NCBI RefSeq assembly: GCF_003207795.1
Contig: NZ_NIRT01000017.1
Location: 1 to 64,000, forward strand
Source of the DNA: Komagataeibacter nataicola
GTDB taxonomy: Bacteria; Pseudomonadota; Alphaproteobacteria; Acetobacterales; Acetobacteraceae
DNA: 64,000 bases
Direction: 5' to 3'
The notes under the pieces are model-generated. The model was not told where the DNA came from, searched no databases, and was given only the letters and a program-made list of their open reading frames with translations. Below are positions 1 through 64,000 of the stretch, one piece after another. A program made the translations under genes and the position numbers. Numbering within the stretch: position 1 is the stretch's first letter; each line of letters starts with the position of its first letter.

Positions 1-97
1 CGACATCCATGGCTACGGCGAAGCCCACCCGCTGGTGCCCACCGGTCCCGACACCCGTGAGCCCCAGAACCGTCGCGTCGAGATCATCCTGCACTGA
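1..97 (+). CDS. OmpA-family outer membrane protein, C-terminal end (partial)
   Basis: Only the last 31 codons are inside the window. They read in frame from base 2 to TGA at 95-97. The tail contains GYGEAHPLVPTG and then EPQNRRVEIIL. This is the typical end of the OmpA/MotB peptidoglycan-binding fold, where G-x-G-E and N-R-R-V are conserved. Proteins with this domain tether the outer membrane to the cell wall, or form part of lipoprotein complexes. The N-terminal part lies outside the window, so I cannot say whether this is a porin, a Pal-like lipoprotein or a MotB-like protein. A hairpin terminator follows directly. Confidence 0.75.
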   Translation, partial: DIHGYGEAHPLVPTGPDTREPQNRRVEIILH

Positions 98-114
98 TCT
101 GATGATATTAAAGG

Positions 115-146
115 AAAGGGAGCATTATCTGCTCCCTTTTCTCTTT
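115..146 (+). terminator. Rho-independent terminator of the OmpA-family gene
   Basis: The arms aaagggagc (115-123) and gctcccttt (131-139) pair perfectly around a 7-base loop and are followed by a T-rich run (tttctctttt). It lies 18 bases after the stop codon of the OmpA-type gene and about 90 bases before the next start. Confidence 0.8.
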
Positions 147-236
147 TACTGGCCCGTCAATTATTCTATCAGACAGCCAGTTCGGGCCAGGCCATGCTTT
201 GACAGCAGTTTATTCCGCCCACCTGCGTTCTCGGAA

Positions 237-776
237 ATGAAGGATCGCCCTGTGTTCAACATCCGCTCCGACAAGCTGCAACAATTCATCAAATTCGGAA
301 TTGTCGGCGTATTGGGGCTAGGGTGGGACACGGCAACGCTTTATAGCCTGCGTCCCTTCGTAGGGCTGACGGCGGCAACCATTGCCGCCTATTTTATTGC
401 CGCCTCGATCAACTGGCTGATCAACCGGTTCTGGACCTTTCGCAAGGCGGGGAATCAGCATCATTTTTTCATCCAGTGGCTGCGCTTCCTTGCGGGCAAT
501 GCGCCGGGCTTTCTACTGAACCGTAGCTGTGTGTTCATACTGTTCCACGTATCGCCCGTATTCAGGGCCTATCCGTTTCTGGCGCTGGCAGCGGGTTCAG
601 TGACGGGCATGATGGCGAACTTTCATATCAGCTGCAAAATGGTGTTTCATTCCAAGACACCCGCCACACCCCGACAAACAGCCGAAATACTGCCCTTTCA
701 GCCCGAACGCCCCGTGCCCCAGAATGCGGTCTCAAGCCGCACCGCCGTGGCAAACGCCCGCAACAGGGCTGGATAA
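237..776 (+). CDS. GtrA-like polytopic membrane protein
   Basis: This 179-residue protein carries the GtrA signature. A first helix (about 17-38, FIKFGIVGVLGLGWDTATLY) is followed by a second (about 44-62) that ends in INWLINRFWTFR, the hallmark of the family. Two more hydrophobic segments lie at about 80-100 and 110-132. GtrA-like proteins are four-helix membrane proteins, and some flip polyprenyl-linked sugars for cell-surface glycan decoration. No glycosyltransferase partner is visible here, so the substrate is unknown. I chose ATG 237 because it sits just before the family domain. The upstream in-frame extension would run through the terminator and the preceding gene. After helix four there is a hydrophilic tail of about 45 residues; its last 26 codons overlap the oppositely oriented tenA gene. 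Confidence 0.75.
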   Translation: MKDRPVFNIRSDKLQQFIKFGIVGVLGLGWDTATLYSLRPFVGLTAATIAAYFIAASINWLINRFWTFRKAGNQHHFFIQWLRFLAGNAPGFLLNRSCVFILFHVSPVFRAYPFLALAAGSVTGMMANFHISCKMVFHSKTPATPRQTAEILPFQPERPVPQNAVSSRTAVANARNRAG

Positions 777-1402
777 CGCGCCTGCGCCCCATAAGGGGTG
801 GCCAGCACATCAAGCTGGCGAATGCCGTCCTCTACGAGTTGCGTATACTCATCCCCCCCGTAAAGGGCGATCCACGACCAGTACGGATTGCCCTCGCGCC
901 GTGTCAGCGGGCTTGCATGCAGCCGCGCGCCAACCTCCGCATAGCCGATCAGGCATGGAGCCATGGTCACCATCAGGTCAAGCAGGTCACCGCTCTGGGC
1001 GCGGTCAAGTATAAAGCGGCTATAGGCAAGTAATTCGAGCGATTCTTCCGCGCATTCCAGTGCAGCCTCATCTATGCCCCACTGCCGGCAGTAGCCCACA
1101 TGCATGGCCAGTTCCGTATCGAGTATGCCCGCCATCAGGCCTGCGGCATGGCGCATGTCAGCAACCGTATCAGCCTTGTACACCGCCAGCGCGCAGGCGC
1201 GGGCATACTGGATGAGGTACAGGTAGTCCTGAATCAGGAAATTGCGGAACGCCTCGGGCGGCAATGTGCCATCCGCCACGCCGCGCACGAAGGGATGGCG
1301 CACAAAATCCAGCCACTGCGCCATGCAGTCACGCCGCAGGCGGCCCGCAAGCCCCGTGGTCAGCAGGGGCCAGTCGCGTTCGGCCTGCCATTCATCGTCC
1401 AT
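698..1402 (-). CDS. tenA: TenA/thiaminase II family protein
   Basis: This 234-residue all-helical protein matches the TenA/THI-4 family, which hydrolyses aminopyrimidine compounds to salvage thiamin precursors. Diagnostic residues are present: the Asp of FLIQDYLYL (residue 59), the catalytic Cys in the block APCLIGYAEVG (Cys150, with Tyr154), and a C-terminal Glu in RLETAFW (Glu224). The start at 1402 (MDDEW) is supported by AAAGGAC just upstream on the minus strand; a longer ATG at 1465 is possible but has no better site. I looked for a THI-box (TPP riboswitch) between this gene and alaS and did not see one. The gene is divergent from alaS and its 3' end overlaps the GtrA-like gene by 79 bases. 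Confidence 0.85.
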   Translation of the reverse strand: MDDEWQAERDWPLLTTGLAGRLRRDCMAQWLDFVRHPFVRGVADGTLPPEAFRNFLIQDYLYLIQYARACALAVYKADTVADMRHAAGLMAGILDTELAMHVGYCRQWGIDEAALECAEESLELLAYSRFILDRAQSGDLLDLMVTMAPCLIGYAEVGARLHASPLTRREGNPYWSWIALYGGDEYTQLVEDGIRQLDVLATPYGAQARYPALLRAFATAVRLETAFWGTGRSG

Positions 1403-1557
1403 GTTCCGTCCTTTCATGCAGGGGGCGTGCATGTCACGCATTCGCCATCTGGGGTTTACGCGCATGTTGGCACTTCCGGTCTGGTGCTACGTGCGCTAGG
1501 TGAATGAATCCGGTTTTACATCTATATCTTTCAATACAGGATCGTCTGTTTCCCGCC

Positions 1558-4209
1558 ATGCCCACAACAAACGACATTCGTGCCACCTTCCTCGACTATT
1601 TTGCCGGGAACGGGCATCAGATCGTGCCGTCCTCGTCACTGGTGCCGCATAACGATCCGACGCTGCTCTTTACCAATGCGGGTATGGTGCAGTTCAAGAA
1701 CGTGTTCACCGGGCAGGAAACACGCCCCTACTCCCGCGCCACCACGGCCCAGAAGGTCGTGCGCGCGGGCGGCAAACACAATGACCTGGACAATGTGGGC
1801 TATACCGCCCGCCATCATACGTTTTTCGAGATGATGGGGAATTTCTCGTTCGGGGACTATTTCAAGGCGGAAGCCATCGAACTGGCCTGGAACCTGGTCA
1901 CCGGCACCTTCGGCCTGCCAAAGGAAAAGCTGCTCACCACCGTCTATGCCGATGACGAGGAAGCAGCCAGCCTGTGGCGCAGGATTGCCGGCCTGTCCGA
2001 TGACCGGATCATCCGCATCCCCACCTCCGACAATTTCTGGCGCATGGGTGACACCGGGCCCTGCGGCCCGTGCTCGGAAATCTTCTACGATCACGGCCCC
2101 GAAGTGGCCGGTGGCCCGCCCGGCTCCCCCGATGAGGACGGCGACCGGTTTACCGAAATCTGGAACCTCGTGTTCATGCAGTATTTCGAGAACCCGCCCG
2201 GCACGCGCTCGCCGCTGCCGCGCCCGTCCATCGATACCGGGCTGGGGCTGGAGCGCTTTGCCGCCATCCTGCAGGGCAAGCGCGACAATTATGATACCGA
2301 CACTTTCCGCGCGCTGATCCTGGCCTCGGCCGAGGTGACGGGGCAGGACCCCGATGGCCCGTTCAACGCCAGCCACCGCGTGGTGGCCGACCACCTGCGC
2401 TCGACCTCGTTCCTGATTGCCGATGGCGTGCTGCCCTCCAAGGACGGGCGGGGCTACGTGCTGCGCCGCATCATGCGCCGCGCCATGCGCCACCTGCACC
2501 TGATGGGCACGACTGAGCCGACTTTCTACAGGCTGGTCCCGGCCCTGATCCGGCAGATGGGCGAGGCCTATCCCGAACTGATCCACGCCCGCGCCCTGAT
2601 CGAGGAGACGATGAAGGGCGAGGAACTGCGTTTCAAGGCGATGCTTGACCGTGGCCTGTCGCTGCTGGCCGACGAGACCGAACGCCTCGGCGATGGCGCG
2701 CCCCTGCCTGGCGATGTCGCCTTCAAGCTGTATGACACTTTCGGCTTCCCGCTCGACCTGACACAGGACGCCCTGCGTGGCACCAGCCACGGCGTGGACG
2801 TGGCGGGCTTCAACGAGGCGATGGATGTGCAGCGCAAGCGCGCGCGTGCCGCATGGAGCGGTTCGGGCGACAGCGCGACCGAGACCGTGTGGTTCGAGGC
2901 GCGCGACACCTTCGGCGCGACCGAGTTCCTGGGCTACACCACCGAGACCTCGGATGCCGAGGTGCAGATCGTGGTGGTGGATAACGCGCAGGTTGAATCC
3001 GCAGGCCCCGGCACCACGGTAGCCCTGCTTCTCAACCAGACCCCTTTCTATGGCGAGAGCGGCGGCCAGGTCGGTGATACCGGCACCATCACCGCGCCGG
3101 GCCTGCATATTGCCATCACCGATACCCAGAAGAAACTGGGCGACCTGCTGGTGCATTACGGCACCGTAATCGAAGGCACGGTCAAACCCGGCATGGCCGT
3201 GACCGCGCAGGTGGACCACGAGCGGCGCAGCGCCATCCGCGCCCACCATTCGGCCACCCACCTGTTGCACGAGGCCCTGCGCCGCAGGCTTGGCGCACAC
3301 GTGACCCAGAAGGGCAGCCTGAACGCGCCCGACCGCCTGCGCTTTGACGTCAGCCAGCCCCGCCCGATTACGCCCGAGGAACTGGCCGAGATCGAGGCTG
3401 AGGTGAATGCCCGCATCCGTGAGAACTCGGATGTCACCACCCGCAGCATGACGCCCGAAGAAGCCATCGAGCAGGGTGCCATGGCCCTGTTTGGCGAGAA
3501 ATATGGCGATGAGGTCCGCGTTGTCTCGATGGGCGGGCCGGAAGAAGGCCGCGCCGGCTGGTCGATCGAACTGTGCGGTGGCACGCATGTGCGCCGCACG
3601 GGCGATATCGGGCTGTTCCGCATCACGTCCGAAAGTGGCGTGTCCTCAGGCGTGCGCCGCATCGAGGCCGTGACCGGCCTTGCCGCACAGAACGCGACGC
3701 TCGCTACCGAGGAACGGCTGAACCAGATCGCCGCCATGCTGCGCGTGCCCGCCGCCGAGGCGCCGGAGCGCCTGGCCGTGGTGCTGGAAGAGCGCAAGGT
3801 GATGGAGCGCCAGATTTCCGACCTGCAGCGCAAGCTGGCCTCGGGCAGCCAGGCGGCGGCCAGCATCGTCGAGATCGGCGGCATCAGGCTCGATGCCCGC
3901 AACGTGGGTGAACTGCCGCCCAAGGAACTCAAGCCGCTGGCGGATTCGCTGCGCAAGGAAATCGGCTCGGGCGTGATCGCCCTCGTCTCGACCGCCGATG
4001 GCAAGGGCAGCATCGTCGTCGCCGCCACGCCGGACCTGGCCGAGAAAGTCGATGCCGTAACCCTGGTGCGCGCGGCCAGTGCTGCCATGGATGGCAAGGG
4101 CGGCGGCGGCCGGCGCGACATGGCGCAGGCGGGTGGTCCCGACATCAGCAAGGCCGATGCCGCACTTGAGGCCGTGCGCGCAGCCCTGGCACAGGCGGCC
4201 ACGGCCTGA
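1558..4209 (+). CDS. alaS: Alanine--tRNA ligase
   Basis: The 883-residue product is full length for bacterial AlaRS. The class II catalytic core occupies the first half, with the opening block [14 protein letters not shown]. The editing domain carries HHSATH (about 563-568) and CGGTH (Cys673 to His677); together these provide the zinc and deacylation site that clears Ser and Gly from tRNA-Ala. The C-terminal C-Ala region ends with the glycine-rich [15 protein letters not shown] block. I chose ATG 1558 (MPTTNDIR) because homologues begin here; an in-frame ATG at 1504 adds 18 residues with no family similarity. The gene appears monocistronic, divergent from tenA. Confidence 0.97.
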
Positions 4210-4240
4210 GCGGGCTACAAGAAGTTTCCATACGCCCATG

Positions 4241-4266
4241 CAACGGCGCACCTCGGTGCGCCGTTG
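4241..4266 (+). terminator. Possible terminator hairpin after alaS
   Basis: caacggcgcac and gtgcgccgttg form an 11-bp stem around a 4-base loop, 31 bases after the alaS stop. There is no clear T tract behind it, so it may be only a weak or factor-assisted terminator. Confidence 0.45.
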
Positions 4267-4311
4267 TGCTGTACGGCACATGCTGCAAGACAGAAATACT
4301 TCAATGCATAA

Positions 4312-4329
4312 AGTTAATATTCATTAACT
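4312..4329. promoter_or_regulatory. AT-rich inverted repeat upstream of the carbonic anhydrase gene
   Basis: agttaat (4312-4318) and attaact (4323-4329) form a 7-bp inverted repeat in an AT-rich stretch that contrasts sharply with the surrounding GC-rich coding DNA. A second near-symmetric patch (tagtatgataacatagta) follows at about 4330-4350. The position, about 180 bases before the carbonic anhydrase start, fits an operator or promoter. I do not recognise the regulator. Confidence 0.35.
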
Positions 4330-4504
4330 ATAGTATGATAACATAGTATTTCCGTATAACTTCATAACGAAACAGATGGGACTGCCAGATGTTTCCATGA
4401 TATAGCTGAAACGGGACATGCCTCTGACCGGTGCATTGCCCCTTGATGCCACGACAGGACATGACTTCACACCGGTCCGGACATTCAGGTGACAGGATAT
4501 TACA

Positions 4505-5194
4505 ATGGCCCATACCAATACTGCCCGGGAAACCCTCATCGAGCTGCTGCATGGGGTGGAGCGTTTCAACACCGAAGTCTTTCCCCAGAACCGTGACCTC
4601 TTCGCCAGTCTTGCCGAGAGCCAGTCCCCCGATACGCTGTTCATCGCCTGCGCCGACAGCCGGGTGAACCCCAGCATGATTACCCAGACCCAGCCGGGTG
4701 ACCTGTTCGTGCTGCGCAATATCGGCAATATCGTGCCCGCCTATGGCGAGATGCTCGGCGGCGTGTCCTCTGCCATCGAATATGCGGTCAGCGCGCTCAA
4801 GGTGTCGCACATCATCGTCTGCGGCCACTCCAACTGCGGCGCGATGAAGGCCCTGCTCGACCCGCAGGCCAGCCACCTCGACAAGATGCCCACCGTGGCA
4901 AGCTGGCTGCGCAATGCCGAGGCCGCACGCGCCGTGCTCGAGGCCACCGATGTCGGCCCCGCCACCGTGCGCAGCCTGTCCGAACAGAACGTGCAGCTCC
5001 AGATCGCGCACCTGCGCACCCACCCCGCCGTGGCGGCGGGGCTTGCCCGCGGCACCCTGACGTTGCAGGGATGGTTCTATGATATTGCCAGCGGGGAAGT
5101 GGTGGTGCTCGATGAAACCTCGCGCACCTTCATCCATGTCGATGAAGCCATTGCCAAGCTGCGCGCCCAGCAGGCCGACAGCGCCACGGCGTAA
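4505..5194 (+). CDS. can: Beta-class carbonic anhydrase
   Basis: This 229-residue enzyme interconverts CO2 and bicarbonate. The zinc-binding pattern of beta carbonic anhydrases is intact: Cys49 and Asp51 in CADSRV (with Arg53), then His108 and Cys111 in CGHSNCGA. There is no signal peptide, so it is cytoplasmic. In acetic acid bacteria it could supply bicarbonate for carboxylation steps and help buffer internal pH; that role is inference. The start ATG 4505 fits the family N-terminus and follows an AGG-containing stretch. The 3' end overlaps the start of the next gene in another frame, which suggests co-transcription. Confidence 0.93.
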   Translation: MAHTNTARETLIELLHGVERFNTEVFPQNRDLFASLAESQSPDTLFIACADSRVNPSMITQTQPGDLFVLRNIGNIVPAYGEMLGGVSSAIEYAVSALKVSHIIVCGHSNCGAMKALLDPQASHLDKMPTVASWLRNAEAARAVLEATDVGPATVRSLSEQNVQLQIAHLRTHPAVAAGLARGTLTLQGWFYDIASGEVVVLDETSRTFIHVDEAIAKLRAQQADSATA

Positions 5195-6065
5195 TTTCCT
5201 GCCCCGGCCCGCCGCACTGGCCGGGCTGGCCATGATCTGGGCTGCCTGCCCCGCATGGGCGGCAGGCAGCCTGAAGGTTGCGACATGGAACCTGGAATGG
5301 CTGACCACGCGCGCGCAGGGTGATCCCGCCCTGCCGCCCGATGTCATGCCCCGCACGCCCACCGACATGGCGCGACTGGCACATTATGCCACACGCCTTG
5401 CCCCCGATATCGTGGCGCTGGAGGAAGTGGACGATCCGGCCCTTGCCGCCCGGCTGTTTCCCGCACCCGCCTACCATATCTTCATAACCGGTGATTCCGT
5501 GGTGCAGCGGGTAGCCGCCGCCGTGCGGGCGGACCTGCCTGTCATGCGCCACCCCGATGTTACGGCGCTGGATGTCTATGCCGCCGATGCGCCGCGCCAC
5601 CTGCGCGCGGGGCTGGACCTGACCATCGGCACCGGCGCTGACAGCCTGCGCGTGCTGGTGGTGCACCTCAAGGCCGGATGCCGGGATTCAGGCCCCGCCG
5701 ACCGCAGGCCCGCCTGTGGCACCCTGCGGCGGCAGATGGCCGTGGTGCAGGACTGGATCATGGAGCGGCAGGATGAAGGCGAGGCCTTCGTCGTGCTGGG
5801 CGATTTCAACCGCCTGCTGGCCCCCGATGACCCGATGCTGCACACTTTGGGCGAAAACGGCCCCCTCACGCTGGCCACGGCAGGGCGCGCCAGCCCGTGC
5901 GGGGCGGGAACCTATTTCATCGATCATCTCATCATGGGCGGCGCGGCCCGCGACTGGCTGGAACCGGGCAGCCTGCGCGTCATGCTCTATCGTGACCGGA
6001 CGCAGGACGGCACAGCCCGTCTGTCCGATCACTGCCCGGTCTCGGCACGGCTTTCGCTCCCCTGA
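5142..6065 (+). CDS. Exported endonuclease/exonuclease/phosphatase (EEP) family protein
   Basis: The about 307-residue product has the EEP fold shared by DNase I, exonuclease III and sphingomyelinases. Visible motifs in order are VATWNLEWL, the metal-binding LEEVDD, VVHLKAG, LGDFNR and the terminal SDHCPV, with the active-site Asp and His of the family. An N-terminal hydrophobic stretch ending in CPAWAAG looks like a signal peptide, so it probably acts in the periplasm. Its substrate (nucleic acid or phosphodiester) cannot be read from sequence. The start is uncertain: ATG 5142 gives the most complete signal sequence, TTG 5151 is an alternative, and either lies inside the end of the carbonic anhydrase gene. 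Confidence 0.72.
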   Translation: MKPLPSCAPSRPTAPRRNFLPRPAALAGLAMIWAACPAWAAGSLKVATWNLEWLTTRAQGDPALPPDVMPRTPTDMARLAHYATRLAPDIVALEEVDDPALAARLFPAPAYHIFITGDSVVQRVAAAVRADLPVMRHPDVTALDVYAADAPRHLRAGLDLTIGTGADSLRVLVVHLKAGCRDSGPADRRPACGTLRRQMAVVQDWIMERQDEGEAFVVLGDFNRLLAPDDPMLHTLGENGPLTLATAGRASPCGAGTYFIDHLIMGGAARDWLEPGSLRVMLYRDRTQDGTARLSDHCPVSARLSLP

Positions 6066-6076
6066 GGGGGCAGCCG

Positions 6077-6424
6077 TTATTCCGGCCAGATGCCCGAGGC
6101 GTGCAGCGCACTCCACCCCACCATCACCACGATCATCACGAACACGACAGCCCCCATGAGCTGGAACAGTTCCTTGTAGGGCATGAACGGGGGAACCGCC
6201 GCCGCATCGGCCGCCGCCTGCGTGGTGGCCACGGCATCATGCGGGGTGGCGACAACCTGCGTCTGGGCCTCGGGCACAGGGCCGGGATCGGGGGTCGTGC
6301 TCGCGGCCATGGCGGCTTCATCTTCCTGCACGGCTTCATGCAGGGCCTCAACCGGATGTTCCACCCCTACGGGCACAGCGGACTGCGCCACCACGGCCGG
6401 ATCCTGATCGGGGGTATCGGTCAT
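6077..6424 (-). CDS. Small C-terminally membrane-anchored protein of unknown function
   Basis: This 115-residue protein has an acidic, Ala/Pro/Val-rich N-terminal part of about 75 residues with no recognisable domain, followed by one hydrophobic segment (about 88-108, LFQLMGAVVFVMIVVMVGWS). It would therefore be tail-anchored with most of the chain in the cytoplasm. It converges on the EEP gene (11-base gap) and diverges from the exported oxidoreductase gene. I do not recognise the family. It is called as a gene because start, stop, codon use and the clean membrane segment are consistent and no better reading frame exists here. Confidence 0.6.
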   Translation of the reverse strand: MTDTPDQDPAVVAQSAVPVGVEHPVEALHEAVQEDEAAMAASTTPDPGPVPEAQTQVVATPHDAVATTQAAADAAAVPPFMPYKELFQLMGAVVFVMIVVMVGWSALHASGIWPE

Positions 6425-6546
6425 TGACGCTGTACTCCTGCTTTAACCAGGTCTATGCCATATAGGACAGCCCGGCACGATAACGAGGGCACAGGATAGG
6501 ACATCCCGTGCCATACTGCCACACGCCCCATGAACAGGAGAGACGC

Positions 6547-7320
6547 ATGCCAGCCCTGAAACCCACCCGCCGGAAGTGCCTCGCCGCACTGGCCGCCAGC
6601 CTGCTGCCCGTGGCCCTGCCCGGCATGGCCCATGCGGGCAGGCCGCTGCGCATCGGCATGATCGGAGCGGGGCATGTCGGCACCACGCTGGGGCGTTTGT
6701 GGGCGCGGGCGGGCCATCAGGTCATGTTCAGCGCGCTCGAGCACGAGGAAGCGGAAAAACGGGCCTCGGAATTCTATCCCCTCGCCCGCGCGGGCACGGC
6801 GCAGGAGGCCGCGAAGTTTGGCGATGCCGTGGTGCTGGCCGTACCCTATGGTGCCCTGCCCCAGCTTGGCCACACGATTGGCGCCATCGTGGGCACAAAG
6901 CCGCTGATCGACGCGACCAACCCCTATGGCTGGCGCGATGGCAAGATCGGGCGGCTGGCGCTGCGTAACGGGGCGGGGCTGACCACGCAGTCGCTCTTCC
7001 CTGCCGCCTCCGTGGTGCGCGCCTTCAACTCCGAGGACATGACCACGCTCGCCGCCCAGACATGGCGCACGCCGCCGCGCCTGGCGCTGCCCATGGCGGG
7101 CGACGTGATACAGGCGCTGTACACGGCGGGCTGGCTGATCCATGATGCGGGGTTTGACCCGGTCATGGTAGGCCCGCTTTCAACAGCAAGGCTGTTCCAG
7201 CCCGGCGGCCCGGCCTTTGAGGCGCAGATGAACGCCACCGACCTGCGCCACCTGCTGGGCGTCACGGCCAACAACCCGGTTGACCGCGCGCTGGCCACTC
7301 AGTTCGCGGGCGGGATGTAA
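6547..7320 (+). CDS. Exported dinucleotide-binding oxidoreductase (COG2085/F420-reductase-like)
   Basis: The 257-residue protein carries a Rossmann motif IGMIGAGHVGTTLGRLW (about 36-52) and the order of strands seen in COG2085 predicted dinucleotide-binding enzymes, related to NADP-dependent F420 reductases and NADP oxidoreductases coenzyme-dependent. The N-terminus is unusual: TRRKCLAALAASLLPVALPGMAHA carries a twin arginine (8-9), a hydrophobic core and an AHA cleavage site. This predicts Tat export with the cofactor bound before transport. ATG 6547 is preceded by an excellent AGGAGAG site. The in-frame ATG at 6508 lacks one. The 3' end overlaps the hdeD-like gene by 22 bases tail to tail. 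The substrate is unknown. Confidence 0.78.
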   Translation: MPALKPTRRKCLAALAASLLPVALPGMAHAGRPLRIGMIGAGHVGTTLGRLWARAGHQVMFSALEHEEAEKRASEFYPLARAGTAQEAAKFGDAVVLAVPYGALPQLGHTIGAIVGTKPLIDATNPYGWRDGKIGRLALRNGAGLTTQSLFPAASVVRAFNSEDMTTLAAQTWRTPPRLALPMAGDVIQALYTAGWLIHDAGFDPVMVGPLSTARLFQPGGPAFEAQMNATDLRHLLGVTANNPVDRALATQFAGGM

Positions 7321-7847
7321 TTCGCCTGCCGCAGCGCAAAGCCGAACTGCACCCAGCCAATGCCCGCGGCAATCAGTTCAACGGCAATGAACGTGCCGAT
7401 CAGCCACAGCCCCGACCACGGCAGGGTCACATACAGGCACACACCCACCAGCAGGCTGATCAGCCCGCCAAGCAGGATGAACCACCACCCCTGCAGCCCG
7501 CGCTGCTGGAACGCCATGATGATGCGCGCGATGCCTGATATGACCAGGCAGGCGGAAATGAAGATGGTGATGACCATGGAGCCGGTGCTCGGCTCCTCCA
7601 TCATCATCGTGCCCGCCAGGATATAGAGCGCACCACCCGCGATCGACATGAGCCGCCCGCTCCAGTCGCGCACCACGAAGGCATGCACGAGCTGCACCGT
7701 GCCCGCCACGAACAGAAGCACGCCAAACAGGATGGTGCTGGCCAGCGAGACCGCCAGCGCATCCACCCATGCCATGATGCCCAGGCCGAACGAGATCGCG
7801 CCCAGCCCCACAAACAGCGGCCAGCGCTGCGTAATTGGCGTATCCAT
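7299..7847 (-). CDS. hdeD: HdeD-family acid-resistance membrane protein
   Basis: This 182-residue polytopic protein has about six hydrophobic segments in pairs, the layout of the HdeD/DUF308 family (for example LGAISFGLGIMAWV, ILFGVLLFVAGTVQLV, GALYILAGTMMM, ISACLVISGIARIIMAF). HdeD is linked to acid resistance at high cell density in Escherichia coli, which would suit an organism that secretes acetic and gluconic acids; the molecular function is not known. An AGGAGGAA ribosome site lies just upstream of ATG 7847. It converges with the exported oxidoreductase gene and diverges from rpsD. Confidence 0.87.
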   Translation of the reverse strand: MDTPITQRWPLFVGLGAISFGLGIMAWVDALAVSLASTILFGVLLFVAGTVQLVHAFVVRDWSGRLMSIAGGALYILAGTMMMEEPSTGSMVITIFISACLVISGIARIIMAFQQRGLQGWWFILLGGLISLLVGVCLYVTLPWSGLWLIGTFIAVELIAAGIGWVQFGFALRQANYIPPAN

Positions 7848-8154
7848 TGACTGAAGTTCCTCCTGTTTATTGATGGATGTGGTTCATCCGCATGCTGCCC
7901 GTTTCATAACAGGCCGTGCCCCCGGTGCGATACAGGCTTGTGGGAATGATTGACACGCCCCCCCCGGTACTTCTATACGCGCCCGACTGCCGGGAACGTG
8001 GACGATACGGCTGGTGCCCATGGGTGATTGCTCCCCGGCGCCAGTAATACGGATCGCGCCCGCCCTGTTCATGGGGAACAGGGCCTACCGGTGCAACGCC
8101 ATGGCCCGTGGCTCACGCCGCAGGCCATGCAGATTGAAGAGAAGAGAGCGCACA
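7848..8154. promoter_or_regulatory. hdeD / rpsD divergent intergenic region with rpsD leader hairpin
   Basis: There is no gene in these 307 bases. The left end holds the ribosome site of hdeD. About 70 bases before the rpsD start, gccctgttc (8062-8070) and gaacagggc (8076-8084) form a perfect 9-bp stem with a 5-base loop, and atggcc/ggccat repeats follow at 8101-8127. Ribosomal protein S4 represses its own mRNA in several bacteria, so a leader structure here is plausible. No known S4 leader consensus was recognised. Confidence 0.4.
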
Positions 8155-8772
8155 ATGAGCAAGCGCCTTGAGAGCAAGTATAAAATCAACCGCCGCCTTG
8201 GCGTAAACCTGTGGGGCCGCGCCAAGTCGCCGGTCAACAAGCGCGAGTATGGCCCCGGCCAGCACGGCCAGCGCCGCAAGCAGAAGCCCTCCGACTTCTC
8301 CGTGCAGCTGATGGCCAAGCAGAAGCTCAAGGGCTACTACGGCAACATCGGCGAGAAGCAGTTCCGCAAGTATTACGATGAGGCCGTGCGCCGCAAGGGT
8401 GATACCTCCGAGAACCTGATCGACCTGCTCGAGCGCCGGCTGGATGCGGTCGTGTACCGCCTGAAGTTCGCGATCACCCCGTTCGCGGCGCGTCAGTTCA
8501 TCAGCCACGGCCACATCACGGTCAATGGCCGCAAGGTCAACATCCCCTCCTTCCTGGTGCGTGATGGCGACGTGATCGAAGTGCGCGAGAAGTCCAAGCA
8601 GCTCGCCATCGTGCTCGATGCCGCCCAGAGCGGCGAGCGTGACGTGCCGGAATACATGGAAGTGGACCACCGCCAGATGAAGGGCTCCTTCCTGCGCAGC
8701 CCCAAGCTGTCGGATGTGCCCTATCCGGTGCAGATGGAACCGAACCTGGTCATCGAATTCTACTCTCGCTGA
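8155..8772 (+). CDS. rpsD: 30S ribosomal protein S4
   Basis: The 205-residue product begins [20 protein letters not shown] and continues with [13 protein letters not shown], both typical of alphaproteobacterial S4. The S4 RNA-binding domain follows at about 93-155 ([28 protein letters not shown]). S4 nucleates assembly of the 30S body by binding 16S rRNA and often represses its own translation. I chose ATG 8155, preceded by GAAGAGAG. The in-frame upstream extension to 8014 has no S4 similarity and covers the leader hairpin. As in many Alphaproteobacteria it stands apart from the main ribosomal protein clusters. Confidence 0.97.
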
Positions 8773-8797
8773 TCAAGTCCCGGAACCGGGCAGGCGT

Positions 8798-8835
8798 GAC
8801 GCCGGGCGTGGGGATTTTTCCCTGCGTCCGGCGTC
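8798..8835 (+). terminator. Strong hairpin between rpsD and prfC
   Basis: gacgccgg (8798-8805) pairs with ccggcgtc (8828-8835), and the stem continues inward through gcgtgggg/tccctgcgt around an attttt loop. This is a long stable hairpin 25 bases after the rpsD stop. It lacks a T run on the 3' side, so partial termination or mRNA 3'-end protection is more likely than full termination. Confidence 0.5.
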
Positions 8836-8890
8836 CGCGTTTCTGGCCCCTGCCCGCTTCCGCCTCCTTTCCGCCAGGCCAGCCGCAGGA

Positions 8891-10453
8891 ATGGACAAGA
8901 CCGTGACCGCCACCGCCGCCGAAACCCCGCTTGCCGCCGAGATTACCCGCCGGCGCACCTTTGCCATCATCTCGCACCCTGATGCGGGCAAGACCACGCT
9001 GACCGAGCGCATCCTGCGCGCGGGCGGCGCGATCCAGATGGCGGGCAACGTACGGGCCAAGGGCGAGCGGCGGCGCACGCGCTCGGACTGGATGGGAATC
9101 GAGCGCGACCGTGGCATTTCGGTCGTGACCTCGGTCATGACGTTTGAATATGGCGGCTGCATCTTCAACCTGCTCGACACGCCAGGCCATGAAGACTTCT
9201 CGGAAGATACCTACCGCACGCTGACGGCAGTCGACGCCGCCGTGATGGTGATCGACGCCGCCAAGGGCATCGAGGCCCGCACGCGCAAGCTGTTCGAAAT
9301 CTGCCGCCTGCGCGATATCCCCATCGTCACCTTCATCAACAAGATGGACCGCGAATCGCAGGACCCGTTTGCCCTGCTCGATGAAATCTCGTCCTCTCTC
9401 GCACTCGATGTCTCGCCCGCCACATGGCCGGTGGGCCGTGCCGCCAAGTTTGTCGGCACCTACGATATCCATAAACGCGAACTGCACGTGACCGAGGAGC
9501 TCGACCAGTCTGATCCGCGCATGGTGCAGCTTGGCGAGGAACTTGAACTCGTTGAAGCCGCCCTCCCGGAATTCGACCTTGAAAGCTTCAATGCAGGCCA
9601 CCTGACCCCGGTCTTCTTCGGGAGTGCGATGAAGGAAATCGGCGTGACCGACCTGCTCGACGCGCTGGCCGCCTTCGGCCCGCCGCCGCGCGACCAGGCC
9701 ACCGAAACACGTAACGTGCGCGCCGATGAACCCGCGCTGACCGCGCTGGTGTTCAAGATCCAGGCCAACATGGACCCCAACCACCGCGACCGCATGGCCT
9801 TTGCCCGCATCTGCTCTGGCAAGCTGCAGCGCGGCATGCGGCTCAAGCATGTGCGCATTGGCAAGCAGTTCGCGCTGCACACCCCGCAATTCTTCTTCGC
9901 CCGTGACCGGCAGCTTGCCGAGGAAGCCTTTGCAGGCGATGTGGTGGGCATTCCCAACCACGGCACGCTACGCATTGGTGATACGCTGACCGAGGGCGAG
10001 GACCTGCGCTTTACTGGCGTGCCCTATTTCGCGCCTGAAATCCTGCGCCGCGTGCGGCTTGATGATGCGATGAAGGCCAAGAAACTGCGCCAGGCCCTGA
10101 CCGAACTGGCCGAGGAAGGCGTGGTCCAGCTTTTCCGCCCGCAGGATGGCGCGCCCCCCATCGTGGGTGTGGTCGGCACGCTGCAGCTCGATGTGCTGCA
10201 ATCCCGCCTCAAGGGCGAATACGGCGTGGCCATCGGCTTCGAGTCGACGCCCTACAACCTCGCCCGCTGGGTCACCGGCCCGCGTGAGCGGCTGGAAGCC
10301 TTCTGCATGGCCAACCGCACGGCCATGGCGGATGATATTGATGGCGACCCGGTCTTCCTCGCCTCATCGGCGTTCATGATGAAGCGCACGGCGGAAGGCA
10401 ACCCGGAGCTGACCTTCCATGACATCAAGCAGATCGGCCAGGAAATCGGCTGA
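8891..10453 (+). CDS. prfC: Peptide chain release factor 3
   Basis: RF3 is the GTPase that recycles RF1 and RF2 from the ribosome after peptide release. The 520-residue product has the translational GTPase motifs: SHPDAGKTT (G1, 28-36), the switch I region ERDRGISV, DTPGHEDFSEDT (G3) and NKMD (G4). EF-G-like domains II and III follow. RF3 differs from EF-G by lacking domains IV and V, which fits the length. ATG 8891 (MDKTV) follows GCAGGA. An in-frame upstream extension to 8714 overlaps rpsD in another frame and has no family similarity. It is followed by cysS in the same direction. Confidence 0.95.
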   Translation: MDKTVTATAAETPLAAEITRRRTFAIISHPDAGKTTLTERILRAGGAIQMAGNVRAKGERRRTRSDWMGIERDRGISVVTSVMTFEYGGCIFNLLDTPGHEDFSEDTYRTLTAVDAAVMVIDAAKGIEARTRKLFEICRLRDIPIVTFINKMDRESQDPFALLDEISSSLALDVSPATWPVGRAAKFVGTYDIHKRELHVTEELDQSDPRMVQLGEELELVEAALPEFDLESFNAGHLTPVFFGSAMKEIGVTDLLDALAAFGPPPRDQATETRNVRADEPALTALVFKIQANMDPNHRDRMAFARICSGKLQRGMRLKHVRIGKQFALHTPQFFFARDRQLAEEAFAGDVVGIPNHGTLRIGDTLTEGEDLRFTGVPYFAPEILRRVRLDDAMKAKKLRQALTELAEEGVVQLFRPQDGAPPIVGVVGTLQLDVLQSRLKGEYGVAIGFESTPYNLARWVTGPRERLEAFCMANRTAMADDIDGDPVFLASSAFMMKRTAEGNPELTFHDIKQIGQEIG

Positions 10454-10518
10454 CCGCTCGGGCGTGGCCCCGATGGGGTCTTGCCTATCCCTGCCTGTCT
10501 ACCCCATCTAGGCACATC

Positions 10519-11879
<1,361 letters not shown>

Positions 11880-11883
<4 letters not shown>

Positions 11884-12662
11884 CCGGCCGTGATGGCGGG
11901 GCGGATATCGGCCCCATAGGCAACAGCCCGGTCGTGATCCTGGTCCGGCCCCAGATGGCCGAGAACATTGGCACCACAGCCCGCGCCATGGCCAATGGCG
12001 GGCTGTTTCACATGCGCCTCGTCGCCCCGCGTGATGGCTGGCCGCTGGAACGCGCATGGCGCAGTGCCTCGGGCGCTGACCGAATTCTTGAATCGGCACA
12101 GGTGTTCGACACGGTGGATGATGCGGTGGCCGACCTGCACCACGTATTTGCCACCTGCCCGCGCCCGCGCCATATCGTCAAGCCCGTGCTGACAGCACGC
12201 GGCGGTGCTGCCGAACTGCGCGAGATGACCGATCGCGGCCTGAAGGTGGGGCTGATGTTCGGCCCCGAACGCGCAGGCCTTGATAATGAGGACATGGCCC
12301 GCGCCGATGCCCTGATCCGCTACCCGCTCAACCCCGCCTTCATGTCGCTCAATCTGGCACAGGCGGTGATGATCATGGCCTATGAGTGGTGGATGGCGAA
12401 GGACGATACCCCGCCGCGCACGCTCATGACCAACGAAACGCATGTGGCCACCCGGGGCGAACTCGACAACTTCATGCGTCACCTGATTGGCGATCTCGAT
12501 GAATGCGGATTCCTGCGCAATGAACAGAAGCGCGCAGGCATGGTGCGCAACCTGCGGCACTTCTTCCTGCGCGGCGAAGTGACGGAGCAGGAACTGCGCA
12601 CGCTGCATGGCGTGGTGACCGAGCTTTCACGCGGGCGCAAGGCGCGGCAGGACAGGAAATAA
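11880..12662 (+). CDS. trmJ: TrmJ-type tRNA 2'-O-methyltransferase (SPOUT)
   Basis: The 260-residue product has the knotted SPOUT methyltransferase domain: PVVILVRPQMAENIGTTARAM at the N-terminus, the SAM-binding FGPERAGLDNEDM, and LNLAQAVMIMAYEWW with the knot. A C-terminal extension of about 80 helical residues is typical of TrmJ, which methylates the ribose of position 32 in tRNA. I place the start at ATG 11880 because it forms the ATGA overlap with the cysS stop and has GGAGGCAGGC upstream. ATG 11868 would put the start inside the ribosome site. A related TrmH-like specificity cannot be excluded. Confidence 0.85.
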
Positions 12663-12663
12663 C

Positions 12664-12743
12664 AAAACTTTCCGGAGATGCCTTTTTTCAAAAAGGGGGC
12701 GTTCTTTGAAGCTTTTTGAAAAAAGCTTCACCAAAAACTTCTT
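12664..12743 (-). repeat. Dispersed double-hairpin palindromic repeat, copy A
   Basis: The copy is in reverse orientation: a degenerate left end (aaaactttccggagatg), a GCC-type hairpin (ccttttttcaaaaagggggc), then gttctttgaagc, the GAAGC-type hairpin and ccaaaaacttctt. It lies between the convergent trmJ and gltX genes, next to a separate terminator. Confidence 0.85.
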
Positions 12744-12747
12744 TCAC

Positions 12748-12780
12748 AAAAAAGGCCCGGTGCATAACCGGGCCTTTTTC
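12748..12780. terminator. Bidirectional terminator between trmJ and gltX
   Basis: aaaaaaggcccggt, gcataa and accgggcctttttc form a 9-bp GC stem flanked by A and T runs, so it can terminate both strands. It ends 4 bases before the gltX stop codon. Confidence 0.85.
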
Positions 12781-12783
12781 GTA

Positions 12784-14121
12784 TCAGCGTGCTGCGATCT
12801 GGAGCCGGTCGGCCACGCGGGCGCGGCCCATGAGTGGCAGCAGGTCGCGCATTTCAGGCCCGCTATCCTCGCCCGTCAGCGCCAGGCGCAGGGGGTGGAA
12901 CAGGGCGCGGCCGCTGCGCTCCGTGCGCTCTTTCACCGTCGTGGTCCATGTTTTCCATGTGGTTTCATCCCACGGCTCCGCAGGCAGCGACTCCAGTGCA
13001 TGCAGCAGGAAGGGGCGGTCCGCCTCATCAATCACTGGCGGCACGATCTCGCCCGCCACCACATCCCACCAGTGACGCAGTTCGCCTGCCATATCCACAT
13101 TGCCCCGCACGGCCAGCCAGAAGGCTTCGGTCGCCCCCTCGGGCAGGCGGGCGCGGATTTCCTCAAACGGCATGGCGTGCATGATGCGGCGGTTCAGCCC
13201 CAGCAACTGCCGCATGTCAAACCGCGCCGCCGCACGCGAGACACGGCCAAGGTCATAGGTTGCAGCCAGTTCATCAAACGAAAGCGGTGCCGGATCATCC
13301 GCGCTGCCCAGGCGGGCAAGGTAGGAGACGATGGCCGAAGGCTCGACCCCATCCTGCCGCAATGCGCGAATCGAAAGCCCGTCGAACCGCTTGGACAGCT
13401 TGCCCCCGCCCTCATCAAGCAGGAGCGGCAGATGCGCGAAGGTGAAGCGGTTGCGTTTCGCCCCCAGCGCCTCGGCAATGTCGATCTGCACGCCGGTATT
13501 GGTCAGGTGGTCCTCGCCACGGATGATGTGGGTAATGCCCAGTTCCATGTCATCCACCACCGAGGCCAGCGTGTACAGCACCGTGCCATCGGCCCGCACC
13601 AGCACGGGGTCGGAAATGGCAGGCAGCTTGACCCGGCACGCCCCCATGACAAGGTCGTTCCATTCCACCGTGCGATGATCGGATAGTCTGAAGCGCCAGT
13701 ATGGCACCTTGCCATTGGCCTCGGCCTGCGCGCGCTGCGCGGGGGTCATGCGCAGCATGGCGCGGTCATAGACCGGCGGCTTGCGCATGCGGATGCGGGC
13801 CTCGCGCTTTGAAGCCAGCTCCTGCTCGCTCTCGAAACACGGATAAAGCCGCCCGCTGGCCTTGAGAGCCTCGATGGCCAGCGCGTAGCGCTCCAGCCGG
13901 TCGGACTGGCGCACGAATTCATCCCAGCCAATGCCCAGCCAGCGCAGGTCATCGCACAGGGCCTGAACGTATTCCTCCTTCGAGCGGGTGCGATCGGTAT
14001 CGTCAATCCGCAGCAGGAAGCGGGCCTTGTGGCGGCGGGCGAACAGGGCATTGGCAATGGCCTGACGCGCATTGCCAACATGAATCAGCCCGGTCGGGCT
14101 AGGCGCAAAACGGAGTTTCAT
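12784..14121 (-). CDS. gltX: Glutamate--tRNA ligase
   Basis: The 445-residue class I synthetase starts MKLRFAPSPTGLIHVGNARQ, with the HIGH-type signature at about 8-18. Further motifs are RIDDTDRTRSKEEY and the ATP loop GGGKLSKRFDGLSI, a KMSKS variant near 240. A C-terminal anticodon-binding helical bundle ends the chain, so it is a full synthetase and not a truncated Glu-Q synthetase. Many Alphaproteobacteria carry two GltX paralogues, one of which can misacylate tRNA-Gln for the GatCAB route; sequence alone does not tell which this is. The gene faces trmJ. Confidence 0.93.
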   Translation of the reverse strand: MKLRFAPSPTGLIHVGNARQAIANALFARRHKARFLLRIDDTDRTRSKEEYVQALCDDLRWLGIGWDEFVRQSDRLERYALAIEALKASGRLYPCFESEQELASKREARIRMRKPPVYDRAMLRMTPAQRAQAEANGKVPYWRFRLSDHRTVEWNDLVMGACRVKLPAISDPVLVRADGTVLYTLASVVDDMELGITHIIRGEDHLTNTGVQIDIAEALGAKRNRFTFAHLPLLLDEGGGKLSKRFDGLSIRALRQDGVEPSAIVSYLARLGSADDPAPLSFDELAATYDLGRVSRAAARFDMRQLLGLNRRIMHAMPFEEIRARLPEGATEAFWLAVRGNVDMAGELRHWWDVVAGEIVPPVIDEADRPFLLHALESLPAEPWDETTWKTWTTTVKERTERSGRALFHPLRLALTGEDSGPEMRDLLPLMGRARVADRLQIAAR

Positions 14122-14189
14122 GCCCCTTATATGCGGCGATTACGCCCCAAACGCCAGAGAACACGGCGGCTCCTGCCTTCTGGAACAGA

Positions 14190-14246
14190 TAAAAGTTTTT
14201 GGGGGTCGCCTTTTTTCAAAAAGGCGGCGTTCCCTGAAGCTTTTAT
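14190..14246 (-). repeat. Dispersed double-hairpin palindromic repeat, copy B (truncated)
   Basis: aaaagtttttgggggtcgcc begins the element in reverse orientation. The GCC-type hairpin (cgccttttttcaaaaaggcg) is intact, but after gttccctgaagc the element jumps to ttttat, so the GAAGC-type hairpin is deleted. The outer ends cagataaaag and cttttatctg still pair. It lies between the small gene ending at 14263 and the gltX start. Confidence 0.8.
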
Positions 14247-14262
14247 CTGCCCTGCTAGGCTT

Positions 14263-14628
14263 TTACGCCTCGTCCTCATCATCGCCCCGGCGCGGATCGA
14301 AGGCGCGCCAGTCGCGTTCCATGGGTGTGGCTGCATGGGCTGCGAAATCATCAAGTTCATTGGCCGAACGCCAGCCCTGCTCGCCCGCTTCAAGCACCTC
14401 CGCGTCCTCGCCAAACGCGAACCAGGCCTTGAGGATGTCGGCTGCCGACAGACCGGCCATGCGGCAGCGCTCGATGCTGTCGCGCACATAGGCGCGTGCA
14501 AAGGCGTTGGCCTGGATCAGGTCGGGAAAGCCGCCCACCTCCTCGACAATATTATCCTCGGCACCGCCTGACAGGTCGATGATGCGTACGCGCCAGCCGC
14601 CCTCGGGGGCAAAGATGTTTTCTGACAA
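14263..14628 (-). CDS. Conserved small protein of unknown function
   Basis: This 121-residue protein begins SENIFAPEGGWRVRIIDLSGG after its initiator and has an acidic C-terminus. It is predicted soluble, with a mixed beta/alpha composition and a helical middle (PDLIQANAFARAYVRDSIERCR). I do not recognise a domain. The start is TTG 14628, with AAAGG about nine bases upstream. The longer ATG frames run back into the preceding phosphoribosyltransferase gene and lack similarity to the rest of the chain. The gene begins 16 bases after that gene ends, so the two are likely co-transcribed, with a possible tie to NAD metabolism by context only. Confidence 0.65.
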   Translation of the reverse strand: MSENIFAPEGGWRVRIIDLSGGAEDNIVEEVGGFPDLIQANAFARAYVRDSIERCRMAGLSAADILKAWFAFGEDAEVLEAGEQGWRSANELDDFAAHAATPMERDWRAFDPRRGDDEDEA

Positions 14629-14644
14629 GATTAGAAGCCTTTCG

Positions 14645-15814
14645 TTATTCCGGGTCGTGTGGCGTGCGGCGCAGCAGGAACTCGCGCCCCGCCTTGACCC
14701 GTGGCACGTTGTCATACGCCACGATATCCGCCGTAGCATACGTCTCGGACCAGCGGTCAGGGATGAACGAACCCGTGCCGATTACATCCACCGGGGCATG
14801 GGCATCGGCCATGCTCAGGCATTTTTCCACGCTGAACCCTGATGAGGCGATGATGCGCACATGCGGGAAGCCCGCCTCGTCCAGCACCTCGCGCATGCGC
14901 CAGATGGCCGCAGCCGAGACCCCGGTGCCCACAAGGTGGCTGAGTTCCTTGTCCGAGCGGTAGCGCCGGATGGTGCCCGGCGTGTGGCGCTCGAGCACGT
15001 CATAGGAGGATTGCGGGTCCAGCCCTTCCAGAAAGCGGCCGCCATGCGTGTCGAGCCGCACGGCCAGCCGCCCCTGCGCCGCAAGTTCGGGGAAGTGCCG
15101 GCACACTTCCAGCGCATCCGTCACCTCGCGGCCAAAATAGTCAACCAGCACCACCAGGTCCATTGAGGGATAGACCTCATGGAACATCTCGGCTGCCCGC
15201 AGGGTCGAACCCGCATAGCCCACCAGCGCGTGCGGCATGGTGCCCAGCCCATGCGTGGTGCCAAAATAATGCGCCGTCGCGTCATTCGCGCCGCCAATGA
15301 AGCCATGCGCCCCTTCCTTCTGGGCGGCATGGCTGCCAACGGAGGCGGCATAGGCCATCTGCTCCTGCATGCCAAAGCCCGCGCAATGGCGGGCCTCCAT
15401 GGCCAGAAAGCGCACATGGGGCAGCGCCATGGCCATCTGGTAGGCATTATGGGCGGCGACACAGGCCGGGCCGAGGCGCTGGAGCACCAGTGTCTCGAGC
15501 GGGGCAAGGGCTGCAAACGAGCCGGTTATGTAGGCCAGCGGCTCGCCCGCCCCCACCCATGTGCCCTCGGGGTAAAGAAGCGTGGTTTCAATGGTGATGC
15601 CGCGCGCGCTGCCGACCGCGCGCAGCCACTCGGTCATGAGCCGGGGGGCGGAAATGACGGGGCGGCGCAGGAAGATGGCGTAAGTGACCTTCCTGTCGCC
15701 AAAATGCTCCACGATGGCGCGCGTGCGGTTGAAATACGCATCCGTGCGGGCTGCGATCATGTCATCCGCCGCGCTGGCCAGCCTGTCACGGCCAGCCGGT
15801 TCACCCTGGGTCAT
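14645..15814 (-). CDS. Nicotinate phosphoribosyltransferase family enzyme
   Basis: The 389-residue product resembles nicotinate phosphoribosyltransferase, which joins nicotinate to PRPP in NAD salvage. Recognisable blocks are YFNRTRAIVEHFG near the N-terminus, the active-site stretch GGANDATAHYFGTTHGLGTMPHALVGY, VDYFGREVTDALEV, RLDTHGGRF and the C-terminal SSGFSVEKC with VDVIGTGSFIP. The initiating ATG has AGGGAGGG upstream. It sits 31 bases after class II DAHP synthase on the same strand and precedes a small unknown gene. I leave pncB unassigned because the family also includes nicotinamide and related enzymes. Confidence 0.85.
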   Translation of the reverse strand: MTQGEPAGRDRLASAADDMIAARTDAYFNRTRAIVEHFGDRKVTYAIFLRRPVISAPRLMTEWLRAVGSARGITIETTLLYPEGTWVGAGEPLAYITGSFAALAPLETLVLQRLGPACVAAHNAYQMAMALPHVRFLAMEARHCAGFGMQEQMAYAASVGSHAAQKEGAHGFIGGANDATAHYFGTTHGLGTMPHALVGYAGSTLRAAEMFHEVYPSMDLVVLVDYFGREVTDALEVCRHFPELAAQGRLAVRLDTHGGRFLEGLDPQSSYDVLERHTPGTIRRYRSDKELSHLVGTGVSAAAIWRMREVLDEAGFPHVRIIASSGFSVEKCLSMADAHAPVDVIGTGSFIPDRWSETYATADIVAYDNVPRVKAGREFLLRRTPHDPE

Positions 15815-15845
15815 TTGCCCTCCCTTCCCGCGTTACGGGGCGGGG

Positions 15846-17249
15846 TCAGCGTGCCCCGCCAGCCATCCGGTGCATCCGCGTCTTCAGTTCCTCGGCCAGA
15901 CGGAATGCCATCTCCAGTGACTGTTCCGCATTCAGGCGCGGATCGCAAAAGGTTTCATAGCGTTCGCCCAGATCATCTTCCGTCAGGCGGTGGGCGCCAC
16001 CGATGCATTCGGTCACGTTCTGGCCCGTCATTTCAAAATGCACGCCGCCGGGGCTGGCGCCCGCAGCCTCGAACACATCAAAGAAACCGTGGATCTCGGA
16101 CAGGATGGCATCGAACGAGCGGGTCTTGACCCCTGTCGAGGTCGAGCTGGTATTGCCGTGCATGGGGTCGCACAGCCATGTAACCGTGCGGCCCGTGGCC
16201 ATCACTTTCTCGAGCAGCGGCGGCAGGTGGTCGCGCACCTTGCCCGCCCCCATGCGCGAGATGAGCGAGATGCGCCCGGCCTCATCGGCGGGGTTGAGGA
16301 TGTCGAGCAGCTGCTCGAGGTCCTCGATGGTGGTGGAGGGACCAACCTTGATGCCGATGGGGTTGCGCACCCCACGCAGGAACTCGACATGCGCGCCATC
16401 GGGCTGGCGGGTGCGATCACCGATCCACACGAAATGGGCCGAACAGTCATACCATTCGCCCGATGTCGAATCGATGCGGGTCAGCGCCTGCTCGTAAGGC
16501 AGGAGCAGGGCCTCGTGCGAGGTGTAGAACTCGGTCTCGTCGATCTGGGGCGTGGTGGTGGCGTTCAGCCCGCACGCCGCCATGAAGTCCAGCGTCTCGC
16601 CAATGCGGCCAGCAAGCTCGCCATAACGCTGCGCCAGCGGCGAGCGCTCGACAAAACCAAGGTTCCAGCGATGCACCTCATGGAGGTTGGCATAACCGCC
16701 GCTGGCGAAGGCGCGCAGCAGGTTCATGGTGCCAACCGACTGGAAGTAGCCAGTTTCCATGCGCTTCGGGTCGGGAATACGCGCGGCCTCGGTGAAGTCG
16801 GAGCCGTTGATGATGTCACCGCGATAGGACGGCAGGGTCACGCCGTCCTTCGTCTCGGTATCCGATGAACGCGGCTTGGCGTACTGGCCTGCCATGCGCC
16901 CGATCTTGATGACCGGCACCTTGGCGCCGAAGGTCAGCACCACCGCCATCTGCAACAGCACGCGAAAGGTGTCGCGCACGATATCGGCGGTGAATTCGCT
17001 GAAGCTCTCGGCACACGCGCCGCCCTGCAGCACGAAGGCCTGCCCCGTGGCGGCCTTGGCCAGATGGGCGCGCAGGCGGCGGGCCTCACCGGCGAAAACC
17101 AGCGGGGGGTAACGGCGCAGGCGGGCCTCGACGCCGCTCAGGGCTGTCTCGTCGGGGTATCGCGGCATCTGCCGCGCGGGAAACGACCGCCAGCTCTCCG
17201 GCGTCCAGGCCTGCCGGGAAGAACTGTTGTGGCTGTGCGTCGCACTCAT
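15846..17249 (-). CDS. aroG: 3-deoxy-7-phosphoheptulonate synthase, class II
   Basis: This 467-residue enzyme condenses phosphoenolpyruvate with erythrose 4-phosphate, the first step of the shikimate pathway. It is the plant-like class II (AroA-II) form: [88 protein letters not shown] and [15 protein letters not shown] all appear in family order. These cover the metal ligands (Cys, His, Glu, Asp) and the PEP-binding Arg and Lys. The first gene of a minus-strand run that continues into the nicotinate phosphoribosyltransferase. Confidence 0.94.
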
Positions 17250-17559
17250 GGGTCGGATCCTAATTCCTCTTGATACAAGACAGTCCTTTCCGCCTGCCAG
17301 GCGGAAGGGCCGCCTTTATGTCGAAAAAACCGGCATATGGCAAAGCCTGTTCGCGGCGCTTTGTGATATCGGCGGCCGGGCAGGCATCATGAATGTTGCA
17401 TGGCGGCCACAAGTCAGGCTTCCTGCGGCCCTGCGGGGGTCGTATTGCGCGACGGGACCGCCCATATGTAAAAGAGGTATGGTTGGCCTGCCACGTCACC
17501 GCTTCCCTTAGCAAAAAAGCCTTGGCATGCTGCCCCCTCAGGTAAAAGGATTACGGATC
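17250..17559. promoter_or_regulatory. Divergent promoter region between DAHP synthase and a small secreted protein gene
   Basis: No gene is supported in these 310 bases. On the aroG side the sequence cctttccgcctgccaggcgg (17284-17303) continues into aaggg, giving a stable hairpin of about 9 bp some 40 bases before the aroG start. It could be a leader structure. No Trp or Phe codon-rich leader peptide was evident. The right end contains AAAGGA, the ribosome site of the next gene. Confidence 0.4.
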
Positions 17560-17907
17560 ATGGCCACCTCACGTGGGAAACTCATAACCGCCCTCTCGGC
17601 CGGGCTGTGCCTGTTGAGCGTGACGGCCATGGCCGCCCCGGCCAGCCAGGACGACACCAGCAGCAGTTCCGATCAGGACCGGATGACCGTTCACGGCCAG
17701 CGCGGCCATCTGCCGCCCGGCTATGAGGAAGCACCGTCGATGGAGCTCAACCACGGCCCCGACCCCGACCATCTGGAGCACGTGCATCGTGACTCGGTCA
17801 CGGGCACGGACCTGTCGCGCTTCGGCACGGCCTACCAGAGCAGCGGCATCAACGGTGATGGCCAGCTTGGCGATTCCACCGGCAATGGCTGGGTGGCTCC
17901 GCGCTGA
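17560..17907 (+). CDS. Small secreted protein of unknown function
   Basis: The 115-residue product has a clear signal peptide (MATSRGKLITALSAGLCLLSVTAMA, cleavage near residue 25). The mature part of about 90 residues is hydrophilic, rich in Ser, Asp, His and Gly, and looks disordered (DDTSSSSDQDRMTVHG; GYEEAPSMELNHGPDPDHLEH). No Cys is present in the mature chain. ATG 17560 has AAAGGA nine bases upstream. A strong terminator follows. I do not recognise the family; it is probably a periplasmic or envelope protein restricted to acetic acid bacteria, which is inference. Confidence 0.7.
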   Translation: MATSRGKLITALSAGLCLLSVTAMAAPASQDDTSSSSDQDRMTVHGQRGHLPPGYEEAPSMELNHGPDPDHLEHVHRDSVTGTDLSRFGTAYQSSGINGDGQLGDSTGNGWVAPR

Positions 17908-17929
17908 AGCGCGATGCAGCATCAGACAT

Positions 17930-17973
17930 AAAAAAAAACCGCTGCCGGGTCTGACCCGCAGCGGTTTTTTATT
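17930..17973. terminator. Bidirectional terminator after the small secreted protein gene
   Basis: aaaaaaaaccgctgcgggtc-type arms are seen as aaaaaccgctgccgggtc followed by tgacccgcagcggttttttat. The GC stem is flanked by a run of A and a run of T, about 22 bases after the stop codon. Confidence 0.85.
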
Positions 17974-17995
17974 GGGCAGGGCCTGAATCCGGAGA

Positions 17996-18074
17996 GACGT
18001 TTTGGGTGAAGCTTTTTTTCAAAAAGCTTCAAAAGACCCTGCCTAAAAAAAAGACGTCCCCCCATAAACTTTTA
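17996..18074 (+). repeat. Dispersed double-hairpin palindromic repeat, copy C (degenerate)
   Basis: agacgttttgggtgaagc opens the element and the GAAGC-type hairpin is complete (gaagctttttttc / aaaaagcttc). The second hairpin has decayed (gaccctgcctaaaaaaaagacg), and the end ccataaacttttat remains. It lies between convergent genes and abuts the gor stop. Confidence 0.75.
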
Positions 18075-19472
18075 TTATTCGGAACGCGGCGTGACCCGCG
18101 TGCGGGTACGCATGGTCACGAATTCCTCCGCCGCCGTGGGGTGAATGCCGATTGTGCGGTCCCAGTCGGTCTTCTTCAGCCTTGCCGTCACGGCAACGGC
18201 CAGACCCTGCATGATCTCGGGCGCGTCATCACCCAGCATGTGGGCCCCCACCACAACCTGGCTGGCCTGATCGACCACCAGCTTCATCAACGTGCGCTGC
18301 GCGCGCCCGCTCAGCGTGTTGCGCATGGGGCGGAAGCGGCTGACATACACATCCACATCCCCTTCCTTCGCGGCCTCAGCCTCAGTCAGGCCAACGCTGG
18401 AGAGCGTGGGGGTAAAGAACACCGCCTTGGGCGTGGTGGCATAGCACCACTCGCGCGGGGATGCCTTGCCAAACAGGCGGTCGGCCAGATTATGGCCCTC
18501 GGCAATGGCCACCGGGGTCAGGTTAAGGCGGTTGGTCACGTCGCCTATGGCATAAATGCCGGGCACCGTCGTCTCGCTCTTGTCATCAACGATGATGCGC
18601 CCGTTCTCCTCCATCGCCACGCCAAGCTGCGTCAGCCCCAGCCCGGTCACCTTGGGGTGGCGGCCGGTGGCGAAGAACACGCAGTCGGTCTCGATGCGGG
18701 TGCCATTATCAAGATGGACCACGAAGCTGCCATCAGCCTGTTTTTCAATGGCGGTCGGCGAGGTCGCGACATGCTGGCGGATGCCGCGCAGGTCGATCGC
18801 ATCATGCAGGGCGTGGCGCAGATCGGCATCGAAGCCACGCAGCGGCAGGTTTTGGCGGTAGACCAGGTCCACCGTGGAGCCAAGCCCGCGGAAGATACCG
18901 GCGAACTCCACGCCAATATAACCACCCCCCACCAGGCACACGCGCCTGGGGCGCTCTTCAAGGTGGAAAGCCTGATCGGACGAGATGGCATATTCCACGC
19001 CCGGCAGTTTGGGCAGGGTGGGCGTGGAGCCGACCGCAATGACAATACGCGCGGCAGTCACGCGGCGGGGGGCTTCATGCGGGGCGAGTGGCGAGGGGTC
19101 AATGCGCAGGGTGTGCGCGTCCTCGATGGTGGCATGGCCGGTAAACAGGGCCACGTCGGCCTTTTCCAGCATCGAGACATAGATGCCGTTGAGGCGTGCG
19201 ATCTCGCGGTCCTTGGCGGCGATGAGGGCGGCCCAGTCATTGTGGCCGCGCTTCGTGTTCCAGCCAAAGCCGTGGCTGTCATCCACCCAGTCGCCATAGT
19301 CGCTGGCCTGCACCATCAGCTTCTTGGGCACGCAGCCCAGATTGACGCAGGTGCCGCCCCAGTGGCGGCTTTCAGCCACGGCAACCCGCGCCCCGTGGCT
19401 GGCGGCAATACGCGCGCAGCGCACGCCACCGGAGCCCGCGCCAATGACGAACAGATCAAAATCATAACTCAT
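18075..19472 (-). CDS. gor: Glutathione-disulfide reductase
   Basis: The 465-residue flavoprotein reduces oxidised glutathione with NADPH. It has the FAD motif FVIGAGSGGVRCAR (about 8-21), the redox-active disulfide GGTCVNLGCVPKK (Cys42 and Cys47), the NADP domain GGGYIGVEFAGIFRGLG, the second FAD block YAIGDVTNRLNLTPVAI, and the C-terminal interface HPTAAEEFVTMRT supplying the catalytic His. Start ATG 19472 (MSYDFDLFVIG) matches the family; 28 upstream in-frame codons look like noise. It is the downstream neighbour of fpr, but a terminator separates them. Confidence 0.93.
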   Translation of the reverse strand: MSYDFDLFVIGAGSGGVRCARIAASHGARVAVAESRHWGGTCVNLGCVPKKLMVQASDYGDWVDDSHGFGWNTKRGHNDWAALIAAKDREIARLNGIYVSMLEKADVALFTGHATIEDAHTLRIDPSPLAPHEAPRRVTAARIVIAVGSTPTLPKLPGVEYAISSDQAFHLEERPRRVCLVGGGYIGVEFAGIFRGLGSTVDLVYRQNLPLRGFDADLRHALHDAIDLRGIRQHVATSPTAIEKQADGSFVVHLDNGTRIETDCVFFATGRHPKVTGLGLTQLGVAMEENGRIIVDDKSETTVPGIYAIGDVTNRLNLTPVAIAEGHNLADRLFGKASPREWCYATTPKAVFFTPTLSSVGLTEAEAAKEGDVDVYVSRFRPMRNTLSGRAQRTLMKLVVDQASQVVVGAHMLGDDAPEIMQGLAVAVTARLKKTDWDRTIGIHPTAAEEFVTMRTRTRVTPRSE

Positions 19473-19555
19473 GCCGGTTGTGCATCCTGTCTCGGCCGGA
19501 CGGGACACAGCACGCCGCATTCCGGCAATGACCCGCCATGCGCGTGGCGGGGCCA

Positions 19556-19592
19556 ATAAAAAACCCCGGCCATGGCGGAATGGCCGGGGAGT
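19556..19592 (-). terminator. Terminator after fpr
   Basis: On the minus strand ctccccggccattccgccat continues into ggccggggttttttatt. The 8-bp GC stem with a T run lies 14 bases after the fpr stop codon. Confidence 0.85.
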
Positions 19593-19605
19593 GGTGTGGG
19601 CGGGA

Positions 19606-20484
19606 TCAGCGTTCGGCGAACGCCTTTTCCACCACGTAGGCGCCGGGGTGGGAATTGTTGCCCTCGTCGAAGCCGCGCTCCTGGAGCATCTTCTCGGTAT
19701 CGGCCAGCATCTCGGGCGAACCGCAGATCATCACGCGGTCATGCTCGGGGTCGAGTTCGGGGATGTTGAGATCGGTGAAGATCTTGCCCGTCTCGATCAG
19801 CTTGGTGATGCGGTCGGTTACGGCAAATTCCTCACGGGTCACGGCCGGGTAGTACAGCAGCTTGCCCTTCACGTCCTCGCCAAGGAACTCATGCTCGGGC
19901 AGTTCGTGACGGATGTGGTTGGAATAGGCCAGCTCACCCGAAATGCGCACCGTGTGGCTCAGGATCACGTGCTCGTAACGCTCATAGCATTCCGGGTCCT
20001 TGATCAGGCTCATGAAGGGCGCAAGCCCCGTGCCGGTGGACAGAAAATACAGGTTGCGGCCCGGGCGCAGGTTATCAAGCAGCAGCGTGCCCACGGGCTT
20101 GCGACCGATCAGCACCTTGTCACCCACCTTGACGTGGCGCAGGCGCGAGGTCAGCGGGCCATCGGGCACGGCGATGGACAGGAATTCGAGGTGGTCCTCG
20201 TAATTCGCGCTGGCAATGCTGTAGGCGCGCAGCAGCGGCTTGCCCTCGACCTCGATGCCGATCATCGTGAACTGGCCGTTCTCGAAACGCAGTGCAGGGT
20301 CGCGCGTGGTGGTGAAGGTGAACAGCCGGTCGGTCCAGTGATGCACGGACAGCACGGTCTCGGCATTCAGGTGGCCGTATTCCTTGGTGGGTTCGGCAAG
20401 GTGGAACACGCCGGGCTGTCCCTCGACCGGGGCGAGGCCGGTGAGCATGGTCTCGCTGGTTGGCATAATCAACGTATCGGACAT
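19606..20484 (-). CDS. fpr: Ferredoxin--NADP reductase
   Basis: This 292-residue flavoprotein moves electrons between NADPH and ferredoxin or flavodoxin. Seen in order are the FAD-binding RAYSIASANYEDHLEF, the VPDGPLTSRLRHVKVGD segment, the NADP-binding STGTGLAPFMSLI, and ICGSPEML with a C-terminal YVVEKAF. The C-terminus ending in AER rather than a single Trp or Tyr is normal for bacterial subclass Fpr enzymes. ATG 20484 has GGAGAGTGATA upstream. An in-frame upstream extension to 20607 is not similar to the family. In Alphaproteobacteria this enzyme is often linked to oxidative stress. Confidence 0.92.
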   Translation of the reverse strand: MSDTLIMPTSETMLTGLAPVEGQPGVFHLAEPTKEYGHLNAETVLSVHHWTDRLFTFTTTRDPALRFENGQFTMIGIEVEGKPLLRAYSIASANYEDHLEFLSIAVPDGPLTSRLRHVKVGDKVLIGRKPVGTLLLDNLRPGRNLYFLSTGTGLAPFMSLIKDPECYERYEHVILSHTVRISGELAYSNHIRHELPEHEFLGEDVKGKLLYYPAVTREEFAVTDRITKLIETGKIFTDLNIPELDPEHDRVMICGSPEMLADTEKMLQERGFDEGNNSHPGAYVVEKAFAER

Positions 20485-20778
20485 CTGGTTATCACTCTCC
20501 CGGCTGGATATGACGCAGACACAGGATTTCCTGCAAACATGCGCCGCCCACAACGATATGACTAAGGCGGGCATGTTTAGGCCATCCACAACGTGGATTT
20601 CCAGCACAAAACAAACATATCACGCACCAAGGGCGGCTGAACCTGCCGCATAAGGCGCGTTTCAGGGCACGCCTGTCATGCCAGACGCGTACGATCGGGG
20701 CTTCTATTCAATGATTTCCCATGTCGATGCAAGCCGGAGTCCATTGTCCCCGCCGCATGGATGACGCACATAGGAAAC
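20485..20778. promoter_or_regulatory. Divergent promoter region between fpr and the SUV3-like helicase
   Basis: These 294 bases hold no supported gene. They separate the divergent fpr and helicase starts and so must carry both promoters. A run of AT-rich sequence (aacaaacatatcacg near 20608-20622) is the best candidate for a promoter on either strand, but I could not assign hexamers with confidence. Confidence 0.35.
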
Positions 20779-23247
20779 ATGAGTTCAGAATTTTCCGATC
20801 GCGACGCGTCTACCGCAGCCCCTGCCGCGCTGGCGCTTGATGCAGCCATCGCCGCCACCGGCCTGCATGTTGAAACCCGCGAGCGCCCCAAGCTAGAGCG
20901 CGTGATCGCCCGCCAGCTTGCCCCCGGCGCTGACCGGGTGGATGACGCAACCTTCCGCGCCGCCCTGTGCACCGTGCGCCGCAAGCCATGGGGCTCGCGC
21001 CTGATGGACCTGACCCGCCGGGCAGGCCAGGTATGGGTCACCCGTGCGGATACCGAGACGGCCGCCAAAACGGTCGATACCCCCGCCCCGGACGACGCCA
21101 CCCTGCTCGCGGCCCTGACGCCCGTGCTGCATGAAAAACTGCGCACCCAGGGCGAGACTCCGCAGATGGCGGTGGAGAATATCCGCTCCGACCTGTTCGA
21201 TGGCACGGGGCGCATGCTCTCGCCCGGTGAACTGCACACCCTGGCCGTGGCCGTGGCCGATGCGTTCGGCCTGCCCGACCCCGCGGCCTTTGCCGCCAGC
21301 CTTGATGCGGCGGAAAGCAGTCGCCGCGACCGCGATGCCCGCATAGAAGACACGGCGCGCGCCCGCCGGCGCGAGGAAGTGCAGCGCCTGCGTGAGTGGG
21401 AAAAGAGCCTCGTGCCCTTCAGCGACGTGCCCGGCCTGCTACGCTGCTCGCAGCGCGAGGCCCTGCGCTGGATTGCCGAGAACCGCCTGCCCGTCGCCCG
21501 CCGCGTGCCGCAGGCGGACGGGCAGGAACGCTGGGAGTTCGACCCCTCCGAACTCATGGCCCTGCGCCAGAACCTGCCGCAGTGGCGGCGCGAGGGGCCG
21601 GAAAGCGACAGACGCGCCCCGCTGGCACCCGACCTCGGCAACAGGCGCGTGGGCAATGCCGTGATTGCGCAGGTGGCGGCACTCGACCGCTACGCAGCCC
21701 ATTTCCGCACCGCGCGCGCGCTCAACCGCCGCATCACGCTGGTGACCGGGCCAACCAATAGTGGCAAGTCGCATACCGCGCTTGATGCGCTGGCCCGGGC
21801 CGAGAGCGGGCTGGCGCTGGCCCCCCTGCGACTGCTGGCCCATGAGTTCCGCGAGTCGCTGACCGCGCGCGGCGTGCCGACCTCGCTCGCCACCGGCGAG
21901 GAGCGCATCGACGTGCCCGGCAGTCGCCACCTTGCCGCCACCGTCGAGATGTGTCCGCTGAACAACCCGGTCGATGTCGCCATCATCGACGAGGCCCAGA
22001 TGCTCACCGACCCCGACCGGGGCGCTGCGTGGACGGCCGCCATCATGGGGGCACCCGCGCGGCACCTGTTCATTCTCGGCGCGCCGGACTGCATTCCCAT
22101 GGTCCGGCGCATTGCCGAGCTGTGCGGCGACCCGGTGGATGAAATCCGCCTCGAGCGCAAAAGCCCGCTGGTCGCGGCCGAACGCGCGGTCAGCCTGCCC
22201 GAGTTGCAAAAGCATGATGCGCTGATCGCGTTTTCGCGCCGCGAGGTGCTCGACCTGCGCGCGCTGCTGCTCGCCCACGGCAAGCGGGTGGCGGTCGTGT
22301 ATGGCGCGCTCAGCCCCGAAGTGCGCCGGGCCGAGGCGCAGCGCTTCAATAATGGCGATGCGGACATCCTGATCGCGACTGACGCCATCGGCATGGGGCT
22401 GAACCTGACCATCCGCCGCGTGGTGTTCGCGGCCCTGCGCAAATATGACGGCAACCAGACCCGCGACCTCAACCCGCAGGAGGTCAAGCAGATCGGTGGC
22501 CGCGCCGGGCGTTTTGGCAAGCATGAGCAGGGCATCGTGGCCGTGCTGGAGGGGGTGGGCAGCCCGTCCTTCATCCGCGCCATGCTGGAAGCCCCGCCCC
22601 AGCCGATCGAGGACATGCGCCCGCAGGTGCAGCCCGATGCCGACATCGTGCAGGCGGTCGCCGCCGAGATCGGGTCCGACAGCCTGTTCGGCGTGCTGGT
22701 GCGCATCCGCCGCGCGGTGCTGCGGCGTGATGATCCCAATTACCGCCTGGCCAACATGGAGCAGGCCTTTGCCATCGCCACCGCCCTTGAAGGTGTTGCG
22801 GACCTGACACTGGCCCAGCGCTGGGTCTATGCCATGTGCCCGGTTGATGACCGCGACAACGGCATCCAGCGCCTCGTGCACTGGGCGGCGGACCATGCGG
22901 CGGGCAACAGCGTGCCGCCACCGGGCACGGGCCGTCTGCCGCCTGCCGAACGCGCCGAGCGCACGGAGCTTGAACGCGCCGAAAAGCGCCACAAGCGGCT
23001 GGTGGCGTGGCGGTGGCTGGCGCTCCGCTTCCCCGAGACTTACGTCAACCGCGAGGATGCGGAGGAAACCACGGCACGGCTGAATGACTGGATCGAGGAC
23101 GTGCTGCGCCAGCAGAGCGTGCGCGCCCGCGCCACCTCCGCCTCACCCTTCCGCCCCGACAGCCGCGCCAACCCGCCGGGCCGCAGGGGGGCCAACCGCG
23201 ATGGTGGCCCGCCCAAGGGCAAACGCCCCCACCGCAAGCGGCGGTAA
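20779..23247 (+). CDS. SUV3-like ATP-dependent RNA helicase
   Basis: The 822-residue protein is a superfamily 2 helicase of the mitochondrial SUV3 type. Walker A is TGPTNSGKSHTA (about 323-334), motif II is IIDEAQM (DEAQ at 404-407, the unusual SUV3 form rather than DEAD), and motif VI is QIGGRAGRFGKH (about 571-582). The N-terminal third includes a MerR-like or helix-turn-helix block (VPGLLRCSQREALRWIAENRLPV) and a charged coiled region. The C-terminal tail is very basic (GRRGANRDGG, GKRPHRKRR) and probably binds RNA. In mitochondria SUV3 works with PNPase in RNA decay; a role in bacterial RNA turnover is inference. I chose ATG 20779, preceded by ATAGGAAAC. Confidence 0.85.
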   Translation: MSSEFSDRDASTAAPAALALDAAIAATGLHVETRERPKLERVIARQLAPGADRVDDATFRAALCTVRRKPWGSRLMDLTRRAGQVWVTRADTETAAKTVDTPAPDDATLLAALTPVLHEKLRTQGETPQMAVENIRSDLFDGTGRMLSPGELHTLAVAVADAFGLPDPAAFAASLDAAESSRRDRDARIEDTARARRREEVQRLREWEKSLVPFSDVPGLLRCSQREALRWIAENRLPVARRVPQADGQERWEFDPSELMALRQNLPQWRREGPESDRRAPLAPDLGNRRVGNAVIAQVAALDRYAAHFRTARALNRRITLVTGPTNSGKSHTALDALARAESGLALAPLRLLAHEFRESLTARGVPTSLATGEERIDVPGSRHLAATVEMCPLNNPVDVAIIDEAQMLTDPDRGAAWTAAIMGAPARHLFILGAPDCIPMVRRIAELCGDPVDEIRLERKSPLVAAERAVSLPELQKHDALIAFSRREVLDLRALLLAHGKRVAVVYGALSPEVRRAEAQRFNNGDADILIATDAIGMGLNLTIRRVVFAALRKYDGNQTRDLNPQEVKQIGGRAGRFGKHEQGIVAVLEGVGSPSFIRAMLEAPPQPIEDMRPQVQPDADIVQAVAAEIGSDSLFGVLVRIRRAVLRRDDPNYRLANMEQAFAIATALEGVADLTLAQRWVYAMCPVDDRDNGIQRLVHWAADHAAGNSVPPPGTGRLPPAERAERTELERAEKRHKRLVAWRWLALRFPETYVNREDAEETTARLNDWIEDVLRQQSVRARATSASPFRPDSRANPPGRRGANRDGGPPKGKRPHRKRR

Positions 23248-23254
23248 GCAGAAC

Positions 23255-23335
23255 AGAAGTTTTTGGTGAAGCTTTTTTCAAAAAGCTTCGAAAAGAAGCC
23301 GCCTTTTTGAAAAAAGGCGGCACCCAAAAACTTCT
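23255..23335 (+). repeat. Dispersed double-hairpin palindromic repeat, copy D (near-consensus)
   Basis: The 81-bp unit has terminal inverted repeats agaagtttttgg and ccaaaaacttct, an inner hairpin with arms gaagctttttt / aaaaagcttc, and a second with gccgcctttttg / aaaaaaggcggc. It fills the gap between the convergent helicase and serS genes almost exactly. Confidence 0.92.
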
Positions 23336-23344
23336 ATCCTGTTT

Positions 23345-24610
23345 TTAACGGATAACTTCAATGCCACCCATATAAGGCCGCAGCACCTCCGGCACGGTGA
23401 TGCTGCCATCCTCGTTCTGGTAGTTTTCCATCACCGCGATCAGCGTGCGGCCCACGGCAAGGCCGGAACCGTTAAGCGTGTGCACGAAGGCGGGCTTGCC
23501 ATCCGCCACGCGGTAGCGGGCATTCATGCGCCGGGCTTGGAAATCGCGCGTGGTGGAGCATGATGAAATCTCGCGCCATGCCTTCTGGCCGGGCAGCCAT
23601 GCTTCAAGGTCGAAGGTCTTGGCCGCGCCAAAGCCGGTATCACCCGCGCAGAGCAGCAGGCGGCGATAGGGAATGCCCAGCTTCTCCAGCACCATCTCGG
23701 CACAGCGCGTCATGCGCTCGTGCTCGGCGTCACTCTCCTCGGGCGTGGTGATGCTGACCATCTCCACCTTCTGGAACTGGTGCTGGCGCAGCATGCCGCG
23801 CGTATCGCGCCCCGCAGCCCCCGCCTCGCTGCGGAAGCATGAGGAAAGGGCCACCAGCCTGCGCGGCAGCACATTGGCAGGCAGGATCTGGCCCGACACG
23901 CTGGCCGTCAGCGGCACCTCGGCGGTGGGGATGAGCCAGCGGCCATCTTCGGTGCGGAAGGACTGGTCGGCGAATTTGGGCAGCTTGTCGGTGCCGTACA
24001 TGGCCTCGTTATTGACCAGAACCGGCACGGCTGTTTCCTCGTAGCCGTTATCGGTGGTGTGCAGGTCGAGCATGAACTGGCCGAGTGCGCGCTCCATGCG
24101 GGCCAGCGCGCCACGCAGCACCACGAACCGCGCACCCGACAGGCGCGATGCGGTCTCGAAATCCATCAGGCCCAGCGCCTCGCCCAGTTCGAAATGCTCG
24201 CGCGGGGTAAAGCTGAATTCGCGCACCACGCCGTTGCGGTGCACTTCCACGTTCGCACTTTCATCCGCCCCCTCGGGCACGGAAGCATCAAGCTGATTGG
24301 GCAGGCGCTCGAGCGTGCCGCGGATCTGGCCGTCAAGCTCGGCAACCCGGGTCTGGAGTTCTTCCATCCGCGCCTTGCCGTGGGCCACGCGCTCTTCAAG
24401 GGCTGCGGTATCCGCGCCGGATTTGCGTAAGGCTCCGATCTCTTTGGATATCTTCTTGCGGCTGGCCTGAAGCTCCTGCAGTTCGGTCTCGGCGGCGCGG
24501 CGCTCCGTGTCCAGCAGCAGCACGCCATCGGCCACGGCGGGCGCCCCGCGCCGTTTCAGGGCGGCGTCAAAGCCTGCGGGGTCGGCGCGTAGGGCACGCA
24601 GGTCGTGCAT
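23345..24610 (-). CDS. serS: Serine--tRNA ligase
   Basis: The 421-residue class II synthetase has the N-terminal long coiled-coil arm that grips the tRNA-Ser variable loop (about 30-100, rich in E, K, R and L) and then the catalytic core. Motif 2 is seen as [29 protein letters not shown], read in two parts, and motif 3 as [19 protein letters not shown]. Its ATG overlaps the tatC stop by one base, so it is translationally coupled to the tat genes, an arrangement widely conserved in Alphaproteobacteria. Confidence 0.96.
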
Positions 24611-25419
24611 CAGGGGGTCTCCTCGGTTTCTTCAGGCGGTCTGCGCGGCTCGACAAGGCGGGCGCAGAAAATGGAAATTTCGTACAGCCCGATCAGCGGC
24701 ACGGCCAGGCCGGTCTGGGTAATCACATCGGGCGGGGTCAGGATGGCGGCGGCCACGAACGCGCCCACATAGGCGTAGCGCCGCACCTTCGCCAGTCCCT
24801 TTGACGTGACCAGCCCCACGCGGGCCATCAGCGTCAGCACCACCGGCAGCTCGAACGCCATGCCGAACGCCAGGATCAGCTTCATCACCAGCGAAAGGTA
24901 TTCCGATACCTTGGCCTGAAGCTCGATCTGCAGCCCGTCCTGCCCGTCCGCCGTCTGGAACGACAGGAAGAACTTCCACGCGGCGGGGAAGATGAAATAA
25001 TAGGCCAGCGCCGCCCCCAGCGCGAACATGATGGGGGTCGCGACAAGGAAAGGCGCAAAGGCCCGCTTCTCGCTCTTGTACAGGCCGGGTGCGATGAAGA
25101 TCCACGCCTGCACCGCCACCATGGGGAAGGACAGGCAGGCCGCGCCAAAGAAGGCGACCTTCATGTAGGTGAAAAAGGCCTCGTACAGCGCGGTATAGAT
25201 CAGGTGCGGCTGCTCGCCCTTCTGGCGCATGATGTCGCCCAGCGGCCTGGCGAGGAAGAAGTAGATCTGCTCGGAATAGTAATAGCAGACCGCAAAGCAC
25301 GCCACGAACGACACCATCGACCACAGCAGCCTGCGCCGCAGTTCGACAAGATGCTCGAGCAGCGGCATGGGCTGGTCATCAATGGCGTCCGGGTTCGGGT
25401 TTTCGTCGTGGGCGTCCAT
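24610..25419 (-). CDS. tatC: Sec-independent protein translocase TatC
   Basis: TatC is the multispanning receptor of the twin-arginine translocase and binds the RR signal. The 269-residue chain starts with a short acidic cytoplasmic part followed by the family signature [15 protein letters not shown]. Six hydrophobic segments follow, including [20 protein letters not shown], a classic TatC cytoplasmic loop with conserved Pro, Gly and Glu. It sits 7 bases after tatB and overlaps serS by one base. Confidence 0.95.
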
Positions 25420-25426
25420 CGTGTTC

Positions 25427-25987
25427 CTATTCCTGCCCTGCGGGGGTCACGCCAACGCGCTGGCCACGGTGAATGACCCGGACCGGCGGCAGGAAGGCGG
25501 GCGGTGTGAGGCGCGGCAGTTCGGCGGCAATGCGCCGGGCGGTGCGCGGCGGCAGGAAATCGGGCGCATCGGGGGCGTCCACCTCCTCCGGGCTGTCATC
25601 GACAAGGGGGGGGATGTAATGGCGCGAGGGAATGGCCTGCTCGGGCAGGGATGACGCAGGCGTTGCCACCGGCGCCGCCATGGCGGAATGCGCCGCCTCA
25701 TGCGTATCATCAAGCGAGCGGCGCAGGGCGCCATCCCCATCGATCGCGCTCATGATCTTGTCGCGCACGTTCATGCGCTTGAGCCTGCCAAGCTGGTCAC
25801 GCGCCTCGGTCAGGTCAGCCTCGCGCACCATTTCATCCACATGCGACTGGAACTCGGTGGCAAGCCCCCGGGCCTTCTTGATCAGCCCGGTTACGGTGCG
25901 GATGGCGACAGGCATGTCCTTCGGCCCGATCAGCAGCAGGCCCACCACCCCGATCAGGGCAAATTCAGACCATGCGAAATCGAACAT
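25427..25987 (-). CDS. tatB: Sec-independent protein translocase TatB
   Basis: The 186-residue protein has an N-terminal single membrane helix (about 5-21) followed by the conserved GPKDMPVAIRTVTGLIKKAR amphipathic helix. TatB pairs with TatC to recognise twin-arginine signals. The C-terminal half is Pro- and Ala-rich and poorly conserved, which is normal for TatB and distinguishes it from the shorter TatA. No tatA gene lies between scpB and tatB, where many Alphaproteobacteria have it; only 78 bases separate these genes. Confidence 0.92.
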   Translation of the reverse strand: MFDFAWSEFALIGVVGLLLIGPKDMPVAIRTVTGLIKKARGLATEFQSHVDEMVREADLTEARDQLGRLKRMNVRDKIMSAIDGDGALRRSLDDTHEAAHSAMAAPVATPASSLPEQAIPSRHYIPPLVDDSPEEVDAPDAPDFLPPRTARRIAAELPRLTPPAFLPPVRVIHRGQRVGVTPAGQE

Positions 25988-26065
25988 CAGCCGTTCCTTC
26001 CCTACCGCGCCCGCCCCTTGCGGCGCGCGCAGAACCGTACACCATCATCGTGCCCCGCACACCTA

Positions 26066-26761
26066 TCACGCCCCGGGCGCGTCAGGAACCTCATCCGGCG
26101 CATCATCGCCACCCTGTGCTGCGGGCAGGCCACCGGGTGGCTCGGGGGCTGCATCGGGCACGTCCACCAGCAGTTCCTCGCGCCGGGGCAGGTCGCCAAG
26201 GTCCTTAAGGCCGAAATGCCGCAGAAACCCGTTTGACGTACCCCACAGGATCGGACGCCCCGGCACTTCCTTGCGGCCCAGCGGCATGATCAGTTCGGCC
26301 TCGAGCAGGGTGTCGAGCACCTGCTGGCTCAGGCTCACGCCGCGAATTTCCTCGATCTCGGCGCGCGTGCAGGGCTGGTGGTAGGCGATGATGGCCAGCG
26401 TTTCCATGGTCGAGCGCGCCAGCCTGCGCGGGCGCGGCATCACGCGCGTCAGGCGCGGGGCAAGGTCGGGGGCGGTGCGGAACTGCCAGCCCCCCGCCAC
26501 CTCGACAAGTTCCACACCGCGCCCGGCATAGTGCGCGCCAAGGGTGGCCAGCGTTGCCGCCACATAGGCATCACGGTCGGCGGTGTCATGCGGAATGCCG
26601 CCCTGCGCGCCGAGCACCTCGGCAATGGCGCGGGTGCTGAGCGGGTCGGCGCGGGCAAAGATCAGCGCCTCGACAAGGCGCAGCGAAAAATCCCGCACCG
26701 TGATTTCTTCCACCACGGCCTGCACCGGCGCGATGAGGTCAGGCTGTTCGGGGTCGTTCAT
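26066..26761 (-). CDS. scpB: Segregation and condensation protein B
   Basis: ScpB bridges the ScpA kleisin and helps SMC condense and segregate the chromosome. The 231-residue chain holds two winged-helix domains: SLRLVEALIFARADPLSTRAI opens the first and TMETLAIIAYHQPCTRAEIEEIRGV is the diagnostic ScpB block, followed by GRKEVPGRPILWGTS. A Pro- and Asp-rich C-terminal tail is added. It overlaps the end of scpA by one base. Confidence 0.94.
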   Translation of the reverse strand: MNDPEQPDLIAPVQAVVEEITVRDFSLRLVEALIFARADPLSTRAIAEVLGAQGGIPHDTADRDAYVAATLATLGAHYAGRGVELVEVAGGWQFRTAPDLAPRLTRVMPRPRRLARSTMETLAIIAYHQPCTRAEIEEIRGVSLSQQVLDTLLEAELIMPLGRKEVPGRPILWGTSNGFLRHFGLKDLGDLPRREELLVDVPDAAPEPPGGLPAAQGGDDAPDEVPDAPGA

Positions 26762-27618
26762 CAGGGCCTCTCCCCTTCAGGTTGCATTGGGGCGGCGGGG
26801 TCTTCCGCCATCCGCTCACGTAGCAGGATACGGCCAAACTGTTCCGCCTGCCGCAGTTCGATCGTGCCGTTGCGCGCCATCTCCAGGCTGGCCAGCAGCG
26901 TGCCCGCCACGGCGGCCCGGCGGCCGGTCTCGGCCAGGGGGCCTGCCCCGTCCGCCGCCGTGGCGGGGGGCAGGAAGGCCTCAAGCCCGCACCAGTCCAC
27001 GGGCATGAGCGTGCCCAGCATGCGCCGCAGCCGCGCCAGCGCGTCCTGCACGGTCCAGAACCGTGGCGGGCGCGGCTGGTAGGTGGCCTTGCGCGCGCGC
27101 CGCCGCATGGCCGCCATATAGCCGCGCATGAGCTGCGGCACATCCACCGCCAGCCCCGAGCGATCGATCTCAACAAGGCTTTCGGGCTGCCCGCGTTCAA
27201 ACACCTCATGGCCAAGCTGGTCGCGCGCGCCAAGCCACCGCCCCAGCTGCACCATGCGCTCAAGCTCGAGCAGGCGCTCGTGCAGCAGGGCGGCCGCATC
27301 CTCGGCATCGGTGTCCGCGCCGTCATCCTCGGGCAGCAGCAGGCGCGACTTGAGCCAGGCCAGCCATGCCGCCATCACCAGCCAGTCCGCCGCCTGCTCC
27401 AGCCGCACGGCGGGAATGGACCGCACCACCGCCAGAAACTGCTCGACAAGCTGGAGGATGGAAATACGCCACAGATCCACCTTCTGCGCCCGGGCGAGTT
27501 CAAGCAGCAGGTCCATAGGCCCGTCAAACCCGTCGAGATGCACGATGGGCGAGGTCGGCTGCCCCTGCGTGGAGGCAGGCGCGTCAGCCGCCCGCCCCGC
27601 CTCCGCTGGCTGGGTCAT
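26761..27618 (-). CDS. scpA: Segregation and condensation protein A
   Basis: ScpA is the kleisin subunit of the bacterial condensin, linking the two SMC heads. The 285-residue product has the family opening VHLDGFDGPMDLLLELARAQ, KVDLWRISILQLVEQFLAVV and WLVMAAWLAWLKSRLLLP in the N-terminal SMC-binding region, and a C-terminal winged helix (TLLASLEMARNGTIELRQ). It starts 9 bases after the SPOR gene, where many Alphaproteobacteria have nagZ between the two. Confidence 0.93.
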   Translation of the reverse strand: MTQPAEAGRAADAPASTQGQPTSPIVHLDGFDGPMDLLLELARAQKVDLWRISILQLVEQFLAVVRSIPAVRLEQAADWLVMAAWLAWLKSRLLLPEDDGADTDAEDAAALLHERLLELERMVQLGRWLGARDQLGHEVFERGQPESLVEIDRSGLAVDVPQLMRGYMAAMRRRARKATYQPRPPRFWTVQDALARLRRMLGTLMPVDWCGLEAFLPPATAADGAGPLAETGRRAAVAGTLLASLEMARNGTIELRQAEQFGRILLRERMAEDPAAPMQPEGERP

Positions 27619-27627
27619 GGGGTGCGC

Positions 27628-28602
27628 TCAGGAATGGACCGGTTCACACGGCAGGCTTTTGGCCTTGACCTTCTCGCACACCGATGCGGCCTGCGCCTTG
27701 CTCAGCCCCTTGATGCGCAGGCGGTAGAACGTCTTGCCACTCCGCTCCGCCCTGATGACGGCAGGCTGGTAGGAACCGAACACGCCGGGATAGCGGCTGA
27801 GCAGTTGGCTCCAGTTTTTCAGTGCCGCCTCCTGCGAATCAAGGGCGGCAAGCTGCACGCTGTAGGCGCCATTGCCCTCATTGAGCGCGCGCGGCACCGG
27901 TGCTGGCAGGGTGGCGGCGGGCGCCTCCTCGGCCTGCCTGACCGGTTCCGCGGGTTTCTGGGCAGCCTCCTGCGGGGCTGGCGTGGAAGGAGCAGGCGTC
28001 TCGGCCGGGGCGGCGGCGGGCGCAGGCGGCGGGGGCGCATTGCCGCCATCGGCGCTGTCGCTACCCGGTGGCGGGGCGTACTGCCGGGCCATGGCATCGG
28101 GCTGGGGCTGCTCGGGCGGGGGCGAGAGGCGCATCACGCCACCATCGGCGGCCATGCCATCGCCCGCGCCCAGGATCTGCATGCCACCCGGGTCGGCGGG
28201 CTTGACGCGCACCGGCCCCGGCGGCGGACCGAGCACCGCAATGCCACCTTCATGGTGGCCGAACAGCGACCAGCCGCCAATCGCCACGACCAGAACGCCG
28301 CCAAGCCCCGCCGCGCCATAGACCAGCTTGCGCGTGAGCGGGTCATCGCCGAGCAGGCTGCTACCCGCGAAGCGCGCCAGAAGGGCCTTGAAATCGGTGC
28401 CGCCCCTGCCGCCACGGGCGGCCGTGCGCGAGCCAATGTCATCGGCTGGCTCCATGGGCGAGCGCGTGTTCAGGTCGGGGTTGGAATCAGCCCCCATGCG
28501 CTCGCGCGTGGCGGGGCGCTCGGCATAGGGATCGGGTGCTGCGGGGCTGTCCCGGAGATCATCGGGACCACCACTGCGCGGCGGGGTATCGTCAGGACTC
28601 AT
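27628..28602 (-). CDS. SPOR-domain membrane protein
   Basis: The 324-residue protein has a charged cytoplasmic N-terminus of about 90 residues, one membrane helix (93-114, LVYGAAGLGGVLVVAIGGWS), a long Pro/Ala-rich periplasmic linker (about 115-240), and a C-terminal SPOR domain (about 244-324: AYSVQLAALDSQEAALKNW, TFYRLRIKGLSKAQAASVCEKVK). SPOR domains bind denuded peptidoglycan at division sites. The start overlaps the argS stop in an ATGA arrangement. A pair of Cys in the SPOR domain (SVCEKVKAKSLPCEP) may form a disulfide. Confidence 0.88.
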   Translation of the reverse strand: MSPDDTPPRSGGPDDLRDSPAAPDPYAERPATRERMGADSNPDLNTRSPMEPADDIGSRTAARGGRGGTDFKALLARFAGSSLLGDDPLTRKLVYGAAGLGGVLVVAIGGWSLFGHHEGGIAVLGPPPGPVRVKPADPGGMQILGAGDGMAADGGVMRLSPPPEQPQPDAMARQYAPPPGSDSADGGNAPPPPAPAAAPAETPAPSTPAPQEAAQKPAEPVRQAEEAPAATLPAPVPRALNEGNGAYSVQLAALDSQEAALKNWSQLLSRYPGVFGSYQPAVIRAERSGKTFYRLRIKGLSKAQAASVCEKVKAKSLPCEPVHS

Positions 28603-30404
28603 CGCATCTCCTCGACCGGCTGCACGCCGAGCACGTTCAGGCCCGAACGCAGCACGGTTGCCGTCGCCTCGACAAGAGCAAGTTTCGTGCGGGTTGCGGC
28701 CACGTCATCTTCCTGCACGAAGCGCAGGGTCGTGTCATCCTTGCCCCGGTTCCACAGTGCATGGAAATCGGAGGCCAGTTCATTGAGATAGAACGCAATG
28801 CGGTGCGGCTCATGCGCGGCTGCCGCCGCCTCGACCATGCGCGGCCACTGCGCCATACGCTGCAGCAGGGCCAGTTCCGCATCGGCGCGCAGCCCCGACA
28901 GGTCGACTGTTGCAAGGTCGGCGGGCGTAAGGCCACCGGGCAGCCTGCCCGCATTGGCCAGGCCTGCCGCGGCCCGCAGCACCGAGCAGCAGCGCGCATG
29001 GGCGTACTGCACGTAAAAGACCGGGTTGTCGCGGCTCTGGGCCACGACCTGATCGAGGTCGAATTCCATCTGCGCATCCGCCTTGCGGGTGAGCATGGTA
29101 AAGCGCACCGCGTCACGCCCCACCTCGTCAATCAGGTCGCGCAGGGTGACGAACGTGCCCGCGCGCTTGGACATGCGCACCGGCTGCCCATCACGTACGA
29201 TGCGCACGATCTGACACAAAAGCACGTCAAGCACCGGGCGGCCATCGGTGGCCAGCGCCGCCACGGCGGCCTTCATGCGGGTGATGTAGCCGCCATGGTC
29301 CGCGCCCCATACATCGACCAGCACATCGGCACCACGGCGGATCTTGTCGGCATGGTAGCCGATATCATTGGCGAAATAGGTGTTTGACCCGTCAGACTTG
29401 CGTAAGGGGCGGTCCACGTCATCGCCAAATTCGGTGGAGCGGAACAGGGTCTGGGGGCGGGCTTCCCAGTCATCGGGCAGCTTGCCCTTGGGGGGCTCGA
29501 GCACGCCTTCGTAAATCAGGCCCTTTTCTTCCAGCCTTGCTATGGCGCGGTCCGTCTCGCCATCAGCCAGGATCTTCGCCTCGCTGGTGAACACGTCATG
29601 ATGCACGCCAAGGGCGGCCAGATCCTCGCGGATCATGCCCATCATGGTATCGACCGCCTCTTTCTTCACGGTCTCGAGCCACAGGGCAGGATCGGCGGGC
29701 TTCAGGCCAGGGGCTGCAAGGCTGTCACCATGCCTGCGGGCCAGCGCCTCGCCCACGGGCACCAGATAGTCGCCGCCGTACTGGATCGCGCCACCGGGCA
29801 CCACGGCTGCGAATTCCTCTTCCGTGATGGTGGTGTGCAGCGCCTGCAGGTAGCGCCAGTACGTGGCCCAGGCCAGCGCGATCACCTGTGCGCCGGCATC
29901 GTTGATGTAATATTCCTTTGTGACCTCATAACCCGCCTTGGCCAGCAGGTTGGCCAGCACGTCACCCACCACGGCGCCGCGGCAGTGGCCCACATGCATC
30001 GGTCCGGTGGGGTTGGCCGAGACATATTCCACATTCACCTTCACGCCACGGCCTGCGCTGCTCGTGCCGTAAGCCTCGCCCGTGCGCAGCACGTCACGCG
30101 CCACGGCCTGCCACACGGCGGGGGCGAGGCGCATGTTGACAAAGCCAGGGCCCGCCACCTCGGCCTGCGCAATGCCGGGCACGCTGGCGAGCGCCGTGAC
30201 CAGTTCAGCCGCAATCTCGGCCGGGCGGCGGCGGGCCGCCTTGGAGATGACCAGCGCCGCATTTGTCGCAAGGTCGCCATGGGCAGGGTCGCGGGTGGGC
30301 GTGACCTCGACGCGCTCAAGGGCTGCTGGGGGCAGGTCGGGCATGATGGCGCGCAGCGCATCGCGCACATGCGTAAGGTAACGGGCGAACAGACTGTCTG
30401 ACAT
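28599..30404 (-). CDS. argS: Arginine--tRNA ligase
   Basis: The 601-residue class I synthetase has the N-terminal Add-1 domain, then the HIGH-type signature YVSANPTGPMHVGHCRGAVVG split around residue 125-145, the conserved EYYINDAGAQ, and the KMSK-like loop VRMSKRAGTFVTLRDL. The C-terminal DALR anticodon-binding domain begins with FYVQYAHARCCSVLR. ATG 30404 (MSDSLFARYL) is chosen; 25 upstream in-frame codons lack similarity. It overlaps the SPOR gene by 4 bases. Confidence 0.96.
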   Translation of the reverse strand: MSDSLFARYLTHVRDALRAIMPDLPPAALERVEVTPTRDPAHGDLATNAALVISKAARRRPAEIAAELVTALASVPGIAQAEVAGPGFVNMRLAPAVWQAVARDVLRTGEAYGTSSAGRGVKVNVEYVSANPTGPMHVGHCRGAVVGDVLANLLAKAGYEVTKEYYINDAGAQVIALAWATYWRYLQALHTTITEEEFAAVVPGGAIQYGGDYLVPVGEALARRHGDSLAAPGLKPADPALWLETVKKEAVDTMMGMIREDLAALGVHHDVFTSEAKILADGETDRAIARLEEKGLIYEGVLEPPKGKLPDDWEARPQTLFRSTEFGDDVDRPLRKSDGSNTYFANDIGYHADKIRRGADVLVDVWGADHGGYITRMKAAVAALATDGRPVLDVLLCQIVRIVRDGQPVRMSKRAGTFVTLRDLIDEVGRDAVRFTMLTRKADAQMEFDLDQVVAQSRDNPVFYVQYAHARCCSVLRAAAGLANAGRLPGGLTPADLATVDLSGLRADAELALLQRMAQWPRMVEAAAAAHEPHRIAFYLNELASDFHALWNRGKDDTTLRFVQEDDVAATRTKLALVEATATVLRSGLNVLGVQPVEEMR

Positions 30405-30516
30405 GCGGCTTGGTTTCCCAACAGATAACGGTAACGGACCCTGTGGCCCGGCATTGTATGGCCCGCCGGCATCGCGCAAGGAGCGGTGGCAGGCGGATGA
30501 TCGTGCTGCGCGTGTT

Positions 30517-30981
30517 TCACCCCGGCGAGGACAGGTCCGTCAACCGTCGATATTTCTCCATCGCGCAGCGATCGGTCATACCGGCAGTATAATCGGCCAC
30601 CACCCGGCACGCACCTGCCATGTCATCCCGCGCGCGTGCGGCAAGGGCGGGTGCGCTGGCGCCATCGGGCAGCAGGGTCTTGTCGGTGCCAAGGATGGTA
30701 AAGATCGATTCGACCGTAAGCCGCGCCTTGCGTGCCATGCGGTTGATACGCCAGCGGCGGTACGGCCGCGCGTACGGGAAGTGGCGGATGGCCAGATTGG
30801 CCTCGTCCATGGCGGGGCTGCAGGCCACTGCGGGGCGGCCAGCGTGGCGGATGTCATCGGCGCTGCGGGGCGCAAGGCGGGCGAGGTTGCGCTGCCACGG
30901 GCTGCGGATGGGGGCTTCGGCCTCGGGGTGGAGCCTGCCACGGGCCGTAGCGGTCTGGACAGCGTAGGGTGCAGTGCTCAT
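30517..30981 (-). pseudogene. dGTPase-like (dgt) remnant with an internal in-frame deletion
   Basis: The 154-codon frame aligns with both ends of alphaproteobacterial Dgt, the dNTP triphosphohydrolase, but not the middle. Residues 1-35 match the N-terminus (PYAVQTATARGRLHPEAE, then SPWQRNLARL where intact enzymes read SPFQRDRDRI). From about residue 36 the match jumps to the C-terminal region (PRSADDIRHAGRPAVACSPA; NRMARKARLTVESIF; VADYTAGMTDRCAMEKYRRL). About 230-240 residues are missing, including the H...HD...D metal-binding core, so the product cannot be an active HD hydrolase. The frame is otherwise open with ATG start. Its place between argS and erpA is where intact dgt sits in many Alphaproteobacteria. 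It could still be expressed as a small protein. Confidence 0.8.
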
Positions 30982-31108
30982 ATAGGATCAGGACCAAGCC
31001 ATGGATGAAACGGCGCAAGCCATACCGCCGTACATCCATAACCCGCCCGCAGCCCGCAGCCAACATGAAGTGGCGCCGGCCTGCGTGCACAGATCATGGT
31101 GAAACCCG

Positions 31109-31474
31109 ATGTCCACGCCCCCTTCCCCGCCGGCCGAGATGTTCCGCGTATCGGATTCGGCAGCAAATCGCCTGCGCGAGATCCTTGATGAACAGCCCGC
31201 AGCCCCCACGGGCGAGCCCGCCCTGCGGGTGGCGGTCGAAGCGGGTGGCTGCAACGGGTTTCAGTATAAATTCGCGCTCGAGCCCGAAACCCGGCCCGAT
31301 GACATTGTCATTGCCGCAGGCACCGCCCGCGTGCTCGTTGACCCGGCCAGCATGGACCTGCTGAGCGGCGCCGTGCTTGATTTTGATGACAGCCTGATGG
31401 GCGCGCATTTCACCGTGCGCAACCCGCAGGCGGCATCCTCGTGCGGGTGTGGCACCAGCTTCTCGGTGGAATGA
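31109..31474 (+). CDS. erpA: A-type iron-sulfur cluster carrier (ErpA/IscA-like)
   Basis: The 121-residue product carries the HesB/IscA fold with its three conserved cysteines: Cys48 in GGCNGFQYKF and Cys112 and Cys114 in SCGCGTSF near the C-terminus. These bind an Fe-S cluster for transfer to apo-targets. The block ILVDPASMDLL-type is seen as VLVDPASMDLLSGAVLDF. Being isolated from suf genes, divergent from dgt and followed by xthA, it fits ErpA by synteny, though IscA/ErpA assignment is not certain. Its TGA overlaps the ATG of xthA. Confidence 0.88.
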   Translation: MSTPPSPPAEMFRVSDSAANRLREILDEQPAAPTGEPALRVAVEAGGCNGFQYKFALEPETRPDDIVIAAGTARVLVDPASMDLLSGAVLDFDDSLMGAHFTVRNPQAASSCGCGTSFSVE

Positions 31475-32256
31475 TGAAATTCGTCACCTGGAACGTCAAT
31501 TCCATCCGCCAGCGCCTTGATCATGTGCTTGACTACCTTGCCCGCGAGCAGCCCGACGTGCTGGCGTTGCAGGAGATCAAGTGCGCCACCGAAATCTTCC
31601 CCGCCGATGCCTTCAGGGCCGTGGGCTATGACAGCATCGTGGTGGGGCAGAAAAGCTATAACGGCGTGGCCATTCTCACGCGCGTGCCGCATGAGGTCAC
31701 CCACACCGCCCTGCCCGGCTGGGAAACCGAGCCGCCGCAGGCCCGCTACGTGGAAATTCGCGCAGGCGGGCTGATATTTGGCAATCTGTACCTGCCCAAC
31801 GGCAATTCCGGCGGCAGTGCAGGCTACGACTCCAAGCTCGCCTTCATGGAAGCACTCGCGCTCCATGCCCACGCCATGCTCGAGGCCGGGCAGGATTTCG
31901 TGCTGCTTGGTGACTACAATGTCTGCCCAACCGATGAGGACTGCGCCCCCGGCGCGCTCGCGCCTGATGATGCGCTGGTTCGCCCGGCCACCCGCGCGGC
32001 CTTCCGCCGCCTGCTCTGGCTGGGCCTGACCGATGCGCTGCGCGCGCTGCACCCCACCGGGCGGTTCTATACGTTCTGGGATTATCAGGCCGCCGCCTGG
32101 CAGCGTGACAGCGGGCTGCGCATCGATCATGCCCTGCTCTCGCCCCGGGTGGCGGAACGGCTGCTCACCGCCCTGCCTGCGCGTGACGAGCGTGGCAAGG
32201 CCCAGCCATCGGACCACGTGCCGCTGGCCGTTACAGTGGCCGGTGCTGTGGACTGA
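31471..32256 (+). CDS. xthA: Exodeoxyribonuclease III
   Basis: The 261-residue EEP-fold nuclease acts at abasic sites and as a 3'-5' exonuclease in base excision repair. In order: FVTWNVNSIRQRL, LALQEIKC (metal-binding Glu), NLYLPNGN, LLGDYNVCP (catalytic Asp and Asn), GLRIDHALLS and the terminal PSDHVPLAVT with the Asp-His pair. Start is ATG 31471 or ATG 31474, overlapping the erpA stop; GGTGGA precedes it. The 3' end overlaps the eipB-like gene by 26 bases tail to tail. Confidence 0.93.
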   Translation: MMKFVTWNVNSIRQRLDHVLDYLAREQPDVLALQEIKCATEIFPADAFRAVGYDSIVVGQKSYNGVAILTRVPHEVTHTALPGWETEPPQARYVEIRAGGLIFGNLYLPNGNSGGSAGYDSKLAFMEALALHAHAMLEAGQDFVLLGDYNVCPTDEDCAPGALAPDDALVRPATRAAFRRLLWLGLTDALRALHPTGRFYTFWDYQAAAWQRDSGLRIDHALLSPRVAERLLTALPARDERGKAQPSDHVPLAVTVAGAVD

Positions 32257-33124
32257 ACGGCGCGGCTGCCGGGCAGTGATCGGGCACCGGTAGCAGCCGG
32301 AACTCGCGCAGCGTGCCTGCCAGCCGGAACTGCCCGAAATCGAGGTCGAGCCGGTCCGCCACGCCATTGGAGAAATAGCGCATGCCCTGCTCGAATATCG
32401 GCCCCATGTCGCGCGTGGTGGGGTTGTAGTACGCCATATGCACCCGCTGCGCCCCAAGGGGGGCAAGGGCCGCAAAGGGTGTATCCACCGGCGGCGCCTC
32501 GCGGGCGAGCAGCAGCACGTAGGTGCTCAGCGCCCCGGTCTCGACCGTACCATCGAACAGGGGCGGCGCGATCTCGGTCCGGCCCGCCTGCCCTGCCGCA
32601 ATCACGCTGGTGGTGTGGGCTACGGGGAACAGCGTGCCCACGGGCAGCGCCACGTCATGCACGATGGGCGCGGTATAATGCACCTTGCCGCCACCTGGAC
32701 CCATATGCGCCTCGCCCGCTATGCGCGGGCTGGACTGGCCGTTTTCGGTCTGGTCGGCGCTGAAAACGAGGGATGAGCCATCCTTGTCCTCCAGCACCGC
32801 GTAATCGGAATCGCTGTTGTGCTCGTCACCACCCCGGCCCACGGTGCGCACATGCAGCTGCTGCTGGGTGGACCATGCCGTGCACATGTCGGACAGCACG
32901 AAGGTCAGCCTGCCCTCCGCCGTCACCACATCGCCCTCGCCCACGGCGGACAGGACAAGGTCATATACCGCCCGATGCGCAGCCATGCCCGTTGCCGGAG
33001 CGGCATGCGCCTGGCCATGCCACACCCCTACGGCCACCATGGTCGTTGCCATCAGGCCGCGACACCATGCCCGCCGCACCCTCATGCGGCGCGCCGTGAG
33101 GGAGGGGCCCATCACGGCGTGCAT
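32231..33124 (-). CDS. EipB-like periplasmic envelope-integrity protein (DUF1849)
   Basis: The 297-residue protein has a signal sequence (MRVRRAWCRGLMATTMVAVG, then AHA cleavage near 41). The mature part matches the EipB/DUF1849 family: AAHRAVYDLVLS opening, GRLTFVLSDMCTAW, and DLDFGQFRLAGTLREF near the end. In Brucella, EipB forms a spiral beta-sheet and supports cell envelope integrity, with a conserved disulfide; the matching cysteines appear to be Cys81 and Cys284. It starts 5 bases after aspS, so it is probably in the aspS operon. Start may be 33124 or the internal ATG 33085. Confidence 0.82.
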   Translation of the reverse strand: MHAVMGPSLTARRMRVRRAWCRGLMATTMVAVGVWHGQAHAAPATGMAAHRAVYDLVLSAVGEGDVVTAEGRLTFVLSDMCTAWSTQQQLHVRTVGRGGDEHNSDSDYAVLEDKDGSSLVFSADQTENGQSSPRIAGEAHMGPGGGKVHYTAPIVHDVALPVGTLFPVAHTTSVIAAGQAGRTEIAPPLFDGTVETGALSTYVLLLAREAPPVDTPFAALAPLGAQRVHMAYYNPTTRDMGPIFEQGMRYFSNGVADRLDLDFGQFRLAGTLREFRLLPVPDHCPAAAPFSPQHRPL

Positions 33125-33129
33125 GGCAC

Positions 33130-34926
33130 TCAGTCCTTCTTCTGGCCGGGCTTGGGGCGCGGCAGGTCGAGCGCGAGCGAGAGTTCCTTGAGGCGCTGCG
33201 GCTCGACAGGAGCAGGCGCGCCCATCATCAGATCCTCGCCCTGCTGGTTGAGCGGGAACAGGATGACTTCGCGGATGTTGGGCTCATCGGCGAGCAGCAT
33301 CACGATGCGGTCCACGCCCGGTGCGGAGCCACCATGCGGCGGCGCGCCATAGCGGAAGGCGTTGAGCATGCCGCCAAAGCGGGCCTCGACCTCGCTGGCC
33401 GGATAGCCCGCGATCTCGAAGGCGCGGATCATGACATCCGGCTGGTGGTTACGGATCGCACCCGAGGAGAGTTCGATGCCGTTACACACGATATCGTACT
33501 GATAGGCCTTGATGGTCAGCGGGTCCTGGTTCTGGAGCGCGTCCATGCCCCCCTGCGGCATGGAGAACGGGTTGTGCGAGAAGTCGATCTCGCCCGTTTC
33601 CTCATTGCGCTCGTACATCGGGAAGTCCGTGATCCAGCAGAAGCGGAAGGCGTTCTGCTCGATCAGGTCGAGTTCGGTCGCAACGCGGGTGCGCACGGCG
33701 CCCGAGAACTTGACCATCTCATCGCCCTTGCCCGCCACGAAGAACACGGCATCGCCTGCCTTCAGGCCGGTCCTGGCGCGGATGGCCTCGATGCGCTCGG
33801 CCTCGAGGTTCTTGGCGATCGGGCCCTTGCCGCCTTCTTCAGCGAAGATGATGTAACCCAGCCCGCCAGCACCCGATTCACGCGCCCAGTTATTGAGCTT
33901 GTCAAAGAACGCACGCGGGCGGTCGCCTGCACTAGGGGCGGGAATGGCGCGGATCTGGCCGCCATCGGCAGCGATGCGGGCAAACAGGCCAAAGCCGGAA
34001 CCGGCGAAGGCCTCGGTCACGTCCGACAGCTTCAGCGGGTTGCGCAGGTCGGGCTTGTCGCTGCCATAAACTTCCATGGCCGTGGCGTAGGGAATGCGCT
34101 CGAACGGCCCTTCGCTGACAATGCGGCCACCGCCGAACTCACGGAACACGCCTTCCATCACCGGCTCGAGGGTGGCGAACACGTCTTCCTGCGTGGCAAA
34201 CGCCATCTCGAAATCAAGCTGGTAGAACTCACCGGGGGAACGATCAGCACGCGCGGCTTCATCACGGAAGCAGGGCGCGATCTGGAAATAGCGGTCGAAC
34301 CCCGCCACCATGGCGAGCTGCTTGAACTGCTGCGGGGCCTGCGGCAGGGCGTAGAACTTGCCCGGATGCATGCGCGCGGGCACGAGAAAGTCGCGCGCAC
34401 CCTCGGGTGAGGAGGCGGTCAGGATCGGGGTCTGGAACTCGACAAAGCCAAGGTCCGTCATGCGCTTGCGCAGACTCGCGATCACCTGCGCGCGCAGCAT
34501 GATGTTGCGGTGCACCTTCTCGCGCCGCAGGTCGATGTAGCGGTAGGTCAGGCGCAGGTCTTCGGGGTAGTGCTCATTGCCCGCCACCTGCAGCGGCAGC
34601 ACATCCGCGCTGGACTGCACCTCGATCTCTCGCGCGCGCAGTTCGATCTCGCCGGTGGGCAGGTTGGGGTTCTTGGTCGCGCCATCGCGCAGCACCACTT
34701 CGCCTGTCACGGTCAGCACGCTTTCCACGCGCACGCGCTCGGCTGTTTCCAGCACGGGGGAGCCTGCGGGGATCACGATCTGCGTCATGCCGAAATGGTC
34801 GCGCAGGTCAATGAACAGCAGGCCGCCATGATCGCGCTTGGAATGTACCCATCCGGAAAGGCGGGCCGTCTGCCCGGCATCGGCAGCCCGCAGGGCCGCG
34901 CAGCTATGGGTACGATAGGGATGCAT
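33130..34926 (-). CDS. aspS: Aspartate--tRNA(Asp/Asn) ligase
   Basis: The 598-residue class II synthetase begins with the OB-fold anticodon domain ([21 protein letters not shown]), followed by the catalytic core: motif 2 in [20 protein letters not shown], the large bacterial GAD insertion (about 280-420), and motif 3 in [18 protein letters not shown]. The organism probably uses it in a non-discriminating way if it lacks asparaginyl-tRNA synthetase, as common in Alphaproteobacteria; that cannot be checked here. The terminal KPGQKKD basic tail is usual. Confidence 0.95.
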
Positions 34927-35057
34927 GCTCTTGTCCTGATTCTACCAGTTTTGAAAGTGCACCCGAAAGGGGGCACCCGATTGCAGGCGCGACAAAGCCA
35001 ATCCCGCCCGCGCCTGTCAAGGTTATAGCTGCATGGCCCCGGTGCGCGGGGCCATGC

Positions 35058-36149
<1,092 letters not shown>

Positions 36150-36455
36150 ATAAGACTTGCCGCCATCCAAAAACCGGAACACAGAAAAGGGCGAGTAGGG
36201 AAGCATCCGGCCGGACCGCGTTCAAGGCCCTGCCGCCTGAATACTTTGAATAAAGCCGCGGTTGCGGTTTTTCTGCCATAAGGCAGCGTAACCCGTTCCC
36301 GCATGGGCACGATCATACAGGCAGTCAGCCCGCAGGGCTACACCGGAACATGATAAAGCCCCTGCCCCAGGGCGGCAGCCCCCCTGAAAACGCAACATCC
36401 CGCCATGCAGGCACATGGCGGGATGCTTCGGGCTTACCGTTCAGCGCGGGGCGGT
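36150..36455. promoter_or_regulatory. Intergenic region between htpG and mtnA
   Basis: These 306 bases contain the htpG terminator at their right end (described separately) and presumably the mtnA promoter on the left. A ctgccataaggcag hairpin (about 36272-36285) lies in the middle. I looked for SAM-type riboswitch cores, which would make sense before a methionine salvage gene, and did not recognise one. Confidence 0.35.
36396..36425 (-). terminator. Terminator after htpG
   Basis: catcccgccatg (36396-36407) and catggcgggatg (36414-36425) form a perfect 12-bp stem with a 6-base loop, 31 bases after the htpG stop. On the minus strand it is followed by ttgcgtttt, a modest T-rich tail. Confidence 0.7.
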
Positions 36456-38342
36456 TCAGCCCTGCGGGCCGTCCGTTAGCGGCAGGCGGGTGAGGATCGT
36501 GGTCAGGCGGCGGGCGAAGCCGGTGGGGTCCTTCGGGCTTTCACCATCCTGAATCCGGGCCATGTCCATCAGCGTCAGCGCAATGTCCTGCACCGGGTCG
36601 CCATTCTTCACGCGGGTGGCGAGATCGGCAATCAGCGGATGGGCCGGGTTGACCTGCAGCACCGGCGCGGTGTCGGGCACCTGCTGGCCGCTGCGCTTCA
36701 TCAGCCGGATCATCTGCAGGTCCGGCCCGGATTCGGGGGCGGCCAGCACTACGGCGCTGTTGACGAGGCGGTTGGTGCCCTTCACGTCGGACACCGCATC
36801 ACCCAGCGCTTCCTTCAGCGCGGGGATCACGACTTCCAGCGCGTCCTTTTCAGCCTGCGTCTCCTCTGGCGCACCGAACTTTTCAAGATCGGTGTGGAAC
36901 TGGCTGATGTTGCGGATGGGCACGTCCTTGTACACGCCCAGGCGCTCGGGCCAGAACGAGTCCACCGGGTCGGACAGCAGCAGCACCTCGATGCCACGCG
37001 CGCGGAAGCCCTCGAGCTGCGGCGAGGAGGGCAGCATTTCCGTGCGGTCGCCGGTCAGGTAGTAAATGGCTTCCTGCTCGGGCTTCTTGCGCTCGAGATA
37101 GGCGTCAAGCGTGGTCCAGCCTTCCTGCGTGCTGGAGCGGAAGCGAGCGATGGTGGCGAGTTCCGTGCGGTGGGTCGCGTCGTCCCAGATGCCTTCCTTG
37201 AAGGTGGGGCCGAAATTTTCCCAGAACTTCTCGAAATCCGCCTCGTCCTTGCTGCGGGTCTTGAGTTCCGAGATCACGCGGTTGGTCACCGCCTTGCGGA
37301 TGCGCGCGAGCACCGGCGTAGCCTGCAGCATCTCACGCGAGACGTTGAGCGGCAGATCCTCGGTATCGACCACGCCGGTCACGAACCGCAGCCACGGCGG
37401 CAGCAGGCCGGCATCATCGGTAATGAACATGCGGCGCACATGCAGGCGGATCTGGCTCTCGCGCACCGGCTCGGCAAACTCGAAGGGCTTGCTGCCGGGA
37501 ATGAACAGCAGCGCAGAGAACTCCATCGTGCCTTCGGCATGCCAGTGCAGCGTGGCCCAGGGCGTGTCGAAGTTGTGGCTTACGTGACGATAGAACTCGT
37601 TGAGCTGCTCTTCATCGATCTCGCCGCGCGGCTTGCGCCACAGGGCCGTGCCTTTGTTGGCCGCGGTTTCCTCGCCATCATCCTTGACGATGGTGATCGG
37701 CCACGAAATATGGTCGGCCCATTTGCGAACGATGGTTTCAAGCTGCCATGAATCGAGGAAGTCGTTCGCATCTTCCTTGATGTGCAGGATGATGTCGGTG
37801 CCCGCCTTGTCGCGCGTGGCGGGGCTGATGGTGTAGTTGCCCTTGCCGGTGGAGGACCAGCACCAGGCCTCGTCACTGCCCGCGCGGCGCGAGATCACGT
37901 CCACCCTGTCCGCCACCATGAAGGCGGCATAGAAGCCCACGCCGAACTGGCCGATCAGGCTTGGCTTGTCCTCGGGCCTGGCGTTGGCCAGCTCCTCACC
38001 AAAGGCGCGGGTGCCTGAGCGGGCGATGGTGCCGAGGTTGCGGGCAAGGTCTTCCTTGCTCATGCCCGCGCCATCATCGCTGATGGTCAGCAGGCGGGCT
38101 TCCTTATCGGGGTTGATGCGGATCTTGGCATCTTCGGGCAGGGCGCGCGCGCCATCGGTCAGCGCCTCGAAGCGGCGCTTGTCGGTGGCGTCCGCCGCGT
38201 TGGCGACCAGCTCGCGCAGGAAGATTTCACGCTCGGAATAAAGCGCATGCACCACAAGGTCGAGCAGGCGGCCGACCTCGGCGCTGAATTCATGCTGTTC
38301 GCCCTTGGCTTCGGGCGGGGTCGTGGTGGTCTGTTCCGTCAT
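36456..38342 (-). CDS. htpG: Molecular chaperone HtpG (Hsp90)
   Basis: The 628-residue chaperone contains the GHKL ATPase domain: [19 protein letters not shown] (the N-box; note NAADA rather than the common NASDA), [34 protein letters not shown]. The middle and dimerisation domains complete the protein, with [11 protein letters not shown] as a landmark. HtpG is an ATP-driven chaperone induced by heat stress. ATG 38342 (MTEQTTTT) fits the family; upstream in-frame codons do not. A plausible sigma-32 promoter lies 50-80 bases upstream. Confidence 0.95.
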
Positions 38343-38392
38343 GGTTTGTCCAGTCTGTCTGTTGCAATGCATCAGGTTACAATTTGTATTGG

Positions 38393-38420
38393 ATATGGAA
38401 ATCCCGGTCGGTTTTTCAAT
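38393..38420 (-). promoter_or_regulatory. Candidate sigma-32 (RpoH) promoter of htpG
   Basis: On the minus strand TTGAAA (38414-38419) and CCATAT (38393-38398) are 15 bases apart, matching the heat-shock pattern CTTGAAA with a CCCCATNT -10 (here ttCCATAT after 13 bases). The -10 lies about 50 bases before the htpG start. The match is by eye; one upstream C and two of the -10 Cs are absent. Confidence 0.5.
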
Positions 38421-38481
38421 GGCCTGACAGCGCAACGCCCGAAAGCGGCGAGGGGCGAGGTTTTTGTTGATCGACGCGGCC

Positions 38482-38525
38482 GAACGCCGCCTTTTTGAAA
38501 AAGGGCGGCATCCTAAAACTTTTAC
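38482..38525 (+). repeat. Dispersed double-hairpin palindromic repeat, copy E (half element)
   Basis: Only the right half is present: gaacgccgcctttttg, aaaaagggcggcatcc and then taaaacttttact. The GAAGC-type hairpin is missing. It lies between the NUDIX gene end and the upstream region of htpG. Confidence 0.75.
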
Positions 38526-38556
38526 TTTTTTATCAACGACCTGTTTTCAAAGGTTT

Positions 38557-39186
38557 TCAGTCAAAATCCGTGGGCAGGTCCGGGTTGGCGGCATGTTCGA
38601 ACATGCGGCTCAGCTGGCGGGGCAGCACGCGGCCGAGCGACAGGTCGGTGGGCAGGCTGTCTGCTGCAAACCAGCCAATCTCCGATGTCTCGATACTGGT
38701 TTCGGCGCTGCCGCCGGTCAGTTCGCAGATGAAACAAAGCGTGCAGCATGAAAACGGTCCGGGCGGATGGCCCTGCCGGTCGCGGTCCCACACGGCGGCG
38801 AGTTTGGTCACGCGCACGCTAAACCCGCTTTCCTCGCGCACTTCCTTCACCGTGTTTTCCACCGGGGTCAGGTTCACATCCGCCCAGCCGCCCGGCAGGG
38901 TCCAGCGGTCATGATCCAGCACCTCGCGCACCAGCAGCATCCGGCCCTGCGCATCAAACACGGCGGCGCGCACCACCAGCTTGGGCGTGGCATAGCCATC
39001 CTGACTGCTGAACAGGTCGAGCACGCGCGTCATGTCGGCATGACTGCCTGCGGCCATCATGTCAGCTGCGATCTGCCTTATGCTTTCATAGCGTTCACGG
39101 TCGAACGGACTTTCGGCATAGGCCAGGCCACTTTGCGCCAGCGCCTGCAGGTCACGGGCCCAGATGAGCCATTGCGGGGTTGTCAT
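38557..39186 (-). CDS. NUDIX hydrolase with N-terminal NUDIX_N_2-type domain
   Basis: The 209-residue protein starts with a helical N-terminal region (WLIWARDLQALAQSGLAYAE, DRERYESIRQIAADMM) typical of the NUDIX_N_2 subgroup, followed by a Nudix fold. The Nudix box reads GGWADVNLTPVENTVKEVREESG in two blocks (about 105-127). The catalytic REEXXG-type EEs and G are kept, while the first Glu and the Arg of the general consensus are Leu and Lys, a variation also known in this subgroup. Substrate is likely a nucleoside diphosphate derivative, not determinable. Its ATG overlaps the stop of the cupin gene by 4 bases. Confidence 0.86.
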   Translation of the reverse strand: MTTPQWLIWARDLQALAQSGLAYAESPFDRERYESIRQIAADMMAAGSHADMTRVLDLFSSQDGYATPKLVVRAAVFDAQGRMLLVREVLDHDRWTLPGGWADVNLTPVENTVKEVREESGFSVRVTKLAAVWDRDRQGHPPGPFSCCTLCFICELTGGSAETSIETSEIGWFAADSLPTDLSLGRVLPRQLSRMFEHAANPDLPTDFD

Positions 39187-39641
39187 GCATTTTCTCCTTC
39201 GGGCGACCAGCCGGGCGGGGCCAGTTCAAACTGGCTGAAAACAAAGGCAGGAGCCACCTGGCAGCCCATAAGGCTCCATGCCCCCTGGCTTTGAGCCGCC
39301 TGCCATGCCCCCGGTGGCACCACCGCCTGCAGCACCTGCCCCTGTGCGGGCAACGGGCCGAGCACGATCTGCACGATCGGCGCGCCCTGCCCCGCTGCCA
39401 TTTCAAGCACCAGCGGGCTGCCACCCTGCCAGCACCAGATCTCGGCCGCATCAACGCGGTGCCAGTGCGAGCGCTCGCCCGCCGCCAGCAGGAAATTGAT
39501 GGTCGAGACCGCGCCACGCGGGCCATCGGCGGGCGTATCGCGCCATATTTCGCGGTAGCTTCCGCCTTCGGGGTGGGGTTGCAGGCCCAGCAGGTGTCGC
39601 ACGGTCTCGGCAGGGGTGTTGGGGTCTCGCAAATCTGTCAT
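39183..39641 (-). CDS. Cupin-5 (DUF985) family protein
   Basis: The 152-residue single-domain protein matches the DUF985/cupin_5 family: HPEGGSYREIWRD near residue 20, INFLLAAGERSHWHRVDAAEIWCW in the middle with His residues that could bind metal, and CQVAPAFVFSQFELAPPGWSP at the end. Family members have a cupin barrel but no agreed function. ATG 39641 (MTDLRDPN) is chosen over the longer frame, which runs into repeat copy F. Coupled to the NUDIX gene by an ATGA overlap. Confidence 0.85.
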   Translation of the reverse strand: MTDLRDPNTPAETVRHLLGLQPHPEGGSYREIWRDTPADGPRGAVSTINFLLAAGERSHWHRVDAAEIWCWQGGSPLVLEMAAGQGAPIVQIVLGPLPAQGQVLQAVVPPGAWQAAQSQGAWSLMGCQVAPAFVFSQFELAPPGWSPEGENA

Positions 39642-39723
39642 GGGGTTCTGGCTCCGGTCATGATCGCATGGTCCGGCGTAGCCCTCCTGCCGCCGGGCTG
39701 CAAACGGCAGGCAGATAGGGCGT

Positions 39724-39804
39724 AAGAGTTTTTGAGCGCCGCCTTTTTTCAAAAGGGCGGCGTTCTTCGAAGCTTCTTGAAAAAAGCTTCACCAAAAACT
39801 TCTT
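39724..39804 (-). repeat. Dispersed double-hairpin palindromic repeat, copy F
   Basis: A complete reverse-orientation copy: aagagtttttgagcgcc, the GCC-type hairpin (gccgccttttttc / aaaagggcggc), gttcttcg, the GAAGC-type hairpin (aagcttcttg / aaaaaagctt) and caccaaaaacttctt. It sits just after the chorismate-lyase-like gene, i.e. at the distal end of the cellulose operon, and before the cupin gene. Confidence 0.9.
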
Positions 39805-40487
39805 CAGGGATTAGGGCCGCTCTGGCCCTGAAGCATAAAAGCGAGGGTCTGGTCGGTATAGGTTTCCACCACCTCGCTAAAGGCGCGTCCCTGCCCGTCA
39901 CGCAGCACCGCGCGCTGGCGCACGATTTCAGCCGGAGCCACGATCATTGCCGTGGCCTGCCCCGCGGCCGGGCCGGGCCACGGCGACCACAGCCGCGCGA
40001 ACTCCAGCCGCTCGCGGGTAAAACGCAGGGGGGCCACCACATGGCCGAAGGATGTGTCCGTTCCTTCCAGCGTGGCGTTCATCCGTGGGGTCAGCAGGCC
40101 GGGCACATACCAGTTGTCCGCAACCGAAAGCACATATGGGCCGCAGACCAGTTGCACCTGCCGGTGCCGCACGGGTTGCGTGGCGCCCACCCCCAGATCA
40201 GCCCGCACCCGCGCGGGCACGCGATCAGGTTGCGGCAGGGCTGCCTTCCGCGCCACCACAACCGGGCGGGCGGCCATATGGTGGGCGGCACACCAGTCCT
40301 CCAGCGCCAGCGTGGCGCTGGGGTGGGTGAGCAGGGTTATTTCCAGTTCCTGCACGCTCATCATCAGGCGCGCGCGCGCATCTGGCGTATCAGGCCACGA
40401 GAGGCTGGCCGCCATTACCGGGCTGGCAGGCAGCAGGCCAGCCCCCATCACCGCCGCTGCAAGCAGTCCCCTGCCCATTACATCCAC
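39804..40487 (-). CDS. Exported protein with a putative chorismate-lyase-like fold, coupled to bglxA
   Basis: The 227-residue protein begins with a signal peptide (MDVMGRGLLAAAVMGAGLLP, cleavage near ASPVMA at 26). The mature chain has blocks resembling a chorismate-lyase/UTRA-like family: SATLALEDWC, RHRQVQLVCGPYVLSVADNW, YVPGLLTPRMNATLEGTDTS and VLRDGQGRAFSEVVETYT. A similar pattern (ADNWYVP, LTPEMN, TDTPFG) occurs in uncharacterised bacterial proteins; the family link is from memory and is inference. The start is 2 bases after the bglxA stop, so it is the last gene of the cellulose operon here. A secreted chorismate lyase would be unexpected; a ligand-binding role in the periplasm is equally possible. 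Confidence 0.65.
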   Translation of the reverse strand: MDVMGRGLLAAAVMGAGLLPASPVMAASLSWPDTPDARARLMMSVQELEITLLTHPSATLALEDWCAAHHMAARPVVVARKAALPQPDRVPARVRADLGVGATQPVRHRQVQLVCGPYVLSVADNWYVPGLLTPRMNATLEGTDTSFGHVVAPLRFTRERLEFARLWSPWPGPAAGQATAMIVAPAEIVRQRAVLRDGQGRAFSEVVETYTDQTLAFMLQGQSGPNP

Positions 40488-40489
40488 TC

Positions 40490-42697
40490 TCAGGGCGCCA
40501 TGGTCCGTCCATGCAGGTGCATGGTGGCCTGCTGGCTGTCATCCGTGGCGCATGCCGCAAGCCACACGCGGAAGGTGCCCGAGGGCACGCTCCACCGGTC
40601 ATGCCTGTCATCGAAATGCGCCAGCAGACGCGGGTCGATCCGCACCGAGACCTGGCGGCTCTCGCCCGGCGCCAGGCTGATACGCTGCCAGCCCGCCAGG
40701 CGGCGCGCGCCACCATCGGGCAGGCTGACATAGACCTGCGGCACGTCCACGCCCGGCCGCGTGCCGGTGTTGTGCACGTTGAACGTGGCCGTCACCTGCC
40801 CGTGGTGTTCACCCACCTTCAGCCCGTCAGAGCTGAACGTGGTGTAGGTCAGGCCATAACCGAACGGATAAAGCGGCTTGAAGTGATTGCGGTCGAACCA
40901 GCGGTAGCCGACATCGCTGCCTTCATCGTAAACCAGCTCCTGATCGGTGTGGAACTGCATCTCGAACACGTTATCCGCCGTAACGCCTGCAATATCGGGG
41001 TGGGCCAGCTGCGACTCCGCCTGCGGGAAGGTCATGGTCAGGTGCCCCGAAGGCGCCACCTTGCCAAACAGCAGCCGGGCAATGGCCGGACCACCGCCAG
41101 AACCGGGGAACCACGCCTCAAGCACACCTGCCACGCTGTTGTTCCACGGCATCAGCACGGGGTCGCCGGTTTCCATCACCACGACCGTGCGCGGGTTGGC
41201 GGCGGCGACTGCCGTAATCAGCGCATCGGCATTATCATCAAGGTGCATGCTCGGCGCGTCCATCCCCTCGAAGGTGAACTGCGTGGCATAGACCACCACC
41301 ACGTCAGCCGCGCGCGCGGCCCGCACGGCAGAGGCGATACTGGTGCCGGAATCATAGGTGATCCGGGCCTGCGGCGCCTCGGCCTTCATGGCCTTGAGCG
41401 GCGAGGACGGGAAATAGACCGGGTCGCCCGGCCATTCCTTCTTGCCCGGTCCCTTTACCGCCTCGCCCCCAATGGGTTCGACCTGGCTCGACCCGCCACC
41501 TGAAATCACCCCCGCATCGGCATGGCCGCCAATGACGGCGATGCGCGCGGTGGGCGAAAGCGGCAGGATGTTGCCCTGGTTGCGCAGCAGGACCGCGCCT
41601 TCCTCCTCGTCCTTCTGGGCCACGAGGGTATCGGTCACCACATCAAGCGGCTTCTGCTGCGGCGGATGGTCCACCAGCCCGATGGCAAACAGCGAGCGGA
41701 CGATGCGCTGCGCCATGTCATCGATGCGCGCCTGGGGCACACGGCCCGCCTTTACATCGGCTGCAAGCAGGGTGCGGAAATAAGGCCGGGCATCGGTATG
41801 ATCGCCCGCCGATTCCTGATCCAGCCCCGCCAGCGCCGCCCGCGCGGAGGAATGCGTGCCCCCCCAGTCGGACATGACAAAGCCGGGATAATGCCAGTCC
41901 TGCTTGAGCGTCCTGGTCAGCAGGTAGGGGTTTTCACAGGCATACAGATCATTGACACGGTTATACGAACACATGACCGAACCGGGATGCCCGGTTTCAA
42001 GTGCGATCTCGAAGCCCAGCAGGTCGCTCTCGCGCATGGCCGCGGGGGCGATATCGGCACTCATGGTCATGCGTGAGGTTTCAAGGTCATTCATCGCATA
42101 ATGCTTGAGCGTGGAGATCACATGCTGCGACTGCACGCCCGCAATGGTGCTGCCCACCATGCGCCCGGTCTGCAGCGGATCTTCACCGGCATATTCAAAG
42201 TTGCGGCCGCCACGCGGGTCGCGGGTCAGGTCCGCGCCACCGCCCAGTATGATGTTGAAGCCGCTCTGCCACGCCTCGCGCCCGATCATGGCACCAGCCT
42301 GCCGCGCCATGTCCATATCCCACGTACTGGCCGTAGACAGGCCCGACGGCAGCGAAACCGCCGCCCCATTCTTGCGGATATGCGCCGGGTTGCGCACGCC
42401 AAGCCCCGCATCCGAAATCTGCAGGTCGGGCAGGCCCGAGCCCTTGGGTGCCCGCAGGTACGCAGCCGAGCCCAGGCCGCCGGGAGGGGCCACGCTGCCG
42501 TTAAAGCCACCGCCATCAACACTGAACAGCAGGGACATCTTGTCCTCAAGGCTCATGGAGGCCAGCACCTGCCGCGCCCGGACATCGGCCGGATCGCCCC
42601 CGTCATCATGCGCATGCCGCGCGAAAGCGGGCACCTGGGCCAGCGCCATGCCACACGCCACGGCGGATAACAGGAATATCTTGCGGGACAGTTTCAT
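40490..42697 (-). CDS. bglxA: Periplasmic/secreted beta-glucosidase, GH3 (BglxA)
   Basis: The 735-residue protein has a signal peptide (MKLSRKIFLLSAVACGMALAQ, cleavage near FAR) and three GH3 parts: an N-terminal TIM barrel with the nucleophile Asp277 in VMSDWGGTHSS and KHYAMNDLE substrate contacts, a second alpha/beta sandwich with the acid/base region, and a C-terminal fibronectin III-like domain (VDVPQVYVSLP). BglxA follows the bcs genes in Komagataeibacter and hydrolyses cello-oligosaccharides; it contributes to cellulose yield. ATG 42697 is chosen. A terminator lies between it and bcsD, so it probably has its own or readthrough transcription. Confidence 0.94.
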   Translation of the reverse strand: MKLSRKIFLLSAVACGMALAQVPAFARHAHDDGGDPADVRARQVLASMSLEDKMSLLFSVDGGGFNGSVAPPGGLGSAAYLRAPKGSGLPDLQISDAGLGVRNPAHIRKNGAAVSLPSGLSTASTWDMDMARQAGAMIGREAWQSGFNIILGGGADLTRDPRGGRNFEYAGEDPLQTGRMVGSTIAGVQSQHVISTLKHYAMNDLETSRMTMSADIAPAAMRESDLLGFEIALETGHPGSVMCSYNRVNDLYACENPYLLTRTLKQDWHYPGFVMSDWGGTHSSARAALAGLDQESAGDHTDARPYFRTLLAADVKAGRVPQARIDDMAQRIVRSLFAIGLVDHPPQQKPLDVVTDTLVAQKDEEEGAVLLRNQGNILPLSPTARIAVIGGHADAGVISGGGSSQVEPIGGEAVKGPGKKEWPGDPVYFPSSPLKAMKAEAPQARITYDSGTSIASAVRAARAADVVVVYATQFTFEGMDAPSMHLDDNADALITAVAAANPRTVVVMETGDPVLMPWNNSVAGVLEAWFPGSGGGPAIARLLFGKVAPSGHLTMTFPQAESQLAHPDIAGVTADNVFEMQFHTDQELVYDEGSDVGYRWFDRNHFKPLYPFGYGLTYTTFSSDGLKVGEHHGQVTATFNVHNTGTRPGVDVPQVYVSLPDGGARRLAGWQRISLAPGESRQVSVRIDPRLLAHFDDRHDRWSVPSGTFRVWLAACATDDSQQATMHLHGRTMAP

Positions 42698-42840
42698 GTG
42701 GCTGGCTCCTCCTTCAGGGGCTGGGCAGTGACAGCACGGGCTGCCTGCGCCCGCCATCTCCTCAGTCCATTTGTGAAGCACCCTGCCCCCGCGCCGCATG
42801 ATCTAGCGCAAAAACAGAGCAAAGAGTGGAGGTCATATAC

Positions 42841-42892
42841 GCAAAAAACCCTGCCTACAGGGCATGAACACGCCTGTAGGCAGGGTTTTGAC
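42841..42892. terminator. Terminator between bcsD and bglxA
   Basis: aaaaaaccctgcctacag and ctgtaggcagggtttt form a 13-bp stem around a loop gcatgaacacgc-type insert, with A and T runs on both sides, so it can act in both directions. It sits 24 bases after the bcsD stop, inside the cellulose operon. Confidence 0.88.
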
Positions 42893-42915
42893 GCAAATGG
42901 CGCGCCTGATCGGGA

Positions 42916-43386
42916 TCAGGTCGCAGCGCTACGGGTGCGCATATAGAGAATAACCGTCTGGGCCGGGACCGAGTTCAGGTCTTCCGCGTCGATATCACGC
43001 GTTACGACATAGTCACCGAATGCGCCGGGCTGCGACGTGATCCAGCGGCCATAAAGCCCTTCCAGCACCGGGGCGAGCCATGTGCCGGCGGGTTCGCCCG
43101 CGCTGCCCACCTGCGGCAGGTCTTCATGCACGATGCGCATGGCCTGTTCTTCCGCCAGCAGGTCCAGCTTCACGTAACCCCAGTTGATCATGGCCAGCAG
43201 GGCGTTCAGCTCGATCTGGAGCTGGTGGATGGTGTTGCACAGCGGCGGCTGGAAACGACCAGCCATACCCCGGCCGACCTCGCGCAACAGGTCATTGCGG
43301 ACCTCGATCCCGGCCTGATCATCAATCTCCCAGGACAGGGCCTGCAGGAAGAGCGAAAAGTCCGGTTTTGCGTTCAAAGTTGTCAT
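42916..43386 (-). CDS. bcsD: Cellulose synthase subunit D
   Basis: The 156-residue protein is the Komagataeibacter BcsD, a periplasmic octamer with internal channels that guide glucan chains and raise crystallinity. Family landmarks are SLFLQALSWEIDDQAG, REVGRGMAGRFQPPLC, ELNALLAMINWGYVKL and the C-terminal TVILYMRTRSA. There is no signal peptide, as usual for BcsD. Its ATG overlaps the bcsC stop by one base (translational coupling), and a strong terminator follows. Confidence 0.96.
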   Translation of the reverse strand: MTTLNAKPDFSLFLQALSWEIDDQAGIEVRNDLLREVGRGMAGRFQPPLCNTIHQLQIELNALLAMINWGYVKLDLLAEEQAMRIVHEDLPQVGSAGEPAGTWLAPVLEGLYGRWITSQPGAFGDYVVTRDIDAEDLNSVPAQTVILYMRTRSAAT

Positions 43387-46300
43387 TACTGGTCCATAAT
43401 AAGATAGTGTGCGGAAATCATGGCGCCGCTTTCAGTCCAGTTACCGGCCTTCTGATAGCGCCCCGAGAGATCAAGACGAACATTGCGTGTAAAGCGATAG
43501 CCCACCCTAGCATTAAAGCCACCGGTAAGACCAGCAATACTATCCCCGGGATAGTAGGCGCTGTTCACCGTTTCCTCCGACAGATAGTCCGCCGGCGTGG
43601 CACTCGCCGAGTAATTCGAGGCAATGGTATTGGCGCCGGACTGCAGCAGGGATGACGTGGGGAAGAAGGGCGCCGAGTGCTCATGGAACACCTGGTAGCC
43701 CACGCTGCCCGTCACATCCCAGTCCAGCCGCTTGTGCTGCCCCGCGTAGCGGATCGGCACGGTCGCCGCATAATAGGATTGCGGCGAGAAGTAACCACCC
43801 TGCCCGTAGGTGTAGAAATCCTCGTTCTTGGCATAACCGAAATACGTCAGGCTTACACCGATGCGCACCAGCATGTTGGCGTTATGCCACACCAGCGTGT
43901 TGGCGCCGATGCCGGCTTCGCGCTCGCTGTTGCGCTGCACGTTCTTGCCGGTCTGGATTGCATAGCCACCACCACCATACAGGATGGTGTTGCCCAGCGT
44001 TGCCTCGACCTGGCCGTGGAAGTGGTTGGTCACGACCCCACCCCATTCGCGGCTCCACTGGCTGGACAGTTCCTTGCCATAGAGCTGGCGGGCATAGCGG
44101 CCAAGCGGGCTGTTGTAATTCGAGTCACGCAACCCGCCATAAGACAGCACGCTGTTGGTGATCGACCGACGCTCGGCGCTGACACGGAACGTAACCGGCC
44201 CCACGCGCGGCGAGAACTCGACCCCCCCCAGCACGTTGGTGATGGGGAAGCCAATGGGCGAGGCGCCGACATCGGCACGCACCCAGCTATTGCCAAACTG
44301 CACATCGGGCGCAAAACCGGCCTCGGCCGAGGCTGCGGCGATACGCTGCTGGTCCTTGCCCGCGTTGCTATAGCTATCGTACTGGTTATACGCCTGCACG
44401 CCCATCATCGTGCCATAACGCGGCACATCATAGACGGAACCTGTGTTGAGGTTGCCCGACCAGATCATGGTTGGCGTGATCGAGAAGGTCAGGGCGGACG
44501 CACCCGCCTGCAGCGGCAGGCGACCCACGATGGGAATGTTCGCTTCCGTCAGGCGGCCCATGCCATGCTCGCCCGAACGTGACCGGAACCCGAGGCCACC
44601 ATCAATGGAGGGCGCAAGGTTTTCACGCAGCGTGTGGATCTGCCCAGCAATGGAGGAGAGCATCTGGTCCGATGTATCGGGGGATGCCGCCTCGGCGCTG
44701 TAGGAGCCACCGGTCACAGGCGCGCCAAGTTCCGTCTGGTGCCCGTAGCCACGTGGGCGGAACGGGTTGGTCGAGGGCGGGGCAAGCGCCTCTTCCTGCG
44801 CGGCGCCAGCCGCGGCCCGCGTGCCCTCAACCTGCTGCAGGCGCAGGTCATAGGCCCGGCGCAGATCCTCGATGGTGCGCTGCCCATGGCCATCAGCCTG
44901 GTCAGCCACGGCCATGGCCAGCCAGGCGCGGGCATCCATCGGGCTTTCCTGCACGCCATCCATGGCGAGGCGGGTGGCGAGGCTGTTGTGGTCACTGTTG
45001 ACCGCAGCCTGCACCGCTGCCTGCCGCGCATCAAGATCCTGCGGGTTGTGACGCAGCACCGCAAGGTCGATCTCGAGCGCCTTGCCCGGCTTGCCGTGGC
45101 CGTTATACAGCCGCGCAAGCGCCAGCTTGGGCGATGTCGCCTCCGGGTCGGCCTGCAGGGCGGGTGCCAGATGATCATAGGCCTGCGCCTGATCGCCACG
45201 CTGGTTGAGCAGGTCAGACTGCGCTACCGAGATGCCCATGCGCAGTTGCTGCAGCGTCTGCATCTGCTCGGGCAGCAGCGCATTGCCAGCACCCGAACCC
45301 GCGCCATCACCAAGCGGGGCCAGCAGGCGCGCGGCCGCCACCGGGTTGCTGATCTTCATGTATTCGGTGGCGTAGGACAGACGCTGGTCGGGCGAAAGAT
45401 CGATGGTGCGCGTCGAGGCGATACGCAGCGCCATGCGCGCATGCACCATGTCGCCACGCTGGCGGAACAGGTCAGCCACCGCCACGCCACGCGCGCCGGT
45501 CGGATCAGGCTGGGAAAGGGCTTCGCGGATCAGCGGCACCGGGTTGGACACCATGGACAGGCGGCTGGCCAGATCCTGCTTGATTTCCATTTCCTCCGCG
45601 ATGGAGCGGATCGCGGGGGAATAATCCGCAGGCGACAGACCGGCCAGAAGCCGACGGGTCATCGCATCATTGCCACTGCCATAGGTATACAGGATACCGG
45701 CCTGGCGGTCCTGCGCGGTGACAGGATTGGCCAGAATGGGCTGCATCACGCGCCCGGCTTCAGCCACATCGCCCTGCTGCTGCAGCGCATTGGCAAGGTT
45801 GATGCGCACCCACGGGTCGCGCGGGGCCTGGGCCATCGCTTCACGCAGGATGGAAACCTTGCGCGCGGAATCCGATGTCTGGGACGCAGCCGCCATCAGG
45901 CCGGAAACCTCGATTTCGCCCACCTGGCTGGCATATTGCGGGCCGACACGCGACAGGAGCTGGCGGGCTTCCGCCGTGTTGCCCTGCGCCATATCAACCC
46001 GCGCCAGCCCCATCAGGGCAAGCTGGTTATCGGGCTCACGCGACAGGATGCCACGATATTCCTGCTCGGCAGCGGCAACCTGGCCGGTCGAGCGCTGCAG
46101 GTCGGCCAGCATGAGGGTCGCGCCAGTGTACTGCCCGGGCTGGCGAGCCAGCGTGGCAAGCCGCTGCTTGGCCTCGGTGTACTGATGGGCGGCGATCAAC
46201 TGGCGAACGGAAGCATACTCGCCGCTCACCTCCATACCCGCCAGCGCCGGACGCCAGCGACTGGCGGTCTTGGGATCGGCGGCTATAGCTTCTTCAAAAT

Positions 46301-47342
46301 AGCGGTGCGCCTCGGCGGTATCACCCTGCCGCATGCTCACGAGGCCCATGCCGCCAAGCGAGTCAGCATCATGAGAGTTGATCTGCAACGCGGACTGGAA
46401 AGACTGCTCTGCTGCGGAAAGACGGCCCGCGTTAAGCTGCTGGTAACCGGCCTGGCGCGCAAGCCCCGCCTTGTCCGGCGGGCCGCCGGGGGGGTGAAGC
46501 ATATGGTCGCGCAGCGCGGTATCATTGGGGTGAGCGGCAAGCCACTGCTCCATGAGGGGCTGCGTATCGGGATTGACCGGCAGCCAGCTCAGGGTCTGGC
46601 GGTAGGATTGCGCGGCGGCGGCCGCCTCGACCGGGGCCTGGCTGCGGAAGGATTGCAGATCCTTGAGCCGGGTCAGGCCTTCCATGCGGGTCGAGGTGTT
46701 ATAGGTCAGGGTCTGGGCAAAGGCGAGCTGGGCGCGGTAATCCTGCGGGTTGGACGCAACGATCCCGGCCAGGCCCGCGCGGGCCTGATCCCACTGGGCC
46801 GGAACGCCAGCCATGGTCTGGTAGTATTCCACCGCGAGCGAACGCGGCGGCTTGCCACCGTGGAACAGCTTCTGATACCCCGCCACCGCCTGCGCGTTCT
46901 GGCCCGAACCCGCAAGCGAGCGGATCTGTGACAGGTCGCCCTGGGAAATGGCCCGCTCGCTGAGCAGGTCGGTCAGGTTGGCTGCCGCCACGCTGCCCGG
47001 CGCCACCTGCTGGAGGTGGCGCAGGGTATCGGTGGCGGCTTCACGGTTGCCAATAGCCGTCTGGTATTCACCCTGCATTTCCAGCACATCAGGGGAATTG
47101 GGGGCGATGCGTTCCGCGTTCTGCAGGGCCTGGCGGGCATTCTCATATTGCTGCTGCTGAAGCCAGAAGCGTGCCTGCTGCAACAGGATCTGCCGTGGCG
47201 CCACAGTCGGGCTCGTGGCAGCAGCGGTGGTCATGGCCGTGGAAGCCTGCTGCGCCCGCGCAACGGGAACCGCCACCAGCACCGTCATGCAGCTGCTGGC
47301 CAGCAGGGCACCAGAAAGCGAAAGGGCGTATCGCCTGTTCAT
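43386..47342 (-). CDS. bcsC: Cellulose synthase operon protein C, outer membrane exporter
   Basis: The 1318-residue protein exports cellulose through the outer membrane. A signal peptide (MNRRYALSLSGALLASSCMT, cleavage near ARAQ) is followed by many TPR units (about 45-850, for example ANLTDLLSERAISQGD, RYFEEAIAADPKTASRW, LALMGLARVDMAQGNTAEAR) in the periplasm, and a C-terminal BCSC_C beta-barrel domain (about 930-1318, ending ISAHYLIMDQ). TPRs bind peptidoglycan or the other Bcs subunits. ATG 47342 is two bases after the bcsB stop. A longer in-frame extension overlaps bcsB and is unlikely. Confidence 0.96.
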   Translation of the reverse strand: MNRRYALSLSGALLASSCMTVLVAVPVARAQQASTAMTTAAATSPTVAPRQILLQQARFWLQQQQYENARQALQNAERIAPNSPDVLEMQGEYQTAIGNREAATDTLRHLQQVAPGSVAAANLTDLLSERAISQGDLSQIRSLAGSGQNAQAVAGYQKLFHGGKPPRSLAVEYYQTMAGVPAQWDQARAGLAGIVASNPQDYRAQLAFAQTLTYNTSTRMEGLTRLKDLQSFRSQAPVEAAAAAQSYRQTLSWLPVNPDTQPLMEQWLAAHPNDTALRDHMLHPPGGPPDKAGLARQAGYQQLNAGRLSAAEQSFQSALQINSHDADSLGGMGLVSMRQGDTAEAHRYFEEAIAADPKTASRWRPALAGMEVSGEYASVRQLIAAHQYTEAKQRLATLARQPGQYTGATLMLADLQRSTGQVAAAEQEYRGILSREPDNQLALMGLARVDMAQGNTAEARQLLSRVGPQYASQVGEIEVSGLMAAASQTSDSARKVSILREAMAQAPRDPWVRINLANALQQQGDVAEAGRVMQPILANPVTAQDRQAGILYTYGSGNDAMTRRLLAGLSPADYSPAIRSIAEEMEIKQDLASRLSMVSNPVPLIREALSQPDPTGARGVAVADLFRQRGDMVHARMALRIASTRTIDLSPDQRLSYATEYMKISNPVAAARLLAPLGDGAGSGAGNALLPEQMQTLQQLRMGISVAQSDLLNQRGDQAQAYDHLAPALQADPEATSPKLALARLYNGHGKPGKALEIDLAVLRHNPQDLDARQAAVQAAVNSDHNSLATRLAMDGVQESPMDARAWLAMAVADQADGHGQRTIEDLRRAYDLRLQQVEGTRAAAGAAQEEALAPPSTNPFRPRGYGHQTELGAPVTGGSYSAEAASPDTSDQMLSSIAGQIHTLRENLAPSIDGGLGFRSRSGEHGMGRLTEANIPIVGRLPLQAGASALTFSITPTMIWSGNLNTGSVYDVPRYGTMMGVQAYNQYDSYSNAGKDQQRIAAASAEAGFAPDVQFGNSWVRADVGASPIGFPITNVLGGVEFSPRVGPVTFRVSAERRSITNSVLSYGGLRDSNYNSPLGRYARQLYGKELSSQWSREWGGVVTNHFHGQVEATLGNTILYGGGGYAIQTGKNVQRNSEREAGIGANTLVWHNANMLVRIGVSLTYFGYAKNEDFYTYGQGGYFSPQSYYAATVPIRYAGQHKRLDWDVTGSVGYQVFHEHSAPFFPTSSLLQSGANTIASNYSASATPADYLSEETVNSAYYPGDSIAGLTGGFNARVGYRFTRNVRLDLSGRYQKAGNWTESGAMISAHYLIMDQ

Positions 47343-47344
47343 GT

Positions 47345-49759
47345 TCACGTTCTCTGCCTTTCTTCCTGCAACTCCCGACGGCGGCGCTGAGCATGCTTCG
47401 TCAGGGCGCGCACCATGACAGCGACCACGAGAAGGCAACCGAACAGGCCAACCACAATCACGCGGCTGGGATGGTTGTGCATATACCAGTCAGGCTTGAG
47501 CCACAGCGGCACCGTGCCAACCGTATAAAGCGGCGAACTGCGGTAGGATGTCAGATCATCCCCGTGCGCCAGCACCAGGTCACCCTGGATCTTGGCCTGG
47601 TTTTTCCGCTGCGCCAGAATCTGCACAAGGTTGTTGAGCCCCTGCCCATCGCCTGAAAGCAGCGCGAGAACGGTCCGCCCCGATGCCAGCGGCGATTCCG
47701 CCTCGACCATCGCGGCCACGCCACCGGTCAGCGTGCTCTCGACCTCGGTCGGAGCCGTCTTGCTGATGGCCGACATCGGATCCTGGAACAGGTTCCACAC
47801 ACCGCTCAGCGTCGAGCGCAGGGCCATGTGCAGCCGCCCATCGGAAATCTGGTAGGCCGAATTGCTCAGCAGCTGCGAAACATCGCCGCTATTGGCCAGC
47901 GTGGACAGGACAATCAGGTTCCGGTCCGCCACGTCATTCACATGGTCGCTCGAGACCACATCCACACCAGACACCGGATACCATGTCGTCGCCCCCATGA
48001 AGCCCATGAGGTCGAGATAGGCGCTGACGATCATGCCATTGGGGTGTTCAGGCAGCACCACGGCCGAGCGCGACAGGTCGGCATAGGTGGTGAACGGGTA
48101 GCCGGCGCTGGCCATGAAGGCGAGGTTGGGCATCTGGGTGATATGATAGGCATTGGACAGGTCGATCGTCGAATTCGGATCAATGCCCATATGGAACGTG
48201 CTCGGGCCGGGCTTGCAGCCCGGCTCGGCCATCGCCGCCATCTCGAAATAGAACAGCAGCTGGTTCTGGCCAAAGATCCGGTAGGGCGGGATCGGCAGGG
48301 TATGCTGCTGCACGCTGTCATTACGATGGCCAAGCCCCACGCCCCGCAGGAGCTGGTCCAGCGTTGAATCCGGCTCACGCAGCGGATAGGCCTCGAGATA
48401 GGTATCGTTAATACCCACGTTGAGCGACGAGCGCGACACATCCACGATCGGCCCCGGCGGTGAGCGGAAACGGATGTTCAGCTTGTACGGCCGATCGCGC
48501 CACGTGTACAGATCGGGCGAGACACGGAACGGCACCGTCAGCGCGCCGGGGGCGTAGCCTTCAGCCTGCAGGGAACTGTCTGGCACCAGTTCACCGAGGC
48601 GGACCGGGCGGTTGGTGGGAATGAAGCTCGGCGCGTCATTCGCCACGCGGGCGCCCACATCAATCGGCGCCACGTCCATGCGGCTGGCTGTCGGCAACGT
48701 GCTCGAGCCGAAGCCGATGCCCTTGCTCGCGGTGATGACTTCATCACGATCGCGCCCCGTTACGAGCAGCACCGTGCCGTTGGGGTCGGATGGATTGGCC
48801 ACTTCCATGAGCGTGGGGCCATTGACCGACTGGCGCCCGAGGGCGGAAGGCAGCTCATCGGCCACACCGACCACAACGGCGTTGCCCGTCTGCGGAATGG
48901 TGGAGAAGACCGGGAAGGTGACGCCGCGGTAATCGGTCTGCTGGCCGAACCAGGATGCCAGGATGCCCGTCGCCTTCAGCACTTCGGGATCAAATGTCTG
49001 TGCGAGAACGAACGGAATGACGGTCTTCTGCTTTACGTTCTTGTCGAAGAACGGCTGGGGCAGACGCGACAGCTGACGGCGCGGGGGAAGCGGTATGGTG
49101 GTGATCTGCAGCTCGGAATGTTCGGACACGCTGGCCCAGAGCAATCCGTTGCTGGGGTCCGTGCAGCCCTTCGAGCTTGACGCGAAGCTGAAGTTCAGCC
49201 GGTTGCCGCTGATGAAGAAGATGGGGTTGATATCAAACGAGAGCGGCCCAAATGTAGGATGGGTAGGGTCGGGACGAAGCGTGCCGATGAACTGCTCGTT
49301 CAGCGTGATCGTGACCGCGCTGCTATCAGGCTGGAGGCTGGGCGACATCGCACCCGACACGACAAGCCGCGCCGACGTGACCAGCTGGTCGGCCGGAATG
49401 CCGAACTGCAGGCCCTGCAGCGTGGCGGCGCCCTGCATTTTCAGTGCACTCTGTGCGCCGAGTTCCTTGAGGGAATATGTATGCACCGTCGCCACGTCAG
49501 ACGCGGCAATGGCGTTTTCGGCGTTATCCACGACCGCATCAGCCGTGCTGGCCGCCGGGGCATCCGCCGCCGGGGCGGTGGTGGTGGCGGGCTGCTGGCC
49601 CGCGCTCGCGGCAGCGGGCGCCGCAGGCTGCGGTGCCGCGGCGGGGAGAGGTGGCAGGTCCGAACCTGTGGGCTGCGGAGCTGGCGCCTTGGAAGCAACA
49701 GGCGCAGCCTGTGCCCCCGTTGCAAAGACCAGCAGCGCGATCAGGGACACCATTTTCAT
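47345..49759 (-). CDS. bcsB: Cellulose synthase regulatory/periplasmic subunit B
   Basis: The 804-residue periplasmic subunit pairs with BcsA and is needed for synthase activity. It has a signal peptide ([18 protein letters not shown]), an Ala/Pro-rich linker, carbohydrate-binding-like domains and flavodoxin-like domains ([24 protein letters not shown]), and one C-terminal membrane helix ([19 protein letters not shown]) that anchors it beside BcsA. In some strains (e.g. ATCC 53582) bcsA and bcsB are fused; here they are separate. ATG 49759 follows one base after the bcsA stop, so coupling is tight. Confidence 0.96.
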
Positions 49760-49760
49760 A

Positions 49761-52025
49761 TCACGAGGCCGCACGGCTGATCTTTCCTTCCTGTGTCTGT
49801 CCACTATGGATGGTTGTGGGCTCCCTGCGCTCAACCGGTAGTTCAAGTGGTTTCTTTTTTGGACGACTATTGGCCATCATTTTGCCTTTGTTGCGGAACA
49901 GCGCCTTAATGCTGAGCAGCAGGCTCCACAGGCTGCGTAGCGGTCTGTCATCCTCATAATTGTTCCATTGCAGCCAGGCATCGGCCCGCCCGAACACGAA
50001 GCGAACAATATCGCGTTCCGTATCAAGGTCATTATTGTCCCATGTGAACACGGCCTTGCCATTCTTGCAGCGCAGCATGGTGGCGGGAATGTCGATCTCC
50101 TCGCCATCAAGCACGGCATGGATACGTGTCTTGATGTGCCCCGTGCTGGTATCGGGCCAGGGCATGTGGACGGCAACACCACCCATGGAAACATCCTGGG
50201 TCATGCCGGGCGTCGCATTATGATAGGTATTGGGCTGCCCCTCGGCAGGCGCTTCATAAACCGTTACCGGGATATGCGCCTCGATACGATGGTTGTAGCG
50301 GACCTGCTTGGTCTCACGCCCCACGGCGATGGCGGCAAGGAGGATCATGAGACTGATCGCCGCCCAGACGCAGTTCAGTGCGTAAGCACGGATGGCGATG
50401 CCATCGAGCTGGGTGTAGTGGAAGGTCAGCTCGAACAGACCGATCAGCAGGCCACCCCCCATGATGGTGGCAAAGATGATGTTGGGGTAGGTCGCGCCAA
50501 GATCAAACTCTTCCTGCTCCAGCACGCCCCCCTTTTCCGTCACGTTGAACTTGCCCTTGGAGGGGAACAGCATGGTGATGATGGTCACGCGCACCAGGAA
50601 CAGCGCCATGGTGGTTTCGTACACTTCACTCCAGAACGAATAGCGCCAGCCCTTGTTCCCCTTGGCGGCGGTTGCGATGGAGTGGAACATATGCGGAATG
50701 GCGTAAGCCGCCACGGCCAGCGGCGAAGCGGCGATGATGTTCTGGCCCGCGAACAGGAACGCCAGCGGCGAGGCAAGGAAGATGACGCGCGGAATGGCGA
50801 AGAAGAACGACGTCATGGCCGAAAGATAGCAAAGCCGCTGCCCCAGCTTCAGCCCCCGCCCGAGCATCGGATTATCCACGCGGAAGATCTGGATCATGCC
50901 GCGCGCCCAGCGCATGCGCTGGCCGATATGGGTTGTCAGCCGCTCGGTGGCCAGACCACTGGCAACAGGAATGCGCAGGTAAGCCGTGGACCAGCCACGG
51001 CGCTGCATGCGCAGGGCGGTATGGGCATCTTCCGTCACGGTTTCAACCGCGAAGCCGCCGATCGATTCAATGGCCTCACGCCGCAGGATGGCGCACGAGC
51101 CGCAGAAGAAGGTGGCATCCCAGAAGTCGTTACCATCCTGAATAACGCCATAGAACAGGTTGCCTTCCGGCGGGGTGCGGTAGCCCACGGCCAGGTTACG
51201 CTGGAACGGATCGGGAGAATAGAAGTGATGCGGCGTCTGCATCAGGGCAATCTTGCGGTCAGCGACCATCCACCCCATGGCGATCTGCAGGAACGCGCGT
51301 GTCGGAATATGGTCACAATCCAGGATGAGAATATAATCGGCAAAGGTCTGCTTAATGGCGTGGTTCAGGTTACCCGCCTTGGCGTGCGCACTGTCGACGC
51401 GCCCGATGTAGAGAGCGCCGCACTCCTCGGCAAACTGCTCGAATTCGGGGCGCACGCCATCATCGAGGATATAGACATTCACTTTATCGGGCGGCCAGTC
51501 GATGCCCAGCGCGCCCAGCACGGTCAGGCGCACGATGCTCAGCTGTTCATCATAGGTCGGAATGAAGATATCGACGGTCGGCCAGTCATCAACATTGTCA
51601 GGCAGGGGCAGCGGCGCGCGATGGAGCGGCTGGATTGTCTGGAAATAACTGAGAAACAGCATGTACAGGGCATAAAGCTCGGCAGTGAGCAGGATTACGC
51701 CCAGCCCGCCCTGAATCCATGTATCGAAGTCCAGCGTTTCGGTCAGGCGCCATGTGAGGTAACGCAGGGAGACCAGCGCCGAGAGCACCTCGAGAAAGAT
51801 CTGGGTGCGCCGGCTCTTGCGCCGTCCGACAATGAAAAAGACGAGCACACACACAACTGCCACACTTAGCTGCTCATAGTTGGACAGCGTGACCGTGGTT
51901 GCGGCGATAAGTGCACAAAGCCCCAGCGCTCCAACTATATAGTTGGCCCCACGCAGTGACAGTATCTTGTTGGAAAAGCGGTCTAGCCTACTCTCCGCGG
52001 GTACTGGCGACTGAACCTCTGACAT
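49761..52025 (-). CDS. bcsA: Cellulose synthase catalytic subunit (UDP-forming) with PilZ domain
   Basis: The 754-residue inner membrane GT2 enzyme polymerises UDP-glucose into beta-1,4-glucan and moves the chain through its own channel. Catalytic motifs are visible: [10 protein letters not shown] and [10 protein letters not shown] near 155-200, [13 protein letters not shown] (DxD), VTEDAHT (TED at 331-333, the acceptor site) and QRMRW at 369-373. Eight or so membrane helices flank them. The C-terminal PilZ domain has RYNHR and DVSMGG, which bind c-di-GMP and release autoinhibition. The start ATG 52025 (MSEVQSP) has GGACGAGC upstream; the preceding in-frame TTG at 52028 is not favoured. A 178-base hairpin-rich gap separates it from ccpAx. 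Confidence 0.98.
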
Positions 52026-52140
52026 CAATAGCTCGTCCGATAATAAATACTGAAAAAACAGATCGTTATATATTCAAAAGAAAACCGTCAGACGCATTTG
52101 GTCCGTCATGTCGCCTTTCGGCCCGCAGCATATGCGGAAC

Positions 52141-52197
52141 GGGGAAAGACCTTCCCCCTTCTTTCCTTTGGCAGGCCGGGGGCTGGCTGCCCCCGGC
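52141..52197 (-). terminator. Hairpins between ccpAx and bcsA (attenuator-like)
   Basis: gccggggg (52175-52182) and cccccggc (52190-52197) form a perfect 8-bp GC stem with a 7-base loop, 7 bases after the ccpAx stop. ggggaaagaccttcccc (52141-52157) is a second small hairpin. Neither has a T run, so they may slow or partly stop polymerase, or protect an mRNA end, rather than fully terminate. Confidence 0.5.
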
Positions 52198-52203
52198 ACG
52201 GTT

Positions 52204-53244
52204 TCAGGATTCGCCGTTTGCGTCTTCACGCTTGCGCAACAGGGCATCACGCAGGCTGGGCTTGGGCACCAACCGGTCCGTGGCCCGACCGCCAAGGGTC
52301 ATGAACACTTCGGTCAGGGTAGGAGAATTGTCGGTCGGCGCGGGGCGGCCAGCCTGGCTGCCATTCGGGGAACTCTTGTCGACTTTGGTCATTGTGGTCA
52401 CCTTGGAAACAGGTTTTGAAACAGGCCGGGACACCGGCGCCGACTGGAACAGCCTTGCTGCGGGCGTCCGCTCGCTTCCCGCGCCGAAAAAGAATCCAGG
52501 CCCTGTCAAACGCTGCCCACGCTGCTGCTGGGCCTTGGGCACGGGGGCCCAGTCCTCCACCGCGATGGGGGACGGCGCCGAAGCCACGCCAGAAGCCGGC
52601 GCAGGACGGGGGGCCATGAAGGAAGACACCGTGGGCCTCGGCGTTACGGGCGGCACTGTGGGCCGCTCCTGCCTGACGGGCGGGGTCACCGCTGCGGTCG
52701 GCGGCGCGACCTGCGCCACGGGGGCTGCGGCTGGCTGTGGCGGGGCCTCATATTCCGGAACCGCTACGGTTTCGGCATGGGTGGCTGCATATATCTCGGG
52801 TTCGGCTGCTGGCGTATCGTCATGCGAGACATAAGGCTCGGGCTCGGGCGCGGCCTGTTCAGGTTCCGGCTCGGGCGCTGACTGCGTGGCATAGGCATCA
52901 TGCGCGGCAGGCGTATATGCCGTTTCCCCGTAATGCTGCACCTGCCCTGCTGTCTCGGCAGGTGCGACCTCAGGCGCTGACGGGGTGGAATAGGGTTCAT
53001 TGTAGGAAGAAACGGGATGCTGCGACGTTTCTTCAGCAGCATGCGCGTGCTCGGTCGCCACGGCCTGCTGCGCCACGCTGGACTCGTCGTGCCTGACCTG
53101 TGGCTTGGGCGGACGCTTCTGCTTGAAAGGGCGGTAGTGAAAACCTGCGCTGCTGACACCATAGCCATCCGTCAGCATGCGATCGACATCCTGCTGGCTG
53201 TCGGTATTCACCTGCGTTCCCGCTTCCTTTTCAGGTGTGCTCAC
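52204..53244 (-). CDS. ccpAx: Cellulose-complementing protein CcpAx (BcsH)
   Basis: The 346-residue acetic-acid-bacteria-specific protein is required for normal cellulose production and, in published work on Komagataeibacter, interacts with BcsD and helps arrange the terminal complexes. It is low-complexity: a polar N-terminus (QQDVDRMLTDGYGVSSAGFH), a Pro/Glu/Ala-rich middle with repeated PEPE-type blocks (about 110-180), and a basic, Ser/Pro-rich C-terminus ending RDALLRKREDANGES. No enzyme motif or signal peptide is seen. The ATG overlaps the cmcAx stop by 4 bases. Confidence 0.94.
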   Translation of the reverse strand: MSTPEKEAGTQVNTDSQQDVDRMLTDGYGVSSAGFHYRPFKQKRPPKPQVRHDESSVAQQAVATEHAHAAEETSQHPVSSYNEPYSTPSAPEVAPAETAGQVQHYGETAYTPAAHDAYATQSAPEPEPEQAAPEPEPYVSHDDTPAAEPEIYAATHAETVAVPEYEAPPQPAAAPVAQVAPPTAAVTPPVRQERPTVPPVTPRPTVSSFMAPRPAPASGVASAPSPIAVEDWAPVPKAQQQRGQRLTGPGFFFGAGSERTPAARLFQSAPVSRPVSKPVSKVTTMTKVDKSSPNGSQAGRPAPTDNSPTLTEVFMTLGGRATDRLVPKPSLRDALLRKREDANGES

Positions 53245-54332
53245 ATTCCATCTCCCTGGTTCCGGGCGATATAGGCCAGCATCGTCAACGCTGCCGAATA
53301 ATAATCGGGCGCATGGTCAAGCGTGGGCAGTTCACCTGCTGATGCCAGACCCGTGCATGACGCCACCGCCAGATAGCCCGGCGGCGCATTATAGGGCGAG
53401 CGCGCGCCATTGGTCAGATCAACCCAGCCCGGCAGGGCGGACGCGCCAAAATGGTTCCAGAACCGGGCGAAATCCGCTTGCAGATCCGGGGTCAGCATAT
53501 GTGCCCAAGCCAGATAGAGCGGCACGCGAATCGCATCATACGAGAAACGCGGCGGCCAGCCCTTGGCAATGGAGAAAGCGTTGGTGTGCAGGTTGATCGA
53601 AAGCCAGTCCGGCGGGAGCTTCCACTCACCGAATCGCCCTTTGGCGATGATCTTCAGCCCGTCGCCCATCACCTTGGTCCACTGCGCATCCCCCGTGAGC
53701 GCGAAGGCCTGCATGAGGGAAGGCATGACATAATAGGACAGGTTCAGCGTCACCGCATCCTTGGTGAGAAACCCGACAGCGCCCGGCAGCAGCACCGTAT
53801 AGGGGCCGACGGTCTTGGTCATGAGCTTCAGCACATCGCCATAGATGTCCATAGCGTCCTGAATGAAGTCTGCGCGCTTCCAGCGCTTGCCGGCCCATGC
53901 CAGGCCGAGGGCGATGAGCAGGTCGCCATCGGTTGCGTTGTTCTTGTCGGCCACGGGCGGGTTGTGCCCATCAAGGTAACGCCAGGAGAACAGGGCGTCA
54001 TCCTTGTGCTGCAGGTTGGTGCGCGCCCAGACCCAGATCGCCTCGAACGCTGTCCGGTCGCCTGCCGCAGCGGAGAAGAGCATGCCATAGCCCTGCCCTT
54101 CGCTGTGGGATTCGCCACTATTGCCCGTATCGACAATGCGCCCGTCGGGACGGAAATACTTGCTGCGGAAAATGGCCCATTGCTGGGCGATCTGTGGATT
54201 TACGCCGATGGCGTCATCGGCTTCAGCGGCAGAAAGCACGGGAAGGCTGCCAGCCACCGCCATGGCGGACAGAAAAGAGCGGCGCCCCATTCCGGATACA
54301 TGTTTTTGCAGCTTCATAAAATCCAACAGCAT
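53241..54332 (-). CDS. cmcAx: Endo-beta-1,4-glucanase CMCax (GH8)
   Basis: This about 363-residue endoglucanase is the first gene of the cellulose operon and, paradoxically, is needed for efficient cellulose ribbon formation. A signal sequence follows a short cytoplasmic start (GMGRRSFLSAMAVAGSLPVL; the RR suggests a Tat-like signal). GH8 landmarks are SHSEGQGYGMLFSAAAGD, with the general acid Glu78, and NNATDGDLLIALGLAW, with catalytic-region Asp135/137. The start may be ATG 54332 or ATG 54317, each with a weak ribosome site. It overlaps ccpAx by 4 bases. Confidence 0.95.
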   Translation of the reverse strand: MLLDFMKLQKHVSGMGRRSFLSAMAVAGSLPVLSAAEADDAIGVNPQIAQQWAIFRSKYFRPDGRIVDTGNSGESHSEGQGYGMLFSAAAGDRTAFEAIWVWARTNLQHKDDALFSWRYLDGHNPPVADKNNATDGDLLIALGLAWAGKRWKRADFIQDAMDIYGDVLKLMTKTVGPYTVLLPGAVGFLTKDAVTLNLSYYVMPSLMQAFALTGDAQWTKVMGDGLKIIAKGRFGEWKLPPDWLSINLHTNAFSIAKGWPPRFSYDAIRVPLYLAWAHMLTPDLQADFARFWNHFGASALPGWVDLTNGARSPYNAPPGYLAVASCTGLASAGELPTLDHAPDYYSAALTMLAYIARNQGDGM

Positions 54333-54722
54333 CTACCACCACACCCTCAAGAAGTCTGAACCCATGCCACTGCCTGGCTGAGCGCCTGCCGCGCCTTCGA
54401 TACCCTGCCGTGCCATGACGCCTTAATCGGAAACTCCTCCATCCTGCAAGTCGCAGACGACCATTCCGGGACAGACTTTATTACTGAAAAAGGACCATAA
54501 CGTCTCTCCCCCCGGCGGCGAAACCGCCACCAGCACCACAACCGGCTACAGGGCGGGAGAAGTTGCATTTTTGTCACGCAGAGGCAAATGGCCCCCTACA
54601 AAAACCGTTGATACTTCCTAAGGAAATTAAAGAAGAGACCTATGGCGAATGACCGCTGTTCACTATGCTGCCATATTTCGCAAAATTAAAAGACGGAAAA
54701 TATTTTTAAATTTCAAACCAGC

Positions 54723-54736
54723 TTGATCTGAATCAA
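54723..54736. promoter_or_regulatory. FNR/Anr-type binding site upstream of cmcAx
   Basis: TTGATCTGAATCAA is an exact match to the FNR consensus TTGAT-N4-ATCAA. Its centre is about 397 bases before cmcAx and about 30 bases upstream of a minus-strand TATTTT -10 candidate, the spacing of a class II activator site. A Crp/Fnr-family factor has been reported to affect cellulose formation in this genus, which fits. Confidence 0.6.
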
Positions 54737-54780
54737 TGCTTTTTGGAGAACGGGCCGCCGCAGTATATAAGATGCCTTTA

Positions 54781-54798
54781 TTATATATTAATATATAA
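54781..54798. promoter_or_regulatory. Perfect 18-bp AT palindrome
   Basis: ttatatattaatatataa reads the same on both strands and lies between the FNR-type box and tRNA-Glu. It may be an operator, a nucleoid-protein site, or chance in AT-rich DNA. Confidence 0.3.
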
Positions 54799-54865
54799 TA
54801 AATTGCCTTGCCATAGCGTATCCACCCTTCTCGCAAAAATATTTGCTACAAACGGCAGTACATAC

Positions 54866-54893
54866 GAAAAACCCGCCTTGCGGCGCGTTTTTA
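54866..54893 (-). terminator. Terminator of tRNA-Glu
   Basis: On the minus strand aaaaacgcgccgc, aa and ggcgggtttttcg give a GC stem (one mismatch) followed by a T run, about 30 bases after the tRNA 3' end. Confidence 0.65.
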
Positions 54894-54925
54894 TTCAGTC
54901 GGTCTTTTATTCAGCCAGAATGGAC

Positions 54926-55001
54926 TGGCGTCCCGTAGGGGATTCGAACCCCTGTTGCCGCCGTGAGAGGGCAGTGTCCTAGGCCTCTAGACGAACGGGA
55001 C
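54926..55001 (-). tRNA. tRNA-Glu (anticodon CTC)
   Basis: The minus strand reads gtcccgttcgtctagaggcc at its 5' end and ends acgggac-g-cca, a 76-nt cloverleaf with a 7-bp acceptor stem and encoded CCA. The anticodon arm is ctgcc-ctctcac-ggcgg, giving CTC for glutamate. The T arm shows the ggttcgaatcccc pattern. It stands alone just upstream of the cellulose operon, transcribed in the same direction, with a terminator of its own. Confidence 0.95.
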
Positions 55002-55077
55002 AAAAGGCCGGTAGCCGCCTTCTAGGCGATGTTGCGGAGGCATGCAAGCAAAGAATCACGCCCCCGCGCTTTTCTGT

Positions 55078-55431
55078 TTACGGCTGCCCCAGCACGAGGC
55101 GCGCCGTGATGCGCCGCGCCGCCGGATCCCACACGATTATGCGCTCGGCCACGCCGCCGCCCGTCAGCGCCACGGCCAGCAGCCCGTCCGCCCGCGCGGT
55201 GACCGAACGCACGGCCGTGCCGGGTGGCTCGTCAACCACAAGCGCTGCCTGTGCCGGCATGTCCGGCCCGGCCACCACAGGCCCTGCCACGGCCATCGTG
55301 GCCGCTGGCGGGGGGGCAGGATGCATCATGCGATGCACCAGCACCCCTACCAGCGCCAGCGACCCGAGGAACAGCAGAACCCCCATGCCGATCACTGCGG
55401 CGAGCAGCGCGCGCGATCCCTGTTTTTCCAT
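55078..55431 (-). CDS. Small single-span membrane protein (DUF6476-like)
   Basis: The 117-residue protein has a short charged N-terminus (MEKQGSRALL), one membrane helix (about 10-33, LLAAVIGMGVLLFLGSLALVGVLVH) and a periplasmic beta-rich part (ARADGLLAVALTGGGVAERIIVWDPAARR). The layout and location next to an rluD-type gene and rpoH recall a family annotated DUF6476 in Alphaproteobacteria; this is from memory. ATG 55431 has GGAAAGCACGGA upstream, and the longer ORF overlaps the pseudouridine synthase gene. It is divergent from that gene. Confidence 0.7.
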   Translation of the reverse strand: MEKQGSRALLAAVIGMGVLLFLGSLALVGVLVHRMMHPAPPPAATMAVAGPVVAGPDMPAQAALVVDEPPGTAVRSVTARADGLLAVALTGGGVAERIIVWDPAARRITARLVLGQP

Positions 55432-55479
55432 TCCGTGCTTTCCGTTCCCGAATACCGTTTTTTCCGATAGACACATGCC

Positions 55480-56451
55480 ATGAATGACACTGCCCCCCCT
55501 GCCCCGATCATCGCCACCGCCGATGATGCAGGCCAGCGTACCGACCGTTTTCTTGCCAACGCGGTCGAAAGCCTTTCGCGCTCGCGCGTCAAGTCCCTTA
55601 TGGAAAGCGGGCACCTGCTGCGCAATGGCGATCCGCTGCGCGACCCGGCCGAACCCGTACGGGCAGGCATGTGTTATGAAATTCACATCCCCCCCGCAAT
55701 CCCCGCAACGCCGCAGGGTCAGGACATCGCGCTCACCATATTATACGAGGACCGCGACCTGATCGTGCTCGACAAGCCCGCCGGCATGGTGGTGCACCCC
55801 GCGCCGGGCAATGAAGATGGCACGCTGGTCAACGCCCTGCTCGCCCATTGCGGCGAGAGCCTGACCGGCATTGGCGGCGAAAAACGCCCAGGAATCGTGC
55901 ATCGGCTGGACAAGGACACATCGGGCATCATGGTCGCCGCCAAGACCGAAATGGCGCATCAGGCCCTGTCACTCGCCTTCGCCGAGCGGCGGATCGACCG
56001 CGCTTACGAGGCCCTGTGCTGGGGCATCCCCACACCGGGAAGCGGGTCGTTCGATGGCGCGATCGGGCGCGACAGGCGCGACCGCAAGCGCATGGCGGTG
56101 GTAACAGGCGGCAGCGGCAAACATGCGCTCACCCATTACCGGATTCTCAATACCTTCCACGGCGGCGTTGCGCATGTGGAATGCAGGCTGGCCACCGGGC
56201 GCACGCACCAGATCCGGGTGCATTTTGCCCATGCCGGGCATGCGCTAGTGGGCGACCCGGTCTATCTGCGCCGCATTCCCGCCGCCGCCCGTGCCCTGCC
56301 CCCCACGGCCAAGACCGCAGCACTGGATTTTGGCCGCCAGGCGCTGCATGCGCGCAGGCTGGGCTTCATCCACCCGCGCAGCGGGGCCGAGATGCTGTTT
56401 GAAAGCGCGCCGCCGGAAGACTTCCGCCAGCTTCTGGCCGATATTGCCTGA
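55480..56451 (+). CDS. rluD: RluA-family pseudouridine synthase (RluD-like)
   Basis: The 323-residue enzyme makes pseudouridine in rRNA. An N-terminal S4-like RNA-binding domain (about 15-65, RVKSLMESGHLLRNGDPLRDP) precedes the catalytic domain. The catalytic Asp144 lies in GIVHRLDKDTSGIMV, and the ATGRTHQIRVHFAHAGHALVGDPVY block completes the family pattern. RluD targets helix 69 of 23S rRNA; the exact specificity is inferred. In many Alphaproteobacteria it lies just before rpoH as here. Confidence 0.92.
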   Translation: MNDTAPPAPIIATADDAGQRTDRFLANAVESLSRSRVKSLMESGHLLRNGDPLRDPAEPVRAGMCYEIHIPPAIPATPQGQDIALTILYEDRDLIVLDKPAGMVVHPAPGNEDGTLVNALLAHCGESLTGIGGEKRPGIVHRLDKDTSGIMVAAKTEMAHQALSLAFAERRIDRAYEALCWGIPTPGSGSFDGAIGRDRRDRKRMAVVTGGSGKHALTHYRILNTFHGGVAHVECRLATGRTHQIRVHFAHAGHALVGDPVYLRRIPAAARALPPTAKTAALDFGRQALHARRLGFIHPRSGAEMLFESAPPEDFRQLLADIA

Positions 56452-56461
56452 TTAACAGGCA

Positions 56462-56694
56462 TATTCATTGACAGGAGCAGGAACAATGCCTATGTTCGGT
56501 GATTGTTCGCCGGGGCCGACGCCCCCAGGCTAACTGGACGTCCTGTATGGAACTGCCCAGGATGGGGGTTGCATGCAGGGACGTGAGAAGTCCAGTCGTG
56601 CGTCTAGCAGAGTGATGATGCAACCCGCCCGGTCACAATGACGTTGAGCCGGATTACAGCTGCCCCCATCCCTCTGGTACAGGAGTCCGTTGCA
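56462..56694 (+). promoter_or_regulatory. rpoH upstream/leader region with mutually exclusive or pseudoknotted stems
   Basis: actggac (56533-56539) is complementary to gtccagt (56590-56596), acgtcc (56538-56543) to ggacgt (56579-56584), and gggttgcat (56566-56574) to atgcaaccc (56618-56626). The first and last pairings interleave, so they form either a pseudoknot or alternative folds. A further small hairpin ggggccgacgcccc lies at 56513-56526. AGGAG at 56681-56685 is the rpoH ribosome site. This may be the rpoH 5' leader or a separate small RNA; no Rfam family was recognised. Confidence 0.45.
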
Positions 56695-57591
56695 ATGGCC
56701 TCTTCTGCTCTTATTTCCGGTCCCGAAAACAACCTGTCCAAATACCTTCGGGATATCCGCAAATTCCCCATGCTCTCCCCCGAGGAGGAGCTTCGCCTTT
56801 CACACCGCTGGAAGGACAAGGGCGATACCGAAGCCGCCCACAAGCTTGTCACCTCCCACCTGCGCCTCGTGGCCAAGATCGCCATGGGCTATCGCGGCTA
56901 TGGCCTGCCGGTGGGCGAGCTGATCAGCGAAGGCAATATCGGGATGATGCAGGCCGTGCGCCGCTTCGACCCCGATCGGGGTTTCCGCCTGGCCACATAT
57001 GCCATGTGGTGGATCCGTGCCGCGATACAGGAATACATCCTGCATAGCTGGTCACTGGTGAAGATCGGCACAACCGCCGCCCAGAAAAAACTTTTCTTCA
57101 ACCTCCGTCGCCTCAAGGGCCAGATGCAGGCCATTGATGATGGTGACCTCCAGCCCGAACAGGTCAACAAGATTGCCCAGTCCCTCGGCGTGCCCGAGCA
57201 GGACGTGGTGAACATGAACCGCCGCCTTGCCGCCCCCGACCACAGCCTGAACGCGCCGCTGCGCATGGATGGCGAGGGCGAATGGCAGGACTGGCTGGTG
57301 GATGACAACGACAACCAGGAACAGACCCTGGCCGAGAGCGAGGAATATTCCGGCCGTCAGGCGCTTCTGGCCAACGCCATGAAGTCGCTCAACGACCGCG
57401 AGCGCCATATCCTGACCGAACGCAGGCTCAAGGACGAACCGGCCACGCTCGAAGAACTATCGCATGTCTATAACATCTCGCGCGAGCGGGTGCGCCAGAT
57501 CGAGGTCCGCGCCTTTGAAAAGGTGCAGGCCGCGATGAAGGCGGAAGTCGCCTCACGCCGCGCCCGACATACCGAAGGGGCGGAAGCCTGA
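56695..57591 (+). CDS. rpoH: RNA polymerase sigma factor RpoH (sigma-32)
   Basis: The 298-residue sigma-70 family factor directs heat-shock transcription. It has region 2 (SHLRLVAKIAMGYRGYGLPVGELI, then FRLATYAMWWIRAAIQEYIL) and region 4 (DERR-like region as ILTERRLKDEPATLEELSHVYNIS, then RERVRQIEVRAFEKVQ). The heat-shock sigma signature ELISEGNIGMMQAVRRFDPDR and the RpoH box QKKLFFNLRRLKGQ are both present, which separates it from RpoD. ATG 56695 is preceded by AGGAG at a good spacing; an upstream in-frame ATG at 56638 is weaker. Its likely target htpG is in the window with a matching promoter. Confidence 0.96.
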   Translation: MASSALISGPENNLSKYLRDIRKFPMLSPEEELRLSHRWKDKGDTEAAHKLVTSHLRLVAKIAMGYRGYGLPVGELISEGNIGMMQAVRRFDPDRGFRLATYAMWWIRAAIQEYILHSWSLVKIGTTAAQKKLFFNLRRLKGQMQAIDDGDLQPEQVNKIAQSLGVPEQDVVNMNRRLAAPDHSLNAPLRMDGEGEWQDWLVDDNDNQEQTLAESEEYSGRQALLANAMKSLNDRERHILTERRLKDEPATLEELSHVYNISRERVRQIEVRAFEKVQAAMKAEVASRRARHTEGAEA

Positions 57592-57637
57592 AATAAAGGC
57601 GACGTTCTTTAACGATTTACCAAAAACTCTTAAAATT

Positions 57638-57673
57638 AAAGCCCCGTGCGCCAATGGCTACGGGGCTTTTTCT
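57638..57673. terminator. Terminator after rpoH
   Basis: aaagccccgtgcgccaatgg continues into ctacggggctttttct. The stem agccccgt / acggggct is flanked by A and T runs, 46 bases after the rpoH stop. A fragment of the dispersed repeat (caaaaactctt, 57621-57631) precedes it. Confidence 0.88.
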
Positions 57674-57703
57674 TTAAAGATACTATAGATTTCGGGAACA
57701 ATA

Positions 57704-57785
57704 AGACGTTTCTGGTGAAGCTTCTTTCAAAAAACTTCAAAGAAATGCTGCCTTCCCAGAAGAAAGGCAGCACCCATAAACTTCT
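57704..57785 (+). repeat. Dispersed double-hairpin palindromic repeat, copy G
   Basis: agacgtttctggtgaagc opens the unit; gaagcttctttc / aaaaaacttc and ctgccttcccag / agaaaggcag are degenerate versions of the two inner hairpins; cacccataaacttct closes it. It lies between convergent rpoH and purA, with compensating changes that keep both stems (e.g. ctgcctt paired with aaggcag). Confidence 0.85.
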
Positions 57786-57797
57786 ATTCGATCCCGA

Positions 57798-59087
57798 TCA
57801 GTCCTCGAACGGGTCGCGCATCAGGATGGTGTCGTCGCGTTCGGGGCTGGTGGAAAGCAGGGTCACTGGCGCCTCCACTAGTTCCTCGATGCGGCGGACA
57901 TACTTGATGGCCTGCGCAGGCAGCTCGGCCCAGGAGCGCGCGCCCTTTGTGCTGTCCTTCCAGCCTTCCATCGTCTCGAACACCGGGCGGATGCGCTGCT
58001 GCGCGCCGGGAGCCGAGGGGAAGTGCTTCGTGGTCTTGCCGTCGAGTTCGTAGCCCACGCAGATGCTGATCTCGTCCAGCCCGTCGAGCACATCAAGCTT
58101 GGTCAGGGCCAGGCCATTGACACCGCCCACGCGCACCGCGCGACGCACCAGCACCGCATCAAACCAGCCGCAACGGCGGGGGCGCCCCGTTACGGTGCCG
58201 AATTCATGCCCGCGCTCGCCCAGCGTGCGGCCCATGTCATCATGCAGTTCGCTGGGGAACGGCCCCTCGCCCACGCGGGTGGTGTAGGCCTTGGCAATGC
58301 CCAGCACGAAACCGACGCTCGTCGGCCCCACGCCAGCACCCGTGCCCGCATTGGCGGCCACGGTGTTCGACGAGGTCACATACGGGTAGGTGCCGTGATC
58401 CACGTCGAGCATCACCGCCTGCGCGCCCTCGAACAGGATGCGCGAGCCGCCACGGCGGCTGTCATCGAGCAGGTCCCACACGGGCGCCATGAAAGGCAGC
58501 ACGCGGGGGGCTACAGTGTTGAGGAAGTCGAGCAGTTCCTGCTTGGTGAAGGTCTCGGCACCCAGCCCCTTGAGCAGGGTGTTGTGGTGCAGCAGCAGTT
58601 CATCGAGCTTCCAGTCCAGCGTTTCCGGCTCGGCCAGATCACACAGGCGGATGGCGCGACGGGCGACCTTGTCCTCATAGGCGGGGCCGATGCCGCGCCC
58701 GGTGGTGCCGATCTTGCGCTCGCCGCGGGCGGCCTCACGCGCACGGTCAAGCGCGCCATGCACGGGCAGGATCAGGGGCGCGTTTTCAGCGATTTTCAGT
58801 GTCTCGGGCGTAACCTTCAGGCCCTGTGCCGTCACGCGGTCGATTTCCTTGAGCAGCGCCTCGGGGTCAACCACCACGCCATTGCCGATCACGCCCATCT
58901 TGCCGCGCACCAGGCCTGAAGGCAGCAGGGAGAGCTTGTAGGTCTGCTCACCCACAACCAGCGTGTGGCCCGCATTGTGGCCACCCTGAAAGCGCACGAC
59001 CACATCGGCGCGGCTGGCCAGCCAGTCCACAATCTTTCCCTTGCCCTCGTCACCCCACTGGGTGCCGATCACGGTGACGTTGGACAT
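57798..59087 (-). CDS. purA: Adenylosuccinate synthase
   Basis: The 429-residue enzyme links IMP and aspartate using GTP, the first committed step to AMP. It has the glycine-rich GTP loop [45 protein letters not shown]-type seen as [43 protein letters not shown] (read in two parts) and [18 protein letters not shown] 59087 has AAGGAG upstream. It ends the serC-hisZ-purA run on the minus strand and converges with rpoH. Confidence 0.96.
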
Positions 59088-59175
59088 TTCATGCTCCTTG
59101 ATATGCTGCCCGGTGGCCACTGCGCGGCCAGCCGGAAAAACGGGGTCGGTTCAGAAAAAGAAATCGGTTGAAACT

Positions 59176-60327
59176 TCAGGCGTCATCAACCGGCACGAGC
59201 TGGCCATCCACCACCACCAGCGTGCAGGCCAGCAGGGCCGCCTGCGCCAGCGGGTCTTCATCCGGCCCGAGGGCGCTGACCGTGGCATAGCCTGCCGCCC
59301 GCAGGGCTGCCGCCTTTTCCGCCGGCGTGCCCCACGGCAGGAAGATGCGCGTGCGGCTGGGCAGGGGCGGCGCCGCGCGCAGGATGATGTCAGGCCGCAG
59401 GGTAATGCCACAGGCCGGTTCATCATCATTGGACAGGTAGCGCCCGCCCCGGCCCAGCTCTTCACGCTGGCCTGCGGCATAAACGCTCACGCACACGCCG
59501 GTATGATACTGCCAGCCCCGGAACTCCACCGGGTCCACCGTCAGGCGGATACCGGGCACGCGGGTCTCGATGGCGGCCACGGTGGCGGCCAGCCGCTCGC
59601 TCAGCGCACGCACGGCGGGCGGCAGGTCAACCGCCGCGAGTTCCGCCAGCGCGCCGTGCGCCGGGCCTGCCGCGTGCAACAGGCGGGTCAGCACATTGGC
59701 CAGATCGCCGCCATGCCGCGCCACGGCGGCGGCATCCTTGCGGTCAAGCGCGCGCATGAGCGTGCCCCGCACATGCCCTTCGAACCCGCCCGCATCGAGC
59801 AGGGCGGTGGTGAGCGCTGGCATGGTCAGGTCGAACGAAACACCGCGCACCTGCAACGTGGCCAGGCACTCGGCGGCGAGGGCCACGATTTCCGCATCCG
59901 CATGCGGGCCATCGGGGCCGATCAGTTCCACGCCTGCCTGCGATATCTGCCGATCCCCCTCGCCCCGGTTGCTGGCCATGAGAACGCACGGCCCGGCATA
60001 GGACAGGCGCAGCGGGCGCGGCATGTCAGGCAGGCGCGTTGCGGCAATGCGGGCGATCTGGGGCGTGATGTCGGGCCGCAGGGCCATCATCCGCCGCGTA
60101 TCGGGGTCCATCAGGCGGAAGGTCTGCGCCGCCACCGCCGCCCCCGAGCCGGACAGCAGGGTGGTCTCGAATTCCAGCAGCGGCGGGGTCACGCGGTCAT
60201 AACCATGGGCCGCGAACACGCGCATCAGGGTCTCGACACCCGCAGCCTCGGCCTCGGCCTCGGGGGGGAGCCGGTCCACGAACCCGGCTGGCAGAAGGGC
60301 TGGGTTGAACGGCGGGTCATCAGTCAT
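59176..60327 (-). CDS. hisZ: ATP phosphoribosyltransferase regulatory subunit
   Basis: HisZ is a catalytically inactive histidyl-tRNA synthetase paralogue that activates the short form of HisG in histidine synthesis. The about 383-residue product shows class II synthetase features: LPPEAEAEAAGVETLMRVFA, ALRPDITPQIARIAATRL (motif 2 region), and GRGGRYLSND with weak motif 3. Anticodon-binding domain motifs are lacking. ATG 60327 is chosen over the longer frame at 60390. It is located between serC and purA. The presence of HisZ predicts a short HisG elsewhere in the genome. Confidence 0.88.
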   Translation of the reverse strand: MTDDPPFNPALLPAGFVDRLPPEAEAEAAGVETLMRVFAAHGYDRVTPPLLEFETTLLSGSGAAVAAQTFRLMDPDTRRMMALRPDITPQIARIAATRLPDMPRPLRLSYAGPCVLMASNRGEGDRQISQAGVELIGPDGPHADAEIVALAAECLATLQVRGVSFDLTMPALTTALLDAGGFEGHVRGTLMRALDRKDAAAVARHGGDLANVLTRLLHAAGPAHGALAELAAVDLPPAVRALSERLAATVAAIETRVPGIRLTVDPVEFRGWQYHTGVCVSVYAAGQREELGRGGRYLSNDDEPACGITLRPDIILRAAPPLPSRTRIFLPWGTPAEKAAALRAAGYATVSALGPDEDPLAQAALLACTLVVVDGQLVPVDDA

Positions 60328-60408
60328 GGCAGGCCTATCGTGCTGCATCATGCCCGCGGGCACGCAGCCGGGGCATGATGGATCGGACATGGAAGGAGAA
60401 TGTAAGGA

Positions 60409-61581
60409 TCAGGCGTGTTCGCGCCGCACCTGCTCATAAGCCCAGTCAAGCCACGGCAGCACGGCCACGAGGTCTGCTGTCTCGACCGTGGCCCCACCCC
60501 ACAGCCGCAGGCCCGGCGGGGCATCGCGGTAGCTGCCCACGTCCAGCGCCACACCTTCCTGGCCCAGCAGGGCGACAATCTTCTTCGCCGCCGCCGTCTG
60601 CGCTGCGTGATCGAGTGCTGTAAACCACGGGGCGACAATGCGCAGGCAGATGGCCGTGCTCGAGCGGTGCCTGGGGTTGGGTGCGAGGAACCGCGCCCAG
60701 TCGGACTCCGCTTCCCATGCGGCAATCGCAGCCAGATTGGCTTCGCTGCGCGCAATCAGCCCTTTCAGCCCGCCAATGCCCTCGGCCCATTTCAGGCCAT
60801 CGAGCGCATCTTCCACGCACAGCATGGAGGGCGTGTTGATGGTATCGCCCCTGAAGATGCCTGCGATCAGGCCCTTGCTGTTGGTCAGGCGGAATATCTT
60901 GGGCAGCGCGCGGGGGGCTGGCGTGGACACCAGCCGCTCCACCGCGCGCGGTGACAGCGCCAGCATGCCATGGGCCGCCTCGCCGCCCAGCACCTTCTGC
61001 CATGACCATGTCACCACATCGAGCTTCTCCCACGGCAGATCCATGGCGAAAGCGGCGGATGTGGCATCACAGATCACCAGCCCGTCGCGCTGCGTGGGAA
61101 TGGCGGCATCATAGGGCAGGCGCGCGCCCGATGTGGTGCCATTCCAGGTCAGCACCACGTCACGCGACCAGTCCACCTGCGCCAGATCCGGGATCTCGCC
61201 GTAATCGGCCTTGAGCACGCGGGCATCGGGCAGTCTGAGCTGGGCGATGATGTCATTGGCCCATGTGGCGGAGAAGCTCTCGAACGCCAGAACGTCCACC
61301 GGGCGCGTGCCCAGGATGGACCACAGCACCATCTCGACGGCGCCGGTATCGGATGCGGGCACGATACCGAGCACCCAGTCCTCGGGCATGCCCAGCATGG
61401 CGCTGGAGCGGGTAATGACCTCGTTGAGCCGTGCGCGCCCCTCGGTCGAGCGGTGCGAGCGCCCCACCAGCGCATCCGACAGGGCATGGAGCGACCACCC
61501 CGGGCGCTTGGCGCACGGACCGGAGGAAAAGCGCGGATTGGCAGGCCGCACGGACGGCTTTGCAGTAAGGGCTTCAGGCAA
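60409..61581 (-). CDS. serC: Phosphoserine aminotransferase
   Basis: The 390-residue PLP-dependent enzyme makes phosphoserine in serine synthesis. The alphaproteobacterial type shows [55 protein letters not shown], and the PLP Lys region [18 protein letters not shown], followed by [15 protein letters not shown]. The start is TTG 61581 ([13 protein letters not shown]): the frame is open further upstream but runs through tRNA-Leu, which rules out the ATG at 61677. AGGA lies about 12 bases before it. The usual partner serA does not follow it here. Confidence 0.93.
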
Positions 61582-61647
61582 GGGAGATAACGTCCTGTTC
61601 GCGACACGGGCATTGGCACGGCAACACCGCCAACCGGTGCGCCAGAC

Positions 61648-61731
61648 TGGTGCGAGAGGGGGGATTCGAACCCCCATGCCTTTCGGCGGTCGATTTTGAG
61701 TCGACTACGTCTACCGTTCCGTCACTCTCGC
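61648..61731 (-). tRNA. tRNA-Leu (anticodon CAA)
   Basis: The minus strand reads gcgagagtgacggaacgg at the 5' end and ends cccctctcgc-a-cca. The 7-bp acceptor stem (gcgagag/ctctcgc), the long type II variable arm (accgccgaaaggcatgg), and the anticodon arm gtcga-ctcaaaa-tcgac identify tRNA-Leu with anticodon CAA. It lies between serC and argC. Confidence 0.95.
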
Positions 61732-61807
61732 ATACAGGCACCCCGCCCGGAGCGGGACGGATGATACCACGGCAATCAGTCCTTGGACGTCTTGCGGACC
61801 CGCTATA

Positions 61808-62743
61808 TCACACCGGCGGCGGCGGCTCCAGTCCCAGCATCAACGCCAGATTCTGGATCGCGGCACCCGAGGCGCCCTTGCCCAGATTGTCCAGCCGCGC
61901 GGTCAGGACGGCCTGGCCCAGCTCCTCATTCCCATGCACGCGCAGTTCCATCCGGTCGGTGCCCGCCAGCGCATCGGCCACCAGCTTGCCGCAGGGTTCG
62001 GCCACGCTGACACGGTCAGAACCGGCATAATGCGCGGCCAGCACCGCATGCAGGTCGGCAAGACTGACATTGCCGGGCAGCAGGTCGAGATGCAGCGGCA
62101 CGGACACGATCATCCCCTGCGCAAAATGCCCGACCGAGGGCACGAACAGCGGTAGCTGCGCAAGGCCGGCATACAGCTTCATTTCCGGGATGTGCTTGTG
62201 GGCAAGCCTCAGCCCGTACAGCTCGAACGCGGGGCCGCCCTCACGCTCATGCGCCTCGATCATGCTGCGGCCGCCGCCGCTGTAGCCGCTCACGGCATTG
62301 ACCGTGATGGGGTAGTCATCAGGCACCAGCCCGGCCTTGACGAGCGGGCGCAGCAGGCCCACCAGCCCCGTGGGGTAGCAGCCGGGGTTGGACACGCGCG
62401 CGGCCTTACGGATACGCCCGGGCTGGGCCGCATCCATTTCGGGGAAGCCGTAAACCCAGGCCGGGTCGGTACGAAACGCGGTGCTGGCATCAAGGATGCG
62501 CGGTGCCTCAGCACCCATGCCGTCGGCCATGGCCACGGCTTCCCTGGCTGCCGCATCGGGCAGGCACAGCACCACCACATCGACAGACGCCATCATCTCG
62601 CGCCGGGCGTCGGGGTCCTTGCGGCGGGCTGGGTCGATGGAGCGCAGCGTAACCGGCAGATGCCCGAGCCGCTCGCGGATGCCAAGCCCCGTGGTGCCTG
62701 CCTCGCCATCGATAAAGACCGTTGCCTGTCCGTCGCTGCTCAT
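61808..62743 (-). CDS. argC: N-acetyl-gamma-glutamyl-phosphate reductase (short, type 2)
   Basis: The 311-residue NADP-dependent reductase makes N-acetylglutamate semialdehyde in arginine synthesis. The N-terminus [20 protein letters not shown] is the nucleotide-binding region, and the catalytic Cys is in [36 protein letters not shown] and the C-terminal [19 protein letters not shown] are family marks. The length (about 310 instead of 345) is that of ArgC type 2. The gene is divergent from mazG and followed by tRNA-Leu. Confidence 0.95.
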
Positions 62744-62838
62744 GTGCCATCCATCCTGATAAGAACTTCCCGCCCTGCGGTGCGCGATCTATACAAAACC
62801 TGCGCCCGACCGCAACATAAACAGGCAGGAACCACCCC

Positions 62839-63633
62839 ATGCAAGACGCAGCTCCCCCCCTTCAACGCCTGCTCGACATCATGGCCCGCCTGCGCGACCC
62901 CGAGAGCGGCTGCCCGTGGGACCAGGCGCAGGATTTTGCTTCGATCGCGCCCTACAGCATCGAAGAAGCCTATGAAGTGGCCGACACCATCGCGCGTGAG
63001 GACTGGAACGGCCTGCCCGATGAATTGGGCGACCTGCTGCTCCAGGTCGTCTATCACGCGCAGATGGCCGATGAGAAAGGCCTGTTCGACTTCGCCACGG
63101 TTGCCACCCTGATTGGTGACAAGATGGTCCGCCGCCACCCCCATGTGTTTGGCGAGGCCGAAGCACAGGCCGGCCAGTGGGAAAACGGCAAGGCGCTCGA
63201 ACGCCTCGCCCGCAACCGGCGCGGCACGCTTGATGACGTGCCGGTGGGCCTGCCCGCCCTCATGCGCGCGCGCAAGCTCTCGGCCCGTGCCGCCCGCGTG
63301 GGGTTTGACTGGGATACGGTGGGCGAGGTCGCCGCCAAGGTAGATGAGGAACTCGATGAACTGAAGGTCGAGCTTGAAAGCGGCGACCGCGAGAAGATCT
63401 TCGATGAACTTGGCGACGTGCTGTTCACGCTCGCCACACTGGCCCGCAAGCTGGACATGGACCCCGAGGCCTGCCTGCGCCAGGCCAACGCCAAGTTCAC
63501 CCGCCGCTTTACCGCCGTCGAGCACGATCTGGCCGACCGGGGACTGGCACTGGCCGATGTGGACGTGAAAACCATGGAAGAGGGCTGGCAGGCGGTGAAA
63601 CGCCGCGAGCGCGCAGCCGGGGAAAAAGCCTGA
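62839..63633 (+). CDS. mazG: Nucleoside triphosphate pyrophosphohydrolase MazG
   Basis: The 264-residue enzyme hydrolyses dNTP/NTP to NMP and pyrophosphate as a house-cleaning activity. It has two MazG domains. The first has the opening LLDIMARLRDPESGCPWDQAQ, then EEAYEVADTI and the EExxE plus ExxD metal pattern in LPDELGDLLLQVVYHAQMA. The second has DEELDELKVELESGD and FDELGDVLFTLATLARKL. ATG 62839 is the family start. It converges on the inositol monophosphatase-like gene, with repeat copy H in between. Confidence 0.95.
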   Translation: MQDAAPPLQRLLDIMARLRDPESGCPWDQAQDFASIAPYSIEEAYEVADTIAREDWNGLPDELGDLLLQVVYHAQMADEKGLFDFATVATLIGDKMVRRHPHVFGEAEAQAGQWENGKALERLARNRRGTLDDVPVGLPALMRARKLSARAARVGFDWDTVGEVAAKVDEELDELKVELESGDREKIFDELGDVLFTLATLARKLDMDPEACLRQANAKFTRRFTAVEHDLADRGLALADVDVKTMEEGWQAVKRRERAAGEKA

Positions 63634-63639
63634 AAAATC

Positions 63640-63720
63640 AAAAGTTTTGGTGAAGCTTTTTTCAAAAAGCTTCGAAAGAACACCGCCTTTTTGAAAAAAG
63701 GCGGCACCAAAAAACTTTTA
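63640..63720 (+). repeat. Dispersed double-hairpin palindromic repeat, copy H (near-consensus)
   Basis: The unit aaaagttttggtgaagc, GAAGC-type hairpin (gaagcttttttc / aaaaagcttc), gaaagaacacc, GCC-type hairpin (ccgcctttttg / aaaaaaggcgg) and caccaaaaaactttta matches copy D. It occupies the 3'-3' gap between mazG and the next gene. Confidence 0.92.
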
Positions 63721-63724
63721 TCTT

Positions 63725-64000
63725 TTATGCCGCCGTCAGCAGCAGGTCGTGCAGCGCCTGCCAGCTTGCGCGGTCAGGCGCATAGAGCAGGCCGCCGCTG
63801 CGGTCGGTCACGCGGTAGGGCGAGCCATCAAAATGGGCGCTGTAGCCGCCCGCTTCCTGATGGATCAGCCAGCCCGCCAGATGGTCCCAAGGCAGGGTGC
63901 GGTTGAACAGCAGGAAGTGGCAGCGCCCATCAACCAGCATCAGGTATTCATGCGCCGCACAGCGGAAATCCCACGATCCCGCCACCTTGGGCAGGTTATG
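63725..64000 (-). CDS. Inositol monophosphatase-family protein, C-terminal part (partial)
   Basis: The reading frame runs in from beyond the window and ends at 63725. The 91 visible codons read HNLPKVAGSWDFRCAAHEYL, then RTLPWDHLAGWLIHQEAGGYSAHFDGSPY. W-D-x-A/L-A-G with a following EAGG is the C-terminal motif of the FIG superfamily (inositol monophosphatase, 3'(2'),5'-bisphosphate nucleotidase and histidinol-phosphatase relatives), where the Asp binds metal. The first two-thirds, with the DPxDGT metal site, lie outside the window, so the substrate cannot be assigned. Confidence 0.8.
   Translation of the reverse strand, partial: HNLPKVAGSWDFRCAAHEYLMLVDGRCHFLLFNRTLPWDHLAGWLIHQEAGGYSAHFDGSPYRVTDRSGGLLYAPDRASWQALHDLLLTAA

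What the first reader, a model, noticed from the sequence alone, without database searches (positions are those of the whole stretch)
39804..42697. Exported chorismate-lyase-like gene translationally coupled to bglxA at the end of the cellulose operon
Seen: a 227-residue protein with a signal peptide starts 2 bases after the bglxA stop and is followed by a palindromic repeat, so it behaves as the last gene of the cellulose gene run. Its conserved blocks (ADNW, YVPGLLTPRMN, TDTSFG, FSEVVETYT) recall chorismate-lyase/UTRA-type folds. Known: the published Komagataeibacter operon ends with bglxA. Inference: a periplasmic ligand-binding or aromatic-processing protein may take part in cellulose formation or its sensing.
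Basis: partly seen in the sequence, partly recalled or inferred. Interest (0 to 1): 0.6.

Follow-up and report, generated by a model that had tools for sequence, protein, structure and literature searches.

The report
Exported chorismate-lyase-fold protein beside cellulose genes
The gene after bglxA encodes an unnamed, probably exported protein with the fold and key pocket residues of chorismate lyase, but it belongs to a wider family with no general link to cellulose and seems to sit beside the cellulose genes by position rather than by shared function.

Summary
A 224-227 aa, probably exported protein (X) follows bglxA by 2 nt (GTG) or 11 nt (ATG); the tight junction recurs in 16 of 19 genomes of the genus. 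The fold guess is right: the AlphaFold2 model (pLDDT 90) matches AF1396 (DUF98/Rv2949c-like), UTRA domains and UbiC, and the positions of UbiC's product contacts are conserved. The cellulose inference is not supported. In 10 of 10 named Gluconacetobacter species X keeps the same downstream cupin-nudix-htpG block without neighbouring cellulose genes and overlaps a permease gene by 4 nt. In 200 Acetobacteraceae the family is not associated with BcsB (22 of 59 versus 44 of 141, p 0.41). In this strain a strong terminator-like hairpin separates bcsD from bglxA. Elsewhere the family lies beside aroA and, on Ti plasmids examined, in the vir region. Best reading: a periplasmic protein with a chorismate/4-hydroxybenzoate-type pocket, possibly an exported chorismate lyase. 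Activity is untested.

The parts
39804..40487 (-). X: probably exported chorismate-lyase-fold protein, 227 aa from GTG 40487 (224 aa from ATG 40478)
40478..40492 (-). bglxA stop / X start junction (gap 2 or 11 nt); tight in 16 of 19 genus genomes
40490..42697 (-). bglxA, GH3 enzyme (ORF opens at 42799; likely start MKLSRK at 42697)
42845..42889 (-). 17-bp perfect hairpin running into a T tract between bcsD and bglxA, terminator-like
42916..43386 (-). bcsD (Cellsynth_D)
39727..39800 (.). Dispersed palindromic repeat between X and the cupin gene
39183..39752 (-). Cupin_5 (DUF985) gene, first gene of the block that follows X in Komagataeibacter and Gluconacetobacter
38557..39186 (-). Nudix hydrolase gene, same block
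36456..38435 (-). htpG-like gene, same block (name from recall of the sequence, not scanned)

Best explanation
X is a periplasmic single-domain protein of the chorismate-lyase/UTRA fold, nearest to the DUF98 (Rv2949c-like) branch, with counterparts of the UbiC product contacts (R109, E208, F147, A58). It most likely binds chorismate or 4-hydroxybenzoate-like aromatic acids in the periplasm, and may cleave chorismate to 4-hydroxybenzoate plus pyruvate. It belongs with the downstream cupin-nudix-htpG block; in Komagataeibacter the cellulose genes lie before it (which arrangement is older is not settled). The coupling to bglxA would set its expression and is not by itself evidence of a cellulose function. 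Shown: gene, conservation, predicted fold, conserved pocket positions, no general link to cellulose. Inferred: export, ligand, activity.
For: Fold. Pocket: R109 in 96 of 96 rows, F147 in 95 of 96, A58 in 92 of 96, E208 in 95 of 95 rows with a residue there; register on E. coli UbiC; UbiC contacts Arg76, Glu155, Met34, Leu114 from PMC7879144 (passages). Export: both cysteines C66 and C115 in 60 of 60 rows with a scored signal, 15 of 31 without (rows are related, so no p-value is given). Shikimate link: aroA within about 2.2 kb in 24 of the 95 loci printed. No general cellulose link. Function kept: 19 of 19 genus genomes, dN/dS 0.30.
Against: No Pfam or NCBIfam hit for X itself. Of 75 members 8 touch DUF5994 (best 9.8e-4), 3 UTRA (best 0.02), 2 Rv2949c-like (best 0.17). 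The PDB profile search found no UbiC chain, and the profile match to UbiC is weak (hhalign probability 3.4%, P 0.013; column confidence 0 at the E208 end). From recall, UTRA pockets also use Arg and Glu, so R109/E208 do not prove lyase chemistry. Chorismate is made in the cytoplasm, so an exported lyase lacks an obvious substrate source. The aroA link is mostly in other clades than the Komagataeibacter one. The tight bglxA junction in 16 of 19 genomes is also what a real cellulose role would give.
Confidence: 0.5

Rival explanations
1. X was recruited in Komagataeibacter and the related genus g73 as a periplasmic cellulose accessory protein, for example a sensor or binder of cello-oligosaccharides released by BglxA.
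For: Tight bglxA-X junction in 16 of 19 genus genomes and in 3 of 3 g73 genomes (+2, +2, +4). UTRA domains of this fold bind sugar phosphates (DasR and YvoA entries).
Against: Same tight coupling to a permease gene in 10 of 10 named Gluconacetobacter species. Kept in the 3 of 19 genomes where bcsD, not bglxA, precedes it. No association with BcsB. Terminator-like hairpin upstream of bglxA in this strain.
Confidence: 0.2
2. X is a periplasmic UTRA-like binding protein without catalysis, with a non-aromatic ligand (sugar or phosphorylated compound).
For: UTRA structures score as close as UbiC (Z 10.9 versus 10.3) and better in Foldseek (about 1e-5 versus 2e-3); 3 of 75 members touch UTRA in Pfam.
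Against: The family profile finds the DUF98 structure 2nwi in the PDB and no UTRA chain at E up to 10. No DNA-binding domain. The four UbiC contact positions line up, weakly.
Confidence: 0.2
3. The family is the missing cytoplasmic chorismate lyase for ubiquinone in Acetobacteraceae, and the N-terminal 'signal' is not used for export.
For: UbiC (PF04345) is found in 5 of 200 genomes, none of them among the 59 with the X family (p 0.32, so the exclusion itself is not significant). Members without a scored signal exist, some at aroA (L064, L131, L132).
Against: Signals are clear in most members, some are lipoproteins, and the cysteine pair goes with them. 141 of 200 genomes have no family member at E up to 0.001, so many genomes must get 4-hydroxybenzoate by another route.
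Confidence: 0.1

Closest known systems
AF1396 (PDB 2nwi), DUF98 / Rv2949c-like chorismate pyruvate-lyase family (PF01947)
   Same: Best structural match (Foldseek 1.8e-6, Z 13.4) and the only PDB sequence-profile match (E 1.1e-4).
   Different: X has a signal peptide and does not match the PF01947 model; identity about 13%.
UbiC chorismate lyase (PF04345)
   Same: Same fold (1g81: Z 10.3, 144 residues, 3.7 A); R76, E155, L114 and M34 align with R109, E208, F147 and A58.
   Different: No Pfam hit, about 15% identity, signal peptide, no ubiA match in the loci held (tblastn with E. coli UbiA).
UTRA effector domain of GntR/HutC repressors (PF07702)
   Same: Same fold (best Z 10.9).
   Different: X has no DNA-binding domain and a signal peptide; UTRA chains are not found by the family profile.
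Exported chorismate mutases (AroQ gamma) and cyclohexadienyl dehydratase (PMC10520331, passages)
   Same: Precedent for chorismate-pathway enzymes with signal peptides and a debated role.
   Different: Other reactions and folds; 'chorismate lyase' does not occur in that paper's text.

Membership tests
UbiC chorismate lyase (PF04345) | Pfam model match | tested here: not met
UbiC chorismate lyase (PF04345) | Chorismate-lyase fold | tested here: met
   1g81 Z 10.3, 3.7 A over 144 residues (predicted model)
UbiC chorismate lyase (PF04345) | Product-contact residues (Arg76, Glu155, Leu114, Met34) | tested here: met
   Arg and Glu kept; Leu and Met are Phe and Ala (main-chain contacts in UbiC). The alignment is weak.
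UbiC chorismate lyase (PF04345) | Chorismate to 4-hydroxybenzoate activity | not testable with these tools
   needs an assay
Rv2949c-like (PF01947) | Pfam model match | tested here: not met
   2 of 75 members, best E 0.17
Rv2949c-like (PF01947) | Fold and sequence-profile kinship to AF1396 | tested here: met
GntR/HutC regulators with UTRA | UTRA model match | tested here: not met
   3 of 75 members, best E 0.02; none for X itself
GntR/HutC regulators with UTRA | N-terminal winged-helix DNA-binding domain | tested here: not met
   no Pfam hit; the model has one domain after about 28 low-confidence residues
Cellulose synthesis accessory gene | Position next to bcs genes in the genus | tested here: met
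   16 of 19 after bglxA, 3 of 19 after bcsD
Cellulose synthesis accessory gene | Co-occurrence with bcs genes across genomes | tested here: not met
   22 of 59 versus 44 of 141, p 0.41
Cellulose synthesis accessory gene | Joint transcript with bcsABCD | tested here: inconclusive
   terminator-like hairpin in 4 of 12 loci; sequence only

The most novel reading that the evidence does not exclude
X belongs to a family of exported chorismate lyases: periplasmic enzymes, stabilised by a disulfide, that turn chorismate (or a related enolpyruvyl acid) into 4-hydroxybenzoate outside the cytoplasm. Bacteria, many of them plant-associated, carry it beside aroA, on rhizobial plasmids and in the vir region of Ti plasmids, where it could feed or tune phenolic signalling through VirA.
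Probability: 0.25. Interest if true: 0.75.

Novelty: new variant of a known kind. Interest (0 to 1): 0.5.

Why it matters
The gene stands directly after a much-studied industrial cellulose gene cluster and is easily taken for part of it. The comparison shows how tight coupling can mislead: the same gene is coupled to a permease gene in a related genus. None of its 75 aligned members gave a convincing Pfam name, the family keeps the Arg/Glu pair of chorismate lyase in the rows aligned, and it turns up as 'hypothetical protein' inside the Ti plasmid vir region. It also bears on where bacteria without UbiC obtain 4-hydroxybenzoate.

Tried and rejected
Chance ORF or decaying gene: rejected (19 of 19 genus genomes, dN/dS 0.30).

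Single-sequence searches of Pfam, NCBIfam and PDB gave nothing for X (the PDB matches, best E 0.39, look like chance). A weak partial PF04345 match in the window's genome (E 0.142, below the cut-off) overlaps another ORF and was not pursued. Global hhalign gave no usable alignment; only the local one did, and with the lax setting for E208. The terminator scan found no more sites than shuffles do (2 versus mean 2.6); the hairpin rests on its own fold. It is absent from L032 and 7 further loci of the 12. A vir-box scan on a Ti and an Ri stretch gave many two-mismatch hits and no box directly before the Ti homologue. Whether that gene is one of the acetosyringone-induced hypotheticals listed in PMC6629968 (passages) could not be settled, because the record carries no old locus tags. 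The disulfide C66-C115 is inferred from co-occurrence; distances in the model were not measured. The family member in L103 was missed by tblastn with X and found by the profile. Alignment A1 holds 75 of the 76 candidate rows: L030, which runs off its contig end, was left out and L002 was replaced by the window sequence.

Tree: quick method, 1 row dropped and 3 rows fragmentary (L042, L117, L095) through my own cutting of matched stretches; used for broad clades only.

Full report
What is there. The ORF 39804-40487 on the minus strand encodes 227 aa from GTG, 2 nt after the bglxA stop, or 224 aa from an ATG 11 nt after it. It has a plausible signal peptide by my own hydrophobicity rule. The gene before it is a GH3 enzyme, then bcsD; after it come a Cupin_5 gene, a Nudix gene and an htpG-like gene (name recalled). 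X itself has no Pfam or NCBIfam hit at E up to 1.

Conservation and junction. All 19 genomes of the genus that were searched have one family match each. The genus is Komagataeibacter: a same-genus genome carries the X sequence of K. saccharivorans. In 16 of 19 the first listed start lies between -4 and +11 nt of the bglxA stop; in 3 of 19 bcsD, not bglxA, precedes X, at 38 nt or more. Cupin and Nudix genes follow in 19 of 19. In 3 of 3 genomes of genus g73 bglxA also precedes X (+2, +2, +4; in the last a GTG at -23 is possible). Median dN/dS over 66 pairs of 12 sequences is 0.30, range 0.16-0.48.

Control for coupling. In 10 of 10 named Gluconacetobacter species X keeps the cupin-nudix-htpG block but has no Bcs or BglxA match in the 16-kb stretch held. 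There X overlaps by 4 nt the stop of a permease gene; Pfam names one of these Xan_ur_permease, PF00860 (L046). So X is tightly coupled to different upstream genes, and the coupling to bglxA does not by itself argue for a cellulose role. Which arrangement is older is not settled.

Link to cellulose. Of 200 genomes drawn from the family, 59 hold the X family at E up to 0.001 and 66 hold BcsB. Both occur in 22, X alone in 37, BcsB alone in 44, neither in 97; odds ratio 1.31, p 0.41. The genomes are related, so the test is rough. In this strain a 17-bp perfect hairpin running into T lies between bcsD and bglxA (-32.7 kcal/mol, z -8.6). A like hairpin is in 4 of 12 loci examined, the window included. 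Against a separate transcript: the simple scan found no promoter-like site on the minus strand in 39600-43500, and no more terminator-like sites than shuffles.

Fold. A 75-member alignment (A1) gave an AlphaFold2 model with pLDDT 90.0 and pTM 0.83. Foldseek ranks 2nwi (AF1396, DUF98) first at 1.8e-6, then many UTRA domains, and UbiC at about 2e-3. VIA-align gives Z 13.4 for 2nwi, 10.9 for the best UTRA chains and 10.3 for UbiC, and 4.5 for the first chain of another kind. hmmsearch with the family profile finds only 2nwi in the PDB, at E 1.1e-4, and neither a UTRA nor a UbiC chain at E up to 10. Scanned singly, 8 of 75 members touch DUF5994 (best 9.8e-4), 3 UTRA (0.02) and 2 Rv2949c-like (0.17).

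Pocket. PMC7879144 (passages) names Arg76, Glu155 and the amides of Met34 and Leu114 as the contacts of 4-hydroxybenzoate in E. coli chorismate lyase. With the E. coli sequence fetched (numbers one higher because of Met1), hhalign sets R109 on that Arg, F147 on that Leu and A58 on that Met, and with a laxer setting E208 on that Glu. The alignment is weak (P 0.013; reversed control 0.26; column confidence 0 at the E208 end), so the register rests on its agreement with the fold. In 96 rows R109 and G148 are invariant, F147 is Tyr once, A58 is replaced in 4, and E208 is present in the 95 rows that have a residue there. Duplicate loci were dropped before this count.

Export. By my rule 60 rows of the 96 carry a signal peptide or lipobox, and all 60 have both C66 and C115. 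Of 31 rows without a scored signal 15 have both; some of these have a signal-like stretch that the rule missed, for example L026 and L027. The five remaining rows, plasmid proteins that were not scored, also have both. Eleven rows without a scored signal form one clade (SH-aLRT 91), and others occur elsewhere. One genome, G479, holds one member with a signal and one without.

Where else. aroA (EPSP synthase by Pfam for one) lies within about 2.2 kb in 24 of the 95 loci printed; some rows there are short stretches or repeats. UbiC is found in 5 of 200 genomes of the family, 4 over the cut-off, and none of the 5 holds the X family (p 0.32). In a class sample, own genome included, the counts are 8 of 289 for the X family and 3 of 289 for UbiC. 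PF01947 reaches its cut-off in 1 of 200, a genome that UbiC also found. On plasmids, 193 of 72,556 records match X, mostly Rhizobium (99) and Agrobacterium (85); in the rows listed the annotation is 'hypothetical protein' or missing. On three Ti-type records looked at (pTiC58; pMP90, from recall its derivative; pTiSule1) the homologue lies in the vir region between virA/tzs and VirK. On two Ri plasmids it lies about 6 kb from a VirA-like kinase gene. On four other rhizobial plasmids no vir genes were near, nor on pNGR234a.

Papers. Two papers on the K. hansenii gene cluster place bglxA downstream of the synthase genes and, in the passages seen, name no gene after it (PMC10106347, PMC4806288). 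No paper in the held library has both 'chorismate lyase' and 'Komagataeibacter', and none has 'exported', 'periplasmic' or 'secreted chorismate lyase'. Exported chorismate mutases are known and their role is debated (PMC10520331, passages). Rv2949c makes p-hydroxybenzoic acid (PMC7205293, passages).

Judgement. Fold: about 0.9. Export: about 0.85. Not a dedicated cellulose gene: about 0.75. Aromatic-acid pocket: about 0.5. Lyase activity outside the cytoplasm: about 0.25.

Noticed in passing
L141:8893-9603, L143:8893-9603, L145:7408-8118: The X homologue (WP_010974912.1 in C58) sits in the vir region of Ti plasmids, between virA/tzs and VirK/P450 genes, annotated 'hypothetical protein'; homologues also lie on Ri and rhizobial plasmids.
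   Followed up: partly
window 42845-42889: 17-bp perfect hairpin running into T between bcsD and bglxA, present in 4 of 12 loci examined.
   Followed up: partly
window 14205, 23297, 38485, 39738, 63681: Dispersed palindrome like GCCGCCTTTTTTCAAAAAGGCGGC (6 hits at 5 sites, shuffles 0).
   Followed up: partly
L043, L044: Cellulose loci of K. melaceti and K. saccharivorans show no BcsC match between BcsB and BcsD, and no BglxA match before X.
   Followed up: no
200 genomes of the family: UbiC in 5 of 200 and PF01947 over its cut-off in 1 of 200, so the source of 4-hydroxybenzoate for ubiquinone in much of the family is unclear; other routes such as XanB2 were not searched.
   Followed up: partly
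L117 and L122 (G479): One genome holds two members of the X family, one with and one without a scored signal.
   Followed up: no
window 54929-55001: tRNA gene upstream of the cellulose genes (Rfam RF00005).
   Followed up: no
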